Source: Apoderus coryli | Taxonomy: Eukaryota > Arthropoda > Insecta > Coleoptera > Attelabidae | Length of the DNA: 64,000 nt | Direction: 5' to 3' | Assembly (NCBI GenBank): GCA_911728435.2 | Contig: OU452210.1 | Coordinates: 4,650,001 to 4,714,000, forward strand | Shown here: in pieces, positions 1 through 64,000 of the stretch | Numbering within the stretch: position 1 is the first letter of the stretch | How the letters are laid out: every line of letters begins with the position of its first letter | Notes under the pieces: model-generated | Database searches by the model: none | Told to the model about the DNA's origin: nothing | What the model saw: the letters and a program-made list of their open reading frames with translations, nothing else | Program-made: the position numbers and the translations under genes

Positions 1-1310
1 TTATTGGATTTTTTTTTCTGTTTTTCTTTTTGCTATTTTTCTTTTTGTTTTGCCTATATTTGTTCATTAGATAGGATGACCTTGTTGTTATGATATTATT
101 GTATTACTATTATATTATCATATGTACCAAACCAAACTCATTGTTATAAAAGCAGTTAGTATATTTTTTACTATGAGATACATCACGTTGTTCCAATAAC
201 ACCATCCAATTTTATGATGCCCCTGCCACGGATTTTAGAATAACATTCTGCTACTTATTTAAAAGTTTGTACATTGACATGTTCCATTATGCCGTTTAAT
301 AGTCACAAAACAAATACTACTTGTAACAAAAAGGGTTAAAATAAATATAATACGGTTTCGTTTTACCATCAACTTTTATACATGTCTATGTACCTACTGA
401 AAAAGTTTTCATGTTTGTATTCTGGACGCGCGGTCTTTTATTTCAGTTTCATTTCAACATTTATTATCCAGTATGAATAACAAAAAGTAAACAACTAAGT
501 CCCAAAGCAACTAGGTAATTGGCGGCAAAATTATCATACACAAGGTGATTTAAAAATATGGGCTAATCGAATTTCATAAAATATGACTGGATGTGCTTAG
601 ATTTTAACATATCTATAATTATATATAATTATCGTTCTTTATATTACCTGATAAGTAGAATGCTAGTGATATATTTTTTTTTTGAAAATTGTAGAGAATA
701 CCACCGACTCATTCTTCTATAAAACTACCTACTTGCTCCAAGTTTTTACTAAACAGCAAAAGCATTTACTCAAAAAAGAAAGCATAATTGACCCTAACTG
801 ATGAATATGTCCATAACCTTGTCGTCTCTACAAGCGATTATTTTGTTGCTATTAAAAGAAATCTTTATTTACATGTTTATTATTTTTATAAAATTATTTA
901 TTAACTGTGTCAGTTCTTCACGGCTCTCTCAATGGGATACACTTTGTTCTTTAGATATCTTCAGACATGAAAAAGTGCAAAATCTATAATGATCACTGAC
1001 GACCGCTATATTTTCAGTGTACATATCTATATCATCCATAGGCATATAAAAAAACCATTTTAGTGTTAAAGAATAAGGAAACTTCTTTCAAGCTCTGACA
1101 CCTAATTTCTATGATACAGCATTTCACAAATTATCACCGCCTGCCATTATCTCTGTGTATAAGATGACTAAAAACTTAAAAAATACAGAATCCCCATGAC
1201 GTCGCAGTTTACTTCAGGTACATACCTATAGAGCACTGATTATGAGTATATGTGCAAAGGTACATCATCCCTTTGCAACTAGAACTTGCTGCAGTCTACT
1301 TCAGGTACTG
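1..1310. other. AT-rich stretch, nothing recognised
   Basis: No coding region, repeat pair or RNA motif could be supported here. A 62-codon open frame at 801-989 has no recognisable domain and is within what AT-rich DNA gives by chance. Confidence 0.5.
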
Positions 1311-1319
1311 AGTAATTGT

Positions 1320-1425
1320 TAAGAATTTATTTTTCTATTTTTTCTTGTTCGTTTCATCATAATTTATTGATTTTCCTGTAATTGGGTATATCCTGTTGGA
1401 AATAAAGGCTTTATTATTATTACTA
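1320..1425 (+). repeat. LINE 3' end with (ATT)n tail
   Basis: The segment CTGTAATTGGGTATAT, then CCTGTTGGAAATAAAGGC, ends in TTATTATTATTA. This is the same layout as the 3' end of the intact LINE at 40.6 kb (TTGTAATTGGG, CCTGTTAGACAATAAAG, simple-repeat tail). It is read as a severely 5'-truncated LINE insertion. The left boundary is approximate. Confidence 0.55.
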
Positions 1426-2750
1426 ATATTCGAAATATGTAATTAATAACGATTAATTGCGAATTATAGCACTACCCCTCAGAATTCCTGAAAAGTTAAT
1501 ACCACAGTTCATGATCAGTATAAAGAACTTATAAAGTTTGTACACCCTGAATATACAAATAAATGATATACGTAAATTGAAATTGGTATTCGGTTTTAAA
1601 AGTCCGCTACAAACCGCTTTCAAAGAGTAAGCCTGATTGGTTACAAAAAATATATCACATTCGATAACAAAACGAAACTAGAGAACCAGAAAAATTGCAG
1701 GAAAATTAGATACCTACCTACTAGAATTTTCTCTCACTTTGTGAGTTTTTGTTTTTAACTTTTTTATTATGCAGCTGCACTGAACACAGAAAAGTCATCT
1801 TCGTTGTACTCGAAATACACCGTTAATTAACTGCGAAATGCAATGTATTGGCACTTTTATTGTATTGTTGGTTTCTCTTTGTTTTTTTTATTTTTTATAC
1901 ATTTACTTAAAAAGAAAATTTCAATTAACAATAGTTCAAGAGTAGATGTGTTCATTAATACATTATGTATAATAATTAAAGAGGTGTATATTTTTTATTA
2001 CAAACCATTTTGCGATATCTCTACTCATTTTCGAGATATTTTATTTCTTGTTTTAATTTGGAGTTTAGGTTATGTTGATTTACGACGTCCCGGTTTAAAC
2101 CCTTTGTATTCAGAAGATACCACTACATTTGATAGGTAACATCTAGAGCAACTTGCCCTCTGAGGATTTAGTAGTAATTCAGTTGAACATTTGAAAATGT
2201 ATATTTTGTGTCTATCAGAGCGATTACAATTTTGTTTTTGTTCACTCTATACCATCAGTGTTTTCTGTCACCTCATAATCCACATATACAACACAATTTC
2301 GTATCCCCATGTCAAGCATAGTTCGAAGTTTAATATGTTATAGGGGATAAAGTTATATTTAAATTCACAGTTGTTAAATAAAACTGCCAATCCAAAATAG
2401 GTTCTTTCATATTGTAGTAATCACACATGTGTGAAGGACATTAAATGAATTCGTATGGTGTATTAACTAAACTGACTATGCACATTGTTTAAATTTTATT
2501 TTTGAGATTCAGTAGGAAACAATACTTCTGCGTCTTGCCTGTTGTTTCCAATACTACTCTATGAAGAAACCTGGAACAATGACTACAAAATAAGTTTATC
2601 ATCCTAAAAAACAGAGTACAATATTTTGTAGAGGAGGACGTAGGCTGGGCGTTAGCTAAAGATGCCCTCATGTACCGCCATTTATGGATTGGAACTACCC
2701 TAAAAGCATAACTTCACATCCACTGTCTGCCTTCTCAACTAGTTGTTATT
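1426..2750. other. AT-rich stretch, no supported gene
   Basis: It holds a 98-codon open frame (1843-2139, plus) with a hydrophobic N-terminal half. The frame has no recognised domain, no paralogue in the window and no splice context, so it is not called as a gene. Confidence 0.4.
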
Positions 2751-2754
2751 TGAT

Positions 2755-3187
2755 TCGGCCCTACGTCCCCCATCCATGAGGCTGCGGGATCTGGGTGTTT
2801 GGGTTGATAGTAATTTATCTTTCAACCGTCACACTTAAGAAATGCGTGCTGGTGTGATGCGTAATCTAGGTTTTATTGCGCGTTCAACATCGAGATCTCA
2901 AAACCTACCTTGTTTCGTCTCTTTATACCGTTCACTCGTGAGGTCCAAGTTGGAGTAAGGATCGTTTGTGTGATCCCCAATCTACCAGGTATACATAATC
3001 ACATTGATAACGTCCACAATTTTTTTTTTAATACTTTTTAAAATTAGAATTCACAGGAGGTGCCTATTCAAAGGTTATGCTCATTAGTTGGTACTGAGCT
3101 ATTTCAGGTTTCAGTCTTCAAGATTTTGAATACGAGTATCAATTTTGCTCGACTGTTGATGGATGTAGACCTGAATGTGCCTCAATT
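2755..3187 (+). pseudogene. LINE ORF2 C-terminal fragment, broken
   Basis: Conceptual translation of 2780-2990 gives RDLGVWVDSNLSFNRH, then LGFIARST, then LYRSLVRSKLE. It matches in order the post-RT region of the intact LINE ORF2 at 37.5 kb (RDLGVFVDSDLNFNQH, LGFIIRST, LYNSMVRSRLE). In-frame stops follow the H and the E. A second block at about 3090-3180 resembles the LFKLIN...RLL segment further downstream in ORF2. The fragment has no RT active site and ends where a Tigger fragment begins. It is a dead copy from the same LINE group. Confidence 0.75.
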
Positions 3188-3483
3188 CACAGAAATCTAC
3201 CTGCTTTATTGTCTACCATTAGGCGTTATGAACATTTTCAAAAGAATGCGTTATAAAAATGTAAATGGGAAACCCGAAAAGGCCAAGATCTCAATGAATG
3301 CATAAAAATTTATACACAAAAGTCCGGTAAAAATTTTATTATATAGAGTGCTACTCATTTTAAAGATTCACTATATGCAAGGCTTTTTACATTTTTCATT
3401 AAAACATTCTAGGTCTTGAAAAAATTGCACTGTAAAGAGTTTTTCACTATATTATGCAGTTTCACTATAAACAGTGTCGACTG
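3188..3483 (-). mobile_element. Tigger/pogo-like element, 5' end fragment
   Basis: This is the reverse complement of the left ends of the Tigger copies at 6955 and 36773. It includes the terminal sequence CAGTCGACACTG, read on the minus strand from 3483, abutting a TA dinucleotide as expected for pogo-type elements. Only about 296 bp of the left end is present; the transposase region and the other terminus are missing. It adjoins the LINE fragment upstream. Confidence 0.75.
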
Positions 3484-3485
3484 TA

Positions 3486-4733
3486 GTCAAATAAACCCAT
3501 TTTCTATAAATAAAACTGGATCAAAAATGTAAAATAGCTAATGCAATTCAGTTTTTATTTATAATATTAATTTTTATGAAGGCTCTAAGAAATTAAATTA
3601 TTGTCCATGTCTGTACATATTATAAAAATTGACACTAATTTAAAACAAAATGCTTCTTTATAAATAACCAAACACAAAAATCCACGTATAGTAGCTGCAT
3701 ACTTATCAAAATTATTAAGTAAAATGTGAAGACAAATCAGATGATGATGTAAAAACAGAAGCAAAACAAATTGGTATGTTCTTGCACAAAGTAATATAAT
3801 AATTGTGCAGATAAAAACCTAAAATTGACATTTTTCCAGCTGACCTATATATTAAATGTATGTAGAAATATTAAGTTCGAATAGAAAAGAAACTTGGGAG
3901 AAACCCTGTATAACCTGAATAATGTCTTAATCAGATAATAACATGAAAAGTTTCGTAACTTTTTACCAAAAGATTTATTTTATGTTAAATCGAATGCATA
4001 TAATTTGTACCTTGGAAATAAAATTGAGCCAGCATTTTCTCTCTAAAGCAATATTTTGTTGGAAACTGCATACAATTTACACTTTGTGAAGAGTTTTTAA
4101 AGAGATCAGAAAAAACGGAAGAATAAAAAAGGAATTGATAGGTTATCGAATGGCGACAACAAGTTTACCGTCTAGCTTCAGCCTGAGATCACGTAGAAAA
4201 TGAGATAAAACTGTTATCGATTTCCTGTTTCTTACAATACAATTCAAGAGGGCTTCAAAAACCTGCTTGAGGTGATAAACCTCCGGTTTGTTAGACGCGT
4301 TTGAAGGTATCTACACAGAACTGAATTTTCCAACAGAAATAACAATATACGAGTATTTGAACACTAAAAACAGAACCGTACTAAGGAATAGTAAATGAAA
4401 ATGTGTAAAAAGTAAGAGCTATCCGACACATGTTTCATTTATTTATTCTGGGGTGTTGAGGACTTCGGAAAATTCTATTTAAAACATTTTCTGTATCAAG
4501 AAAAACAAATTTAACATTAGAAGGTATTGTTTTCTGAGTGTACTCGGAAAAACTAATTTATATTTTTTTCCATGACATTGTTTAAAAATGTTAAACAAAT
4601 TACATCAAATTTTGGCATTTCTAATTCAATACGTAGAATAATTGCGTATTTGATGTTATTTCTAAAAATGTTTGCTATTAATTTTAACATATTTTTAGCT
4701 CTCCTTATACCATAAATATATTATGTAATACAT
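3486..4733. other. AT-rich stretch, nothing recognised
   Basis: No gene, repeat or RNA structure could be supported. Confidence 0.45.
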
Positions 4734-5063
4734 AACGGGTGGGCAAATTAGAGGTTAGGATGTAAATTGGCTGTCAAACGATGAAATGTAAAGAAGTGAG
4801 CTGTCATCCTTTGACATTTATTTAGTAAAATGTTTGGAAATTTTAACCATGAAACTCTCAACTCTTGAACAAAGAATTTTAATTGTGAAAATTTACTATC
4901 AAAATGGTGAAAATATTACTGTGTCACTTCGAAAAATTCGAGCAGCTTTCCCTAGTAATCATTCCCCTATTTCTACTTCATATAGGTGTCAATAAAACTG
5001 AATTTGTCAAAAAGTGTGTTTTTTAGGCAATTTACTTCCTGACGTCGAATTTGCCCACCCGTT
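4734..5063. mobile_element. Short TIR element carrying a transposase N-terminus
   Basis: A 16-bp perfect terminal inverted repeat, AACGGGTGGGCAAATT at 4734-4749 and its complement at 5048-5063, bounds about 330 bp. Inside lies a short open frame like the N-terminal helix-turn-helix of insect IS630/Tc-type transposases. It looks like an internally deleted copy of a larger DNA transposon. No clear target duplication was seen. Confidence 0.7.
4849..4995 (+). pseudogene. Truncated transposase N-terminus (48 codons)
   Basis: The frame starts MKLSTLEQRILIVKIYYQNG and continues into a segment rich in R, A and F before a TAA. The EQR-hydrophobic-YY-NG pattern is typical of the first helix-turn-helix of Tc3/IS630-like transposases in insects. 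The DDE catalytic core is absent. The frame lies inside the TIR element, so the fragment was probably left when the element was internally deleted. The family assignment rests on pattern recall only. Confidence 0.5.
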
Positions 5064-6130
5064 TTATGTATATATGGAGGCTACTAGTTTCTTGCGGTCA
5101 TTTAATACGTATATAAGTAGTTTTAAAAAAATGTATGCCTCTATCCACGATAACACAAAATCCACATATTTTAACCAAATCTGGTACAAAAATATTAAAG
5201 AATATTATGTCTATAGGTGCTGAATAATTCTTGGGATATGGAGGTTAGGTAAGGAGTTTAAAAAGGGTTCAAAAGTCAAAAGATGTATGAATATATCAAC
5301 ATAAAATTCTGAAATCAATAATTAGCCTTAATAATTTCTACATAATATTACTTATTTCGAAACAATTAAATTAATAATAAATTATGCAAACAAGAATTTG
5401 CTGTCATTGTCAAACTAAAGTCTGGTATTCGAACATTCGCGTACCTACCACAACTTTTGAGAGAGGACATGTACAGAAAAATTGTGAGCGTCCTGTTTTG
5501 AGCAATATAAAAAACCTTGAATAGTTTACCTGTTTCTAGTAGAGAAGTCGCGTTTACATAAATTATGGTTACCATTTAAAAACTCCTTCTTGAAACTTCG
5601 CAACTCGTTAATACATAGAGAAAACTAATTATTTTTATTATTATCTTTTTGGTTTTCATGGAAGCGACAACAACATGATAAATTGACTTTTGCGGTCGCA
5701 TGTTCACTATAGTTTATGAATATATCTATATAATCAGGTCCGGCATAGCATCATCACTTAAAATTGATTAATATTCATGGAGTGTTGTGTGGAAACATTA
5801 TTGTATATATACGAGTACATATTTCTGTCATTAAATTTAGACACAATCGATTTGCATATTATGTAGGTTACATTAGGATATGAAAATTGCGTGTTAATTT
5901 TTGACAAACAAATTATGCAAAACCCATTATCAACCAAATAGGTTATATGTATAATTAGTGGTATTTTGTTTGTTATAATTCAAATAAAATTAATAAACGT
6001 TTACTGATGAAAATCATATAGTTGTTAAAACAAATATACAGCTTGTCGCATAATTTTTGACGTTTTGGCAGAAAACTTCCACATGCAACTAAACTTATAG
6101 CAACAATGCTTCTGGATTAATCCTGCCTCA
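5064..6130. other. AT-rich stretch, nothing recognised
   Basis: Open frames at 5014-5223 (plus) and 5366-5575 (minus) have no recognisable features. No repeats or RNA motifs were seen. Confidence 0.45.
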
Positions 6131-6132
6131 AA

Positions 6133-6162
6133 TTTCGCTGATCATCCTGTCAGTTTCTTCAG
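6133..6162 (-). ncRNA. Hammerhead-like core, minus strand
   Basis: Read on the minus strand: CTGAAGA, then a hairpin whose CTGA and TCAG arms close a loop, then CGAAA. CUGANGA plus GAAA are the two invariant boxes of the hammerhead catalytic core, with N7 free to vary. The base after GAAA is T rather than C and no cleavage triplet or stem I is obvious, so this is a relic. It forms an inverted pair with 6211-6240. Confidence 0.45.
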
Positions 6163-6210
6163 AGCAACTTTGTGTGAACGCGGTTAAACTGATATTGTGT
6201 AACCGTGTTT

Positions 6211-6240
6211 CTGAAGACAGACAGGATGATCAGCGAAACG
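6211..6240 (+). ncRNA. Hammerhead-like core, plus strand
   Basis: CTGAAGA at 6211-6217 and GAAAC at 6235-6239 flank a stem II region with one mismatched pair. The following ACGTTATCTAG resembles the sequence after the hammerhead-like motif at 43297. It is the mirror partner of the minus-strand motif at 6133-6162, separated by 48 nt. It is read as a Penelope-type terminal ribozyme remnant. Confidence 0.45.
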
Positions 6241-6289
6241 TTATCTAGTATAAATTTGACGCAGCATTTATACCAGGCATTGTTTCTAT

Positions 6290-6950
6290 CAATTTTCCTT
6301 TGGCGATAACCTTGTGTTACATGAAACTGTCTACATATGTAAAGTCATAAAGACTCTTGGCTTTCGACAGACTTGTGATGGTGTGCTCTAGCAGGGAGTT
6401 CACATTTTTACATTTGTGCTTTCAATACATTTCAACCAACCATTTATTGTGCTGAAAACTTTCTATTTTCAACAACATGTTGTATTTTAAGGCAAAGAAT
6501 TAAAAACTCACACGCCTGAATGTCATACACCGCTCGTAAATTCGGTCCAGAGAATAGACAGATTCAATGTAAGCCCTCAATGCCTAAAATACCATCAACA
6601 TGGCATTATCAAATCATGCATGTGTGTTATCAGCAGTCTCCTATTAGCTGCCGCTTACTATACAGCAATGGATGAACAGTTGAATAAATGTGCACTAATA
6701 TGAAAGACATTTTGCCAATTATTTGCTATATCGGATTTTGCTCATTAGTTTCATCATAGTAGTGAAATATTCATAATAATGAGAACGTCGTAAATTATAC
6801 GAATCATGATTTATATACACAAGTAGATTAATTAAATTTATATTGTTTCCTAAAAATTATTCAACAAAGGAAAACAGAAAGCGAAAGCGAAAGCAAACGT
6901 AACATAACTTGATTGCGTAGTGACTATTTTTCACTGATATTACTATTTCT
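6290..6950. other. AT-rich stretch, nothing recognised
   Basis: No gene or repeat could be supported. Confidence 0.45.
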
Positions 6951-6954
6951 TTGA

Positions 6955-7600
6955 ACCGACACTATTTATAGTGAAACTGATATAGTGCAATTTTTTCAAG
7001 ACCTTGAATATTTTAATGAAATTGATTGTAAAAAGCCCTGCATATAGTGAATCTTTAAAATGAGTAGCACTCTATATAATAAAATTTTTACCGGACTTTT
7101 ATGTATAAATTTATTGAGATCTTGGCCTTTTCGGGTTTCCCATTTACATATTTATATCGCATTCTTTCGAAAATGTTCTTAACGCGTTCATAACGCCTAA
7201 TGGTAGGCAATAAAGCAGGTAGATTTCTGTGAGACACCTATGGAATCCTAACCCATTTTATATTCGAGGCCTAGTAAATCGCAAATTTAGGTTCAGTTGG
7301 TTTTTGTTTAAAAATCAAGTAAGATGTCCAAGCGTGTGTGTTTAAGTTTAGCTGAAAAAATTAAAGTTTCGGAGCAAGTTGATAAAGGCTGCAAAAAAAT
7401 TGATGTTGCTGCAAAATTCGGTGTTTCCCCAAGTTGTGTGTCTCTAATAGTAAAGACTCGCGAAACTATCATCAAGTAAACTAATGTTCCAAGCAGCCGG
7501 AAACGAGTACGCGTGTGTTCTTACGAGCGTGTAAATGAAGCAGTTTTACCATGGTTTCAAGTGGTACGTACGCCTCAAAACGTACCAATACCGTTAACCC
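6955..7600 (+). mobile_element. Tigger/pogo-like element, 5' half
   Basis: Homologous over its length to the split Tigger at 36773-41390: degraded left terminus (CCGACACTA), leader, then the start of a transposase frame. Similarity stops at about 7600, within the transposase, so the 3' part is deleted. Positions 7159-7190 are the uninterrupted version of the site into which the LINE inserted at 36990/40674. Confidence 0.8.
7324..7479 (+). pseudogene. Tigger transposase N-terminus, psq-type HTH
   Basis: The ATG at 7324 opens 51 codons up to a premature TAA at 7477-7479. The frame includes EKIKVSEQVDKG, then KKIDVAAKFGVSPSCVS, the CENP-B/Pipsqueak-type DNA-binding helix-turn-helix at the N-terminus of pogo/Tigger transposases. 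The other copy (40805) carries AAG where this one has the stop, so the stop is a lesion of this copy. Similarity continues to about 7590 without an open frame. This copy keeps the start ATG that the other has lost (ATA). Confidence 0.8.
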
Positions 7601-8368
7601 CTCTAAATCAAAAATAGGCTTGCATATTTGATAACTTCTTGTTTGAAGCTTTCGAGGACCTCTACTTCACTCTCCTTTGCCAGTTCCGTTGGTTTCCGCA
7701 TTTTTAATGATATAATAAGCATACAAAATTACTCAAAGTATATGAAACATCCTAAATAGGTTTGACTTGTTAACGAAATTTAAACGAAAACACTGAAATA
7801 CTGTCTTTCTAGCCACTGACAAATATCTACGACTTTGCCTGACTTTAACGAGTTTCTTGTTGAACACTTTCAATTACCTCAATTCAATTAAGTTACGGTC
7901 AAACGGTAACTTGATAAATGTTATAGTGTTCCGGGCAATATCAAGTTTGTAGGTACTTGATACCAGCTATTGTTAACGTTTGATGATAAAAAGTTTCTGA
8001 AATTTCTCGTATGTTTGATCCAGGATATTTTTGTCTCGTTTCGTTTTATTCCACATTATTTTATTAATAACAGAAGGGCTACGCGTGTTTCGATGGTATA
8101 CATCACGATATTCTTTTCGGAAGGAACAATAGGATTTGGAGAATAATAGGGACAGGTGCAATTCGAGGTATGAATATATATAATGTTACTATATCGTGTG
8201 AACAAAACCTTTATCATTGAAATCTATTATGGAATCGAACGTGTTTTGACATTTTCTAGTTGAGAGTTATAGGACTGCTTTGTACTTTGATTTTTGAAGC
8301 AGAATAATAAATGTAAAAGTCGAATATAAAATTTGTAGTAACTTTAGATATTTGAACATTTTTGTAGT
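7601..8368. other. AT-rich stretch, nothing recognised
   Basis: Includes a 62-codon minus-strand open frame at 7973-8161 with no recognisable features. Confidence 0.4.
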
Positions 8369-8371
8369 ATA

Positions 8372-8874
8372 CCGGCTGATTCAACTTTTAATTCGGAAAT
8401 TTGGCCAGAGTTATATAACTCAAAATATTAAAAAGTGGCTTAACTCAATCAGAAGCCAAATATCACCCCAACTTTAGGCTCTAGTGTCTTGGACTGTATC
8501 ATTTGTATACTCAGTATTCCCTCTAATGTATTCTAAAATTTTGCTTGCTTGAATGAAATAATCATAAAAATATTGATTTTTTTGTAGAAGTCGAAAAACG
8601 TCAACTTTTTCGCAAAAAAAATTGTTGGAAAAAATCTGTTAGGTATTTGGCCTTTAAATGTTTTAGGGAATCTGAAAAAAAATAAAAAATGTGGTCCTTC
8701 CATTTAAAATAGCAAATTAGGTGGTTACTTCCGGTATAACCGGGGGTATTATAAACCCGAAAATAGTACACAAATCTAGAACCTTTCCGATATTACCGAA
8801 CTCCAAAGTTTCAGCAACATATCTTTTGTAGTTCCCAAGAACTTTGAATCGGCCACTCAGGATGAATCACCCTG
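8372..8874. mobile_element. MITE family member, copy 1 (about 503 bp)
   Basis: The right half matches 50010-50407 closely over about 400 bp, ending in both copies at GATGAATCACCCTG followed by TA. The left end (TA then CCGGCTGATTCAAC) is an imperfect inverted copy of the right end (CAGGGTGATTCATCC on the opposite strand). TA flanks and lack of coding capacity fit a Tc1/mariner-type MITE. Confidence 0.6.
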
Positions 8875-8875
8875 T

Positions 8876-9740
8876 ATATACCGATGTCAAGTTTTGTTTT
8901 GATTACATACTGACAGCTCTGTGTATTTTGACATATCAAGAAAAGCTCAAATTATATGATATTCTGTTAAAATTTAACTAGTGGTAATATTATTAAAGCA
9001 TTCTTCACCTACGGTTTTGTTAGCTATTTGAATATGCGGAATATTTGTTTCACATTTGTAATTTGGTATTTGAGCACCTTGTATTCGGCATCAAAGTAAT
9101 TCATTGGATTGGAACCAGGCTTTATATGGGGCAAAGTAGGTCATCCATGTGATGTGTGATATATGCGACCCTTTGATCCCCCAATACTAACAAATTCTAC
9201 ACCAACCATCGACAGAGCAATCAGAGAAACAATGATGACTGGATCAATACATTATCGAAAAGAATTTGAAATTACTCTATAGATTTGCTTTCGATAAAGT
9301 ATTTTGGACAAATACGGGGGCAATTATATGTATCTAACTTAAAACCGGAAACAAATTCTTGTGTCATCCCCTACTTTGGACAACACAGTAGGGATTGGTC
9401 AATATGAAATTGTTTTAGTTTTAATTGATTAACAAATTTCATAAACCAAAAATAAATCTAAGTGTTTAGGGGATAAACAAATTTCAATGGTGGTTATTGC
9501 CTTGGAATAATCTGCTACGTTAATGAAGATTTAATTTTTGAAACCCAAAATAAATGACGGAGGTCACGTAAGACACATTGGCGTGAAAATAAATTAGTAT
9601 AATTACTATGGTTAAATTAGAGCATCAACAATTAAATCCCTTTAAATATAACATGTTTTGATAGTATAGCGAATTTGGCTAATACATATTCAAGCCTTGT
9701 TGACGTGATAAAAAGTAGTGATGTTTAAAAAGACGTAATA
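8876..9740. other. AT-rich stretch, possible LTR-element leader
   Basis: No direct evidence of a gene. Because a gag-like remnant starts at 9867, part of this region could be an eroded LTR or leader, but no second LTR copy was found. Confidence 0.3.
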
Positions 9741-9866
9741 CAGAGTGACCGATTATTGAAGTGCATGTATTTTTTGGATTGCGAACCCGAAATAACAATT
9801 TGTTGGCATAAATGCAATAAAAATATATTTTTCGAGCGGAAAATCAACTTTTGGGCGAGAAGCAAG

Positions 9867-10195
9867 ATGGATGAGCAGTTTAAAAGCTAAAAAAGAAGGA
9901 TAAAGAAAACAACGCGAAGAAGAGAGAAGACAACGTGAAGCGGGGAAAGAAGAATTCATGCGTAAATTAGATACAATCAATAAGAAAGAAGACAACAAGA
10001 AAACTAGAAAGGAAAAGAAAAGAGACAGCGTGATGAATATAAGGAAGAATTACTGCAAAAACTAGACATGACCCTGTCGAAGATGGGAGAAAACAAAGAA
10101 GCTATGGGACAATCTCAGCTAGAAATGAAAGACGACATGAAGAAAATTGAAGAAAAACAAGCAGAGACAACGAACAAAATTGGAGTACCCACATT
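9867..10195 (+). pseudogene. LTR-retroelement gag N-terminus, decayed
   Basis: ATG at 9867 begins MDEQ, the same start as the gag remnant at 56814, and both run into a strongly charged, Lys/Glu-rich region likely to form a coiled coil. Here it is broken by frameshifts and stops. Open pieces include QKLDMTLSKMGENKEAM and MKDDMKKIEEKQAE at about 10050-10180. The capsid region seen in the 56.8-kb copy is absent. The gag assignment follows from similarity to that copy. Confidence 0.5.
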
Positions 10196-10469
10196 ATTCT
10201 TTCTCACTTTAATTAATCGTATTATGATATATAAAAAGAAAGCTGTCACTATTATTTGTTGCTCCAATGCAACTCTTGATTTAGTTCCAGAATGAAAAAA
10301 AATCGATTTTAATTAATGTTATATTTTGACTCAAAACATTTTCACAAAATTGGTGAGTTTTCTTATATGTCTGATTGTGAACACATATCTATTTATTGTT
10401 AACTATGTTTTAGATGTATATATGTTTAAATTCAGTTTGATCCTTTGATGGAAGATTTTTGTATAATTT

Positions 10470-10580
10470 AATCGCTGATGATAAGATGATGCATCTCGAA
10501 ACATGTCTCATGATTGTTATAGTTTGAACATATATATATAACATTTTGTGGAGTAGACGTCGTTTCATTTCCGTTAAAAA
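10470..10580 (+). ncRNA. Penelope-type terminus with hammerhead motif
   Basis: CTGATGA (10475-10481), a stem II of AGATG/CATCT closed by ATG, and GAAAC (10498-10502) are followed by the self-complementary ACATGT and the cleavage triplet GTC (10505-10507). Short palindromic stem III and long stem I are the pattern of minimal type I hammerheads known from Penelope-like element terminal repeats. About 45 nt downstream comes TTTTGTGGAGTAGACGT, a block shared with the other such loci in this window. Stem I pairing is imperfect (AATC/GATT). No Penelope reverse transcriptase is nearby. Confidence 0.65.
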
Positions 10581-10599
10581 AGAATTTGATTGGACATTA

Positions 10600-11320
10600 A
10601 ATAATAATAGTTATTTAATTTTCTGTTTTTAATTATGAACCTCAACCCAGAAACAAGCCGATCGAAATATGGAAGGCATAAGGTTCAAGAAAACGATAGA
10701 AACAATATAAAATACATAATATTGTAAATAAAAAAATTGAAAGATTCAGTTTTAAAGCGATTGGTTCCTTGTTTTTGCCGTGCTAATCTGAGGCAGATGC
10801 AAATTATCTGACAAGAAAACAGTTAATTTTTATTTTGATCCTTTAAATCATACGCCAAGAAAAACTAAAAAAGAAATGTGTCACATTTCAACATTCCGTC
10901 ACCTTATCAATTTTCTTTTAGCACAAAACACAGTTTCTGAATGCCAATTTATTTTTCTTACAACTAACCAAAGTCCCTCTGCAAATAGCTCTATAAGTAC
11001 ATAAAATTCGTTCGCCTTCATGGCAGTATGCTGAGTGTGTAGTTCTCGTGTTGGTAAATTATATAAGAAAGTGGTCTAATAACCCAAAAAATACGCTATT
11101 CAGCATAGAAATATGCAACGATGACAACACTTCTTTCCACGTCTAAGGTTTTGTTTACCTTAAAACATATTTCTCAAACGTCTGTCTCAGAGGCATAAAA
11201 CAAGTATATTTTTATATCCACGTTGCTGTCAGGAGAAATTTTAGCATTTTTAGATTAACAGATATCCCACGTCGTAACTTGATTTTATTCAAGACGATAT
11301 TGTATGATATTCCTCTCTCA
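10600..11320. other. AT-rich stretch, nothing recognised
   Basis: No feature could be supported. Confidence 0.45.
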
Positions 11321-11324
11321 GACT

Positions 11325-11459
11325 GGTACTATAAAAAGTTTTGAACTGTCAATAAATGCCGCCGTTTGTCTCGTGTTTACTCCGAACTTTTCTACCAGTT
11401 TTGTTTATTGTTACAGCAATCTAGGAAGAAAGAAAAAATGAGTTCAGAAGACTCATCAG
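11325..11459 (+). other. Possible promoter and first coding exon
   Basis: A TATAAAAAG box near 11330 precedes a less AT-rich leader. ATG at 11438 in the context AAAAAATGAG opens 22 nt reading MSSEDSSG up to a possible splice donor GTAACT at 11460. A plausible acceptor (TTTCCCTAG) lies at about 11547. The arrangement looks like a gene start, but the exon is tiny, the donor is suboptimal and no downstream exon is convincing. It is recorded only as a candidate. Confidence 0.2.
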
Positions 11460-11461
11460 GT

Positions 11462-12540
11462 AACTTTGATGGCTGATCCTTCTTCAAATTCAGTTTGTTT
11501 TCCAATTACAAATATTTAACCTCATAAATTGTTGATGTTTCCCTAGCAAATAATTTCCTATTTTATCAAATATTGGTTAGTCCTATATATAGAATTTAAC
11601 AACCTAACGGTCAACTAGAATGGAAAAGCTCATTATTTCTCCTTAAACTGTAAAAAGCGAGAATGCAAAAAAAAAGCTTACAAAAGCCTATATCGGGTGT
11701 GTGCGGCATTATTCACGAGAAACTGACAGATCGTGACATATTTTATGGAATCCAGAGATCCAAACTTGGGTTTTATGTGTTGACCGTTTTCTAGTTTTGC
11801 ATGTCACAGACAGAGAAATTTGCAACCAGGTATCTTACTAAAACTGCTGGGAATGTAATGAAATTCTTCTTCGACCACTATTAGATTTGTAGAAATTTAA
11901 ATAAAATACGCAAATGATAATAATTATTCTAACGCCCAAAATTTCTCTGAACTTTTCTAGAAAAAAATTATTGGCGTGAACGTTATACATTGTCTTGTTG
12001 ACGTGTGTAATATACAGTGTGATTTGGATTTATGGCATAACAATACCCTACTTCAGAACGATAAAATCTATACAGGATATATTACACTAAAATTGATTTT
12101 AATATCAAACGAAACTTAATTAATATAATGCAAGATTAACAATCTATAATTTACAGCCGTATCTCCTACGAGACGAGAGTTATGTGTATTTGCGTTACCT
12201 ACAAGTAGTCCCAAAATAATATGTTTAGAATTGAATGAGTTGTATACATATTATATGCTATTGTATATATATGTTTATAATTAATTATATATATAGATAA
12301 AATTTTAATTTTTGTTATACTTACTTTGCAGCAAAACTCTTAATTTAGATATTCGAAAGCCAAAAATCACAAAATGCTTTCGCTCAAATTTTTTATAGTG
12401 GGGTTAGCTTCTTGATTAACCTATGTAAATACTGAATTCTAGTTATTGAATTCAATTAAATACGTCATTGGAATTGTTCAGAAATTCCCAGATGGACAGA
12501 CAACCATAAGTAATCGGATTGATATGACCTAGACAATACC
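11462..12540. other. AT-rich stretch, nothing recognised
   Basis: No feature could be supported. Confidence 0.45.
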
Positions 12541-12545
12541 AAATA

Positions 12546-12720
12546 GCAATGAAAAAACACACGTAGACTCCACAAATTTATTAAAAGAAAGTGTTCTTAA
12601 TTATAGGGACATGTTTCGGAGTTTCAACTCCATGATCAGCAGACGAAACTCTGAACCATGTCCATATAATTAAGAACACTTTTTTTTAATAAATTGGGAC
12701 GCGATGTGTGTTTTTTTATT
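12546..12720 (-). mobile_element. Inverted pair of Penelope-type termini with hammerhead
   Basis: Two roughly 75-bp arms are inverted copies of each other, from ATTTATTAAAAGAAAGTG outward to a GTGGAGTCTACGTGTG block on the minus strand (right arm degraded to GGGACGCGATGTGTG). On the minus strand the centre contains CTGATCA, a GGAGTT/AACTCC stem II, GAAAC and ATGTC (12640 to about 12609). This is a hammerhead layout with G8 changed to C, so catalysis is expected to be lost. The plus strand carries a more degraded partner (CATGATCAGC...CGAAAC). Tail-to-tail or inverted termini are common in Penelope-like insertions. Confidence 0.6.
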
Positions 12721-13540
12721 GTAATTTATATTACACTCCACTGCATCCAACCAATGGATTACTGTTTTAATTTATTTATTTCTGTCAAAAAAAAACTATT
12801 ATTTGAAACGGTATTTCTTTATTTTGATGATTATTCTGCTTCAGTAGACTTGCTTTTTTATCACTTGCAAACTGTCTGCTGCTGAAATGTCATTTCAAAA
12901 ATATTTTTCCTTTTGTAAATAATTCTGGGATTAGCAAAAAAAGGTTTTGTTTTTAGTTGATGCTGAAGTTTTTGCATACTTAGGTTGGGTAAATGTTTAC
13001 TGTTTACTTCAAATTTCTCTTTTGTTATTTTGTATATTGAAAAATATCCTCGTCCTTGGTTTGAGACACTCTCTACATTGACGTGTAAATTTCATATTAA
13101 CATGTTTAATCTAGCGTGGCTGGCTGACGACACAGACATATACCGTAACAGGATTACTCTATGCAAATTAGAGACTGATGAGATGAAGGTCTATGCATAG
13201 TAAGTTGTTATAAATAAACCCCTTGCCCTCTAACTCTCTATCGATGGCATTAGATTGTTGATCAATGGTTTATATAGATATTTGTTACCTGTTCTACAGT
13301 TTTCGTATAATAGGAGAAATCAAACGAATATATACTTGTTCTACTATAATATTACAATTTACGGGTATTGTCGGTTCCGCAATAATTCGTTGACTCTAAG
13401 TGAAATAAAATTTAAATGACACCCTTTTTAATCGTAAAACTTTGTAACTCTACTGTGTAGGCATGTGGTTCCTTAAAAAGGTACGGCTTTTTACTTGATA
13501 TTTTTGACAAAATAGAATGCAGTTTATATTTTTATTCAGA
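12721..13540. other. AT-rich stretch, nothing recognised
   Basis: Open frames at 12694-12885 and 12985-13200 show no domain and no paralogue here. Confidence 0.4.
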
Positions 13541-13544
13541 TCAT

Positions 13545-13608
13545 AATTATTAATTTGTCTTGTAATAGGGTTGTATTTACCTGTTAGACAATAAAGTTCA
13601 TTTCATTT
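13545..13608 (+). repeat. LINE 3' end with (ATTTC)n tail
   Basis: TTGTCTTGTAATAGGGTTG, then CCTGTTAGACAATAAAG, is nearly identical to the intact LINE 3' end at 40.6 kb, followed by a short ATTTC tail instead of TTTA. A severely 5'-truncated copy. Confidence 0.7.
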
Positions 13609-13632
13609 CATAATGTTATTAATAATTATAAA

Positions 13633-13712
13633 GTATTTTTTATCTGCTTTACAGCGATAGGTTACTTTTGATATTTGCCCCCATAATTCTCGAGAAAGTT
13701 GCGTTTAAAATT
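13633..13712 (+). repeat. Dispersed repeat A, copy 1
   Basis: About 80 bp (TTTATCTGCTTTACA, then CCATAATTCTCG, GCGTTTAAAAT) reappears in inverted orientation at 34843-34922 with scattered differences. No TIR, coding potential or host gene association is seen. Confidence 0.6.
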
Positions 13713-13770
13713 TCACTAGTTAGGTAGTTGGAACTCTTATTAGAATATAATATAGTAATTTGAAAAAGGG

Positions 13771-13842
13771 TTTTTGGCGTCATCGATAGAGCGTGCGCTT
13801 CGCATGCTGAAGGTTCTGGTTCAAATCCCAGCTTTGGCAATA
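13771..13842 (+). tRNA. tRNA-like sequence, probably SINE head or decayed tRNA
   Basis: TGGCGTCATCG (13775-13785) fits the Pol III A box with one mismatch, and GGTTCAAATCC (13818-13828) fits the B box. Between them GTGCGCTTCGCATGC resembles a tRNA-Ala anticodon arm. The 5' and 3' acceptor strands do not pair and the D and anticodon stems have mismatches, so it is not a functional tRNA. A tRNA-derived SINE head or tRNA pseudogene is the best reading; a T-run follows at 13842. Confidence 0.45.
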
Positions 13843-13964
13843 TTTTTTTTTCTAATTTTTGAATTAAGTAGTTAGTTTGTTACGTTAGTTTATTGGAAAT
13901 AATGAAAATAATAGTAATAATGATTATTAAAATTCTGTTTCGTTACGCAGGTGATATATTTTTG

Positions 13965-14022
13965 ATTGTATTATATCTTGTCGGGAAAATTTTGGGGCGA
14001 CACAACCGATTTTTTATATAAT
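13965..14022. repeat. Dispersed repeat B, copy 1
   Basis: TTTTGGGGCGACACAACC and flanks recur at 31105-31160 (TTTTGGGGCGACATAACC). It lies just downstream of the minus-strand transposase relic and could be part of that transposon's non-coding end. Confidence 0.5.
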
Positions 14023-14139
14023 TTTCTTGGAAATATATGATTTTCCATCAAGTAGTTCTGAATTTTTTCTTTTGTATTGTTGAAATTGGGTACTTTATTG
14101 ATTTGGCTGCTGTGCTCGCGTTCTCCATCACAATTACAC

Positions 14140-14740
14140 TATTTTTCGCAATATTTGCAAAAAAAGATTTTGAAACCAATCTTCAATTAATTTTGAATCT
14201 GTATTTTGATGATAATTCAAAGATGAATTTGCTATGCTCTTCGAGCATAGAAGCAATGAGTTTGGAATAAATCCATATTCTGAACCCACATGCAAAATTG
14301 TGATTTTCTCTGTCCTATATTTGAGGGAGATTCATTTTGGCATCCATCCTTTTTTGGGAGTATCATGGGTATCAAACTTTGTTTCGTCAAGATCTATGAT
14401 AACGATTTTCTGCTCTATATTGTTTTATGGAGTTTAATTAACCCTGACTCCATTCTTGTAAACGCCGGTAATTCCATTAACACTGCCTTTTATTAATGGT
14501 CCGATATTTAAAACCGATTCATTTCACGATTCTCCAAAGGCTGGTTCTGCTACATGAAATGTCTGCTGTAAGTGCCTTTTTTAGTGACTCTATTGTAGGA
14601 TTCCTTTGTTTATTGTGTATGTCGTAAATTTTCCTTCGAATTAACTCTATATCAGATCCTTTAACACTTCTTAATTTGCCCATATCACGTCTTTGGTCTT
14701 TAGCTTGATGAGTTTGTTCACGATATCTTTCACCGTCCAT
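14140..14740 (-). pseudogene. Decayed DDE (IS630/mariner-superfamily) transposase
   Basis: Minus-strand frame 14740-14519 encodes 73 residues including LRSVKGSDIELIRRKIYDIH and TSLWRIVK, an N-terminal helix-turn-helix. After frameshifts, about 14430-14340 reads VIIDLDETKFDTHDTPKKGW, which holds the first catalytic Asp (LDET) of this insect transposase type. It is followed by ITILHVGSEYGFIPNSLLL and a YHQN motif at about 14190. At least two in-frame stops and one shift break it. C-terminal motifs are missing. This is a dead copy of an insect DDE_3-type element; the family name is inferred from motif pattern. Confidence 0.7.
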
Positions 14741-14759
14741 AAAGGAACTGCGTTTTAAT

Positions 14760-16650
14760 CTTGAATACTGTGAGATAACATTATGTACTGCTATTGAGAA
14801 AATTCAGTGAAGATTTCTAAAGTTTGTTGTGTATAAGGAGGATAGCTACTATCCACTATAGCAATTCTATATTGCTTACCAGATATAATGTGTGTTTTTT
14901 GGCTAAGCGTAGGGAATATTTTGTCTTTGGTTTTTTTGCATTTAAGTTGTTAAACGGCTGAATTGATTGGCCTGATATTTCATCTAATGTAAGCATGAGG
15001 ATTCCTAATTTCAGAACTCGCCCGAAAACTTCTTTATCTGCCTATACCCCGCACCAACATCTTATTGTTTTCACCATTATATTTTATGTTTTCTATTGAG
15101 TGAGATAGATGATTACAATTAGCAAAATTAAAAGTGATTTAAAATAAATGCCTTACCATTCTTGGAACCAACAAATTTAGAGTTAAGAAGCCAATAATAA
15201 ACGGCTGATGAAGAAAATTTTTGCTCGTCTAGAAAGAAAAGGATTATGAATTTTTACCCCACGAGAGAAATCAGGTTATTTTACGTACAGGTGATCTACT
15301 ACTAAACCAGATTATGTTTTTGTCGTGGATCGGTCCGCAAATCCAGGCCAAGGTGTGCAAATATGTTCCTTGCCTGTTCAATCTTCTATAAATGATACAA
15401 TAGTTAGGTAAAAACATTGCTAAAGTGCACTCCAGACTAAGCATTTCCAAACATGTTGACAGTAGATTTTAAGTATAGAAAACATAACCGAAAACCGAAA
15501 TAAGGTCAAGCTACTATTAAATAAAAGACTTCTACATAGCGAATGATGTGAGTGATTATTCATTCAAGGTGTAATTGAAAGGCATGTAGTGATTTTGGGA
15601 AAGAATAGAATAGCGGCACTATTTCGAAATCAATATCGTGCATATTACTGAGATCCGATTTTTTTTTAAGTATGTGTGGAAACAGAGCCACTAATGATCT
15701 GTTAAACCACCCGTTTATTGGGTCCACGAGATTTATTGGAGAGGATGGTTCATTGGCAACTTCAATATTATTTTAAACTTATTTCATATTAGTAAAAATA
15801 TACTTAATAAACTAACAATCGTTAAAGACTACTAAACTTCGTCCTCGGCCCTTTTGGCAAAATTGATTTTTTGGGGTGCTGTGGTTTAAATTCCAGAGCG
15901 AGGGAGCTTCAATGATTGTTATACAAATACAATTAAACAATAATTGCAGCGGAATATCCAATATTTAATAGCTGCGAGGTTTACAGCCCAGATCCTGTAA
16001 TATGACTTTTTTGTCATATTCGGTTCAATGAGGTAAAAATAATTACAAACCTTGTGAAGTACGATCAACAAAGGCCGGCACAGACAGGATACTTCAAATA
16101 CATAAATTGTAAATAATATTATTATATACTAAATAGATACCCCACACTTTAAGTTGTCACTTTATTTCATTATATGATGTCGTTCCAGGAATGTGCAGAC
16201 GGTATTTTTACATTATAGGTAATATGAAGCGTGTATATCTTGGAGAATATATGAGCAATATATTTTGATATGTTGAAATTGTTTCTGGCATTTCGTTATA
16301 GTTACATATATCACAAAGACAGGAATTATTCTGGTGATTTGAGATTCTGTAGGTCACTATTTATTTGACAAACAACTATGTACACTGCAAATTAGAAACA
16401 GCACACAGAGAATCTATATGTGGAGTGAGTGGGACCGAACACTCAAATTTCTAGCGCATGTATATAGATGAGAGTAATAGCTTCAGTACATTAATTAATT
16501 CATTATCAAATGCATTCCAGTTCGATGGGCATTTCAAAATATCCAAAATACCAATATCCAATATTTTAATGACAAATTATAAGCCGAATTTAATCTCTTG
16601 AAAAGCACATGACATTAATTTTTAATACAGCATGGTCTATAGGGAACGCC
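14760..16650. other. AT-rich stretch, no supported feature
   Basis: The first part may be further eroded transposon sequence on the minus strand. Nothing else stands out up to the ribozyme array. Confidence 0.4.
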
Positions 16651-16657
16651 TTTGAAG

Positions 16658-16671
16658 AAATAAATATTTGA
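16658..16671 (+). repeat. Putative target-site duplication, left
   Basis: AAATAAATATTTGA; the last four bases are also compatible with the inverted monomer end. Confidence 0.6.
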
Positions 16672-16954
16672 GAAAGAGATGTTTGTGGCGACACCTAGCG
16701 TGAACAGGCAATATGCCGGGTGAAACACAGTTCACTACGATGGCCGGACAAGAAGTAACAACTCCATTATATCCTATTGCCAACACTAGATGCGCCCGAA
16801 TCCCCTAGCAGGGAGGCTTTATTTAAGAATTGCTTGTTACATAAAGCAACAAGACTTTAAGTTATGTTGGAAATTTATTTCACACTACCATGCTTCCACC
16901 AGACGGCCGTTTCGTCGATCCACGACTCATCAGTGGTGATCGGCAGGCAGTGTG
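16668..16954 (-). repeat. Inverted partial retrozyme monomer
   Basis: The reverse complement of 287 of the 336 monomer bases, starting within stem I (CACACTGCC) and ending at CTTTCTCAA. It shares AACTTAAAG with forward copy 3, where copies 1 and 2 have AACCTAAAG. Confidence 0.85.
16864..16954 (-). ncRNA. Type I hammerhead ribozyme, inverted copy
   Basis: Minus strand: CTGATGA (16933-16927), stem II GTCG/CGAC, GAAAC, palindromic ACGGCCGT, cleavage triplet GTC (16904-16902). The proximal stem I and CACACT/AGTGTG are present, but the outer 5' arm of stem I was lost at the inversion junction. Confidence 0.85.
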
Positions 16955-17135
16955 CCTCCCTGCTAGGGGATTCGGGCGCATCTAGTGTTGGCAATAGGAT
17001 ATAATGGAGTTGTTACTTCTTGTCCGGCCATCGTAGTGAACTGTGTTTCACCCGGCATATTGCCTGTTCACGCTAGGTGTCGCCACAAACATCTCTTTCT
17101 CAATCAATTCTCGTGCTAGTATAAGCTCTTTGTAA

Positions 17136-17243
17136 ATGTTGGAAATTTAGGTCACACTGCCTGCCGATCACCACTGATGAGTCGTGGATCGACGAAACGG
17201 CCGTCTGGTGGAAGCATGGTAGTGTGAAATAAATTTCCAACAT
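17136..17243 (+). ncRNA. Type I hammerhead ribozyme, monomer 1
   Basis: CTGATGA at 17174-17180, stem II GTCG/CGAC with loop TGGAT, GAAAC, then self-complementary ACGGCCGT and cleavage triplet GTC, predicted cut after 17205. Stem I is long: CACCA/TGGTG next to the core, an internal loop, TCACACT/AGTGTGA, then a 14-bp outer helix of ATGTTGGAAATTTA with its exact complement ending at 17243. All invariant core bases are intact. The two-pair stem III around GGCC would be weak in a monomer, so a dimeric (double hammerhead) fold is expected. Confidence 0.93.
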
Positions 17244-17471
17244 AACCTAAAGTCTTGTTGCTTTATGTAACAAGCAATTCTTAAATAAAGCCTCCCTGCT
17301 AGGGGATTCGGGCGCATCTAGTGTTGGCAATAGGATATAATGGAGTTGTTACTTCTTGTCCGGCCATCGTAGTGAACTGTGTTTCACCCGGCATATTGCC
17401 TGTTCACGCTAGGTGTCGCCACAAACATCTCTTTCTCAATCAATTCTCGTGCTAGTATAAGCTCTTTGTAA

Positions 17472-17579
17472 ATGTTGGAAATTTAGGTCACACTGCCTGC
17501 CGATCACCACTGATGAGTCGTGGATCGACGAAACGGCCGTCTGGTGGAAGCATGGTAGTGTGAAATAAATTTCCAACAT
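17472..17579 (+). ncRNA. Type I hammerhead ribozyme, monomer 2
   Basis: Identical in core and stems to monomer 1, offset by exactly 336 bp; CTGATGA at 17510, predicted cut after 17541. Cleavage at monomers 1 and 2 would release a 336-nt unit spanning 17206-17541. Confidence 0.93.
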
Positions 17580-17807
17580 AACCTAAAGTCTTGTTGCTTT
17601 ATGTAACAAGCAATTCTTAAATAAAGCCTCCCTGCTAGGGGATTCGGGCGCATCTAGTGTTGGCAATAGGATATAATGGAGTTGTTACTTCTTGTCCGGC
17701 CATCGTAGTGAACTGTGTTTCACCCGGCATATTGCCTGTTCACGCTAGGTGTCGCCACAAACATCTCTTTCTCAATTAATTCTCGTGCTAGTATAAGCTC
17801 TTTGTAA

Positions 17808-17915
17808 ATGTTGGAAATTTAGGTCACACTGCCTGCCGATCACCACTGATGAGTCGTGGATCGACGAAACGGCCGTCAGGTGGAAGCATGGTAGTGTGAA
17901 ATAAATTTCCAACAT
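17808..17915 (+). ncRNA. Type I hammerhead ribozyme, monomer 3
   Basis: CTGATGA at 17846, predicted cut after 17877. It differs from the other copies at the first base after the cut (A at 17878 instead of T), which removes the 1.1-2.1 base pair of stem I; all core bases are kept. Confidence 0.9.
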
Positions 17916-17954
17916 AACTTAAAGTCTTGTTGCTTTATGTAACAAGCAATTCTT

Positions 17955-17968
17955 AAATAAATATTTGA
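17955..17968 (+). repeat. Putative target-site duplication, right
   Basis: AAATAAATATTTGA; the first seven bases are also compatible with the monomer end, where internal copies read AAATAAAG. Confidence 0.6.
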
Positions 17969-17974
17969 TATCAA

Positions 17975-18160
17975 CATTCATCACATCACACTACACGTTG
18001 TAATTAATCAGCAAACTGTAGAAGCAAAGTTCGAAACACATCATTGCTGACGAAATTGACTAACAACATTTCTGAACGACACAAACTAATAGCTTTCCCA
18101 AAAAAGTTCAAAAATCAAGACGGCAAACAGGTCGATCAATTTCTTCAATAAAATTTTTCT
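17975..18160. other. AT-rich spacer, nothing recognised
   Basis: Short unique stretch between the ribozyme array and a LINE tail. Confidence 0.4.
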
Positions 18161-18164
18161 TTAT

Positions 18165-18245
18165 AGTAGTTTTTCTTTATTTATTTATTTGGATTACATC
18201 TACCCAGACAGAAACAAATCCAATTACAAGGCAGGTACATTCTAA
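18165..18245 (-). repeat. LINE 3' end with (AAAT)n tail, minus strand
   Basis: On the minus strand CCTTGTAATTGGATTTG, a GTCTGGGTAGATG segment, then AAATAAATAAATAAAG. The TTGTAATTGG block and four-base tail match the LINE 3' ends in this window, though the middle differs, suggesting a related subfamily. Confidence 0.5.
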
Positions 18246-18249
18246 AACA

Positions 18250-18750
18250 ATTAAATTAACTAAGATAGATAACGTTGGCATTCTCTCTTTTCGTCAATAC
18301 CATAAATCATTAAAAGTTTATCTTTCGCTGAGCCAGTATATTTTTTATTCCACTTCCGACACCAAATTATTACATATTTCGAGTTTGCAGTCCAAGAATA
18401 CACGCAGTTCAAAATTTACACTTTTAACAATAAAACTTTTAAAAAGCGCATAAACAAGTCTAGTCTGTCACTGTCAGATTAAATGCTCTTGTAAATTCAA
18501 GTATGAAAACTCAATTCATAATTAATTATTTCTGGCGAGAATGCATATATACATTTTCTTTGGTCTTGGACGTTACAACAATTAACACAATGATCACGAA
18601 GATTCGAAACTAGAAGAATCTGACAAAGATAAACAAGAATAAGTATTAAAAACTATTAATAATTATAATCATTAAAAATTGGTACCTACATTACACTTAT
18701 AATCATCGCCGACACAGCTGATCTCTTCGTGTTAAATAAACTATAAAGCT
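18250..18750. other. AT-rich stretch, nothing recognised
   Basis: No feature could be supported. Confidence 0.4.
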
Positions 18751-18754
18751 TAAG

Positions 18755-19095
18755 ACATTACCCAACGGGGGGATTAGTGCTTTTTGTCGCTAGTAAGACT
18801 CGACGTTCACTTCGCCAAGGTTCGAGAAAAGACCCCAAAAAAAAAAGAGTTTTGTGGTTAGAGTCCCTGGCGGAGCATGCGGACACATATGTGCTCCAAC
18901 GCGTGGAGACTTCATGGTCCGAGACGCCAAGTCTCCAACCACCCTCTTCGAACTTTATTACACAGAAGTGCAAATCAAAATCCCCCGTAACTTCCTGTTA
19001 CAACAATATTTATAACTTTACTTTTTTCCACTCTTCCGAATATCGACCAATGCAATTGTCTATTCTTAGCGTCGGTCGTACCGTTTTTTGTTGAA
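18755..19095. other. GC-richer block of unknown origin
   Basis: This block is clearly more GC-rich than its surroundings and has overlapping open frames on both strands (105 codons plus at 18777-19094, 71 codons minus at 18973-18758). Neither frame has a recognisable domain. The plus frame contains a run of ten A. It could be an LTR or an old transposon fragment; no second copy lies in the window. Confidence 0.3.
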
Positions 19096-19107
19096 TTTGC
19101 CATTTGT

Positions 19108-19185
19108 CTATTAGGTACAATACCGATGTTAGAGTCATGAACTTGTATAAACTTTGATGAACTTTTATAAATTATTAAATCAGCG
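19108..19185 (+). repeat. Dispersed repeat C, copy 1
   Basis: GTACAATACCGATGTTAGAG, then GATGAACTTTTATAAATT, recurs inverted at 54420-54480. Its family is unknown. Confidence 0.55.
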
Positions 19186-19189
19186 TAAA

Positions 19190-20150
19190 ATAGCTAGTTC
19201 GACCGGATGCAATATTTTTATTTCAATATACCGGGTGTGACAATATAATCCTAACAATTAGATAGAAGAGGGATTTTGATTAAAAAATAAAACTAATATC
19301 TACTTATCATAGAGCTACTAACTAATAAATTATAAAAGATAATTATTAAAGTCAACAATCATTAAAAGGGTTGTTTCACAAGATTATGTATGTAACTTTG
19401 GTAGATATGTCTACTGATTGTTAGCGTAGATGATAAAAATGGTTGTTTATAGATATGATAGGAGTACGAGACTATTAAGAAAATAATATACAGGGTGTCG
19501 TGTCTTATGGACCACAACAATGTCCACAAAATATTCCTTAGGAATAATAATCTCGTGTTTGTGTATTTCTCTTAAATAAAAGTTTGCCTTGTCAAAAATT
19601 GCTGTCTTACTAGTATTTCAAAAAATCAAACGTGCTTAAAGTATTTAAAATTATCTTGTTAAAATGCAAGTTTTAATAACTATATGGCAAATATAAGTCA
19701 TGAAATAGTATTGCACAAAGCGTAAACATTCTACAGGCAATATTTTATTCATGGTTTTCCACTGCGGCTTCTATATACTATATACTATCAATATTAGACG
19801 TGCTTAGGTCTCGCCTATATATTTATATATACACACATTCGTATACCCCTAGTTATTTGTAGACTTTCCAATATCTTCATCATTTCCTATTCATTCAGAC
19901 GGGAAATTAAAAACTACTTTTCAAAATCATACTAAGAGATATCATACATCTTATAAGTTGTTTGCAAAATATACAACTAAATATAAACAAAAACATACAT
20001 TCAAAAATATGAGCCAAATATATAAGGTGACGCGGCTATATAGTTTATGAAAAAAAGTTCCCATAAACGAAAAAGCATTGTTTCCAAAATTACAAAAACT
20101 GTTCAAACTGAACACCTCTATATCTAGATGAGTCCAATATTCTCTCAAAT
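19190..20150. other. AT-rich stretch, nothing recognised
   Basis: Contains a GGGTGT-type MITE-like end near 19493 (ACAGGGTGTCGTGTC) without a partner. Confidence 0.35.
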
Positions 20151-20159
20151 ATACCAGAA

Positions 20160-20850
20160 TAATTTCTAATCAAATTACACCCAGGAAAAATGCGATTCCT
20201 TAGGTACTCCACATTTTCCAGAGGAGTAGCGTAAACAAAGGTCTTGAAAATCCAGTGGGTTTAAATCCGGAGCTCGTGCAGGCCATAAGTGAGGCCCACC
20301 TCGGCCAATCCAGCGATTTCCGTATGTTTCTGTTAAAAACTCACGAGGAACCCGACTAAAATGCGCTGCTGCACCATCGTGAAGAAACCACATTGCATTT
20401 CTTATTGCCAATGGTACGTTTTTCAGAAATCCAGGACGGGTCTAATTAAGCACCGACAATTCCAAACATTCAGCGAGAACTGATGTTGAAAATGATCTTG
20501 AAATATCGTATGGGCACTTTCATCACGCCATAAATAGTTATTATGAAAATTGCTTATTATATTTCTTGAAAAACTCGCTTCATCAGTAAACCAAATTAAA
20601 ATCAGTAGTTGAGGAAAGAAACCCATTGAGAGAATGCCATACGTGGAGGAAAATCAGCAGGAATAAGTGCTTGAACGCGTTGCGGATGTGGTATGGATAT
20701 AATAAATTGTCCTTAAGAATGCGCCAGACAGTACTATTACTTACATTCAAAACTTGAGCAACTTTTCGAGTAGAAGTACCTGGATTTTATTCAACCATGT
20801 TCAACACAGCCTTACCGTTCTTGCTGTTGAGTAATGTTTAGAGTTTGTTG
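20160..20850 (-). pseudogene. mariner/Tc-type transposase pseudogene
   Basis: On the minus strand the order is: HTH region at about 20830-20700 (STRKVAQVLNVSNSTVWRIL after frameshift), a middle segment with LFL-PP-MAF, then LIWFTDEASFSRN at about 20590 (first Asp) and FQHQFSLNVWN. This is followed by WFLHDGAAAHFSR (second Asp) and WPARAPDLNPLDF (third acidic residue) at about 20390-20240. The last two acidic residues are about 36 residues apart. At least two frameshifts and one TAA interrupt it, and the C-terminus after PLDF is degraded. All three catalytic residues are still readable. It would have mobilised its own element and is now non-functional. Confidence 0.85.
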
Positions 20851-21070
20851 AGGCTATCAGTGCGTGGGACAAACGATAATGATCAATTGTTCTAACATGG
20901 AAATCGTCTAATAGCGGTCAATAAGCTTGATGTTTCTATTCTGCTTCTTTCCACCATAGATGAACGAAATACATTAATATTCGTAACCTTGGCAGGGAAC
21001 AACCCTACCCTCATAGATAAAAAAAAAAAAAACATCTCACTATTACCGCGTACAAATTTTATCCATGCCG

Positions 21071-21328
21071 TGTACATTCTGTCGCTCTCTGTCTTGTCCT
21101 ATCGAGTACAGCACGTGGTCGCTATCGAGCACATTACAGTGTTTTAATTTGTAGACAGGCTTTGCGCATCTATGTGGGTTTATCTATGCGTAAAGTAAAA
21201 ACATCCTAACAATTGGTGATGTAAAGTCCTGTTTCAATTCAAGGACCGTTCGTTGATTTTTAGGATAAAACAAAGATTAAAAAAGTTAAGGAGGTGATAA
21301 AATTATACGTAGGTATCAAACTATTCGG
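21071..21328 (+). repeat. Direct duplication, left copy (LTR-like)
   Basis: 258 bp starting TGTACATTCTGTCGCTC and ending ACTATTCGGGAT, virtually identical to 21722-21998 except for an 18-bp segment present only in the right copy. It is followed by TGGAATAAACCC, which starts with the TGG expected of a tRNA primer-binding site. Confidence 0.7.
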
Positions 21329-21434
21329 GATGGAATAAACCCATATTGTAAAGAATTCAGCGGCTCTTTAGGAGAGATTTATGAATGGACTGTAAACGGA
21401 TTGATCTTAAAACGGCACCTTTAAAGACTTACCC

Positions 21435-21485
21435 TGATCTACGACTCCTGCCGGTCTTCAGCTGGCCAGCACTTTCTTCCAGTAG
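21435..21485 (-). CDS. Candidate host exon (minus), weak
   Basis: Minus-strand frame reading LLEESAGQLKTGRSRRSG runs into a consensus donor GTAAGT at about 21432-21427. The stretch is GC-richer than its surroundings. The upstream acceptor (CTTTAAAG) lacks a pyrimidine tract, so the 5' boundary is uncertain. It lies between the two LTR-like copies, which complicates a host-gene reading. The product is unknown. Confidence 0.3.
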
Positions 21486-21721
21486 CTTTAAAGGCACTCA
21501 CTCACATAAAGTTCGATTAGAACGTTGCGGTATTTGATATATTTGCGATTGAACAATAATAAAGCGGTTGAAAAATATATATTTTTTGCGTAAAACTATC
21601 ACTACAGCGGTCAAGACGAATCTCTGTTGGTCAGTCGCGCACACACAGCACGGAGGGCTATCGTTAAAGGTGTATACGCGATAACATTTTATTAACAAAA
21701 AAAAAGCAAAAGCAAAAAAAG

Positions 21722-21998
21722 TGTACATTCTGTCGCTCTCTGTCTTGTCCTATCGAGTACAGCACGTGGTCGCTATCGAGCACATTACAGTGTTTTAATT
21801 TGTAGACAGGCTTTGCGCATCTATGTGGGTTTATCTATGCGTAAAGTAAAAACATCCTAACAATTGGTGATGTAAAGTCCTGTTTCAATTCAAGGACCGA
21901 GGAACCCCCACTATTAGTTCGTTGATTTTTAGGATAAAACAAAGATTAAAAAAGTTAAGGAGGTGATAAAATTATACGTAGGTATCAAACTATTCGGG
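21722..21998 (+). repeat. Direct duplication, right copy (LTR-like)
   Basis: 277-bp partner of 21071-21328, with an extra AGGAACCCCCACTATTAG after GGACCG. The purine-rich GCAAAAGCAAAAAAAG lies directly before its TG, in the place of a polypurine tract. No matching target duplication flanks the pair and the ends are not TG...CA, so a terminal-repeat miniature element, a local duplication or an assembly duplication all remain possible. Confidence 0.65.
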
Positions 21999-21999
21999 A

Positions 22000-23190
22000 T
22001 ATTTTATTTTTTAAAATATACATAATTCTCTATTGAATATAATAATTATAATTATCTTAGAGTAAACTTATTGAAAATACCAATCCAAATTCTATTTCTA
22101 TTAGGTAGTTTGCATTTAAGCACAGACAGATTTCAAAAATATTAACCATTGCGGTATAAAATAATAATAAATAAACTATCGATTTACTTTACGAACTAAT
22201 ATTCTCAAAATAGTCATACCAAATATTTAGTGTATTCTAATGGTAGGTATTCATATATACTTTGAGAACTCATATTCTCAATATAATCGTAATGTAATCA
22301 GATGCTATACTTTATTCTAAACCCTGTATGTTATGATTAAGTAACCAGTTTATTTAATTTAACTATACATTTTTATGGAATAAGTAGTAATTAAATACTC
22401 TTAAAATATGTATTCAAGCGTCCTAAAATTAAATAATCATTTGCTACATTCAAATTAATAACATTTAGAATTTCATAATCTACATTGAAATAGATATCTA
22501 CTTGGGGATATACAAATCTAACATTTGCATGAATTGAAATTTATCGAATTAAATCAAGCATTTTATTTTTTGAGTGCATTTTAGTTGATTCAGTACATTT
22601 TTTTATCCAAGCAATTTAATTTTGAATTGACTATCTGCAGGTTAAAAAAGCAATTGTACTAAAACTGCTATATCTGATTTCAGGTATTTATAAATGATGA
22701 ACTGAAATATTAAAGAAATCAACTTGTAAACCGCTGTCAAAATAAAAACACGAAAAAATTTGTTATGTCCAAAAAATAATTATAATAGAGTCTTTTTGTA
22801 CTATTCCAAGCTATTTAATATTTACGGCATGCTGTATTTACCAACCTAGACTTGGTATATTGTATAATAGGTATGTGATAAGTGATTTAATTTAAAAGTA
22901 TCCCCACTGTTTTTTCAACCTTTTAAAATGAATATAACATTTTAAAAATTCATCAATTTCAGTAATAATATATTTTATGGCCTCTATTTTAGTTTAAAAT
23001 TTATATTTTCTGGATGTAATAATAATAGATTTAAGTGCAATAATTCAGCATCGACCATGAATTTTGGCACACAATATAATTTTTTAGTTAGTAAGTAGGT
23101 ACATGAAAGTACATAAACCAACGGTGTATTATCTTCTGTTAACTTAGTTTTTGATAACAAGAAACTAAAATTGTGTCTGGATATAAAAAC
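22000..23190. other. AT-rich stretch, probably intron
   Basis: No gene or repeat recognised. If the minus-strand exons at 24.1 and 23.2 kb are real, this is downstream intron of the same gene. Confidence 0.35.
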
Positions 23191-23194
23191 TTAC

Positions 23195-23261
23195 CAAAAA
23201 TGATATTTAATAGAAGGATCAACATCCGTCTTGAAGTTTACAGATCCATTGTATCGAATAT
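23195..23261 (-). CDS. Candidate internal exon of a host gene (minus)
   Basis: A 67-bp exon with a strong acceptor (T-rich tract then ACAG, minus strand 23265-23262) and consensus donor GTAAGT (23194-23189). The only frame that fits reads IRYNGSVNFKTDV, then DPSIKYHF, with two bases left over at each end. The exon at 24105-24155 ends with one base over, so the two join in phase to give a tyrosine at the junction. The protein is not recognised. Splice-site quality and clean amino-acid composition are the evidence; no homology can be claimed. Confidence 0.5.
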
Positions 23262-23264
23262 CTG

Positions 23265-24095
23265 TAAAAAAAAATTCGTGTCAATAAATGTTTTATAAGA
23301 TAACTTCCATCTGAATATTATATTACTATTCAGGAAAATAAAGCGATTAAAAGTTTTGATATAAAAAAGAAGAGAAAACGACAAATGAAGAGAAGAACTT
23401 TGCAAGTATAAGTAGGTAAGTCATTTAGAGCTGATTAACTCACTATATATTCGCGTCTATATAATAAAAACACTTGTTGCTTTACATCGCCCCAAAGCCT
23501 TTATAAAGGGTATGAAGAGCACGGGGCGGCACGAGGCTGAGGTTGCTTTTAGTAAGGATTTTATAACCCTCGGTTTCATTTATTATAATTCTAGAAACAG
23601 ACAGACCCGTAATGATTTTGTTTTCAATCTAAAGACAACAAAATTTAATCTATAAACATTAATATTGGACAAATTTATTTATGGCTGGCAACAATTATAT
23701 TTGTTAATATTACATACAAATTCAGTATTTTGAATGAATGAAGATGAAAGCAGCAATTGTGCATATAACTAAATCTTTTTGTTTTTACGACAAGCCAAGA
23801 TTGACTAATTTTAACAACAAACAATTTTGTCAATATTATTAAATTCTCGTTCTAAAACTAAAAAAAAAAATGGGTAAACCAACGAACTCTACGTGACAAA
23901 ATATGTGAGATAAAATATTTACCTTTTTAATATCTCCAAAAAGTGTACATTTTCATTTTTCTTTATTTCTTAGGGTTTTTAAGTTATCCAAAAAAGTATT
24001 CTATACTGAACCTGAACCGAACATTATCAATGTCAAATAAATCAACAAACAAACAAATAAATAAAACAAAAATATGATTAAAGTGGAGCACCGGC
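23265..24095. other. AT-rich stretch, probable intron
   Basis: Contains a GC-richer patch at 23485-23575 (GGGGCGGCACGAGGCTGAGG) of unknown nature; no frame or repeat partner found. Confidence 0.35.
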
Positions 24096-24104
24096 TCAAC
24101 TCAC

Positions 24105-24155
24105 AAACTCTCGAATCGAATAAAATCCAGATAAAGTCCTTCAGTTCATTTTTTC
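24105..24155 (-). CDS. Candidate internal exon of a host gene (minus)
   Basis: A 51-bp exon ending at donor GTGAGT (24104-24099) and starting after a moderate acceptor (GTGTTCGTCAAG). It reads KNELKDFIWILFDSRV with two bases over at the start and one at the end. Its end phase matches the start phase of 23195-23261, which supports the pair as consecutive exons. The product is not recognised. The acceptor tract is T/G-rich rather than pyrimidine-rich, so the start could be a little different. Confidence 0.4.
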
Positions 24156-24159
24156 CTTG

Positions 24160-26570
24160 ACGAACACCACAGATTAATTCTTAGTCGACAATTTGTTTTT
24201 CTCTATTTGGACTTCACCGTGTTAGATACATTATTTTTCAATTTCACAATATTTGTGTTAAAAGCGATTAATAAAATGGATTAAGTTTGATGTAATAAAC
24301 TTTTAAGCGACACAATTTCATTTTAAGTCATAAAACATAGTGTTATGTCCAATAACTTTACGTTTATAACAAATAACAATCTTCCTCAACTCCTACACTC
24401 GTAGAATTCTATATCGCAAAAAAATTCAATTTCAAAAACAATCTCACACGCGTCAAAATGAGTTTAAGACAAAAGTGCAAATATAAAAGGAATATACAGA
24501 TAATAAGGACGAAATATATATATAAGCTTTCTTGTCAATATAGGAAAACCATTTACAGGTCGCTCCAAATACACTCTAGTCATAATAAAGCATATTATTA
24601 TTGTCAATATAGTCAAAGATTATTGTGTACATTAAACTTTGATATAATTAAAAAATTATAATATAGCTTGTCACGAACTGTGTGAACCATCATGGAAAAT
24701 GTCCAAAACTGTCAATCTAAGTACAGCCGTATATATTGTCGACAGTAAATGATGAATTTAAGTGTATTTTAGAGGCAGGAGATGCCCACATGTTCAAACA
24801 CATGTCGATGCAATCACGGTAGTTAAGTTACAGTCTTTCTAATCTTAATTTAAAATTATATAAAAAACCACAACTCGATATCCCTTTGTAATGTCAATAC
24901 CAACCTCAGCGGTCCATAGGCGCAACCTTTTAACTTTTCATCACAATACATGCTTTACGCTGTTTTAAAAATCCTTGACAACATTCCAATAATACAAGAA
25001 AAGGACAAAAAAAGTGTATTTTATTTAAAAGCCTTCCATATCCTATCTAGTCAAAATATAATTTAGAAATCTACGTCACACCCGTCAAAACAAGTTTAAA
25101 ACCAAAGTGAAATTTTTTAAAAGCAATACAATTTAGTTTCGAGGAAATCAATAGAAAATAACGCTTTCATCCTAACTGGTTATTCTTTTATGGTTTTCCC
25201 TCTTCGTGATATGTTTTATTTTACTTTTTTCTTCCACATTTTCTTTCCCCCTATATTTATTTTTTTTGTCCTATTATGGATTTTCACATTAAGGTGGTTT
25301 TCTCATTTTTTTTCGTTCGAGAATGTTATCATGTCATTCATGTTCAACTATATTTCATAAAATACGATAAAAGATGTGTGACACCACATTTTATACAATA
25401 ATTTTGTGAAATATAGGAAAGTAGAAAAAGAAAAGGCAAGAGCAATAGATACTATCTATCAATACAGGGTTTCGCATAGGAAACCGTGTCGATTGGACAT
25501 ATGGAAAACTATACACAGTGAAATTATACTACTTATGTCGACGGCAGCCAATTGTCTAAAATGTTTTTAGTTGCTTTCCATGCAAGTTGTATGAATTTTT
25601 GGCAAAGACGCAGACAACTCCACCTATATTATTACGGTCCCCTCTATTATAATTGTATCCATCAATTTGCAACTCGCAATCGAATACGCGTTCTGACAGC
25701 TACTTCTCTATAACCAATACATTGAGACGGAACATAAATACGGCTTTGACCTCATTCAATGTAGGCATCATCCCACATATAATGTATTTTTACATTATGT
25801 TGATTAGCTATTGAATACATATAAATAAAAACAACAAAACCAACTAAGTTTAGCACGATCGCTGTGTTTTTTAACTTTTTTGAACAAATGTATACATTTA
25901 TAGTCATTGATAAAGATGGGCTCTGCGTTATAATATTCCTTTGTGTAGCTCTAGCACTGAATTTCCCTCTTCTTATCAAAATATTTCAACTTTTTCAAAA
26001 TATTAATGTTATTCATCTGAAATAATTTTTAATCAATTGCTTTTCATCACATGGTTGTCACGTAAAAACCCATCAGCCGTTCTCAAATCTATAACGGCGT
26101 CTTGCAATTACTTTAATATTAAATCTTGTGAGGCATCATGAGAATTTCAAACCTTGTATAATGAATTACACTCAAGACAAGCTTGTTTCAATATCTGTGA
26201 GATTTATGCAAATATTATGAAAATAAGCAATACACGCACCACGCTGGATTTTTATTGTAGTTTTTCAGCTGGTTTTTTATAACAAGAACAACTCCTCAGT
26301 GAACCCATACTACTCGTATTTACCAACATGCGAAATACTTTAAGAGCAATGTGACAACAATGTTCCCGTAAAATGAACTAAATAGCCACAAAAACTTCAT
26401 TTATATTTTTTTTCCCATTCAAGTACAGTAAATTTCACCAGAAAACGCAATTTTATATTGTTTCACTGTTCCGAACGAGAAAAATAACCATTTCGATGGA
26501 ACACAAACACTTTGGTAGCAAAGTACGCATTTCTCAATTTAACTGGCAACTTAATTGATAAAACAAACAA
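24160..26570. other. AT-rich stretch, probable intron
   Basis: Holds small open frames (plus 24458-24661 and the minus frame listed separately). Nothing else recognised. Confidence 0.35.
25752..25979 (-). CDS. Small ORF with one predicted membrane segment
   Basis: 75 codons starting MIRRGKFSARATQRN, with one hydrophobic stretch TAIVLNLVGFVVFIYMYS at about residues 38-55 and a polar tail ending WDDAYIE. The single membrane helix with basic N-terminal side would suit a small membrane protein. There is no promoter, splice or homology evidence, and frames of this length occur by chance in a window this size. It is recorded as weak. Confidence 0.2.
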   Translation of the reverse strand: MIRRGKFSARATQRNIITQSPSLSMTINVYICSKKLKNTAIVLNLVGFVVFIYMYSIANQHNVKIHYMWDDAYIE

Positions 26571-26578
26571 AATCTTAC

Positions 26579-26624
26579 CGAGGGATTTAATAGAAAATCT
26601 ACAAAAACAAATGCACCGTTGCGA
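26579..26624 (-). CDS. Candidate small exon (minus)
   Basis: The donor GTAAGA at 26578-26573 follows a frame reading RNGAFVFVDFLLNPS. Two acceptors are possible: CTCTACGAG, giving a 46-bp exon from 26624, or the stronger TTTGTTTTTGTAG, giving a 20-bp microexon from 26598. Both keep the same reading frame and end in phase 0. The product is unknown. Confidence 0.3.
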
Positions 26625-26629
26625 CTCGT

Positions 26630-27160
26630 AGAGTATAGACAACCTTATACAGAGTTTCTCTCAATTTTTACTTAATAGATGAACGAGATATATATTTCAT
26701 TTTTAATTCAGTATATAAGAGAATAATTGAATTTATACGTATATAAATCAACCCATGTCTTCCTAATCCTACCAATTCTATTATCCGTCCGGGAGCTCCG
26801 CCAAACAGCAAGACGACGGTCAAGCAACAATAAAGTTTTATCATTTTTTCACAATTGTGTGAAATTTTGTTACGTTATCGAAAATCGTGCGATTTCAATT
26901 AGGTAGGTCTTAAACATCTATTTTTCTAGCATAATTTCCCATTACCGCATTAAATCCATTTTACGTGTCCCCAGGTTAATATAAAGTACAATTTTAACTG
27001 AATTTTCCGTATAATAATCCGACTTACTTGAGATTACCTAACAATATTTAAGTAAAATTATAAATGAGGATATGGAACGGTTTTTTGACAAGCCCCCTGT
27101 ATACAAATTATCAAAACTTCACGCAGAGTGAAACAAAGTAAGTTAGTCTTCTTGTACTAG
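26630..27160. other. AT-rich stretch, nothing recognised
   Basis: No feature could be supported. Confidence 0.4.
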
Positions 27161-27165
27161 TCAAC

Positions 27166-28128
27166 CAGTGGCGGCTCGTCAGGGCAGGGAAGGCAGTCAG
27201 TGATTTCAGGGACATTTTTATAATAGTAATTTATTCTATGTATCTACTATTATTTTTTTTAATGTGAAAACTGTCTCACTACTACTTCCGCACCGTCACC
27301 CTGTGATTAAAGAGTTTGCGTTCCTATTAGGCGCAGCAATGAGACGCCACTGCTCACAACAGCAATATAGCAGTGATAATGTCTACCCATCCCGCATGTA
27401 GTTTAGAATGAACTCTATACCTCTACTGTTAACCTTCAACCGCTCAGTCTAGACTAAACGCAGGCACCTAGCCACCTGCCTGCTTCCTATTTATATACAC
27501 GCATATTATTGCATATAAGATTGTATTGGAGAATTTACAAAAATTCCCTAACAGCAGGAAATAAAATGTAGGGTTTATAAGTTTTCATACTAAATCAGAT
27601 TTATCAAAAAGGTACAGTGATGTCATGGGTTTTTGTAAAATAATAGACAATAGACAGGTATTTTTATTGTTGCTATATAGGATAGGTACCTAGGTATTTT
27701 ATATGTTTAGTGTTATAAATATGTCTCATTAATTTCTATAGAAGTATACTAGTGTAAGAAAATCTCAAAAGGCAGAATTTCATGATCAAGTAATAAAGCA
27801 TTTTGCGGGTAGTAAAAATCGACGAATTGAATTGATTTATAAAAACCTTCAATTTTTCTATTCTAGTTAATATACAAGTATAACAAAATGTAAAACGCAT
27901 AGCTTAAGGCGATACATTTTTGAACAAAAAAAAAACCAAAGAAAAATAAAGATTTACCTTACGAAACCCGTATTTTAACGTGTTTTTTTTTACCTTGATA
28001 ATTTTCAACTTTTCATCTAACGCGCTTGACCTTGACAATCTAGAAAATTTTCACCTACGGCGCAATTTTCTTCATATATATTTTTAAATTAGTGCCTGCC
28101 TAATTAAGTTACCCACGAGCCGCCACTG
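27166..28128. mobile_element. hAT-like non-autonomous element (963 bp)
   Basis: Terminal inverted repeats CAGTGGCGGCTCGT (27166-27179) and their exact complement ending at 28128. The flanking octamers TAGTCAAC and GAGTCAGC agree at six of eight positions, consistent with an old 8-bp hAT target duplication. No transposase frame inside; the first 350 bp are GC-richer. Confidence 0.75.
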
Positions 28129-28239
28129 GAGTCAGCCAAAGAGTCACCTAACGCAAATTTACTGAAAATGTCTTCGTTATCGGAAAAAATGAGAATTACT
28201 TAAAATACGTACTTATACAAGACATCACAATTTAAATAC

Positions 28240-28440
28240 AAGGGTGGTATGATAAGTGCGTGACATTTAAAGGAAACTTTTTTTTTGCAAAATATCATTT
28301 TATTTTTCTACATAATCTTCAGACGCTCAATAAAGATTTTATCTTGAAGTTCTCAAAATATTGCGTGACCTATTGAGAAGAAAACGGTTCCATTTTTGAT
28401 TGCTTCAAAAAGTTTAATTTTTACAGCTTAACAATATGAC
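28240..28440 (-). pseudogene. mariner-like transposase C-terminus remnant
   Basis: The minus strand reads EDYVEK followed by a stop near 28320, the usual mariner C-terminus. This is followed by a short 3' region ending GTCACGCACTTATCATACCA, which resembles mariner terminal sequence. The upstream frame is broken. No catalytic residues are present. Confidence 0.35.
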
Positions 28441-28444
28441 AAGA

Positions 28445-29345
28445 GAAAATGGAATAGCCGAAAATCTAACACCGTTTTTAGTCTAGATTCTAGATTACAG
28501 TCAACCAAAAAATTTAATGATAGTCATAAAATTATAAGCTATGCTGGATAGAGTTTATTTTGTTTACAATAGGAGGAAAAATGCAACTTTCCAAATATCA
28601 ATTGGAAAATGATATTAGCTATTTTGGCAAGTTTCCAGACACACAAAATAGCCAATTCTATTGCATTTGGCACAAATTTCACGGCTTTTACCATATTGTT
28701 TTAATGTTAGTGGGTACAAGGGTCGATACGGCATAAATACTATAAAAATATATCAATAATTAAACTCAACGTCTAGTGCCACTATTACTATAAATATAAC
28801 GAGCAGCAAAATTTTCAAAATCTGATAAAATCATTCATTACAACATATTTAATATTTATAAAGTTAATTTAATATACTGTATGTGATAAATGTTTTGAAT
28901 AATAGTAAATAACACAAAATAAATTAATTTAGGCTGAATTATTAATTTTTTACCATTATATGACTTATAGACTATGTTCTTGTAAAAAAATATCACAGGA
29001 AGTCAAATGTTAGATGATTTATTCTATTAATTCAAATGCATAATTATTTGTTTGTTTCAACTTGAGTTTCCACCAAGGTATCTCAAAATTATAATGTTTG
29101 AGCCAGTTTTTAGGCAATTTGTTTACTTAATTAGGAGAAAGAAACTTGTACTCAACATACATTTTTTTTTTAAATTATAATTATATCTTAAAATTCTAAT
29201 TAATGTATTTTTAATAAAAAATAATATATATTTTCAACTTTGGGTGATTTAATTATTAATGGGACATTATATCATATAATAAACGAATGGCACATTATTG
29301 ATGTCATTTTGGTACTTTCGATTAGACCATGGGACCATTGATTGA
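28445..29345. other. AT-rich stretch, nothing recognised
   Basis: No feature could be supported. Confidence 0.4.
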
Positions 29346-29349
29346 TCAC

Positions 29350-30040
29350 CTTTCTTCTTCTTCTTTTTTCTCTACAGCCTTGTGATGAATCTTTGCATCG
29401 ATTTACACTGGGCTTCGCTTTTATAAGGGTCTGGGTAAAGTTTTCGACATTGAGGGCTTGATTTAATTCATTCTCAGCTTCAAACCTATATGTATGTATG
29501 TATATCTATATATCTGGGACAGTCAAAAATAGAATAATGTACACTATCCACCTCCTGGCAGTATGTGCAAAGATCATCTGCGACCTATTCTTTTTGGATT
29601 GGTTGTAGATTGTTTTATCGGAGTCGTTTAGGCGGTTTGGCCTCCCTCACTTCGACCTGCAGAAGATATTTTGTGAATCTTTTTCTTTTTTGGATAGATT
29701 AGAAAACAGGCATGCCTGGATAAAACTTGAGTTAGATAGTAGTCAAGCCTCTTGTGTCCGCACTCGGATTAGGAATTATAAACTTCGTGCATTGTCCCTT
29801 TGTTAGGTTTTTTGTCCATCATTATTGCCAGTGTTGCTTTCCTATCCACCTGTAGTGTCGTTCGTAGCCTTGTTCGTGTAATCTATTTCTTGCTTCTGCA
29901 AGAAGGGATGGATGGATATCGTTCTGTACCCACTAGCTACTCTTATGAATGATTTCCTCTGTGTTCTTTCGGCAATCTCTTGATACTTCTTGAATCCCAA
30001 AACACTCACCCAAACCGGGGCTCCATAAAGGTTGGTTCGA
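29350..30040 (-). pseudogene. R1-like LINE ORF2 C-terminal fragment
   Basis: The minus strand from 30030 reads LYGAPVWVSVLGFKKYQEIA, then RTQRKSFIRVASGYRTIS, the post-RT region of R1-clade LINEs. After frameshifts come LDYYLTQVLSRHACFL (about 29720) and the CCHC-type finger CTYCQEVDSVHYSIFDC (about 29570), both hallmarks of R1-group ORF2 C-termini. Several frameshifts and stops make it dead. The RT domain is absent. It is a different LINE lineage from the intact element at 37 kb. Nothing shows whether its target was rDNA. Confidence 0.75.
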
Positions 30041-30044
30041 CGAC

Positions 30045-30980
30045 AATGATGAATAGATACAAAGACTAATAGACACTGTCTCTCTCTCTATCTCGTCTTT
30101 ACGACTGATTTCGTATATACACCAGTTGGTTGCTATTTATTGTTTGGATTACATAACAAATTGCCTAGTCTTGAACCAACTTTAAAACCAATATCTCAAA
30201 AAATCCTACTTAAAGCGTTTTATCCACTTTTTTAATTATGCTCTCCTGCGTATCAAAGGACTCTTTAATCAAAGGAAATTTCATTAATATGTGTATAAGG
30301 AAATGCAAAATAACTTAATAATACCAGCAAAACAAACACTTTAAAAGTTTGAAACGTTTTACTCTACAATACTTCATCCATCTTTTAATACGTAAAATGA
30401 TTTCTCACAATATTTGTAGCAGTACAGACTGTGGGTGTCACTTGTGACATATATGAGAAAGTGCCAACAAATTCTAATTAAACATTACATGCATATAAAG
30501 TAATAATATGCAAGATTTATTCACTTTAAAGTAGTTTCCAATTTTGTTACTCCACATCGAAAATACATACATGGCTTTTGATTTAATGAGGTTGAATACG
30601 GTAATATATCTTTATTAACACTTTCAAAAGCCACAAAATCTTGGAACTCTAGAAACTTTATCTGGTAGTTTCCCTTGACTGCTGTTTATCACATAAAACT
30701 TTATTTTTATAATGTAACACAAATAAAATATAAAATATTTTTACAGAAAACGGCAAGTTTTGTCCTAAATTATTTATGAGTCGGGAAGAATTGTCAATTT
30801 CTGGGTGTGTTAGTGGGTGTTAAGGAGAATTTACGTGCTGCAACAACAAATTTAGTTTTTGCTCTATTATTTGCAGCTACAAGGCACACATAGAAAGCCG
30901 ATCCCTTGTTTGTTGCCCAGGACCTGTATTATGTCATGCCTTGTCATTCAATAAATCAGTAGGATAAGTAAGCAAAAAAC
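30045..30980. other. AT-rich stretch, nothing recognised
   Basis: No feature could be supported. Confidence 0.4.
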
Positions 30981-31035
30981 AAAATTTTGACAAAACTCTA
31001 TTTTATTATTCAACATAGTTGCATTAGAAATATTT
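30980..31035 (-). repeat. mariner-like 3' end fragment
   Basis: CAAAACTCTATTTTATTATTCAACATAGTTG closely matches the transposase stop region at 53210-53240. On the minus strand it reads NYVE followed by two stops. A very short 3' remnant of the same mariner-type family. Confidence 0.5.
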
Positions 31036-31104
31036 CAAAGAAAATTGTCCCGTTTTAAAACAGAACCTTTTTTCCAAGGAAAAGAACGCAGGTCATATAT
31101 TTTG

Positions 31105-31160
31105 GATTATATTATATATTGTCAGGAAAGTTTTGGGGCGACATAACCGATTTTCGTCAA
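31105..31160. repeat. Dispersed repeat B, copy 2
   Basis: TTTTGGGGCGACATAACC with flanking similarity to 13965-14022. Confidence 0.5.
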
Positions 31161-31164
31161 TTAT

Positions 31165-34100
31165 ATGGGATAGTTAATATCACACTAAAACTTGTTGTAA
31201 GCATCAAATAATTTTGAAGCGTTTTAAGGAACTTCTAACTAAATGCAAAATGGAATTTTAATATTTAGACTTTCAACTGCTCAAATGCGGTCAGTTAAAG
31301 ATTTCTGCTCTTTGCAGAACGATTTACGTTATGGTCGAAAGCATTTCCTCTTTAATATTAATACATAAAACAGAATTGAAACTGGCCCGGTTACAAATGT
31401 ATTATTGTACAGAGTGTTGTAGAGCAAACGCAAATTTTAAGAGCTGTATTTTTGTTTAAAATAAAAGGTAAAATAAATTGGTATTACAAACGAAAGTTAG
31501 ATTTTGACGAAAAAGAACTGGCATAAGGAACTTTCCATGTAAACAGAGTTAGCATTTGATTATTGTTATTATTTGATAGTCTCCTGAAATTCTTTTATTT
31601 TTTACCAATGAAAATATGCCGAAAGTATCTTTTAATTGGAAAATATAAACTTAAAAAAATGATGGTGATTAATAACTTTTACCCCAAGATTTAAATAACA
31701 TACTACTTTGTATTTTCATCAAGGAGGCATTTTACACATTCAGCATATGTTTTGAAATACTCTGTAGCTTTAATTTTGACATAAAATCCTATTTTCATTT
31801 AAGAACTCATTACTATAAATCTGCTGAATATTGCAACTGTTTTTGGTTAGATAAAAATAATCTGGAGTACCTCTAAATTCTGCAAGCTTTTCTCTAAAGG
31901 AACATAAAGAACTCCTCAATACAACAATAATAAGTTTCACGGTGAAACAAAAATTGCTAACGATGCAATTTTTAGAAATATGTATATCGTGGGGTGTGGG
32001 GTTGATTCTCAATCAAGTGAATTGTGAAATACTTCTCAACCCCAAAACTCTATATGCCGAACGTGAGAGAAATAAAAAATCCAGAGCATACATTTCACTG
32101 AATGTAACTTTAATAGATTACCGAGAAATCGATACGTTCTCATCTAGTAAAGTGCAATCGAAAATAACATAGGCAAATTGGTGTTCGGTGGTTTTAAAAC
32201 AGGGTTGGCTCTTATAAGATTCTAATGATATAAATCGAAACAGTCGGATTTCAATATGTGCTAAATAATCAGTACCCTGCTCGGGCAGCTATTGTTATTA
32301 TGTTCCTTTTGTTGCGTAATTCCGATTCAGCGCATGGTTTGTTTTAATATTTGTCGACACAATGCTTCATTTATAATAGTTTAAATTTTTGGTAGTTTGC
32401 TTTCGTGTCAAAAGTCAACTGGTGATTATTGCTATTATCATGGACGCGATAATTTATAATAGCTTATTTATCATACGACTTTTATAGGTAAATAGTTAAT
32501 TTCGTCACTACAATCTCATTAGGGAATGGTCCATTTACAGAACAATAATTGAAAATGATTGCTCTGTAAATGGATGTGTCGGTTGGGCAATAAATGCCAA
32601 AATAAAAAAAATCTAACCTACATTCTCAATTTATTTTCAAACATATTGGGTGTTCGCCAGAAAAGTTTGATATACAAAAGGCACTATTGAGTTATAACTA
32701 TTAATTAATCACATGTTTAATGTTTAAAACTAAAACAACTTATTCTTATTTACATAAAATGTACAATAGATTTTAGTGCGGAAGTGATGTTTCAATATTT
32801 TGAAGTTGATGGTGAACTATCAATTCGAACCACATAAATGTTTACTTAATTGGGCAACAAACTTTATCATAAATTAGTTCCAAAAAGATCATTGATGTCA
32901 ACATTTTTCTAGATTTCCAACTCACCAAATACCAGATACCTTCCATCTACTATATACGGAGATTTCTAATAAATTTTCGGTGAACTTTTTCAATTCTGTT
33001 TTTATGCACTACTTAGAGAGGACTTCGGATCACAAAATATATGGAATTCTTTTCTAGACATTTCAATATTATAAGGAAATTAAGCAATAGATATGAATAA
33101 AATCTCAACAGTTTCTAACAATCAAATCGTAATCGATACTTGCCGCCTGTACCATACTATTGATATAGTATATGAATATGTATTGAGAATGAAAAATGAA
33201 TCCCAAATTAGTTCACATCATGAAGCCTTGATATAGCCCAACATGATAGGGATAGTTAAAAGGATTTATCCATTTAGAATAAGATATATAAATTTTCATT
33301 TGTAAGTATTCAAAAATAGTTTACAGTACTGCATTCATTAATTGACATATATTATTCTATATCCTATTTAACGTTTTTCATTTTTAACGTTATCTGCAAA
33401 CATTAAGATCTATATCATTACCAAAAAGCCGAAACCCAATGGACCTAAATTTGATCCATGTACACAGGAACTTGATGCATATTTTATTATTTTTTGGGTC
33501 TTCAACAAAACCACTCTTTTAAAATATTACATCTGCATACAACAGCAGGAATTTCTTGACAAATGATTGTAAGATTTGTGACATTAATGGCTACTATACA
33601 AATTAATAGTGATGCAAATTATACGGTAATTGCCAATATAATATTTGTTTCGTTCTAAGAATTTCTTCTTTTCCACAAAAGGAACATTTTCGATGTTACT
33701 ATACTTATATGGTTAAATGAAAATAATTACATAACTTATTCAGTTCCCATTTTGTTTGACTCACAGAATTGAAACGATTTAATATTACTTGCATAATTAA
33801 AATAAATCTAGAACAAAAGTATACATACAGATCTGAAAATTGCGCAGTGAAGTAGTTCTGTTCTTGCTCAGTTAATCAGAGCACCAGCTCCTCAAGACTT
33901 CCAACTAAATGTTTCACAATTAAACTATTCGACGCTCGCAAATAAGAACATCGTAACTCTATCACGACAGTTTTTCAGTAAAAGGGGTTAAAGTTTAACT
34001 AAAGCACGACTTTTAAAGATTAAAATACGAAATTTTGATAGCGGGTGATTTAGAAATATTTTCCAAAAAATATAAATGTAAATAAGTTAGTTTTTCTTTT

Positions 34101-34835
34101 AATTTATCAAGATACGATGTTACTGCGATTGCTAATCTGGGTGAGTGAGAGTAAGTCGGTGAGATGGTATCTAAAGATACCTGTTCTCTAGGTTAATAAA
34201 CAACGATTTTGTCATTAGAAAGAAAATCGAGGATATGTATAATTTCTAAAAATAAAATTCCAAAATACACGCCCTAAAAGTAGTTTATCTTTATTATTTA
34301 TTTTGAATCTAGAAAAGTGTTTAGTCCCGACCTGGTTTCAATCATACTTGCTACGACGATCATAGAACAACATTTAGGTATAATAAACTCTGAATAAACA
34401 AGTTGAAATTTCCAGATTACTTCACAATATAAATAATATAATCAAGCTTGAAATTAGAGCTTGATACACATACATTTGCGACAAGCTGATGGTAGAATTA
34501 CATGCACATATTCTTTGAAAATGCAATTTCATTTTCACGTTTGTTGAAGTTGTATTCATGATTTTATCTACCACATTTCTAAACGCAGTTGTTAATAACA
34601 AGCATGGTTTCATCCCGTTTGGTAGTATTAATGATATTAATTAATAATTACTGGCGTTTATAGGTAAGAATTATATCAATATAAAACAACTATAACTAGA
34701 AAGAAAATCGAATACACAACTAATCCTTACAGTTCAACAACAACTATGAGCAATGCGGATTTTTACTCACTTCATTTTAATTATTATTACTTTCCCGCAC
34801 ACCGAAAGTATTGTGAACGCGCTAAAAAATTTTTT
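31165..34835. other. Long AT-rich stretch, no supported gene
   Basis: Only short open frames. A hairpin at 32529-32571 (CCATTTACAGA, about 20-nt loop, TCTGTAAATGG) is the one structured spot. A strong-looking plus-strand acceptor (CTGCTCTTTGCAG at about 31319) precedes a short open frame but no partner exon was found. Confidence 0.4.
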
Positions 34836-34842
34836 TTAGATA

Positions 34843-34922
34843 AAGACGAACCATTTTAAACGCTATTTTCGCGAGAATTATGGAGGCAACTATCGAAAGT
34901 GACCTATCTTTGTAAAGCAGAT
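34843..34922 (-). repeat. Dispersed repeat A, copy 2
   Basis: Inverted copy of 13633-13712; shares TTTATCTGCTTTACA and CCATAATTCTCG on the minus strand. Confidence 0.6.
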
Positions 34923-34924
34923 AA

Positions 34925-35480
34925 AAATGCTCTAAAATGATGTATCACTCGACCCCTACTGATATATGAAAATTTAGTGGTTGTGTCCACCCCTATCACA
35001 AGGATTTATTAACATAATCATATAAAATTTGGTACGGTAAACAAAAATAAATAGTTATCTTCTGAGAAAACAAAATAAGAAAAACTAGTAAATATGTTAC
35101 ATAGGGGTAACTGAATATCTACCCAATAACTATTTTGGTGAACCAATTAATAAATAATGTCCTTGTTTTTAATTACAACCAACGTCTGTCTAACTAGCAA
35201 TATGTCCCCTATTATAATACCAAGTAATGTTCTCCAGCTATTAACTACACAATGCAGAGCTACACTGTTTTAGTATAATCAAATAAATTTACTACGTCAA
35301 ATCAACCCTGTGCGTATCCACTAAAATAACCACCTACTTGTACTAAACTACAATAATATTGATATATATTTTGACAAACTAAGGTCAAATTATTTCCGCG
35401 ATCCTTTATATACCTGGACATTTTTCATGCTTCTTCATGAAGCTATAGAAGTAAATGTAATTGATACGGGGGCTTGTTTG
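34925..35480. other. AT-rich stretch, nothing recognised
   Basis: No feature could be supported. Confidence 0.4.
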
Positions 35481-35494
35481 ACAAAACAAGAGTT

Positions 35495-35590
35495 TGTCTG
35501 TCATCCACTATACTTTCACTAGACGGACGTTTCGTCCAAACACAAGACGACCTACAGTCAGTCTACAGTCTACAGTATAGACCAACATAA
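35495..35590 (-). ncRNA. Degraded hammerhead of retrozyme type
   Basis: On the minus strand GGACGAAACGTCCGTC gives the 3' half of a hammerhead: stem II arm, GAAAC, ACG/CGT stem III and cleavage triplet GTC, the same plan as the array at 17 kb. A long stem I arm CTATACT/AGTATAG also survives. The upstream box is degraded (CTGTAGGTC instead of CTGATGAGTC), so it should be inactive. It may be an old retrozyme monomer of another subfamily. Confidence 0.5.
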
Positions 35591-35599
35591 AATATGCCA

Positions 35600-36770
35600 T
35601 GTGTTTTAACATACATTTAAATAGTCAGCGCAGGGTAACATTTACTTTTTATGAGGCTTCGTCACTTTTTTCATTAAAGTGATGTTATTAGAAAAGAAAA
35701 CACATTTGTGTGTTACAATGCTCTGCTAACACAGAATCTCTTTCAAATTATCGCTATCCTACACCTCGTTCACGCAATACCGTAATTAATCCAAAATCTA
35801 TTTACGGCCGACATACGCGCGGATGCTTAAATAAATTATTGATACCTATAATCTTAAAAAGCCGAATTTAATAAACGCGCTGAAATTAAGGGTTCTTGGC
35901 GTTTTTGAACGTTTATTTATAGCTGTTCTGTGTATCGATTTTCGATATAATGATATACTTTTATTTTATTTACTCTAAGTGAGAAAGCATAGTTTAAATG
36001 TTATTGCTGATTCGAATAAATAACAAACGATAGTACAAAATATCAAAAGCATGCACATAGGTTCAAAAATCCAACCGAATAATTTTTCAGGATTTTAGCA
36101 AAAATTTTAATATTATCAAAGTATTCCACTGAATTAGTATTCTAAAAGCAAGCCGTTCCAAACAGTTTTTACAGCTTCTTTTTTTCTGTGATTAAATTAA
36201 TTTAAATCAAAGTTGGAAATTTCTAACTAACTTCCATTTGAAAGTAGAGTTAGTATTTTTATATATATAAACACATTTACCTAAAAAAGTTGTTCGTATA
36301 GCATTAGCTTTTAGTAAAATTAACACCAAATACAAATCCAATATACCTACTTTCTTTGCAATAATATTTTATTATTATATTCAAATAATTTGATAATACG
36401 TTTAAAACTGTAACTTTAAATAAAGCTAGACTAATCCCTTATTCTATTATATGTTGTCTCTTAAAACCTTATAAAATCAACTAACTATCTTCAATGAACA
36501 AGTTAGGACACCCAAAATATGCATTTGCATTTATCTAGACTCTGGTTAAGAGGAACAGTTTGGTAGTATCAACAAGAGCTGCCTAGCCTAGATATGACCA
36601 ATCTGCATTCTGCAAGTATTGTCAGTTTTGTTCACAATTTAATTTTTTAATACTGATGTTTTCAAAAACTAATATTCTTTACCGAGAAATATTTTAAGTG
36701 TTTGTGCAATTCTCATAATGGGTATGTAATGCCTTAATTATCGTTATTTAGAATATATTTGGTTTTTAAG
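35600..36770. other. AT-rich stretch, nothing recognised
   Basis: No feature could be supported. Confidence 0.4.
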
Positions 36771-36987
36771 TACAGTCGACACTGTTTATAGTGAAAAAGT
36801 CTGTAAAGTGCAATTTTTTCAAGACCTAGGATATTTTAATTAAATTTTATGTAAAAAATCTTTAAAATGAATAGCATTCTATATAATAAAATTTTTACCG
36901 GACTTATGTATAAATTTGAATACATTTATTGAGATCTTGGCCTTTTCGTGTTTCCCATTTACATTTTTATATCGCATTCTTTTGAAA

Positions 36988-37557
36988 ATGGTAAATGAAT
37001 TTTTGAGAACCGAGGTGGTGAGTCTTAGAGAACGAGTGACTGTTTTGGAGCGCGGGTATCGGACACCGAACATGGACCTTTCCACTGGTGAAGTCTTCTT
37101 TCAAGAATATCAAGATAGAGAATCCCGAAAGAAGAACATTATGCTCTTTGGTCAGCCCGAGGCCAATGAACGAGAGGATAACAATACTGTTACTGATCTT
37201 CTGCAAACAATTTGTCCAGAGTTCAATGATGCGATGATTCAACGTGTCACACGTCTTGGACGTGCAAGGACTGATGTCAATCAGCCAGATACTCCTAAAC
37301 CGCGTCCAATTCGAATTCAATTGCGTGATACGGACAATGTCAGGCTTATTCTGCGCCAGTCTCATAAGATTAAAGCAAATCAAAATTTTAAACATTTGTT
37401 TCTAGTTTCAGACAAAACCCCAAAACAGTTAGAATTGTATAGAAGTGTGAAACAAACTCTTAATGATCGTAGGAATACTGGTGAGAACGATATCAAGATA
37501 AAGTATATAAAGGGTATTCCCACTATCGTCACTAATGAGGAACGTGATTTAAACTAG
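36988..37557 (+). CDS. LINE ORF1 (5'-truncated), RNA-binding protein
   Basis: ORF1 proteins bind element RNA as chaperones in the ribonucleoprotein. This one is open from an ATG at 36988-36990 that lies in the duplicated target site, so start and first residues are chimeric. The frame is open further upstream into Tigger sequence to 36916. The first visible part, VNEFLRTEVVSLRERVTVLE, has heptad-like spacing expected of the coiled coil. It is followed by ESRKKNIMLFGQPEA and, later, RVTRLGRA and RPIRIQL, resembling the RRM-like domain of L1/CR1-type ORF1. It ends ...RDLN-TAG at 37555-37557. The usual N-terminal portion is missing. ORF2 follows in the -1 frame, overlapping the stop. Confidence 0.8.
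   Translation: MVNEFLRTEVVSLRERVTVLERGYRTPNMDLSTGEVFFQEYQDRESRKKNIMLFGQPEANEREDNNTVTDLLQTICPEFNDAMIQRVTRLGRARTDVNQPDTPKPRPIRIQLRDTDNVRLILRQSHKIKANQNFKHLFLVSDKTPKQLELYRSVKQTLNDRRNTGENDIKIKYIKGIPTIVTNEERDLN
37548..37554 (+). promoter_or_regulatory. Candidate -1 frameshift site TTTAAAC before ORF1 stop
   Basis: The heptamer T TTA AAC in the ORF1 frame is directly followed by the ORF1 stop TAG. It fits the X XXY YYZ slippery pattern. Slippage by -1 would enter the ORF2 frame, which is open from 37548 and has no ATG until residue 120 of the frame counted from 37563. No clear downstream pseudoknot was found by eye; a weak GTGTTT/AAACAC pairing (37559, 37622) is the only candidate. Confidence 0.6.
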
Positions 37558-40418
37558 CGTGTTTGTCTAACAGGTCCAACTTAAAAAGCATTAATATAAT
37601 TTATCAGAATGTTCGAGGGTTAAACACTAAAACTGATTGTTTTTACGAGTCGGTATGTGCGGGTGAGTTCCATGTAGTGGCGATAACTGAGACATGGATA
37701 CAGTCAAACATTTATTCTTCTGAACTATTTGGGGACCACTATGTGGTTCATCGAAAGGATCGGGATACACGGGCGCTAGACGTGAGTAGAGGTGGAGGAG
37801 TACTAATAGCGGTTAGGTCTGATGTCCAATCCAAGCAGATAGCGTTTTCCGAAGCTGTTCTCTTTCCACCTTCAATAGATGCTGTTGCTTGCAGAGTGTG
37901 GGTTTCTGATGTGTCTGTAATGATTTTTTGTGTGTATGTGCCGCCTGGCGCTACCTATGACCAGTATGTACAACTCTTTGAAAGTCTGGAGCTGTTGTAT
38001 TTTAAGCATGATGCCAAAGTAATAATAACAGGTGATTTTAATATTCATTACTATGATAAAAATTTTTATAATAATCCTAAGTTGGAGTTGGCTCATGGCT
38101 TCGCTTCTCTGTCTAATTTCCAGCAATTCAATAACATATTCAACAGCCACGGTAACATTTTAGACCTTGTATTATCCAATATATCTTGTAGTGTTGATGC
38201 ATGTATGCCACTGGTTAGTGAGGACGCATATCACCCACCTCTCCAAATCTCATTTGAGGCTCCTGTTGACACAAAGTTTAGAGATTTCGGATCAAGTAAG
38301 GATGTGGTAAAATATAATTTTCGAAAAGCCGATTTTATTCTTTTGTATGAACTTATCTCTAGTCAAGATTGGTCTTTCTTGGATGCGTTTACAAATGTGA
38401 ACGACGCTGTCACTGAATTCTATAACAAACTACGGCTACTTTTCAGCATGAGTGCTCCTCTGTTGAAGCCACGAGCTGGTACGTATTCATACCCATTTTG
38501 GTTTACCCGGGATTTGATAAGTGACATTAGAGAAAAATCAAAATGTTTCTCCAAATGTAAAATTAGTAAGTCCCAATACCACTTAAACAGATTTAAAACA
38601 TTAAGGAGGCAAATAAAAATAAAAATTAAAACCTGCTACAAGGAATACATTGGCAGAGTTCAGGAGACAATCAAGACTGACCCCAAAGAGCTATTTCGAT
38701 ACATACAAGGCAAGAAGCGTAGGTCGCGTATACCCGGAACATTAGTCGATGCGGAGGGGCAAGAGATATGTGACCCGCTTGACATACTTACGGCTTTTGC
38801 CACTTTCTTTCAGAGTGTTTACGTGGATTCAACTGGGGATGACTGTCTGGAGTCATTTGATGATGTGGACTTGATTTCGGTAGGTTCTTTAAGCGAGGAT
38901 GACATAATGATGGGACTGAAAAAACTGAAACCGAAGTTGACTGCGGGGGTGGATGACGTTCCGGCGTTTATAATCAGAGATTGTGCTTATGTTTTTGTGA
39001 AGCCTCTAAAAACTATTTTTAATCTTTCACTGGAATCTGGCGAGTTTCCAAAATTATGGAAGCTCGCAAGAATATGCCCAGTACATAAATCGGGTGATTT
39101 GGCCCATATTACGAACTATCGTCCTATCTCAATTCTCTCAAACTTTGCGAAGGTCTTTGAAACGGTATTGCATGAAAAGATCTTCAAACAAATTAAAAAT
39201 CGTATTATTCCTCAGCAGCACGGCTTTTTCCAGAATCGTTCTACTGTAACAAACATGGCCACTTTCTTACAAGACATATTTCCCGCTATAGCAGAGGGTT
39301 GCCAGGTCGACGCAATCTATACGGATTTTACTAAGGCCTTCGACAAGATGGATCACTCTATTCTTAAACATAAGATGCGCTGCATCGGTTTCCATGAAGA
39401 CCTGATCTCCTTTTTCTCATCTTATCTAAGTACTAGGCAACAGTATGTCGAGTACAACGGCTATCGTTCTGATTTATTCACGGCAACCAGTGGGGCACCC
39501 CAGGGGAGCAATTTGGCGCCTCTATTATTTTCCATATTTATAAATGATATTGGTTCTGATATTTCTAGCAATTATTTGCTGTTTGCTGATGATATGAAGT
39601 TGTATCGAATTATTTCCAATTCGGATGATTGTTCATGCTTGCAGAGAGATGCAAATCTTTTGCATCGTTGGTGTATGCAAAATAAACTATATCTGAATGT
39701 TAACAAATGCAAAACTATAACTTTCACTAGGCGTACTCATCCTATAGTGCATGACTACTGTATGAATGGAAGAATTTTAGATAGGTGTTCAGTGATTAGG
39801 GACCTTGGTGTTTTTGTCGACAGCGATTTAAATTTTAATCAGCATATCTCTGAAATTACTATGAATGCATTGAGAATGCTGGGTTTTATAATCAGATCCA
39901 CAAAAAATTTTACTAATACCAAATGTCTCTTAACTCTTTATAATTCTATGGTGCGCTCTAGGCTTGAGTATGCTTCTTTGGTCTGGTCGCCAATATATGA
40001 TATGCACATGAATAGAGTTGAGAGTGTTCAGAGAAAATTTTTGAAAGTCCTGGCATTTAGGATTGATGGCCGTTTTCCACCGCGCGGTCTAGATCACCAA
40101 CTTTTACTGGACCGATTTGACTTTTGGTCGCTTTCCAAACGTCGTATCTTTGCATCGCAGGTGTTTCTATTCAAATTAATTAATGGTATTTTGGACTGCC
40201 CGCGCTTGCTTCAGCAGATTCATTTTCATATCCCGTGCTATCGCTCCAGACATCCTAAACTATTTTATATACCTCAGTTTCGTACTAACTACGAATCGAG
40301 AACACCTTTATGGCGTGCCTGCAGTGATTTCAATTCTCTGGGAATTGAAAATATTAATTTTTTTGATGTGAAGATCGATACTCTTAAGCACGCTCTATCA
40401 CAACATCTGCGGTCTTAG
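37548..40418 (+). CDS. LINE ORF2: APE endonuclease and reverse transcriptase
   Basis: Nicks target DNA and primes reverse transcription of the element RNA. Numbering from codon 37563 (TTG, used as nominal start; 951 residues). Residues 11-230 are an APE-type endonuclease: NIIYQNVRG, ITETW (41-45), GDFN (157-160), NILDLVLSN, and DAYHPPL (221-227) with the catalytic His. Residues about 480-750 are the RT: NYRPISILSNFAKVFE, TDFTKAFD (587-594, first Asp), GAPQGSNLAPLLFSIFINDI (644-663) and LLFADDMKLY (672-681, active-site FADD). A conserved C-terminal domain with RDLGVF and LEYASLVWSP follows. No internal stop, so the enzyme could be active. No ATG begins the frame, and the heptamer upstream suggests expression as a -1 fusion with ORF1; reinitiation or a non-AUG start are alternatives. 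Confidence 0.92.
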   Translation, partial: FKLACLSNRSNLKSINIIYQNVRGLNTKTDCFYESVCAGEFHVVAITETWIQSNIYSSELFGDHYVVHRKDRDTRALDVSRGGGVLIAVRSDVQSKQIAFSEAVLFPPSIDAVACRVWVSDVSVMIFCVYVPPGATYDQYVQLFESLELLYFKHDAKVIITGDFNIHYYDKNFYNNPKLELAHGFASLSNFQQFNNIFNSHGNILDLVLSNISCSVDACMPLVSEDAYHPPLQISFEAPVDTKFRDFGSSKDVVKYNFRKADFILLYELISSQDWSFLDAFTNVNDAVTEFYNKLRLLFSMSAPLLKPRAGTYSYPFWFTRDLISDIREKSKCFSKCKISKSQYHLNRFKTLRRQIKIKIKTCYKEYIGRVQETIKTDPKELFRYIQGKKRRSRIPGTLVDAEGQEICDPLDILTAFATFFQSVYVDSTGDDCLESFDDVDLISVGSLSEDDIMMGLKKLKPKLTAGVDDVPAFIIRDCAYVFVKPLKTIFNLSLESGEFPKLWKLARICPVHKSGDLAHITNYRPISILSNFAKVFETVLHEKIFKQIKNRIIPQQHGFFQNRSTVTNMATFLQDIFPAIAEGCQVDAIYTDFTKAFDKMDHSILKHKMRCIGFHEDLISFFSSYLSTRQQYVEYNGYRSDLFTATSGAPQGSNLAPLLFSIFINDIGSDISSNYLLFADDMKLYRIISNSDDCSCLQRDANLLHRWCMQNKLYLNVNKCKTITFTRRTHPIVHDYCMNGRILDRCSVIRDLGVFVDSDLNFNQHISEITMNALRMLGFIIRSTKNFTNTKCLLTLYNSMVRSRLEYASLVWSPIYDMHMNRVESVQRKFLKVLAFRIDGRFPPRGLDHQLLLDRFDFWSLSKRRIFASQVFLFKLINGILDCPRLLQQIHFHIPCYRSRHPKLFYIPQFRTNYESRTPLWRACSDFNSLGIENINFFDVKIDTLKHALSQHLRS

Positions 40419-40673
40419 CTAATTGTTTTTATGGAGCTGTGTCTGTGTGCTGGTCATTGGTTGCGCTCGGTAATGATTCACAACTCACGTTGTGCATTTT
40501 ATGTTATTTCTTTCTTATAAATAGTATTAGAGAATATGTTTTATTATATATATATATTTATTTATTATGATCATTGTATAACTTGCTTTTGTATTATATC
40601 ATGTTTTGTCTTGTAATTGGGTTTTTCGACCTGTTAGACAATAAAGTGTATTTATTTATTTATTTATTTATTT
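40419..40673 (+). terminator. LINE 3' UTR with AATAAAG and (TTTA)n tail
   Basis: About 255 bp after the ORF2 stop: TTGTCTTGTAATTGGG, CCTGTTAGACAATAAAGTG, then tandem TTTA to 40673. The polyadenylation-like AATAAA and the four-base repeat are typical of elements that prime on a simple-repeat 3' end. Confidence 0.75.
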
Positions 40674-40804
40674 AAAATGTTCTTAACGCGTTCGTAACGC
40701 CTAATGGTAGGCAATAAAGCAGGTAGATTTCTGTGAGACACCTGGGGAATTCTTAACCCATTTTATAGTAAGTTCACTTGGTTTTTCTTTAAAAATCAAG
40801 TAAG

Positions 40805-41383
40805 ATATCTAAGCGTGTGTGTTTAAGTTTATCTGAGCAAATTAAAGTTTTGGCGGAAGTTGATAAAGGCTGCAAAAAAATTGATGTTGCTGCAAAATTC
40901 GGTGTTTCTCCAAGTTGTGTATCTCTGATGGTAAAAACTCGCGAAACTATCATCAAGAAAACTAATATTCCAAGCAGTGGAAAACGAGTACGGGTGTGTT
41001 TTTACGAGGATGTAAATGAAGCAGTTTTATGATGGTTTCAAGTGGCACATACGCATCAATACGTACCAATATCGGGAATTTAATAAAGCAAAACCTCTAC
41101 AGTTTGCTAAAGAATTTAACTGCGTTAATTTTCAAGCTAGTGAAGGGGGGCCTGGAAGACTCACAATGCGATTGTTTTCAAAACGGTGTCTGGCGAGAGT
41201 GCAAGCGTTATTCAGGGGAACTGTGACATTTGGACTGAAACTGTTTTAAAAAATGTATTGAAAAAGTACGAGCCAAAAAACGTTTTCAATTGTGATGAAA
41301 CCTGTTTGTTTTTTAAATGTTTACCAAATAAAACTCTCGGTTTTAAAAGTGATAAATGTTTTGGTGTTCAAACAAATAAATAA
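40805..41383 (+). pseudogene. Tigger transposase N-terminal half, frameshifted
   Basis: The former start ATG is ATA (40805). The frame reads SKRVCLSLSEQIKV, then KKIDVAAKFGVSPSCVS, the psq/CENP-B DNA-binding fold, to a TGA at 41030. A second DNA-binding part continues in another frame (41029-41226). A third frame reads GESASVIQGN, then KYEPKNVFNCDETCLFFKCL, whose Asp in NCDET is the first catalytic residue of the pogo DDE domain. Similarity ends at about 41383 and the other two catalytic acidic residues are absent. The copy is dead and lacks its 3' half. Confidence 0.85.
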
Positions 41384-41571
41384 ATTCCACAACATAACAA
41401 TGTTTTTATTAATAGTTATTTTGATTTTTTGACAAATTCGGTAGAATGAAGTAATTTTAAAGACATTATAGTTCAGTTTTTGTTTTCACGAAGTGACGGT
41501 AATACGGTCCTCTTATTGTCGGCGTTGATCGTTCATGTACCGTGCACCTTAGTTTTTTTAAATTATTCGAC

Positions 41572-41712
41572 CATTGATGATGGGGATTGATGCCCCGAAA
41601 CATGTATGGTTCGATATCCGCTCCTAGAGCAATATAATGATTTTATTTCGTGAAAGTTGACTTTTTGTTTTCCTCAATAACGCTCATTCCACTTCAATAT
41701 GGACTACTTCTT
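41572..41712 (+). ncRNA. Penelope-type terminus with near-intact hammerhead
   Basis: TTGATGA (41574-41580; C3 changed to T), stem II GGGG/CCCC, GAAAC (41597-41601), ACATGT and cleavage triplet GTA (41604-41606). Stem I pairs CCA/TGG and then TCGA/TCGA. Downstream come GTGAAAGTTGAC and CAATATGGACTACTTC, blocks shared with 42822-42890 and, inverted, with 46172-46250. Apart from C3 to T all core bases are kept. It lies directly next to mariner debris, which it probably interrupted. Confidence 0.65.
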
Positions 41713-41739
41713 TCGAATAAATAAAGAAAGGGTAACACT

Positions 41740-42300
41740 TGTGACTGGAACAAACATGTCTTTTGGATTCTGGTGTGTAATAGTGAAGCCATGTTTCAGC
41801 CATTGTCACATATCAACGATAGAATTCCATTTTATTGCAGTTTAACAGCGCCAAACACTCCTCTGAAGCATCAATTCGTTGTTGTTTTTGGTCGACTGTG
41901 AGCTCACGCGGCACCCACTTTGAACAGAGCTTTCGCGTACCCAAATGTTCGTGTAAAATGGTAAAAACACTACCATCTGATATCTTTACAATGTCAGTTA
42001 GCTCGTGCACCTTCAATTTGCGATTGTGCATAACCAATGTGAATTTGTTTGACGTTTTCTGGAATAACAGCCTCATTTGGGCGTCCACTGATTATTGTGT
42101 CCATTGTTGTAATAGCCAAGATTTTTCTCCAGTTTTCTATAGAATGAGGAAATGTGTATAAAGAGCCGTGCCTCAGCATAGAAAATTGACAGTGACAGAA
42201 AAGTATTGTTGAAACTGGTGGTGTTTTGAAGTGAATAATACACAGTGTGTCAATTGGAAGAATGTAAATTTTTAGAATTGCGCCCTGGACATACAAAATA
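41740..42300 (-). pseudogene. mariner transposase N-terminal half, decayed
   Basis: On the minus strand: SGRPNEAVIPENVKQIH (about 42090), then NRKLKVHELTDIVKISDGSV, EHLGTRKLCSKWVPRELTVD and EFYR, in the order of the mariner DNA-binding and linker regions. It continues as YVTMAETWLHYYTPESKRH (about 41790), where the first catalytic Asp of TMDETW is replaced by Ala. A frameshift separates the first two blocks and a stop precedes the YVTM block. The remainder is lost at the Penelope-type terminus on its left. The region right of 42130 is probably the element's 5' leader. Confidence 0.8.
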
Positions 42301-42304
42301 ATTT

Positions 42305-42730
42305 CATGTCAGAAGTGCGATAAAAAAGTTCCCCAAAATACATAACAATATTTATTCAAATATATTAGTTTTATAAACAATTAATAATATTACAACCCTC
42401 CTACGTATAGGTACCTTATATAACGAAAAATATATCGTTATATCTAATATTCTTTTCGATACCATCTAATACTTTATAAATGAAATTGATTTCTCCACGA
42501 ATATCAAATAATATTCTTCCATTTGCCAAAGAGCATAATGGTAAATTTTATGGGAAAATTTGCTCCAAAAAAGATTAAATATATTTTTAAGTCAGTTTTA
42601 TAAAATATTTCTTAATTAAGCTCAGTTCAAATGGCATTAAAGGTACGATTGAGAAACATATTACAACAACACATTTAGTCTTTCAATCGGCTTTATTTAT
42701 GAACGTTGGTATTAATGTCTATTTACTGAG
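42305..42730. other. AT-rich stretch, nothing recognised
   Basis: No feature could be supported. Confidence 0.4.
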
Positions 42731-42737
42731 GTACAAT

Positions 42738-42890
42738 CGGTCTGAGCCACTGATCATGGACATCATATGTCCGAAACATGTCTGGCTATGCTAATAAGTC
42801 AAATAAAGATTATTATTATTTTGTGGAGTCTTTATTATTTTGATTATATTTGATATCTCACTTCTCTACAATTATGGACTATTTTTTTCG
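42738..42890 (+). ncRNA. Penelope-type terminus with hammerhead, G8C
   Basis: CTGATCA at 42750-42756, stem II GGACAT/ATGTCC closed by CAT, GAAAC (42773-42777), ACATGT and cleavage triplet GTC (42780-42782). Stem I is AGCCA/TGGCT. The fold is otherwise perfect, but G8 of the CUGANGA box is C, which should abolish cleavage. The downstream blocks TTGTGGAGTC and AATTATGGACTATTTTTTTC match the other such loci. Confidence 0.65.
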
Positions 42891-42894
42891 TATA

Positions 42895-43255
42895 TGCAAA
42901 AAGCCATATTAAAATAATTTTAAATGGTTTTAATCAAATTCTGTTATAGGATGCTGTAACATATAATATATAGTGCCTGCAAATCGGTTGTAAATCTGTT
43001 AACCACATACTCCGTAAGCAAAATTAATAGGACATTTATTATACGATTTTTCATTTTGGGCGTCTTTGTTCGATAAGCAGAGTATCATGTTTCATGCATA
43101 TTATGCAATACCGTGGATGTCATTTTGAAACATTCTAAAAAAGTCTAATTTATATTAGAGAATAACATTTTAATTTAAATTTAAAGTATACTAGAGGAAT
43201 TAACTTTATACTATTGCCAATATTACACAAAATTCTTTTAGTTTTTTAGCTCCAG
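42895..43255. other. AT-rich stretch, nothing recognised
   Basis: No feature could be supported. Confidence 0.4.
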
Positions 43256-43267
43256 CAAATCCTGATC

Positions 43268-43325
43268 ATATGCTACTGATGAATGTTAATTAACTTGAAA
43301 CGTTTGTTCTAGTATTCCTCGGGGG
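43268..43325 (+). ncRNA. Hammerhead-like motif, weak
   Basis: CTGATGA (43276-43282), a palindromic GTTAATTAAC in the stem II place, GAAAC (43297-43301), and a short CTA/TAG stem I. The GUU triplet could serve for cleavage. Stem II has a U-U mismatch at its base. The ACGTT...CTAGTAT tail resembles the one after 6239. Confidence 0.4.
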
Positions 43326-43329
43326 CGTC

Positions 43330-43790
43330 ACAGTTATATAGCTACCATATATTTCTGGCCGCATTCAAGTTGATTTATTTTCTTAATAGTAAATAACTAT
43401 ATCTCATCAAAATCAACTAAGAGATATAAAAAAATAGTGATTATACTGAAATTGTTATAGTTTGGAAGGCAATTACATACTAAAAGCATAGCCCTTATAT
43501 TATGATAGTTTTAACCGTTTTTGTTTTTTGAAAAATCTGAATCAAAGAACCTTATGAACAGTTTGTAAGAGACAAAAATATTTTCACGAAAATTATGATT
43601 TTAATTGTGATAGATGCGACAAATCTCACACATTTATCGCATAAACATGATTTAAAAAAAATACCTACGTATAATAAGTAGGATGATAATCTAAATTTGC
43701 ACTACATTTTGACAAAATAAAAAAAAATTCAATTGGGACAACTTAAATCATTTAAAACTAACTAATTTTTAATTTAAAAAAATAGTCCAT
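43330..43790. other. AT-rich stretch, nothing recognised
   Basis: No feature could be supported. Confidence 0.4.
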
Positions 43791-43792
43791 TC

Positions 43793-44408
43793 TTAACCCT
43801 AGAGAACTCGCGCTAAGAAAATTACGGCAGCACTCGCGCGTGAGCAGTTCTCTCACTATTTATTATTGTGTATTTTTTTTATTGTAAACTCAAATAATTA
43901 CGCATAATTTTTGATGAAGTGCTGCATCTTTTTTTTTTGGATTTTCGGTTTTTTCTTCTTGGGCAAAATCCAGCTTGATCTTCTGCCGTTACACGTTCGG
44001 GTTCAGGAATGCCTTACCAGTTCTCTACTTCGCTATCTTCTGTTGAATGGCATACATATTACTGAAGCTCGGTATACTAAGTGTGGTTTCATCGACTGCT
44101 TTCATCCTCAGAAACATTTGACGATCTTCAATAATTTCTGTATTGTCTTTATATATTTGGAAAATGCAAACGCCAGAACTCGCGCAATGAGAGAATCACT
44201 CACAAAAACCTACACTTGATCAACAACTTCATATCATATCGCAGAATAAAGTGTACTGAATTTTGAATTTAACTAATCAGGGGGCGCAACGTGAACACAA
44301 AGTCAGCTAGAGAGCGAGGTAGGCTCATCCAGTGTCTATATCGTGAAATCTTGCGATTTTAGGCGAAGCGTGAGAGAAATGCTCATAGCGCGAGTGCTGC
44401 AGGGTTAA
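43793..44408. mobile_element. piggyBac-like non-autonomous element (616 bp)
   Basis: TTAA at both ends (43793-43796, 44405-44408) with inward CCCTAGAGAACTCGCGCTAA and the inverted CCCTGCAGCACTCGCGCTAT. TTAA target and a CCC start are the piggyBac signature. The ends are GC-richer than surroundings. An internal 102-codon plus frame (43911-44219) looks like a shadow; the minus strand has Lys-rich segments that might derive from a piggyBac C-terminus, but no motif is secure. Confidence 0.7.
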
Positions 44409-44423
44409 GTGGAGTTGCAATGT

Positions 44424-44922
44424 AGTGTTTAAATGAAAGTCAAATCTCCACAAGATAATAGATAATTATCAATTGAAAAACTGCATGTTTATTATCAAGA
44501 ACCTCAGTTTTATCGTCGGAACTCCTCAAAAGATTTTGATGTGGACTTTCTGTGTAATGTAAGTAAACTCGTATATTTAACTAAGAATAGAAAACAACAT
44601 TAAAATTCATAATATATATTTTCTCACATTTTCTTTGAATAGGATCAATGAAAATATAATTTGATGAAAAATTAGATAATTATCTTGTGGAGATTTGACT
44701 TTCATTTAAACACTAACTAATTTTTCATGAAATTATATTTTCATTGATCCTATTCAAAGAAAATGTGAGAAAAAATATATTATGAACTTTAATATTGGTT
44801 TCTATTCTTAATTAAATATACGAGTTTACTTACATTACACAGAAAGTCCACATCAAAATCTTTTGATCAGTTCCGGCGATAAAACTGAGGTTCTTGATAA
44901 TAAACATGCAGTTTTTCAATTG
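44424..44922. repeat. Compound foldback: two nested inverted repeats
   Basis: Arm A (44424-44459, AGTGTTTAAATGAAAGTC and on) is inverted at 44679-44714. Arm B (about 44470-44675) is inverted at about 44716-44922 with few differences. Arm A' is the spacer of B, so the right half is a near-complete inverted copy of the element interior. It reads as a TIR element (A to A') that underwent inverted duplication, or a foldback transposon. RNA from it would form an approximately 205-bp hairpin. Confidence 0.75.
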
Positions 44923-44929
44923 CTAAAGA

Positions 44930-45330
44930 CAGTTCAGTCGACTCAAAATATATAATATATAATAAAAAATTGTATAAATGCGGAGATTCACTCCGATACC
45001 AATAATACAATATGTTATTATTTATTTTATGTAACAAGATAAATCAAATTATTTTCTTATTCTAGTTTTACTAAAAATTTATATACGATATTTTTAGTTT
45101 AGGTTTTTAGACATAAAATATTATGCAACATACTTAGACAAGCACTTATTATTTTAAATACAAATTTTGTTCAAATGTAAAAATACAGTTAGTATTTTCA
45201 TTATTTCAAACGTTTTTCATGTAATCATTTATATAACTATTTGTAATCATGTATAACTAACAGAACATCTACAAAATAAAAAAAAACAATATCCTTCTAG
45301 GAATGAAAGTTTGTAAAAAGTTCACGCGAA
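44930..45330. other. AT-rich stretch, nothing recognised
   Basis: No feature could be supported. Confidence 0.4.
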
Positions 45331-45336
45331 ACTTAC

Positions 45337-45473
45337 CACGTGCAAAGTTGTATGTTGTTTTACTCGTGTCGATCCAGCGCGCACTGAACTTCCGTTGTGA
45401 CTGGTTTGCGAGGATCCAGATGCATCCTTTTTCAGGATATCCTGATCGGAGAGGATCCTCCTGACGCGCTTGT
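45337..45473 (-). CDS. Probable internal exon of a host gene (minus)
   Basis: A 137-bp GC-richer segment bounded by an acceptor (ATATACCCAG, minus strand 45483-45474) and a consensus donor GTAAGT (45336-45331). The frame is open throughout and reads KRVRRILSDQDILKKD, then ASGSSQTSHNGSSVRAGS, then TRVKQHTTLHV. It starts with two bases of a split codon and ends in phase 0. The basic start followed by a Ser/Gly/Thr-rich segment suggests a disordered, perhaps cytoplasmic, region. No family is recognised. It is the best host-gene evidence in the window and would place the minus-strand exons at 21-27 kb downstream, if they belong to one gene. Confidence 0.55.
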
Positions 45474-45479
45474 CTGGGT

Positions 45480-46165
45480 ATATTCTACTGGGACCAACCC
45501 GACAATAAATAAATTAAATGGTGGTAAGAAAGGAAAGTTGAATGATGTTTTATATAGCATCAATCTGAAAAAATGTAACTTTAACGTTATGAAATTCGCG
45601 TCAAGTTCGATTTCAAATTAAATAATATTAGGAAAAGTTGTTTAAAATTAATGTTATAATACTTATTTATATACCTACCTATAGTTTCTATTATGATAAA
45701 TATAATAAAAATAAATTAATATATTTCTTTCCGATACATAAGAGCTAGTTGCATAGTTTCTGTTTATGTTCAAATTTCGTCAGATACTTAGCTTAATAAA
45801 ATCAAGTAAATTGTAAGTTTTTTTTTAATTTATATTAATTAAACAATCAATAACTCTCAAGCTATTTAACCCCTTCGTCAAAGTGATGCGATAATATCAT
45901 TCCGTCAAATAAATGTTATACAGGGCTTTATACAGTGCCTTCATTTTAAAACTTGGCACATATATAACTCGTCATCCCTAGTAGACACGATTTTCGACAA
46001 AAACACGTCACTTTGGTTTTTGAGGAGGAATTTCAAAGCCATTGTTGGTTGAACTTTGTGTTTCACACCTTAACCCCTAGCTACCATTTTATAATTTCAA
46101 ATGTCATGTAATTCGTGGATGATTCTATTTATTAACATATTTTTATTTTTATTTTTTTTTTTTTT
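45480..46165. other. AT-rich stretch, probable intron
   Basis: It ends in a long T-run (46152-46177). A GTGCCTTC...TTGGCAC inverted motif at 45936-45959 hints at a MITE end without a partner. Confidence 0.35.
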
Positions 46166-46171
46166 TTTTTT

Positions 46172-46286
46172 TTTTTTCTGAAGTAATCCATCTTCGAGAG
46201 GAGTTGAATGTGTAAGACACAAATAAAACAACGTCTACTCCACCAAAATATTTTGGTGGAGTAGACGTTGTTTTATTTGTGTCTTA
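46172..46286 (-). mobile_element. Penelope-type terminal block ending in a perfect palindrome
   Basis: On the minus strand TTGGTGGAGTAGACGTTG, then TTTTATTTGTGTCTTAC, then CAACTCCTCTCGAAGATGG and ATTACTTC repeat the downstream blocks of the hammerhead loci at 10.5, 41.6 and 42.8 kb. The GTGGAGTAGACG block is mirrored, giving a perfect 74-bp palindrome at 46213-46286 (37-bp arms, no loop). It is probably two element ends joined tail-to-tail; the hammerhead itself is not present. Confidence 0.6.
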
Positions 46287-46346
46287 TATTTTTATTTGTT
46301 AGGCTCCTACCCTTTGGCCTAAATCACATAGACACTTGACACTAGA

Positions 46347-46412
46347 TTTTGGACAAAACTTAGGCCCATTTTGGACAAAACTTAGATCCACTTTGGACAA
46401 AACTTAGACACT
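46347..46412 (+). repeat. Three tandem copies of a 22-bp unit
   Basis: The unit TTTTGGACAAAACTTAGG plus CCCA is repeated three times with slight changes (ATCCA, ACACT endings). Coding potential and function are not evident. Confidence 0.85.
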
Positions 46413-46414
46413 TC

Positions 46415-48110
46415 TCGGCTCTAAAACTTTTTGCCTATTATGCTTTATTTTTTAGCTTTAGTAGTAATAAAACAATTAATGAAGCTGGTGCAATTTATTA
46501 AAATTTACAACGGCTGTGAATAAGGCTGGATGTATGCTGAATTGTAAATATTACCTGTTTACTGTATTTTACTAAGTGAATAAATTGTTGGTGATAATTA
46601 TTTAGCAACTGGCAAATTCAGAGCAATTTTTCAACGTATCATTTATTCGCTCGATAGTCTGCAAACTGACAGTGGATTGTCGTTTTCTCGACTGTAGCTG
46701 TCTAGCTAATGAAGTGCATACCTCTTAAAAAAGCTGGCGTCCCTTGACCATTACGGGTTTTGAATTCTCCTTTCTCACAAAATAACTGTAGAGAAGTCAT
46801 GGTATAGCGTAACTCAAGAATTTAAGGTTCAATTTGGGTTCATTACAGTTTTGAAGTTGGGGTCAACGTAGCGAACGCAACACACTTGTACAACATTAAA
46901 GTCCTAAAGTTTTTCTCAATTAATATAAAGGACCTACTACTTGTATTTTTATTTGTTTTATAATGTGTATTTGAGCTGCATTCTAGCCAGATCATTATTA
47001 TTATTTTATTACTTTGATTTTATTATTATGTTTTCTTTTGGGAAATTATGTTTGATAATTTTGTAAATATACATCTGTAGAAAAAATGCAAAAAGAGAAG
47101 GGACATTAATTGGCGGATTTTATATAATATAAAAAACATTTTTTCTTATTCCAGAAATAATTAGATATGTGGTTTTCACAAAGGGAGCGCTCGTTTTTGC
47201 TTGCCTGTTGTACTTTTTGAGGTGAAAAACAGGTTGGGGTTATCGACTTGATCTATTTAAGCGACAAAACTAAGAGACATCAAGAATTAAAGCTACATTT
47301 ACAATCAATTTGAATACACATTATTGGGTTTGGTTAATCTTAGAAAGCAATTAGATTCGATATATTCAAAAGTTACGAGTATGTAACGAAAAACCTCTAC
47401 GTGTTGTCGAAGATAACAGATTGCATTTAAATTACCTGTTAGACGCGATGATGAAACCGATAAATCCGAAAAGCGGGGGATTTTTCGTGGTTTAATAACA
47501 TTTACAATCGAATTGCCGAACATTTAGACAACTCTACAGTTTTAGAGGAACGTCTAAAGAAATTCAGACTGATTCATTAGATTTTATGTTTATCTATAGA
47601 TATTAAGTGTACTACAAAATAAATAATAACAACGGATGAAGCGACAGGTGTTTCTGCGATGTCTCACTTAGCGGCAGTATTTAGGTATCTACAGCACCTC
47701 TAGTTTTTAGCAGCACTGCCAATATAGTAATTTATATAAATGTTGAAATGAAACAGTTAAAAATTGTAATGAAATATACCTAGACAATTTATTTATCGTT
47801 AACACACAAATAAAATTTAATGTATTATCTTCTATACAAGGGTAAAATGTAAATATACCTCATAAAATATGCCACTAGGTATGTAATTTTAAATCCCCTT
47901 GAATAATATTTTGTCACATTTTGTTTACATCGTTATCACATAAATTATGTACACAGGGTATGTTGTTTTTGCAGTAGTACGAGTATTTTAGGGTCAGACT
48001 ATTAACTATAAACTTTTTCGACTTTTTGGAAATTAAAAGCCTAATAATTATAGCGCAAAAATTTTACGTGTTATAATAATTATTTTACATCCAGTATGCC
48101 TGGTTTTATT
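46415..48110. other. AT-rich stretch, nothing recognised
   Basis: Contains a 72-codon minus frame at 47523-47305 without recognisable features. No exon boundaries or repeats supported. Confidence 0.4.
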
Positions 48111-48114
48111 TATA

Positions 48115-48411
48115 CAGGGTGTTAGTAAATAAGTGCCACAAACTTCAGGAGGTGATTGAGTATGCAATAATGACGAACATAAAATTCTTAATTGCATGTT
48201 AAAAAGTACGTTATAAATACCTCTTAAAACCCACCAAATTTAATTTCCATATCTTTACCCGTTCAGAGCAGAGTTTTGAAGAAAAACTTTAACTCACTGT
48301 GGCTTGGAAACGTAGCATTTGCGGGCAGACGTTTATATAGCAAACTGTCATTATTTTTCCATGCAGAACTCCAGGGGGTGAAGTTTATCTCACTTATTTA
48401 CTAACACCCTG
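48115..48411. mobile_element. Tc1/mariner-type MITE with perfect TIRs (297 bp)
   Basis: CAGGGTGTTAGTAAATAAGT at 48115 and its exact inverse ending at 48411, each bordered by TA. No coding capacity. The perfect termini suggest a fairly recent insertion. Confidence 0.85.
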
Positions 48412-48414
48412 TAT

Positions 48415-48930
48415 ATTTAAGGATTATAATCACAATATTTTCGCGACCGTAAAGGGAAAACTGAAATTCATCATGAATTCATTCATTCATGAATCAAGAT
48501 ATTGAGATACAATGTAGATTTAAACTTGTTGAATAGAAACTGAGTATTATGAAAGAAATATTAAGACCTTAGAGAGTGAGGTGCAAAAAGGTGATGAATT
48601 TCTTATTTCGGTTAAATTAAGACTTCCTACTGATTTTGACGGAACACTTGTCAACCCAACGTTTATGAAAATTCATAATAAAATTTAGTGGTAATATTAA
48701 AGGCTGGCTGCCATTCTCGAACCAATTTAAGAATATATATTTTAACAATGACATTCCCATTTATTATCCATTAATAAACAAAACACATTAAAGCGAAAAT
48801 TATCTTGGTACCCCCTTTTCGGGTTACGTGTGGATTTTGATTGTTCGAGAAATGTAAATTTCGTCTATTAAAAATGCCTTCTCTAGTAAATTTTGCTTCC
48901 TCAGTTGAAATGATTTTTTTTTTTTGAATA
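48415..48930. other. AT-rich stretch, nothing recognised
   Basis: No feature could be supported. Confidence 0.4.
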
Positions 48931-48934
48931 CTGG

Positions 48935-49345
48935 ATCCTCCTTTAGATGAACCAACAAACTCTCGCAAAATTTAACTCAATGTTCTGCATCTTGCGGGTA
49001 GAGCTCTTGTACAGTTGCAGGACCCCTCTTTTTCGCACTTGCACCTACTACAATCGTCTGAATTTGCACGATAATGTTAATTACTTCAATGGGTCACTTA
49101 ATTCATTTAAACATCATTTGCGTGTGTGTCTGCAAGCTAACGAAATGGATATTGTTTAATTAATTAATTATTCGCCATGGAATTGTTTTACTTTAGTGCG
49201 TTTTTGTTTGATTGATTTTTTCATTTTTCTTTTTAATTAATTCCTATTTTGTGAATTTACATATGAATCCCTATGCTTAGTTTATATATAATCGTCTTGT
49301 AATTGGGCTGCAATAAACATAGACAATAAAGATTATTATAATATT
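48935..49345 (+). pseudogene. LINE ORF2 C-terminus and 3' end
   Basis: The frame 49020-49159 reads CRTPLFRTCTYYNRLNLHD, then YFNGSLNSFKHHLRVCL before TAA. It aligns with the last residues of the intact ORF2 (SRTPLWRACSDFNSLG, then DTLKHALSQHL). The 3' UTR follows, with TCTTGTAATTGGGCTG, ACAATAAAG and a GATTATTATAATA tail. It is 5'-truncated to the last roughly 60 codons and sits at the edge of a transposase relic. Confidence 0.75.
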
Positions 49346-49349
49346 TAAA

Positions 49350-49640
49350 ATAATGAAATTTATCTTCTTTAAAATACGCTGGATGGAACTGTAAGCAATT
49401 CCTGATTCTTCAGCTCCTGAACGTATGGAAGCATTGGGATTTGCAATGAAATAAATTAATATCTCAACTACAACATCTTCGTTTGATGTAACGGGTTGTG
49501 TGGGTCGTCTATTTATATTTCGACTTCCAAATCTTATAAAATTTGTCTGTAGTCTTCTAAATTTCATTGTTCATTGGCGTTAATTCAGAATCCATAGTAT
49601 TAAACGTGTTACATCATGTCGTACTAATAACTTGATTGCA
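49350..49640 (-). pseudogene. DDE transposase N-terminus (HTH) fragment
   Basis: The minus strand reads MKFRRLQTNFIRFGSRNIN, then TQPVTSNEDVVVEILIYFIA, then NPNASIRSGAEESGIAYSSI and QRILKK. ENP/ANPNASIR...SSIQRILKK is the second helix-turn-helix pattern of Tc3-like insect transposases. The catalytic domain is missing; the LINE 3' end lies where it should continue. Confidence 0.6.
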
Positions 49641-49644
49641 CTGT

Positions 49645-50005
49645 CCATAGATTTGAAATAAATTAATTAAGTAATTATGTTGCATTTTCATCAACTTATG
49701 TTAGTGGTATGTTAAACAAACTGCAGTAATATTAACAATGATATAATTGTCAATATTTGACGTTTCTGTATACGTAACGTTGATAATGGCATTTGCCTAC
49801 TAGATGGTGTCTGCAAATTGTATTATGGCAAAAATGCACAAAATTCAAAATATTGATGAAATGGAATATTTTAGGTATAGGTTGTTTTTTCGTCTATCGA
49901 ATGGCATAGTCGAATATATACCATTTCATTTAAAAAAAAAACGACTTTTCCTAGTAAACACGTGGTTCAAGTTCAAATTCAATGAAATCTTGTTCTGCAA
50001 CTGCC
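49645..50005. other. AT-rich stretch, nothing recognised
   Basis: An 85-codon plus frame (49804-50061) has no recognisable features and overlaps the MITE that follows. Confidence 0.35.
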
Positions 50006-50009
50006 TGAA

Positions 50010-50407
50010 CATCTTGGACTATATCATTTGTATACTCAGTATTCCCTCTATTGTATTGTAAAATTTTGCTTACTTACAGGAAATAATCATAAAAATATTG
50101 ATTTCTTTTTAAAAAAACGTCAACTTTTTCGCACAAAAACATTATAGGAAAAAATCTGGTAGGTTTTAGATACGGAATGCTTAACAAAGTGGCCTTTAAA
50201 TTTTATAGGGAATCTGAAAAAAATTAAAAATGTGTTCGTTCCATTTAAAATAACAAAGTAGGTAGTCACTTCCGGTATAAACGGAAGTAATATAAACGCG
50301 GAAATAGTACATCAATATAGAAACTTTCCGATATTACCGAACCCCAAAGTGTCAGCAACATATCTTTTGTAGAACTTCGAATAGGCCACTTAGGATGAAT
50401 CACCCTG
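50010..50407. mobile_element. MITE family member, copy 2 (left end missing)
   Basis: Matches 8487-8874, including the end GATGAATCACCCTG followed by TA, with a roughly 24-bp insertion and point changes. Confidence 0.65.
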
Positions 50408-50409
50408 TA

Positions 50410-51195
50410 TAGCGAGTTATACGTGCATTACTATATAAAATACAATATAATATGTAAGTTACAATAGTTCAAAATACTGTGGATATCCAATAAATTGGGA
50501 AATAAAATGCTGTCCCATCGACCAGATTTTATTATCTTTTCTTCTAATCAATCATGATTTCATTTATATCAAGAACAAATTCTAAAATGATTAAATCAAA
50601 CTTCTAAATAATTTTAAACTAAGCCTATGTATATTTCTCTCTTCACTGAAAAGTTTTCTGGATCATCGTTCTAATTCGTTTACTATTATAAAGAATTCTA
50701 AGTAAGGTATTTTTCATTAAAGCGTGTAAAAAACATTCTCACAATAATTTCACCTCCGTAAATATTTCGCAAATTTACATTTTATTGGAAATTGTTGATT
50801 TCTAATTTTTCTTAATCTTCGTAAATTTTCCTTACAAAAAAAAAACAACTTTGATACAGCGAACTAGAGTGTAGGGAAAAATACAGTCTCTGAGGTTGTT
50901 TAGATGCTTCTAATATTCGTAATGTAAAAACAGGCAGGTTTAACGATTGAAATTGAAAATGGGGAGTTTTGTCATCAGTTTGAGTGTCTTTTAGGTACTC
51001 ATAGCGAGACGCAAGAGAATACATACAATAGACTGAGCTTGATGAAAAGGTCTTTTGTTTTGTTGGCCAAATTATAGAATTTTAGGTATAGGGTAAACAC
51101 AATTGATATTTTCGTGTTTTGAAGACGTTCGTTTATTTATTGACCCGATTATGTTATGTTCTATTTTATGGAAGTACATATAGAGAAATATTGTC
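50410..51195. other. AT-rich stretch, nothing recognised
   Basis: No feature could be supported. Confidence 0.4.
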
Positions 51196-51204
51196 ATCAC
51201 AACA

Positions 51205-51920
51205 AGTGGCTATAAACACAGCGGGAGTAACCTTACCTCGCTAATAAGTCTAAGTGGCTAATAAATCGCGTGAAACTGGCAGCAAGTAAACGGTGGGCGT
51301 AAGTTTGCCTCAAGTCCAAAAGGCTATAAAACGCTTGAAATTGGCCGCGGATAAACGGCGACAGTAACTTTGCTCCACTTAATAAGCCCAAAGGTCTATA
51401 AAAACGCGTGAGAATGGCCGCAAGTAAAAGGCGGGCGTAATTTTGCCTTGCTGATTTAAAGTATACAAATTAAACATATTATGTATGGTCAAAAATGTAT
51501 TAAACTAAAAAAAGATTGAAATTAACCGCGGATCAACGGCGGGAGTAACTTTGCCTCGATTAATAATTCCAAGTTGTTATAAAAATCTGTTAAATTGGCC
51601 GCGGGTAAATGGCGGAAGTAACTTTGTCTTGCGTAATCAGCTATAAAAACGCTTGAAATCAACCGCTATTATAAGGCGGGAGTAACTTAGCGCAAGTAAA
51701 CGGCGGGACAAAAACAAAAACTTAGCTACCAACATTTACATAACTACATGGTGAATTATTATATTTTTAAAATATACAGATTAAACATACAAGGTGATAA
51801 CATTTTAGTTTTGTTACGACTCCAAAGAACTATGAAAACGCGTGAAAATGCCCACGATTAAACAGCAGGAGTATCTTTGCGCTTAATAATTTTAAGTGGC
51901 CCCAAGCAATACTCAGGCGA
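51205..51920 (+). repeat. Degenerate minisatellite, units of about 65-75 bp
   Basis: The phrase CGGCGGGAGTAACTTTGCCT recurs with variation near 51218, 51291, 51355, 51429, 51536, 51609, 51675 and 51864. It alternates with TATAAAAACGCGTGAAATTG and GGCCGCAAGTAAA. Spacing is mostly 64-75 bp with two longer gaps. Units are GC-rich for this window and well diverged, so the array is old. Confidence 0.8.
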
Positions 51921-51924
51921 TCAC

Positions 51925-52225
51925 TCACAGAAGCTGTAGGCGAGTTGAAAATAGACGTCCTTCAATTAAATCGAGAAACAACATGTAATGGCCCTGTGAC
52001 ATGTTATTCCATTCGATCTCAATTTCTTTTTAAGATTGAACGTCTCGAGGATTGCAACTGAGTCTATTGGCTGCTTGTAAAACAATAACCTATTACTGAA
52101 TGCTGTTGTTGTCTTTTCAAAGTTGACTCCGTGGTCTTCAATACCGCCTGGCACCCTCTTCTACATAGTAGTCGACTGCTCTCTGTAACATAAATGTAAA
52201 TTTAGTATTTTTATTTCTAGTTGAC
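51925..52225. other. Unassigned spacer
   Basis: Moderately GC-rich; may be upstream LINE sequence but no motif could be read. Confidence 0.3.
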
Positions 52226-52229
52226 TGCG

Positions 52230-52740
52230 TCAAGGTTGGTCACACAACTACCTTAATGATTTGGAGCTTGACCTGCAAGGGCATCTTGCTCCCTCTGCGG
52301 ATCGTCGGGTAGAGCTTTGAAATGATGCCTTTGACATTCGCGATACTCTTCTCTCTTCCGAAATCTTCCTCCCTGTCCTGACGCGATTCTGCCGGTCCTG
52401 TGTAAGTAGAAGTCTACAAGTTTGATGATTGCTGGTGGAGCGAAGCTAGAAAAAGGATTCCTGTGACTTGGCGCCAGTTCAATGACGGTGGCGCTTGCTC
52501 CACGAGTCTTAAAAGTTGCAGTTCTATGTTGTGATTGTCCAGCCGGCAGAGGATAATTCGTTCTGCTATCTTGGACAGAGCGCTCAGTAAACTGATGGGC
52601 CTGTAGTTTTGAGGGACTTCAGGTCCTTGTCCGGTTTAGGTATATATCATCACGACTATAACATCCTTCCATCTCTCAGAGATGGATGCCGTTGACGTTT
52701 TGACAAACTTTAGTATAACGTGGTGCATAATGCCGCCCTA
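52230..52740 (-). pseudogene. LINE reverse transcriptase fragment (Jockey-type)
   Basis: On the minus strand: ISERWKDVIVV (about 52680), then in another frame QNYRPISLLSALSKIAERII and LCRLD (about 52600), the RT motif that precedes the active site in Jockey-group LINEs. IKLVDFYLHRTGR follows at about 52420, corresponding to the segment after the first catalytic Asp. Shifts and stops separate the blocks, and the FADD box is not present. It is not the same subfamily as the intact LINE. Confidence 0.65.
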
Positions 52741-52744
52741 CGGA

Positions 52745-53095
52745 AAATATTATCGAAAATTGTATTGCTTTTAGGTTTTTTAGGGATAAGTAGGTACAAT
52801 TTAAAGGCAATTTATTCGTATTTTATCCATGTCGGTAGAAATATAATAATTATGCATAATATTTAGAACACAAACAACCGTGTATATTTGCAAAAATCTC
52901 ATAATGGGTTTTTGTGTAAATATAACAACCATCCATTCCATTATATTTATAACATGTTAGTCTAATCTGCATTACATATCATCCTATAACATTTGCAGTT
53001 TCTGTATAGTATATTCATTAGGGCGCGTGAAAAGCTTATCGTAATTCGGTCTACGACATAATGCACCACGGTTTAATAAAGTTTTGCAAAACGTA
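52745..53095. other. AT-rich stretch, nothing recognised
   Basis: No feature could be supported. Confidence 0.4.
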
Positions 53096-53099
53096 TCTG

Positions 53100-53332
53100 T
53101 GTTTGGATGCGGAAAGAAACATGACAAAATGTACCGCGTTTTAATCACGTTTGACCAAACGTACCTGCGTTTGGTCTTGACAAATCAAAACAGAAAAAGC
53201 AAAATTTGGACAAAACACGATTTTATTATTCAACATAGTTGTCTTGGAGGGCAATACAACGAGTATAGCGATTTTCCAACTTTTCGATACCACTTTTATA
53301 GTACGATTTGTCTTTCTCGTCAAATAGGCCTT
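53100..53332 (-). pseudogene. mariner-like transposase C-terminus and 3' end
   Basis: The minus strand reads SGIEKLENRYTRCIALQDNY, then VE and two stops at about 53230, the C-terminal end of a mariner-superfamily transposase, followed by 3' UTR. Related to the fragments at 30980 and possibly 28240. The catalytic core is absent. Confidence 0.6.
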
Positions 53333-53336
53333 TAAA

Positions 53337-53410
53337 AGAGGAATTCTACTCCCAGCTTGATAGAGTGCTGACCAACATTCCTGACTCCGACAAGATCATG
53401 ATAAAAAAGG
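53337..53410 (+). pseudogene. LINE endonuclease fragment
   Basis: Reads KEEFYSQLDRVLTNIPDSDK before similarity ends. This segment precedes the GDFN motif in APE endonucleases of RTE/Jockey-type LINEs. About 75 bp only; origin inferred from motif recall. Confidence 0.45.
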
Positions 53411-53414
53411 AATT

Positions 53415-54055
53415 TCATAACAGACGATTCATAACTAAGGAAAAGTTAAACAATTTTCATATGTAGTCATAGAATATAGAAACGAAAAATATTTAAAATG
53501 ATCAAGTTGTGTCACATTTCCTCTGATGTATTCTTTTAGCTTATTTATTGACGATATAGTTTTTATTTTTTTGTGTGATAAAATTGTATGGCATGTGAAA
53601 ATTTAGAAGGCTTTATTCATTGTTGGCACATTCAGTTATATTCTTTTGTGTAGTGAAAAATTTATTGGCCATAAACGTGTCGTGACTTCCGCTAAAAAGG
53701 GGTATATCCAAAAGAACATAATATTAAAAAAATAATAACAAAACCAAACTAGAAGCCCTAGTGCGTAACGGTCGTTTTTATGTTGTTATATAAGTAGATA
53801 TAGCAATATTTCACTGTAATTCATGGAAAGTGCGCGACGTGACGGTCAGATATGTTAAAAAAATGTTGTTAAATTTTCCAACAAAATTATATCCCAAAAA
53901 AGAATTCTTAAGACACAGATGTCATGAACTTATGAGAAAATACCTATACTACATTTTTTCATATACATTCAAGATACAGCGACATTATTTAACTAGGGTC
54001 AAGTGGAATAATTATTGGAAACATCTTAAATATTGGAGCCCTTTTCACTGAGTCG
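53415..54055. other. AT-rich stretch, nothing recognised
   Basis: An open frame at 53830-54051 shows no recognisable features. Confidence 0.4.
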
Positions 54056-54057
54056 TA

Positions 54058-54300
54058 TCATGCACTCTCAAAATTTATGTCTCTCTTTAAAATATCACAT
54101 TCATCAATCATTTTTGAAACACTACTATCTGATATCTTTACAATGTCAGCTAGCTCGTGCGCCTTCAATTTGCGATCATTTGTGCTGGTACGACCACCTT
54201 TAAATTCAGCAATCCACTTCTCTACAATTTGTCTCGATGGAGCAGAGTTCGGATAATGTTGCTTCACACAAAATGCTATAACTCAGGAATCAAAAGTCTG
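54058..54300 (-). pseudogene. mariner transposase N-terminal fragment, internally deleted
   Basis: The minus strand reads KQHYPNSAPSRQIVEKWIAE, then FKGGRTSTND fused directly to RKLKAHELADIVKISDSSV. In mariner these blocks are separated by about 25 residues that the 41.8-kb copy partly retains, so this copy has an in-frame deletion. The catalytic domain is absent. Confidence 0.75.
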
Positions 54301-54419
54301 ATTGCTGTCAAATTTATACACGTATCGTTTGAAGGTTAGTACTAAATAAAAATAATATGGAAAAAATTCTAGTAACACCATCTCTGTATCATCCTATGGC
54401 CTTTTTGAATGACCTAAAT

Positions 54420-54480
54420 ATTTTTGATGATTAAGAATTTATAAAAGTTCATCACTCTAACATCGGTATTGTATCTATTA
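54420..54480 (-). repeat. Dispersed repeat C, copy 2
   Basis: Inverted copy of 19108-19185 (GATACAATACCGATGTTAGAG on the minus strand). Confidence 0.55.
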
Positions 54481-54484
54481 AATA

Positions 54485-55905
54485 TATATAATACTGTAAC
54501 AAAACAAAGACACACTGGCAATAGACTATACTTTTGTCTTACCCTGTATATATCTTTGGGTAGTTTATGATAATTGCTCTTAGTTTTTGATAGGGATACT
54601 TAAGTACCTAACGTATCTGGAAATATAATATTTTGAGAATATTATTTTAAATAGATTGTTACCAAATGTTTCTAAAAGTTTTAAGTGCGTATCCATTACG
54701 AATATTATACAACATCTGGAAATAATAAACTTATTATCTCTGGTGCATTTTCCAATGTGATAAAATAATTGATACCTACCTAGAAAAGGCCCTTTTTCTA
54801 GTCGAGAATATTATGTTTGTGTTATGAGTTTTTGGAAATATAAATGCATATGTTGGAAAGGATAACCAGATGTTTTAGTTACATGGTGGTCAATCTTCAC
54901 TTTCAACATTATCGAAATACCTGCCGATTAAATGTCAGACTATTCTTATATATACATAGGTAGTTGGGGGGTTAACAAGGTTGCCCATATCAAAGAATAT
55001 ATATTCACGAGCTATTATAATATGGGTTTTCATCCAGTTAGCTTTTCTGGAGATTAAGGGGTCATTATATAATCGTATTGTTCCTGACTTTACAAACGGT
55101 AATGTCTTGTTGATCTTCTGAAAAAACTCCAACATAGACATCTTAGTAATCAACAATCATCACAGTCGACATAAAAATAAATAAATTTTATTTCTAAAAC
55201 GTAAACTGTCACCCTGTAGTTGTATTTTATAGGGGTGTATTTTAAATACCTTTTTTCTTATTGGCTATGTTCCGTCTATAGTACCTACTCCTTAGTTTTG
55301 TGAAGCGATTTGGAAATACAATCGGACTTTCCGAGTTAGATTCGTTTTAGCTTTGGTATGGTCTAGAGGTACCAATTGTATAAAGTTAATTAAATATTTT
55401 AATTTGTTTTTGGACTTAAAGATTTTACACACTTGAAGAATTATTTTCTAGTTTTTGTTTTAAAGTATACCAGCATAAAGAATAAGTCCATTTCATTTTC
55501 ATTCTGAAATAGTGAATTTTATCTAAAGTTTCTAAATAGTAAAGCTTCCGTAAGTTTTTGTTAATTCTTTTTAATTGAAGGCCTTTTTGTTTTCCAAATC
55601 AGTTTTTTAATAAAGATTAAAGTATATTTCATTTAGTACTTGAATTATATTCAGTTTGCAACTGTAATTAAAAGTTTCGTATGGGAAATAAAATATAATT
55701 CTTCGTAATTATATTAATTTACCAATTTTAAGTTGTAAAGTAATGACTAGGATTTTGTTTTAGATTTTCATTCTCTTTTAATTGTTTTATTCTTTTTATT
55801 TATACATATTTATTTCTTTGGTTATTATTCATTTTCTTTATTAATTTTAATTATTAAATTTAGTTGATTTGAAAAGGCCAGATCGTGTGTTTTATTTCAA
55901 ATAAA
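54485..55905. other. AT-rich stretch, nothing recognised
   Basis: No feature could be supported. Confidence 0.4.
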
Positions 55906-55914
55906 GTTTTCGAT

Positions 55915-56079
55915 ATGTCCATAGATCCAGAATTAAAAAAGGTTAGTAAAATTTTACATTATTTTAATACAGATTAATAAAGGTTATCAACTTTGCAGTT
56001 CAACAAAGATTTGGACTTGTATCTGAAAGGGCGTGCACCAGTGACGTTTTTGTCGCAACTGAGAAGCAATTTCAAATGA
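55915..56079 (+). CDS. Candidate two-exon small gene (35 residues)
   Basis: Exon 1 (55915-55941) is ATG plus eight codons (MSIDPELKK) to the donor GTTAGT in phase 0. A 57-bp intron ends in CAACTTTGCAG, and exon 2 (55999-56079) reads [17 protein letters not shown], then LSQLRSNFK and TGA. The short intron, good acceptor and natural composition suggest a real spliced frame or the start of a former gene. It is not recognised. A LINE-like ATT tail at 56170-56235 follows, so exon 2 could instead be LINE debris. Confidence 0.3.
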
Positions 56080-56164
56080 CCCAGTAGTCCGATACAACAT
56101 TCAGTTGTTACGTCGAGTATGGCAACGATTTTTAATTCTTGTTTTTTTATTTGTTTGCATAACT

Positions 56165-56235
56165 ACTAGTACTTTATTGTACTTCTGTAGCATTATAATG
56201 GAGAATTTGTGAATGAATAAATTATTATTATTAAT
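56165..56235 (+). repeat. LINE-like 3' end with (ATT)n tail
   Basis: TGTAGCATTATAATGGAG, then GAATGAATAAATTATTATTATTA. Poly-adenylation-like signal and three-base tail suggest a retroelement 3' end of unknown family. Confidence 0.35.
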
Positions 56236-56529
56236 CATCGTCAATGAAGTTACTTAATAAACTGGTCCCATAATCTTCAATTTTTGAAAAGACTAAGTTG
56301 AAGATAATATATTATAATAAAATACAACGTACCTATACACTTATTTGGTAGAAGCCTTTGTACCTAATGGAAAAAATACATAATATACGGAATTTAACTT
56401 ATAGATGTTCAAGACAGTCCTAAAAATAGAGCCCCTTATGTAAAATTTGTTTGTGATTGACAGAATTTTATATATTTGAACATTCTTGATCATTGTATTC
56501 ATTGATGTAACTCTAAGATTTTTCTATAC

Positions 56530-56810
56530 AATTCTATAAACCTGAAAAGGTATATAAAGGCTGTGTACTCGCCAGACTATGAATCAGTTCCAATTCAGAT
56601 GTTTACAAGCGATAATTTAATTTGACATTTACAGAAAGGACTTGTTGACGCGAATTAATAGTGTTGCTTCAATGTGGTAGTATATAGTGTGTGAACATTG
56701 AAATGCAGCAAATTCGTAACAATTTGGTATGGGAAGTGGAATCCTGAAATGCTGGGTCAGCAAAAAAAATCTTTTGGTGATCTATGGTTCTTACGACGAG
56801 TGAAAACGCT
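56530..56810 (+). promoter_or_regulatory. Possible LTR promoter and leader
   Basis: TATATAAAGGCTGTG at about 56551 is a good TATA box and lies about 260 bp before the gag start at 56814. It probably belongs to the 5' LTR of that retroelement, but no second LTR copy or clear primer-binding site was identified. Confidence 0.35.
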
Positions 56811-56813
56811 AAG

Positions 56814-57355
56814 ATGGATGAGCAGCGTAAAGCTGAGAAGGAAAACTACGTGAGGAAAATTGACAAAAAACCACCTGACGAAGAAAATGGAAGAAACAAA
56901 GATGATAAAAACAAACATTAGAAAAGAAAATTGAGGAGCAAGTTACACAAGCAAGCTCTGAAGACTAAAGAAGAATTTGATGAAGTCCGTACGAAAGTTG
57001 AAAAAAAATTAGATCATATCAGCACAAAACTCGTATAAATAAAAAAAAAGTAAATATAGTAAAGAGTGGAGCAATAAAAGTTGAGCGAACGTCAGGTACC
57101 TACGTTCGATGGGAAATCTTCATGGTTGATGTATTTTTGGACAGTTTGAGGCAGCAGCGACAGCAAACAATTGGAATGAACTGGAGAAAAAATCGGCCTT
57201 AGTAATAGCTCTATGGGGTAAGGCTTTAGAAGTAGAGCAGTCTTTACCTGTAGGAAACTGTAATGCGATACGATGAAGTATACCAGACAGAGGTACAAAC
57301 GCGGTGAAACGTTGCAAAAATTTGAGACAAACACTCTGCTAGTGTTGCAGAATGG
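56814..57355 (+). pseudogene. Gypsy-like gag remnant
   Basis: ATG at 56814 starts MDEQRKAEKENYVRKID, followed by a Lys/Glu-rich coiled-coil-like part with stops. At about 57100 PTFDGKSSWLMYF and, after a shift, QFEAAATANNWNELEKKSAL then VIALWGKALEV match the conserved start of insect Gypsy-type capsids. VYQTEVQTRGETLQKFETDT follows at about 57275 in a third frame. Three or more frameshifts and stops; no protease, RT or integrase follows. The first part is shared with the 9.87-kb remnant. Confidence 0.65.
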
Positions 57356-57465
57356 CTACTTATGGTTACTTAATTCATTTGACGATGGGAAAACTAATAT
57401 TACCTCGAATATTACTGTACCCTAGAAACCTGCATATCGAATACAGAAAGTTTCAAAGGACAAAT
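57346..57465 (+). repeat. Block R, diverged partial copy
   Basis: AATGGCTACTTATGGTTACTT and CCTGCATATCGAATACAG correspond to the middle of block R copies below, at lower similarity. Confidence 0.5.
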
Positions 57466-57546
57466 AATGATCAGGCGTTTCTCTATTTTGTTTTCTGTTA
57501 TTGGTAGCGATGAAATATTAGATTTAGTTTTAAGTTAAGTCTCATT

Positions 57547-57840
57547 GACAAATTCTATTTAAAACAGCTTCTAATTTCAACATTATTTACAGTCTATAAT
57601 CAGAAGTTTACAATTTCGGCTATTACCTTACGTTTTGTATAGGTACACATTTCACTTCATTCAAAAATGAAACACAAAAATGGCTACTTATGATAACTTA
57701 CTTGATTTTAGTATGATACCAGTCATTAACAACTGAAGATTAGGATGAACTTGTATTCCCCTGATATTATAATACCATAAAAAATCTTGCATATCAAATG
57801 CAGCAAGATTTTAAAGGCTATTGCCATATCAACATTGCTT
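57547..57840 (+). repeat. Block R, copy 1
   Basis: Contains CAGCTTCTAATTTCAACAT, ATGGCTACTTATGATAACTT and GAAGATTAGGATGAACTTG, in the same order as copy 2. It stops before the hammerhead-like part, where a half MITE is inserted. Confidence 0.75.
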
Positions 57841-57842
57841 AT

Positions 57843-57966
57843 ATACACTGTGTCCAAGATAAGAATGGGATAGCATTGCGGAATCTTGGAAACGGTAGCA
57901 GTTACAATGTCGGTTAAATCAGAGAAAAGTTGTACAATTTAAACATCTTTTAAATGCTGCTTTCTC
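57843..57966 (+). mobile_element. Left half of the 60.2-kb MITE family
   Basis: CACTGTGTCCAAGATAAGAA and about 120 bp matching the left terminal repeat of 60206-61055; the rest of the element is absent. Confidence 0.7.
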
Positions 57967-57982
57967 ATTAAATAATAAATAA

Positions 57983-58480
57983 TTCTCATTAAAACAGCTT
58001 CTAATTTCAACATCATTTACAGTCTATAATCAGAAGTTTACAATTTCGGCTGATAACTCCTCTTTTTTGTAGGTACACATTTCACTTCATTTAAAAATTA
58101 AACTGTTGACATAAAAAATGGCTACTTATGATAACTTACTTGATTTTAGTATAATACCAGTCATTAACTGAAGATTAGGATGAACATGTATTGCCCTGAT
58201 ATTAAAGTATCCAAAAAACTCTTGCATATCAAATACAGCAAGAGTTTAAAGGGTACTCATATATCAAGGATTTGTTTAGGCTATTTTACTTTGTATTAAG
58301 TATCTATACATTAAAATTTGTTTAAATTTTCTCGTGATGATGCTAACAGTGTTAGCGAAACGCGTGCCGAGATTTTAAACAGTGCTTTGGTGAAGTGATA
58401 AAACGTGATGATGATGAAAGTGTTTTTTTCTGATATCACTGTCAGAAGCTAGAAGCTTGCATGCTTGCATCATTTTGAAC
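57983..58480 (+). repeat. Block R, copy 2, with hammerhead-like end
   Basis: Direct repeat of copy 1, about 436 bp downstream, extending into a hammerhead-like motif (58334-58361) and a trailing CTTTGGTGAAGTG-AAAACGTG that resembles the TTGTGGAGTAGACGT block of the Penelope-type termini. Confidence 0.75.
58321..58385 (+). ncRNA. Hammerhead-like motif in block R copy 2
   Basis: GTGATGA (58334-58340; C3 changed to G), stem II GCTAAC/GTTAGC with loop AGT, GAAAC (58357-58361), palindromic ACGCGT. Stem I TCTCG/CGAGA with outer TTTAAA pairing. The base after the triplet position is G (GTG), not cleavable, so inactive as it stands. Confidence 0.5.
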
Positions 58481-58484
58481 ATTT

Positions 58485-58985
58485 ATTATAAAACTAGTAA
58501 TAATAGTATTTATGTATATCTTGTTATTTAATTTAAGTTAAAAATGTATTTATTTATTATGTTATTGTTTAAATATATGGGTTGTCATGGCTGATTTGAC
58601 AATTATAATTTTGAAAAATTCCTCTTATTACTACCAAGATGTGCTTTTTCCATGCAAAATTAAAAAGATACATATCTATAGCAAAACCTTATAGTGATTA
58701 ATAGATAATATATATATAATAACCGATTTTTTTAATTAATTAATTTATTAGGTTTTCCAATTAAAACCAAAAATTCACATTGATGTTTTTGAAGCTTATT
58801 GTAACACGTCTGCTCCACAAACCACTTATGATCTCATAAGTATTTCGTTATAAAAGTTCGTTTCGAGCCTTTCATGTTAACCGTAAGCCCAAGAGGATAC
58901 AGCCATAAAAGACTCTTGGGTGATTTTCAGTTTAGTAATTTGGAATGTCGCAGAGTTATAGGATCTTTCTGTATTCTACACAAAC
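58485..58985. other. AT-rich stretch, nothing recognised
   Basis: No feature could be supported. Confidence 0.4.
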
Positions 58986-58989
58986 TCCA

Positions 58990-59490
58990 CGGTGAATAGA
59001 GTCTCCTATTTAATCTATAAATTAAATTTTGCCGTGCCAATTAATAGGGTTTTCGTTGCCCAAAAAAGAACTGTCCGATTGATTTTTGACATTCCATATT
59101 GCCATCCTTGTAGGGAGGTTTTTAAAACCAAAAAACTCTTGACAGTTGCTTCACTATTTATTTGTAGAAGTTTATTGTCCCTATTTAGAGTTAAAGCAGG
59201 ATTCCCGAGAAATAGTGATCCGCACAATTATAATACCAGAAGAGAAAATAATATCTTGCACAGAAGGCATACTCTGGAACAGTACAAAAGATCTCCGATT
59301 TATGTGGGTTATTCAAACTATTAATTGATTTAATGTGGCTAGGAAAAATATTATACAGCGAGTCTATAATATTTTTTCTAGCCACATTAAATCAATTAAT
59401 AGTTTGAATAAATTCAAAAAAGCAATTAAGAAGTTGCTAGTCTCGGGGTTTTTTCCGGTTGAGAGGGTTGAGACAATACGTTTAACTAAC
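58990..59490 (+). pseudogene. LINE ORF2 C-terminal fragment, second family
   Basis: The frame 58992-59324 reads NRVFVAQKRTVRLIFDIPYC, then HPCREVFKTKKLLTVASLFI, then DPHNYNTRREN and SPIYVGYSNY. The QKR-VR, CR-FK--ILTV-SLYI, HNYNTR and SP-Y-G pattern is the usual C-terminus of Jockey-type LINEs. After an inserted palindrome the frame resumes as NSLNKFKKAIKKLLV at about 59395. Upstream RT is missing. This family differs from the intact LINE at 37 kb. Confidence 0.75.
59309..59411. repeat. Near-perfect 47-bp inverted repeat, 9-nt loop
   Basis: Arms 59309-59355 and 59365-59411 differ at a single base, separated by CAGCGAGTC. The right arm fits the LINE reading frame at its end, so the left arm is probably an inverted copy inserted by template switching. 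Confidence 0.85.
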
Positions 59491-59830
59491 TTGATTTCAG
59501 TATGATAACAGTCATTAACTGAAGATTAGGATGAACATGTATTCCCCTGATATTAAAGTATCCAAAAAAACTGTTGCATATCAAATACAGCAAGATTTTA
59601 AACGGTACTCATATATCAAGGATTTGTTTAGTCTATTTTACTTTGTATTAAGTATCCATACTTTAAAGCTCGTTTAAATTTTCTCGTGAGGATGCTAACA
59701 GTGTTAGCGAAACGCGTACCGAGATTTTAAAAAGTGCTTTGGTGAAGTGGCAAAACGTGTTTTTTGCTTATGTTACTGTCAGAAGCTGGAAACTTGCATA
59801 TCAAATATAGCAAGTAATCCACCGATATAC
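59485..59830 (+). repeat. Block R, copy 3, with hammerhead-like end
   Basis: Matches copy 2 from TTGATTTCAGTATGATAAC through CTTTGGTGAAGTGGC. Its start coincides with the end of the LINE fragment. Confidence 0.75.
59670..59735 (+). ncRNA. Hammerhead-like motif in block R copy 3
   Basis: GTGAGGA (59686-59692), stem II GCTAAC/GTTAGC, GAAAC (59709-59713), ACGCGT and triplet GTA. Here the triplet is cleavable but C3 is G, as in copy 2, so activity is doubtful. Confidence 0.5.
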
Positions 59831-59834
59831 ACAT

Positions 59835-60200
59835 ATCACAATTAATTTTAATTTTATATTATTTAAGCAACTTAAAGTATGATTTAGGTACCACAAACTT
59901 CTAATTTGCTTTTTTGTAAATAAATTGTAGGTAATACTAATTCTAGCGCTAATTCCAAACCTTGTCAATCGTTTTTTTTTTTCTTTTTGTTAATTTTTTC
60001 AAGTGTTTATTAAGAATACTTTCAATACAAAAAAAAATATCCGATATACGATATATACGAGTATTTAATAAGAAACAAGTCTTCAAAAATATTATCCGTC
60101 ACTAAATGTATAAAAAATGCTAATAAACAATGAAAAAAATGACCAATCAGGTACTAAATACATTTCAGGAATGAAAATCTATTGTTGGTATTATTAACAT
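59835..60200. other. AT-rich stretch, nothing recognised
   Basis: No feature could be supported. Confidence 0.4.
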
Positions 60201-60205
60201 ATATA

Positions 60206-61055
60206 CACTGTGTCCAAGATAGGAATGGGATAGCATTGGAATCTTGGAAACGGTAGGAGTTACCATTTCGGTTAAATTAGAGAAAAGTTGTACAACTTAA
60301 ACACGTTTTAAATTATGTTTTCATAAGTAAACTAACATTTTTGAAAAAACGATTTTTTGCGATTTTAGTTTTTATTTATTTCTGACATTATTTTTACAGA
60401 TATAAAAAAATGAAAAGCACTTCCTTATTGTTACTATTTGAGGAGAAAAATATGGCGTCTACAAATTTTCACTGCAATGTTTCGTTTATGAAAAACCATC
60501 ATCAACTTCGTTTTTTTAAATACGACCCTGGATTTTTTATTTAGCTGTTATTTAAACTTATTCAAGAAAAATCGCCATAATTATTTGGCACTTAACTGAC
60601 TGAATGCAGAGTAGAGGGTTTTGCAAAAACATTATTTCGTTGTTAAGTATTTATTATTATTTGCCAATTTATTTCTCTCTCAGTACACCATTTTCTTCTG
60701 TACGCGGTTTTTTAAATCTAGTTGCAATTTTTGAAGTTATTAAAAAAACGCCTCTCTCAGATTAATGTTTTACCCAAAATAAGTGCCAAACTATGGTGAA
60801 TTTTCTTGAATAATTTTAAATAATAGCTAAAAACCTGTTTAAACCATTACATGTGATATACCACCTATTTTTCAATTGAAAATAACCCTAAATTTAACAA
60901 TAACAAATCCAGGGCCATATTATATATACTTTACTTTTGAAAACACCATTTAAAAGGTGTCTAAATTGTACAACTTTTCTCTAATTCACCCGGCATTGTA
61001 ACTCCTACCGTTTCCAAGATTCCAATACTATCCCATTCTTATCTTGGACACAGTG
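60206..61055. mobile_element. Long-TIR non-autonomous element (850 bp)
   Basis: Terminal inverted repeats of about 118 bp starting CACTGTGTCCAAGATA, over 85 percent alike by eye, with TA at both borders (60204-60205, 61056-61057). The interior has no coding frame. TA target and CACTG start suggest a Tc1/mariner-type MITE. A solo left half lies at 57843. Confidence 0.85.
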
Positions 61056-61059
61056 TATA

Positions 61060-62985
61060 ATAAAATAAAATGCCTTATACGTGATCACGAATAGTTCCCA
61101 AAACTACGAGGATAACTGTATTATCAAACTAATTTTTGTTTTGTTATCATAGAAAAAAACTGAAATATAAATGTTTATTGTTCGATTAACTCTCAAGAAA
61201 AATAAATACCACGAAGCCATTTTTTTTTGTTTTCGTAATAATTGGTTTACTAGTTGTATGTATCGAACTAATGCAAATAAATAAGAAAACAATCGGTGCA
61301 CTAAAACACATTTTTATAATAAAAACCTGGTGTGTTTATCTCCACGCCAACCATTGTCAGGAATAATGGACTTTCTCCTATTAGTTTCTTCGTCTATTTG
61401 GCTTGCTAATTACTAACCAGGATTTGAGCGATACCATCGGAATTATTTATATTCTAATTCGTAATACTCGTATACGGCGATTTCAGTTATTATGAATATT
61501 TCCTTGCCAAATTTAAAGGCATGTCTAATGCTTGCATTTCGAATACAACAAGCAATACACGCGCCATCAAATCTGATAAGACATTTCGGAGATTTTGATT
61601 TATATTTATAAGGTATTGAAGATTAATTTTTCCAATTATGCGGAATATTTGTTTACCATATTTTTACTACTTTGCCCTTTAAAAAAAAAATAATTTATTA
61701 AATATTTCAACTAATCATTTCTTTCACGTACGAGTATTTAAGAGAAATATACATTTTAGTTGTTTACTCTCAGGTAAAGAAGTCCAAAATCATCAATCGA
61801 TAATTGACAAAATAGTAGTCAACTAACAAAATAATGCCCTCAGAAACAAACCCTGAAAAAAATCAAGTCCTAAGTACGAGTACGATGTACAAAAAAAAAT
61901 GCAACAAAAAAAAGTAAAGATCTTGAATAGAATTAATATAAAGTTGAGTCTGCTTAATAATAAAAAAGTTTAATTAACTTTTGATCGAGAAAAAAAACTG
62001 TAACAAGCTAGAATAGTGAACGACACTCACCGAACAAGAAGCACTTAATAAATAACTTCCAGACTATCCAGAAATTAAACAATAATGCAGTATAATTCTC
62101 ATAAATCCCACACAAAATGGTTATTAATAAAGCTTACAACAATTTGAGAAAAATCCCATTTAACCACTTGTATACTCTTGTAACACTCTACTCCCGATGA
62201 ATTAAATGAAAAATGCTAAATTCCAAAAAAACTAAGTGACACTTAAAATCTTCGACCAATCAAAGTCTCACACCCGCAAATCTAACATTACTTCTCAGCA
62301 CTACAATGCCAACGGTGGGGAAGAGAACCAACACAAATATATTTATTATTATTACTATTAAAGGTAATATTTAATTAATTTAGAATATATGTCCGATTTA
62401 CTAAATGACAAAGAAAAATAAATATGAATAATTAATTCATACTTCAAATATTTTGTAATTAATAATTAAGAATTTCAAATTAAAAAAAGAAGAATGCCCT
62501 CTGTCATTTAAATTTTAAAGAATACTATATTTCAAAAGAAAAATCAATAAATTTGCACTTTAACTACCATAGATACCCTTATCAACAAATTTTGTTTATT
62601 CCTAAAATTAAAACATTTTATGCCATTTAATACTAGATGGAGTGAGATGTCTTTCAATTCCTTTTTTTAGCTAAAGCAATGTAGAATTTGAGTTTCATAA
62701 TAATTTGCGCTATGGTGCAGGTAAGTATAAACTTGATTATTACGACAGCAGATACAGCGCTCGTTAGAATTTAGGTAGGTATAGTAGAGTTCACGATAAA
62801 TGGTATTGACTAAGTTGTAGGTATTCCGATGTTGCCCATCATAAAACCCGAGAATGCCTACCATAAAAAATGTAAAAGGACCGGGTTGTATATTTATTAT
62901 GATTTCTGAAACCACGTAATTTTGTCCCTCGGCGAGGTATTAGTTATTTTAGTCTTTGTATTTCATTGGAAGTGCTCACTTGTGT
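61060..62985. other. AT-rich stretch, nothing recognised
   Basis: Open frames at 61104-61301 and 62667-62915 (both minus) lack recognisable features. Confidence 0.4.
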
Positions 62986-62989
62986 TACG

Positions 62990-63160
62990 GCTTGCAATAA
63001 TGTTAAAATCTTGTGACGCGAAAGTCATTGCAACAAATGTATGTAGTTCCTTATTTCAGCAAGGATATAACGCGAGTGCTGCAGCAAGTGTAACCAGTAA
63101 TTTGACGATGGTGCCTCATACTTCAGTTAGGCGAATTGTTGAAAATCCAATTGAATCAAG
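62990..63160 (+). pseudogene. Possible transposase HTH fragment
   Basis: Part of a 102-codon frame (62922-63230) reading DAKVIATNVCSSLFQQGYN, then SVTSNLTMVPHTSVRRIVE. The spacing and the final SVRRIVE resemble the N-terminal helix-turn-helix of insect DDE_3 elements such as the one at 14.5 kb. Weak similarity; no catalytic part. Confidence 0.35.
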
Positions 63161-63500
63161 AAAAATGTCTAGACGCCGCACTAAACATGGAATCTCTTCC
63201 CGAATGCTTTGTACAATTTTCCCATGCTGATTAAGAAACTTCATAATAGTGTGGTAGGTACCAGATTTGTAGGCACGTTGCGTATCTTTCCACAATAGCA
63301 CATGAAAATTTGCCATCGTATCTAATTTTCGATAACAAGGACTCACGTAATATCGGAGAAAGAATTATGTACCTATACAATATTCATACCCCATATCATA
63401 CCAGTTTTTCCAATTTTGAGTATAATTGCTTACACTTGGTCGCTAGTTTGTGTAAAAAAATGTGTCATAACAGCAGCATGGAATAAGAGCTTGTGCTGGT
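63140..63500. repeat. Diverged direct repeat D, copy 1
   Basis: Shares with 63610-63980 the blocks CACAATAGCACATGAAAA, TTGCCATCGTATCTAA and AGTATAATTGCTTACA. On the minus strand both copies keep a similar frame beginning M-A-x-FHVLL-KD. Confidence 0.6.
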
Positions 63501-63609
63501 TATATCAGATGCCATACCACTCGGTACTATTTTTTGGATTTTATAAAATAATTTTTAGTATTTACTTCAATAGACTTTCCTCGTCAGAGGATCATCGTCT
63601 TCAAGTGAT

Positions 63610-63980
63610 TTCCCGCGATGCTCAAGCATTCTGTTCGACTTCCTATCCCCAAGAAATTATACCAAATGCAGGATATCTCTTCCAGAATGCGTTGTAGAGT
63701 TTTTCCATAGTGACTAAGAACCTTGATAATAGTGGTGCCAGGTTTTAATGCAAGTTGCTCATCTTTGCACAATAGCACATGAAAACTTGCCATCGTATCT
63801 AAGTTTCGAAAACAAGAACTCACGTGATATCAGAGAAAGATTTAAATATCTAATTGTCCTCCTCCATGCCATACGAATGTTTTTCATTTTTTGATTTAGT
63901 ATAATTGCTTACAATTGGATTATAATTAGAGTAAAAATAGCAGCAGCATGGACAAGATCTGGAACAATCCATGACTGCGA
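63610..63980. repeat. Diverged direct repeat D, copy 2
   Basis: Partner of 63140-63500, offset by about 480 bp. Minus-strand frame 63823-63584 reads MASFHVLLCKDEQLALKPG and resembles the 63346-63116 frame of copy 1. Element or gene identity unknown. Confidence 0.6.
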
Positions 63981-64000
63981 GCTATTGCTGCTTCTCTCAT

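Follow-up and report, generated by a model that had tools for sequence, protein, structure and literature searches.

Opposed arms and two fixed ends in a hammerhead retrozyme of Apoderus coryli: a candidate case of two-ended insertion from one RNA

Repeats of the metazoan non-LTR retrozyme kind, which carry hammerhead ribozymes (HHRs), have been described from insects and other invertebrates (PMC7229834, available text). How the retrozymes of animals return to DNA is stated as an open question there and in the accessible parts of a second study (PMC7229834; PMC7761336). The first, in its available text, leaves the priming open, the primer being either target DNA or a small RNA and the partner possibly a LINE or a Penelope-like element (PLE) (PMC7229834); according to the accessible part of the second, the repeats hold no conserved motif that would reveal the partner (PMC7761336). 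In Nematostella, LINE-like target-site duplications (TSDs) of 15 bp are reported in the available part of a further study (PMC4918200). In axolotl, a helix III of two pairs and a tetraloop has been likened to that of invertebrate HHRs, and in one axolotl family, which has a palindromic tetraloop, dimers cleave better (PMC7229834, available text). Among the possible partners, a Penelope-like protein with a preference for AT-rich DNA cuts both DNA strands and extends them; its predicted state is a dimer (PMC11167929).

Here, we describe an element in a window of 64,000 nucleotides (positions 4650001-4714000 of contig 25, in a genome of 428,062,225 bases and 129 contigs) together with its relatives in the same genome. 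Between its 14-bp TSDs stand three 336-bp monomers in direct orientation and a partial one in inverted orientation; all four carry a type I HHR. An earlier note on this DNA had described most of this anatomy, and the description holds. TRF, run on the window, recovers the three head-to-tail monomers at 16954-17961 as a 336-bp unit present in 3.0 copies, with 99% matches; we number the unit from 16954 as position 1. TRF and monomer comparison place monomer M1 at 16954-17289, M2 at 17290-17625 and M3 at 17626-17961, all on the + strand. M1 and M2 are identical, and M3 differs from M1 at 3 of 336 positions, including the change T253A directly 3' of the cleavage site, which costs one stem I pair. 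The CTGATGA...GAAAC...GTC cores are present as claimed and end at 17205, 17541 and 17877 on the + strand and at 16902 on the − strand. They belong to the HHRs of M1 (17168-17211), M2 (17504-17547) and M3 (17840-17883, without the one stem I pair), for which cuts are predicted after the three + strand positions, and to the HHR of the antisense arm (16896-16939, − strand). The 14-bp outer stem I is likewise confirmed, its 5' strand in M1 (17136-17149, + strand) pairing with its 3' strand (17230-17243, + strand).

The inverted monomer, incidental to the earlier note, turned out to be the most informative part of the element. It lies at 16668-16954 on the − strand, as an arm of about 283-287 nt that is antisense to the unit from position 150 down to 1 and then from 336 down to 200, and it meets the sense arm at 16953-16955, a junction ambiguous by 1 nt (G16954). 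The ends given for the whole element, 16658 and 17968, are the exact outer edges of the 14-bp direct repeat AAATAAATATTTGA at 16658-16671 and 17955-17968; a shared 14-mer near both points occurred in none of up to 20,000 random pairs of window sites at equal distance, pairs near the element being skipped. The final 4 bases of the left TSD and the initial 7 bases of the right TSD (AAATAAA) match the element too, and such sharing of 7 nt and 4 nt at the element-target joints has a chance of 5.4e-4 and 0.018, respectively, in simulated joints. At the outer left end, where the antisense arm begins, stands TTCTCAA (16668-16674, − strand; unit 144-150), here called site A, and at the outer right end TTCTTAA (17950-17956, + strand; unit 325-331), called site B. 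The GC content of the unit is 44%, Pol III boxes sought in it gave one-mismatch matches only, and the absence of an ORF is borne out, with 50 codons as the longest open stretch of the circularised unit.

Each monomer had been credited with a complete type I HHR, and its core bases are indeed complete (CUGAUGA, GAAA and the GUC preceding the cut), though the Rfam scores fall under the curated cut-off of 34 bits, at which there is no match. At a relaxed threshold, Hammerhead_1 scores 32.3 bits for M1, M2 and the inverted arm and 27.4 bits for M3, with E values of 9.1e-6 and 3.8e-4 in a stretch of 1451 bases, or 4e-4 and 0.017 window-wide. A pattern scan of the window gave five HHR matches against 0.05 expected by chance, four of them inside the element; the fifth, at 10475, has no Rfam support and was dismissed. 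Helix III, as read from the sequence, consists of two pairs and a GGCC tetraloop within the palindrome ACGGCCGT. The 336-nt unit, folded as a circle as the earlier note had proposed, reaches a predicted -110.0 kcal/mol, compared with -80.1 (sd 4.7) for shuffled sequences (z -6.3), and none of 100 shuffles was as low. In the isolated ribozyme region, the predicted lowest-energy fold is inactive and lies about 8 kcal/mol below the hammerhead fold. The double (dimer) form of the HHR has -69.5 kcal/mol against twice -28.1 kcal/mol for the single form, but inactive folds are lower than either, and so these secondary-structure energies decide nothing between a monomeric and a dimeric HHR. Compared by sequence, the ribozyme core is conserved across copies: over 39 loci, the 13 core positions deviate from the window's unit in 10 of 3203 bases, compared with 1150 of 81998 for all positions together (Fisher p 3e-10). 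The scored loci hold 236 intact cores and 248 monomers that cover the ribozyme, a separate fragment (L141:795-1207) being included in the core count and not in the monomer count.

A 3-unit query against the window's own genome gave 1445 first-look candidates, of which 39, including the window's copy, were scored; the 38 further loci were taken with their flanks and all 39 were analysed. The 39 loci represent a grouping among the matches listed (152 reported), and their number equals that of the scored candidates. Owing to the 3-unit query and the scoring of 39 of 1445 candidates, short or one-armed copies are under-counted, and the set favours long, similar copies. Dispersed copies do exist, the 39 scored loci lying on 16 contigs. 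The earlier note had also raised the possibility of an ordinary satellite with long uninterrupted arrays; the 39 copies scored among the 1445 candidates are short, at 2.45 to 17.8 units with longest arms of 3498 nt (10.4 units), and most have TSDs, though long arrays may exist among the other candidates. With a type I HHR per unit, tandem units, TSDs, dispersed copies and no coding region, the reading as a retrozyme stands at the level of sequence, and the element is well supported as a non-autonomous metazoan non-LTR retrozyme, a known kind.

Two pairs of loci lie in related surroundings, namely L157 and L161 in near-identical copies of a ~2.1-kb repeat and L141 and L142 in a diverged repeat, and the differences in orientation and inner junction between the members of a pair led us to count all four. 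Beside the full two-armed copy of L141 lies the fragment L141:795-1207, a sense piece from unit position 259 to 334 that ends at site B; it was excluded from the layout, TSD, arm and junction counts. The left and right flanks of the 17.8-unit copy (L166, contig C86) match each other at 96% over 600 bp, with the same orientation, which may place this copy inside a tandem repeat of ~600 bp.

The layout of the window's copy recurs throughout the set. An antisense arm followed by a sense arm is found in 33 of the 39 copies, the reverse order in none, and six copies are one-armed. When outer ends are binned as A (unit 140-156) or B (326 to 2), 31 of the 33 two-armed copies have one end of each kind, 16 with A on the left and 15 with B on the left, while neither A+A nor B+B occurs; the ends of these 31 copies fall at unit 141-155 for A and at 328-336 or 1 for B. 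If each end were chosen independently and equally between A and B, 31 mixed pairs out of 31 would have a probability of about 5e-10 by simple arithmetic. L135 and L139 depart from the mixed pattern: their right end is B, and their left end lies at neither site. The one-armed copies all have an A end (L146) or a B end (L132, L150, L158, L159 and L163). In total, 32 of 72 arm ends fall in bin A, 38 in bin B and two elsewhere; 22 of the 32 A ends are at 149-151 and 37 of the 38 B ends at 328-336. The end core sequences are not universal: 24 of the 32 A ends have TTGAGA, and 31 of the 38 B ends have TAAGAA. Within the unit, the motif TTCTYAA is confined to two places, with starts at 144 and 325 and ends at 150 and 331, which correspond to sites A and B. 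In the predicted circular fold, the probability of being unpaired is 0.93 for site A and 0.79 for site B, compared to a mean of 0.40, and the 11-nt windows at A and B rank 6 and 21 of 336 for unpairedness. Between A and B lies the long hammerhead hairpin (outer stem 183-290), with ~33 nt to either motif by simple arithmetic. The exactly 3.0 direct units of the window had hinted at whole-unit arms, with reverse transcription halting at the primer; this reading was rejected because the phases of the right arms scatter in other copies, these arms in general not being whole units (fraction 0.0 in 2 of 33, the remainder scattered).

The inner junctions vary from one copy to the next. All junction pairs differ among the 33 two-armed copies, with an overlap of 0-3 nt in 22 and short insertions or longer overlaps in the remaining ones. 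In 7 of the 33, the two arms stop at unit positions no more than 12 nt apart, against 2.5 expected (p 0.01), the offset being exactly 10 nt in L134, L139, L140 and L147; a collision of two enzymes or a snap-back could produce such near-coincident ends. The majority sequences of the two arms are identical at 22 of 31 comparable loci, the arm overlap being too small at the other two, and the median difference between loci is 1.5%. At 27 of the 31, no other locus is closer than the own arm, with ties common; at the exceptions, sense arms of other loci are closer to the antisense arm (four for the window, seven for L134, four for L154 and one for L160). Of the rare variants of the antisense arm, 19 recur in the sense arm and 11 do not. 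Minority variants within copies, counted at positions with at least four monomers of one copy, are private to one monomer in 83 cases and recur in seven, of which the diverged copy L134 accounts for five and L158 and the window for one each. The near-identity of the arms and the mostly private variants argue that most copies were made from one sequence, for which a circle read for several laps would be the simplest template. The window's own copy is less clean than some others: at unit position 294 the inverted arm and M3 have T whereas M1 and M2 have C, so that one unaltered circle offers no simple explanation for this copy.

Exact TSDs of at least 12 bp flank 30 of the 39 copies (15 of 12 bp, 5 of 13, 7 of 14, 2 of 15 and 1 of 16, of which the lengths above 12 may contain target-element matches). 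Three of the other nine copies have duplications of 8-9 bp, and for six none of these lengths was found. The A+T content of the 30 TSDs is 0.87, compared with 0.68 for the window. L157 and L161 share their position in two repeat copies with flanks of 1480 and 617 bp that are 99.6-99.8% identical, and have opposite orientation and different inner junctions. L141 and L142 have a common insertion place within a nucleotide or two, again with opposite orientation and differing inner junctions, in a repeat that has diverged to 84% over 222 bp and 79% over 206 bp. Paired sites filled in opposite orientation suggest an endonuclease with a target-site preference, and that A or B may be used on either strand.

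The copies demonstrate the layout, its fixed ends, the variable inner junctions and the TSDs, and, in most of them, the near-identity of monomers and arms. We consider it likely that they arise by a dual start, in which each 3' end of a staggered break serves as a primer for reverse transcription, the two starting at different fixed sites of one retrozyme RNA. Transcripts would self-cleave at their HHRs, as judged from the family, into 336-nt RNAs that would be ligated into circles. A partner protein, most likely a Penelope-type dimeric reverse transcriptase-endonuclease, would bind the retrozyme RNA and break AT-rich DNA so that 3' ends remain, the two cuts being staggered by about 12 nt. Both 3' ends would be extended on the same RNA, one from TTCTCAA (site A, unit about 150) and the second from TTCTTAA (site B, unit about 331). 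The two cDNAs would travel in one direction around the RNA, in many cases completing several laps, before halting at variable points. End-joining would then unite the cDNA ends and leave an antisense arm and a sense arm between the TSDs. We infer the circularity of the template, the simultaneity of the two extensions and the identity of the enzyme, for which a Penelope-like partner is the leading candidate.

On a more specific form of the dual start, a concerted two-ended insertion, our judgement is evenly balanced. Here, a pseudo-symmetric RT dimer would sit on one circular RNA at the two UUCUYAA sites, ~33 nt either side of the hammerhead hairpin, with one site for each 3' end of the ~12-nt staggered cut, and the two cDNAs would chase each other round the circle until joined. 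If this is true, the concerted reaction makes the mirror-image layout the product itself and not an accident. Two-ended, two-site insertion, which would be new in mechanism, has the support of the repeated anatomy in one genome. Among the titles and abstract openings listed in the open-licence literature we found no published description of the two-armed layout of HHR repeats, which may still be published, and nothing that combines twin priming with a hammerhead. The 39 copies yield a candidate start motif, two fixed start positions, the use of both strands and a TSD length; these are predictions for a purified enzyme and for other animals, and offer a route to pairing a retrozyme with its partner element.

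Keeping the dual start otherwise intact, the template may have been a linear multimeric transcript in place of a circle, which we regard as possible though doubtful. In a PLE assay, most of the substrate was RNA that had not been processed, and the hammerhead did not need to cleave (PMC11167929), and multimeric RNAs occur in axolotl (PMC7229834, available text); the pattern at position 294 in the window also favours such a template, and the transcript of a homogeneous donor array would yield homogeneous copies as well. However, a linear multimer should be cut, since most monomers have an intact core (236 cores and 248 monomers), and arms nevertheless reach 3498 nt; moreover, variants that recur among the monomers of one copy are few (7, compared with 83 private ones). 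A single primer at the target, with occasional LINE-style twin priming in which the second primer anneals at any microhomology, is an unlikely origin of the arms. It would account for the one-armed copies (6 of 39) and agrees with the 7 nt and 4 nt that the target ends share with the element at the window's outer joints and with the LINE in the window that encodes endonuclease and reverse transcriptase. Random second priming, however, should scatter the second ends, whereas in 31 of 33 two-armed copies the second outer end is at A or B, always at the site unused by the first, and this fixed second site largely refutes twin priming; the LINE of the window, with a terminal TATT repeat and a possible 9-bp duplication, is also unlike the retrozyme.

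A spread at the DNA level would proceed through a transposon with ends A and B or the insertion of extrachromosomal circular satellite DNA. In its favour, a pair of distinct fixed ends and TSDs of fairly constant length also occur in DNA transposons, and the window has exactly 3.0 direct units. We hold such a spread to be very improbable in view of the inversion point that each of the 33 two-armed copies has for itself, the right arms that generally are not whole units, and ends that, as far as compared, have just a 7-nt motif in common. Capture of cDNA from a viroid-like RNA replicon is scarcely credible: the strong self-pairing of the circle (z -6.3) speaks for it, but the unit has no minus-strand ribozyme, the sole minus-strand Rfam match being the inverted arm, and 39 chromosomal copies were examined, most of them with TSDs. 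The HHR pattern of the element had no match in viral contigs or prokaryote genome contigs, and neither a looser one-type HHR pattern nor a 25-base stretch of the unit matched viral contigs. A still looser HHR pattern hit at least 120 viral-contig loci, with similarity to the unit in the HHR core (best E 0.013 among the matches listed) and, outside the core, one 19-nt match (E 0.57 among the matches listed); among the matches listed, no viral locus that has at least two motifs on one strand forms a tandem array. Against phages and plasmids, blastn gave short weak matches only (E 0.03 to 0.4). The dual start, which we prefer, faces points of its own: the predicted lowest-energy fold, about 8 kcal/mol below the hammerhead fold, would block the ribozyme, the rare-variant test is less clear (19 shared, 11 not), L135 and L139 have no A end, and 9 of 39 copies have no 12-bp TSD.

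Pfam searches of 36 window ORFs, from 95 stop-to-stop ORFs of at least 68 aa, matched the LINE only, apart from two weak below-cut-off matches; as 36 of the 95 were covered, a PLE remnant may exist in the window. The LINE-type element spans 36861-40679. Its first ORF occupies 36871-37557 and its second, which encodes endonuclease and RVT_1, 37548-40418; the TATT tail lies at 40649-40674, and either end carries what may be a 9-bp duplication, TTTAAAATG. The window also contains two direct copies at 21070-22000, whose identical 179- and 84-bp parts are 651 and 669 bp apart, so that the two copies differ by an 18-bp insertion; a MITE-like inverted repeat at 12575-12695 (51-bp arms, 92% complementary, 19-bp spacer); and a tandem repeat at 46346-46409 (22-bp unit, 2.9 copies).

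Among known systems, LINE-1 twin priming also produces an inverted part, a TSD and microhomology at the joints, with a variable second priming site that contrasts with the fixed one here. Satellite DNA forms long uninterrupted arrays, whereas the scored loci are short two-armed arrays, most with TSDs, and symmetric rolling-circle viroid-like RNA has ribozymes on both strands, whereas the minus strand of the unit has none. PLEs encode a reverse transcriptase with GIY-YIG, so that the 336-bp unit, having no ORF, is not itself a Penelope-like element. The W-elements of Schistosoma share type I HHR repeats, a TSD-like duplication of one element and putative mobility, but their inverted repeats are internal and flank miRNA and snoRNA-like parts, and two-armed arrays are not described in the available part of the source (PMC8490949). 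The HHR repeats of newt and axolotl are alike in length (330-350 bp), in a weak helix III with tetraloop and, putatively, in dimer cleavage, and differ in the 126,247 motifs of axolotl and in the arms, which the available text does not describe (PMC7229834). With the metazoan non-LTR retrozymes of the same study, the element has in common the type I HHR, tandem units of 150-450 bp, a GC content below 50%, TSDs of more than 4 bp, the absence of LTRs, a short helix III (two pairs and a tetraloop) and a stable fold, while the head-to-head arms, the two fixed start sites and the start motif are not described in its available text (PMC7229834). The Penelope-like element PAc of Anolis has an HHR of a minimal variant, two start sites 30-40 nt apart that are the same for both strands, compared with the strand-separate A and B here, and initiation in an AC-rich stem-loop that is not homologous to the target; it shares with our element AT-rich targets, tandem copies and a type I HHR and, on the dual-start reading, the internal start of reverse transcription, the presence of two start sites and the cutting and extension of both strands (PMC11167929).
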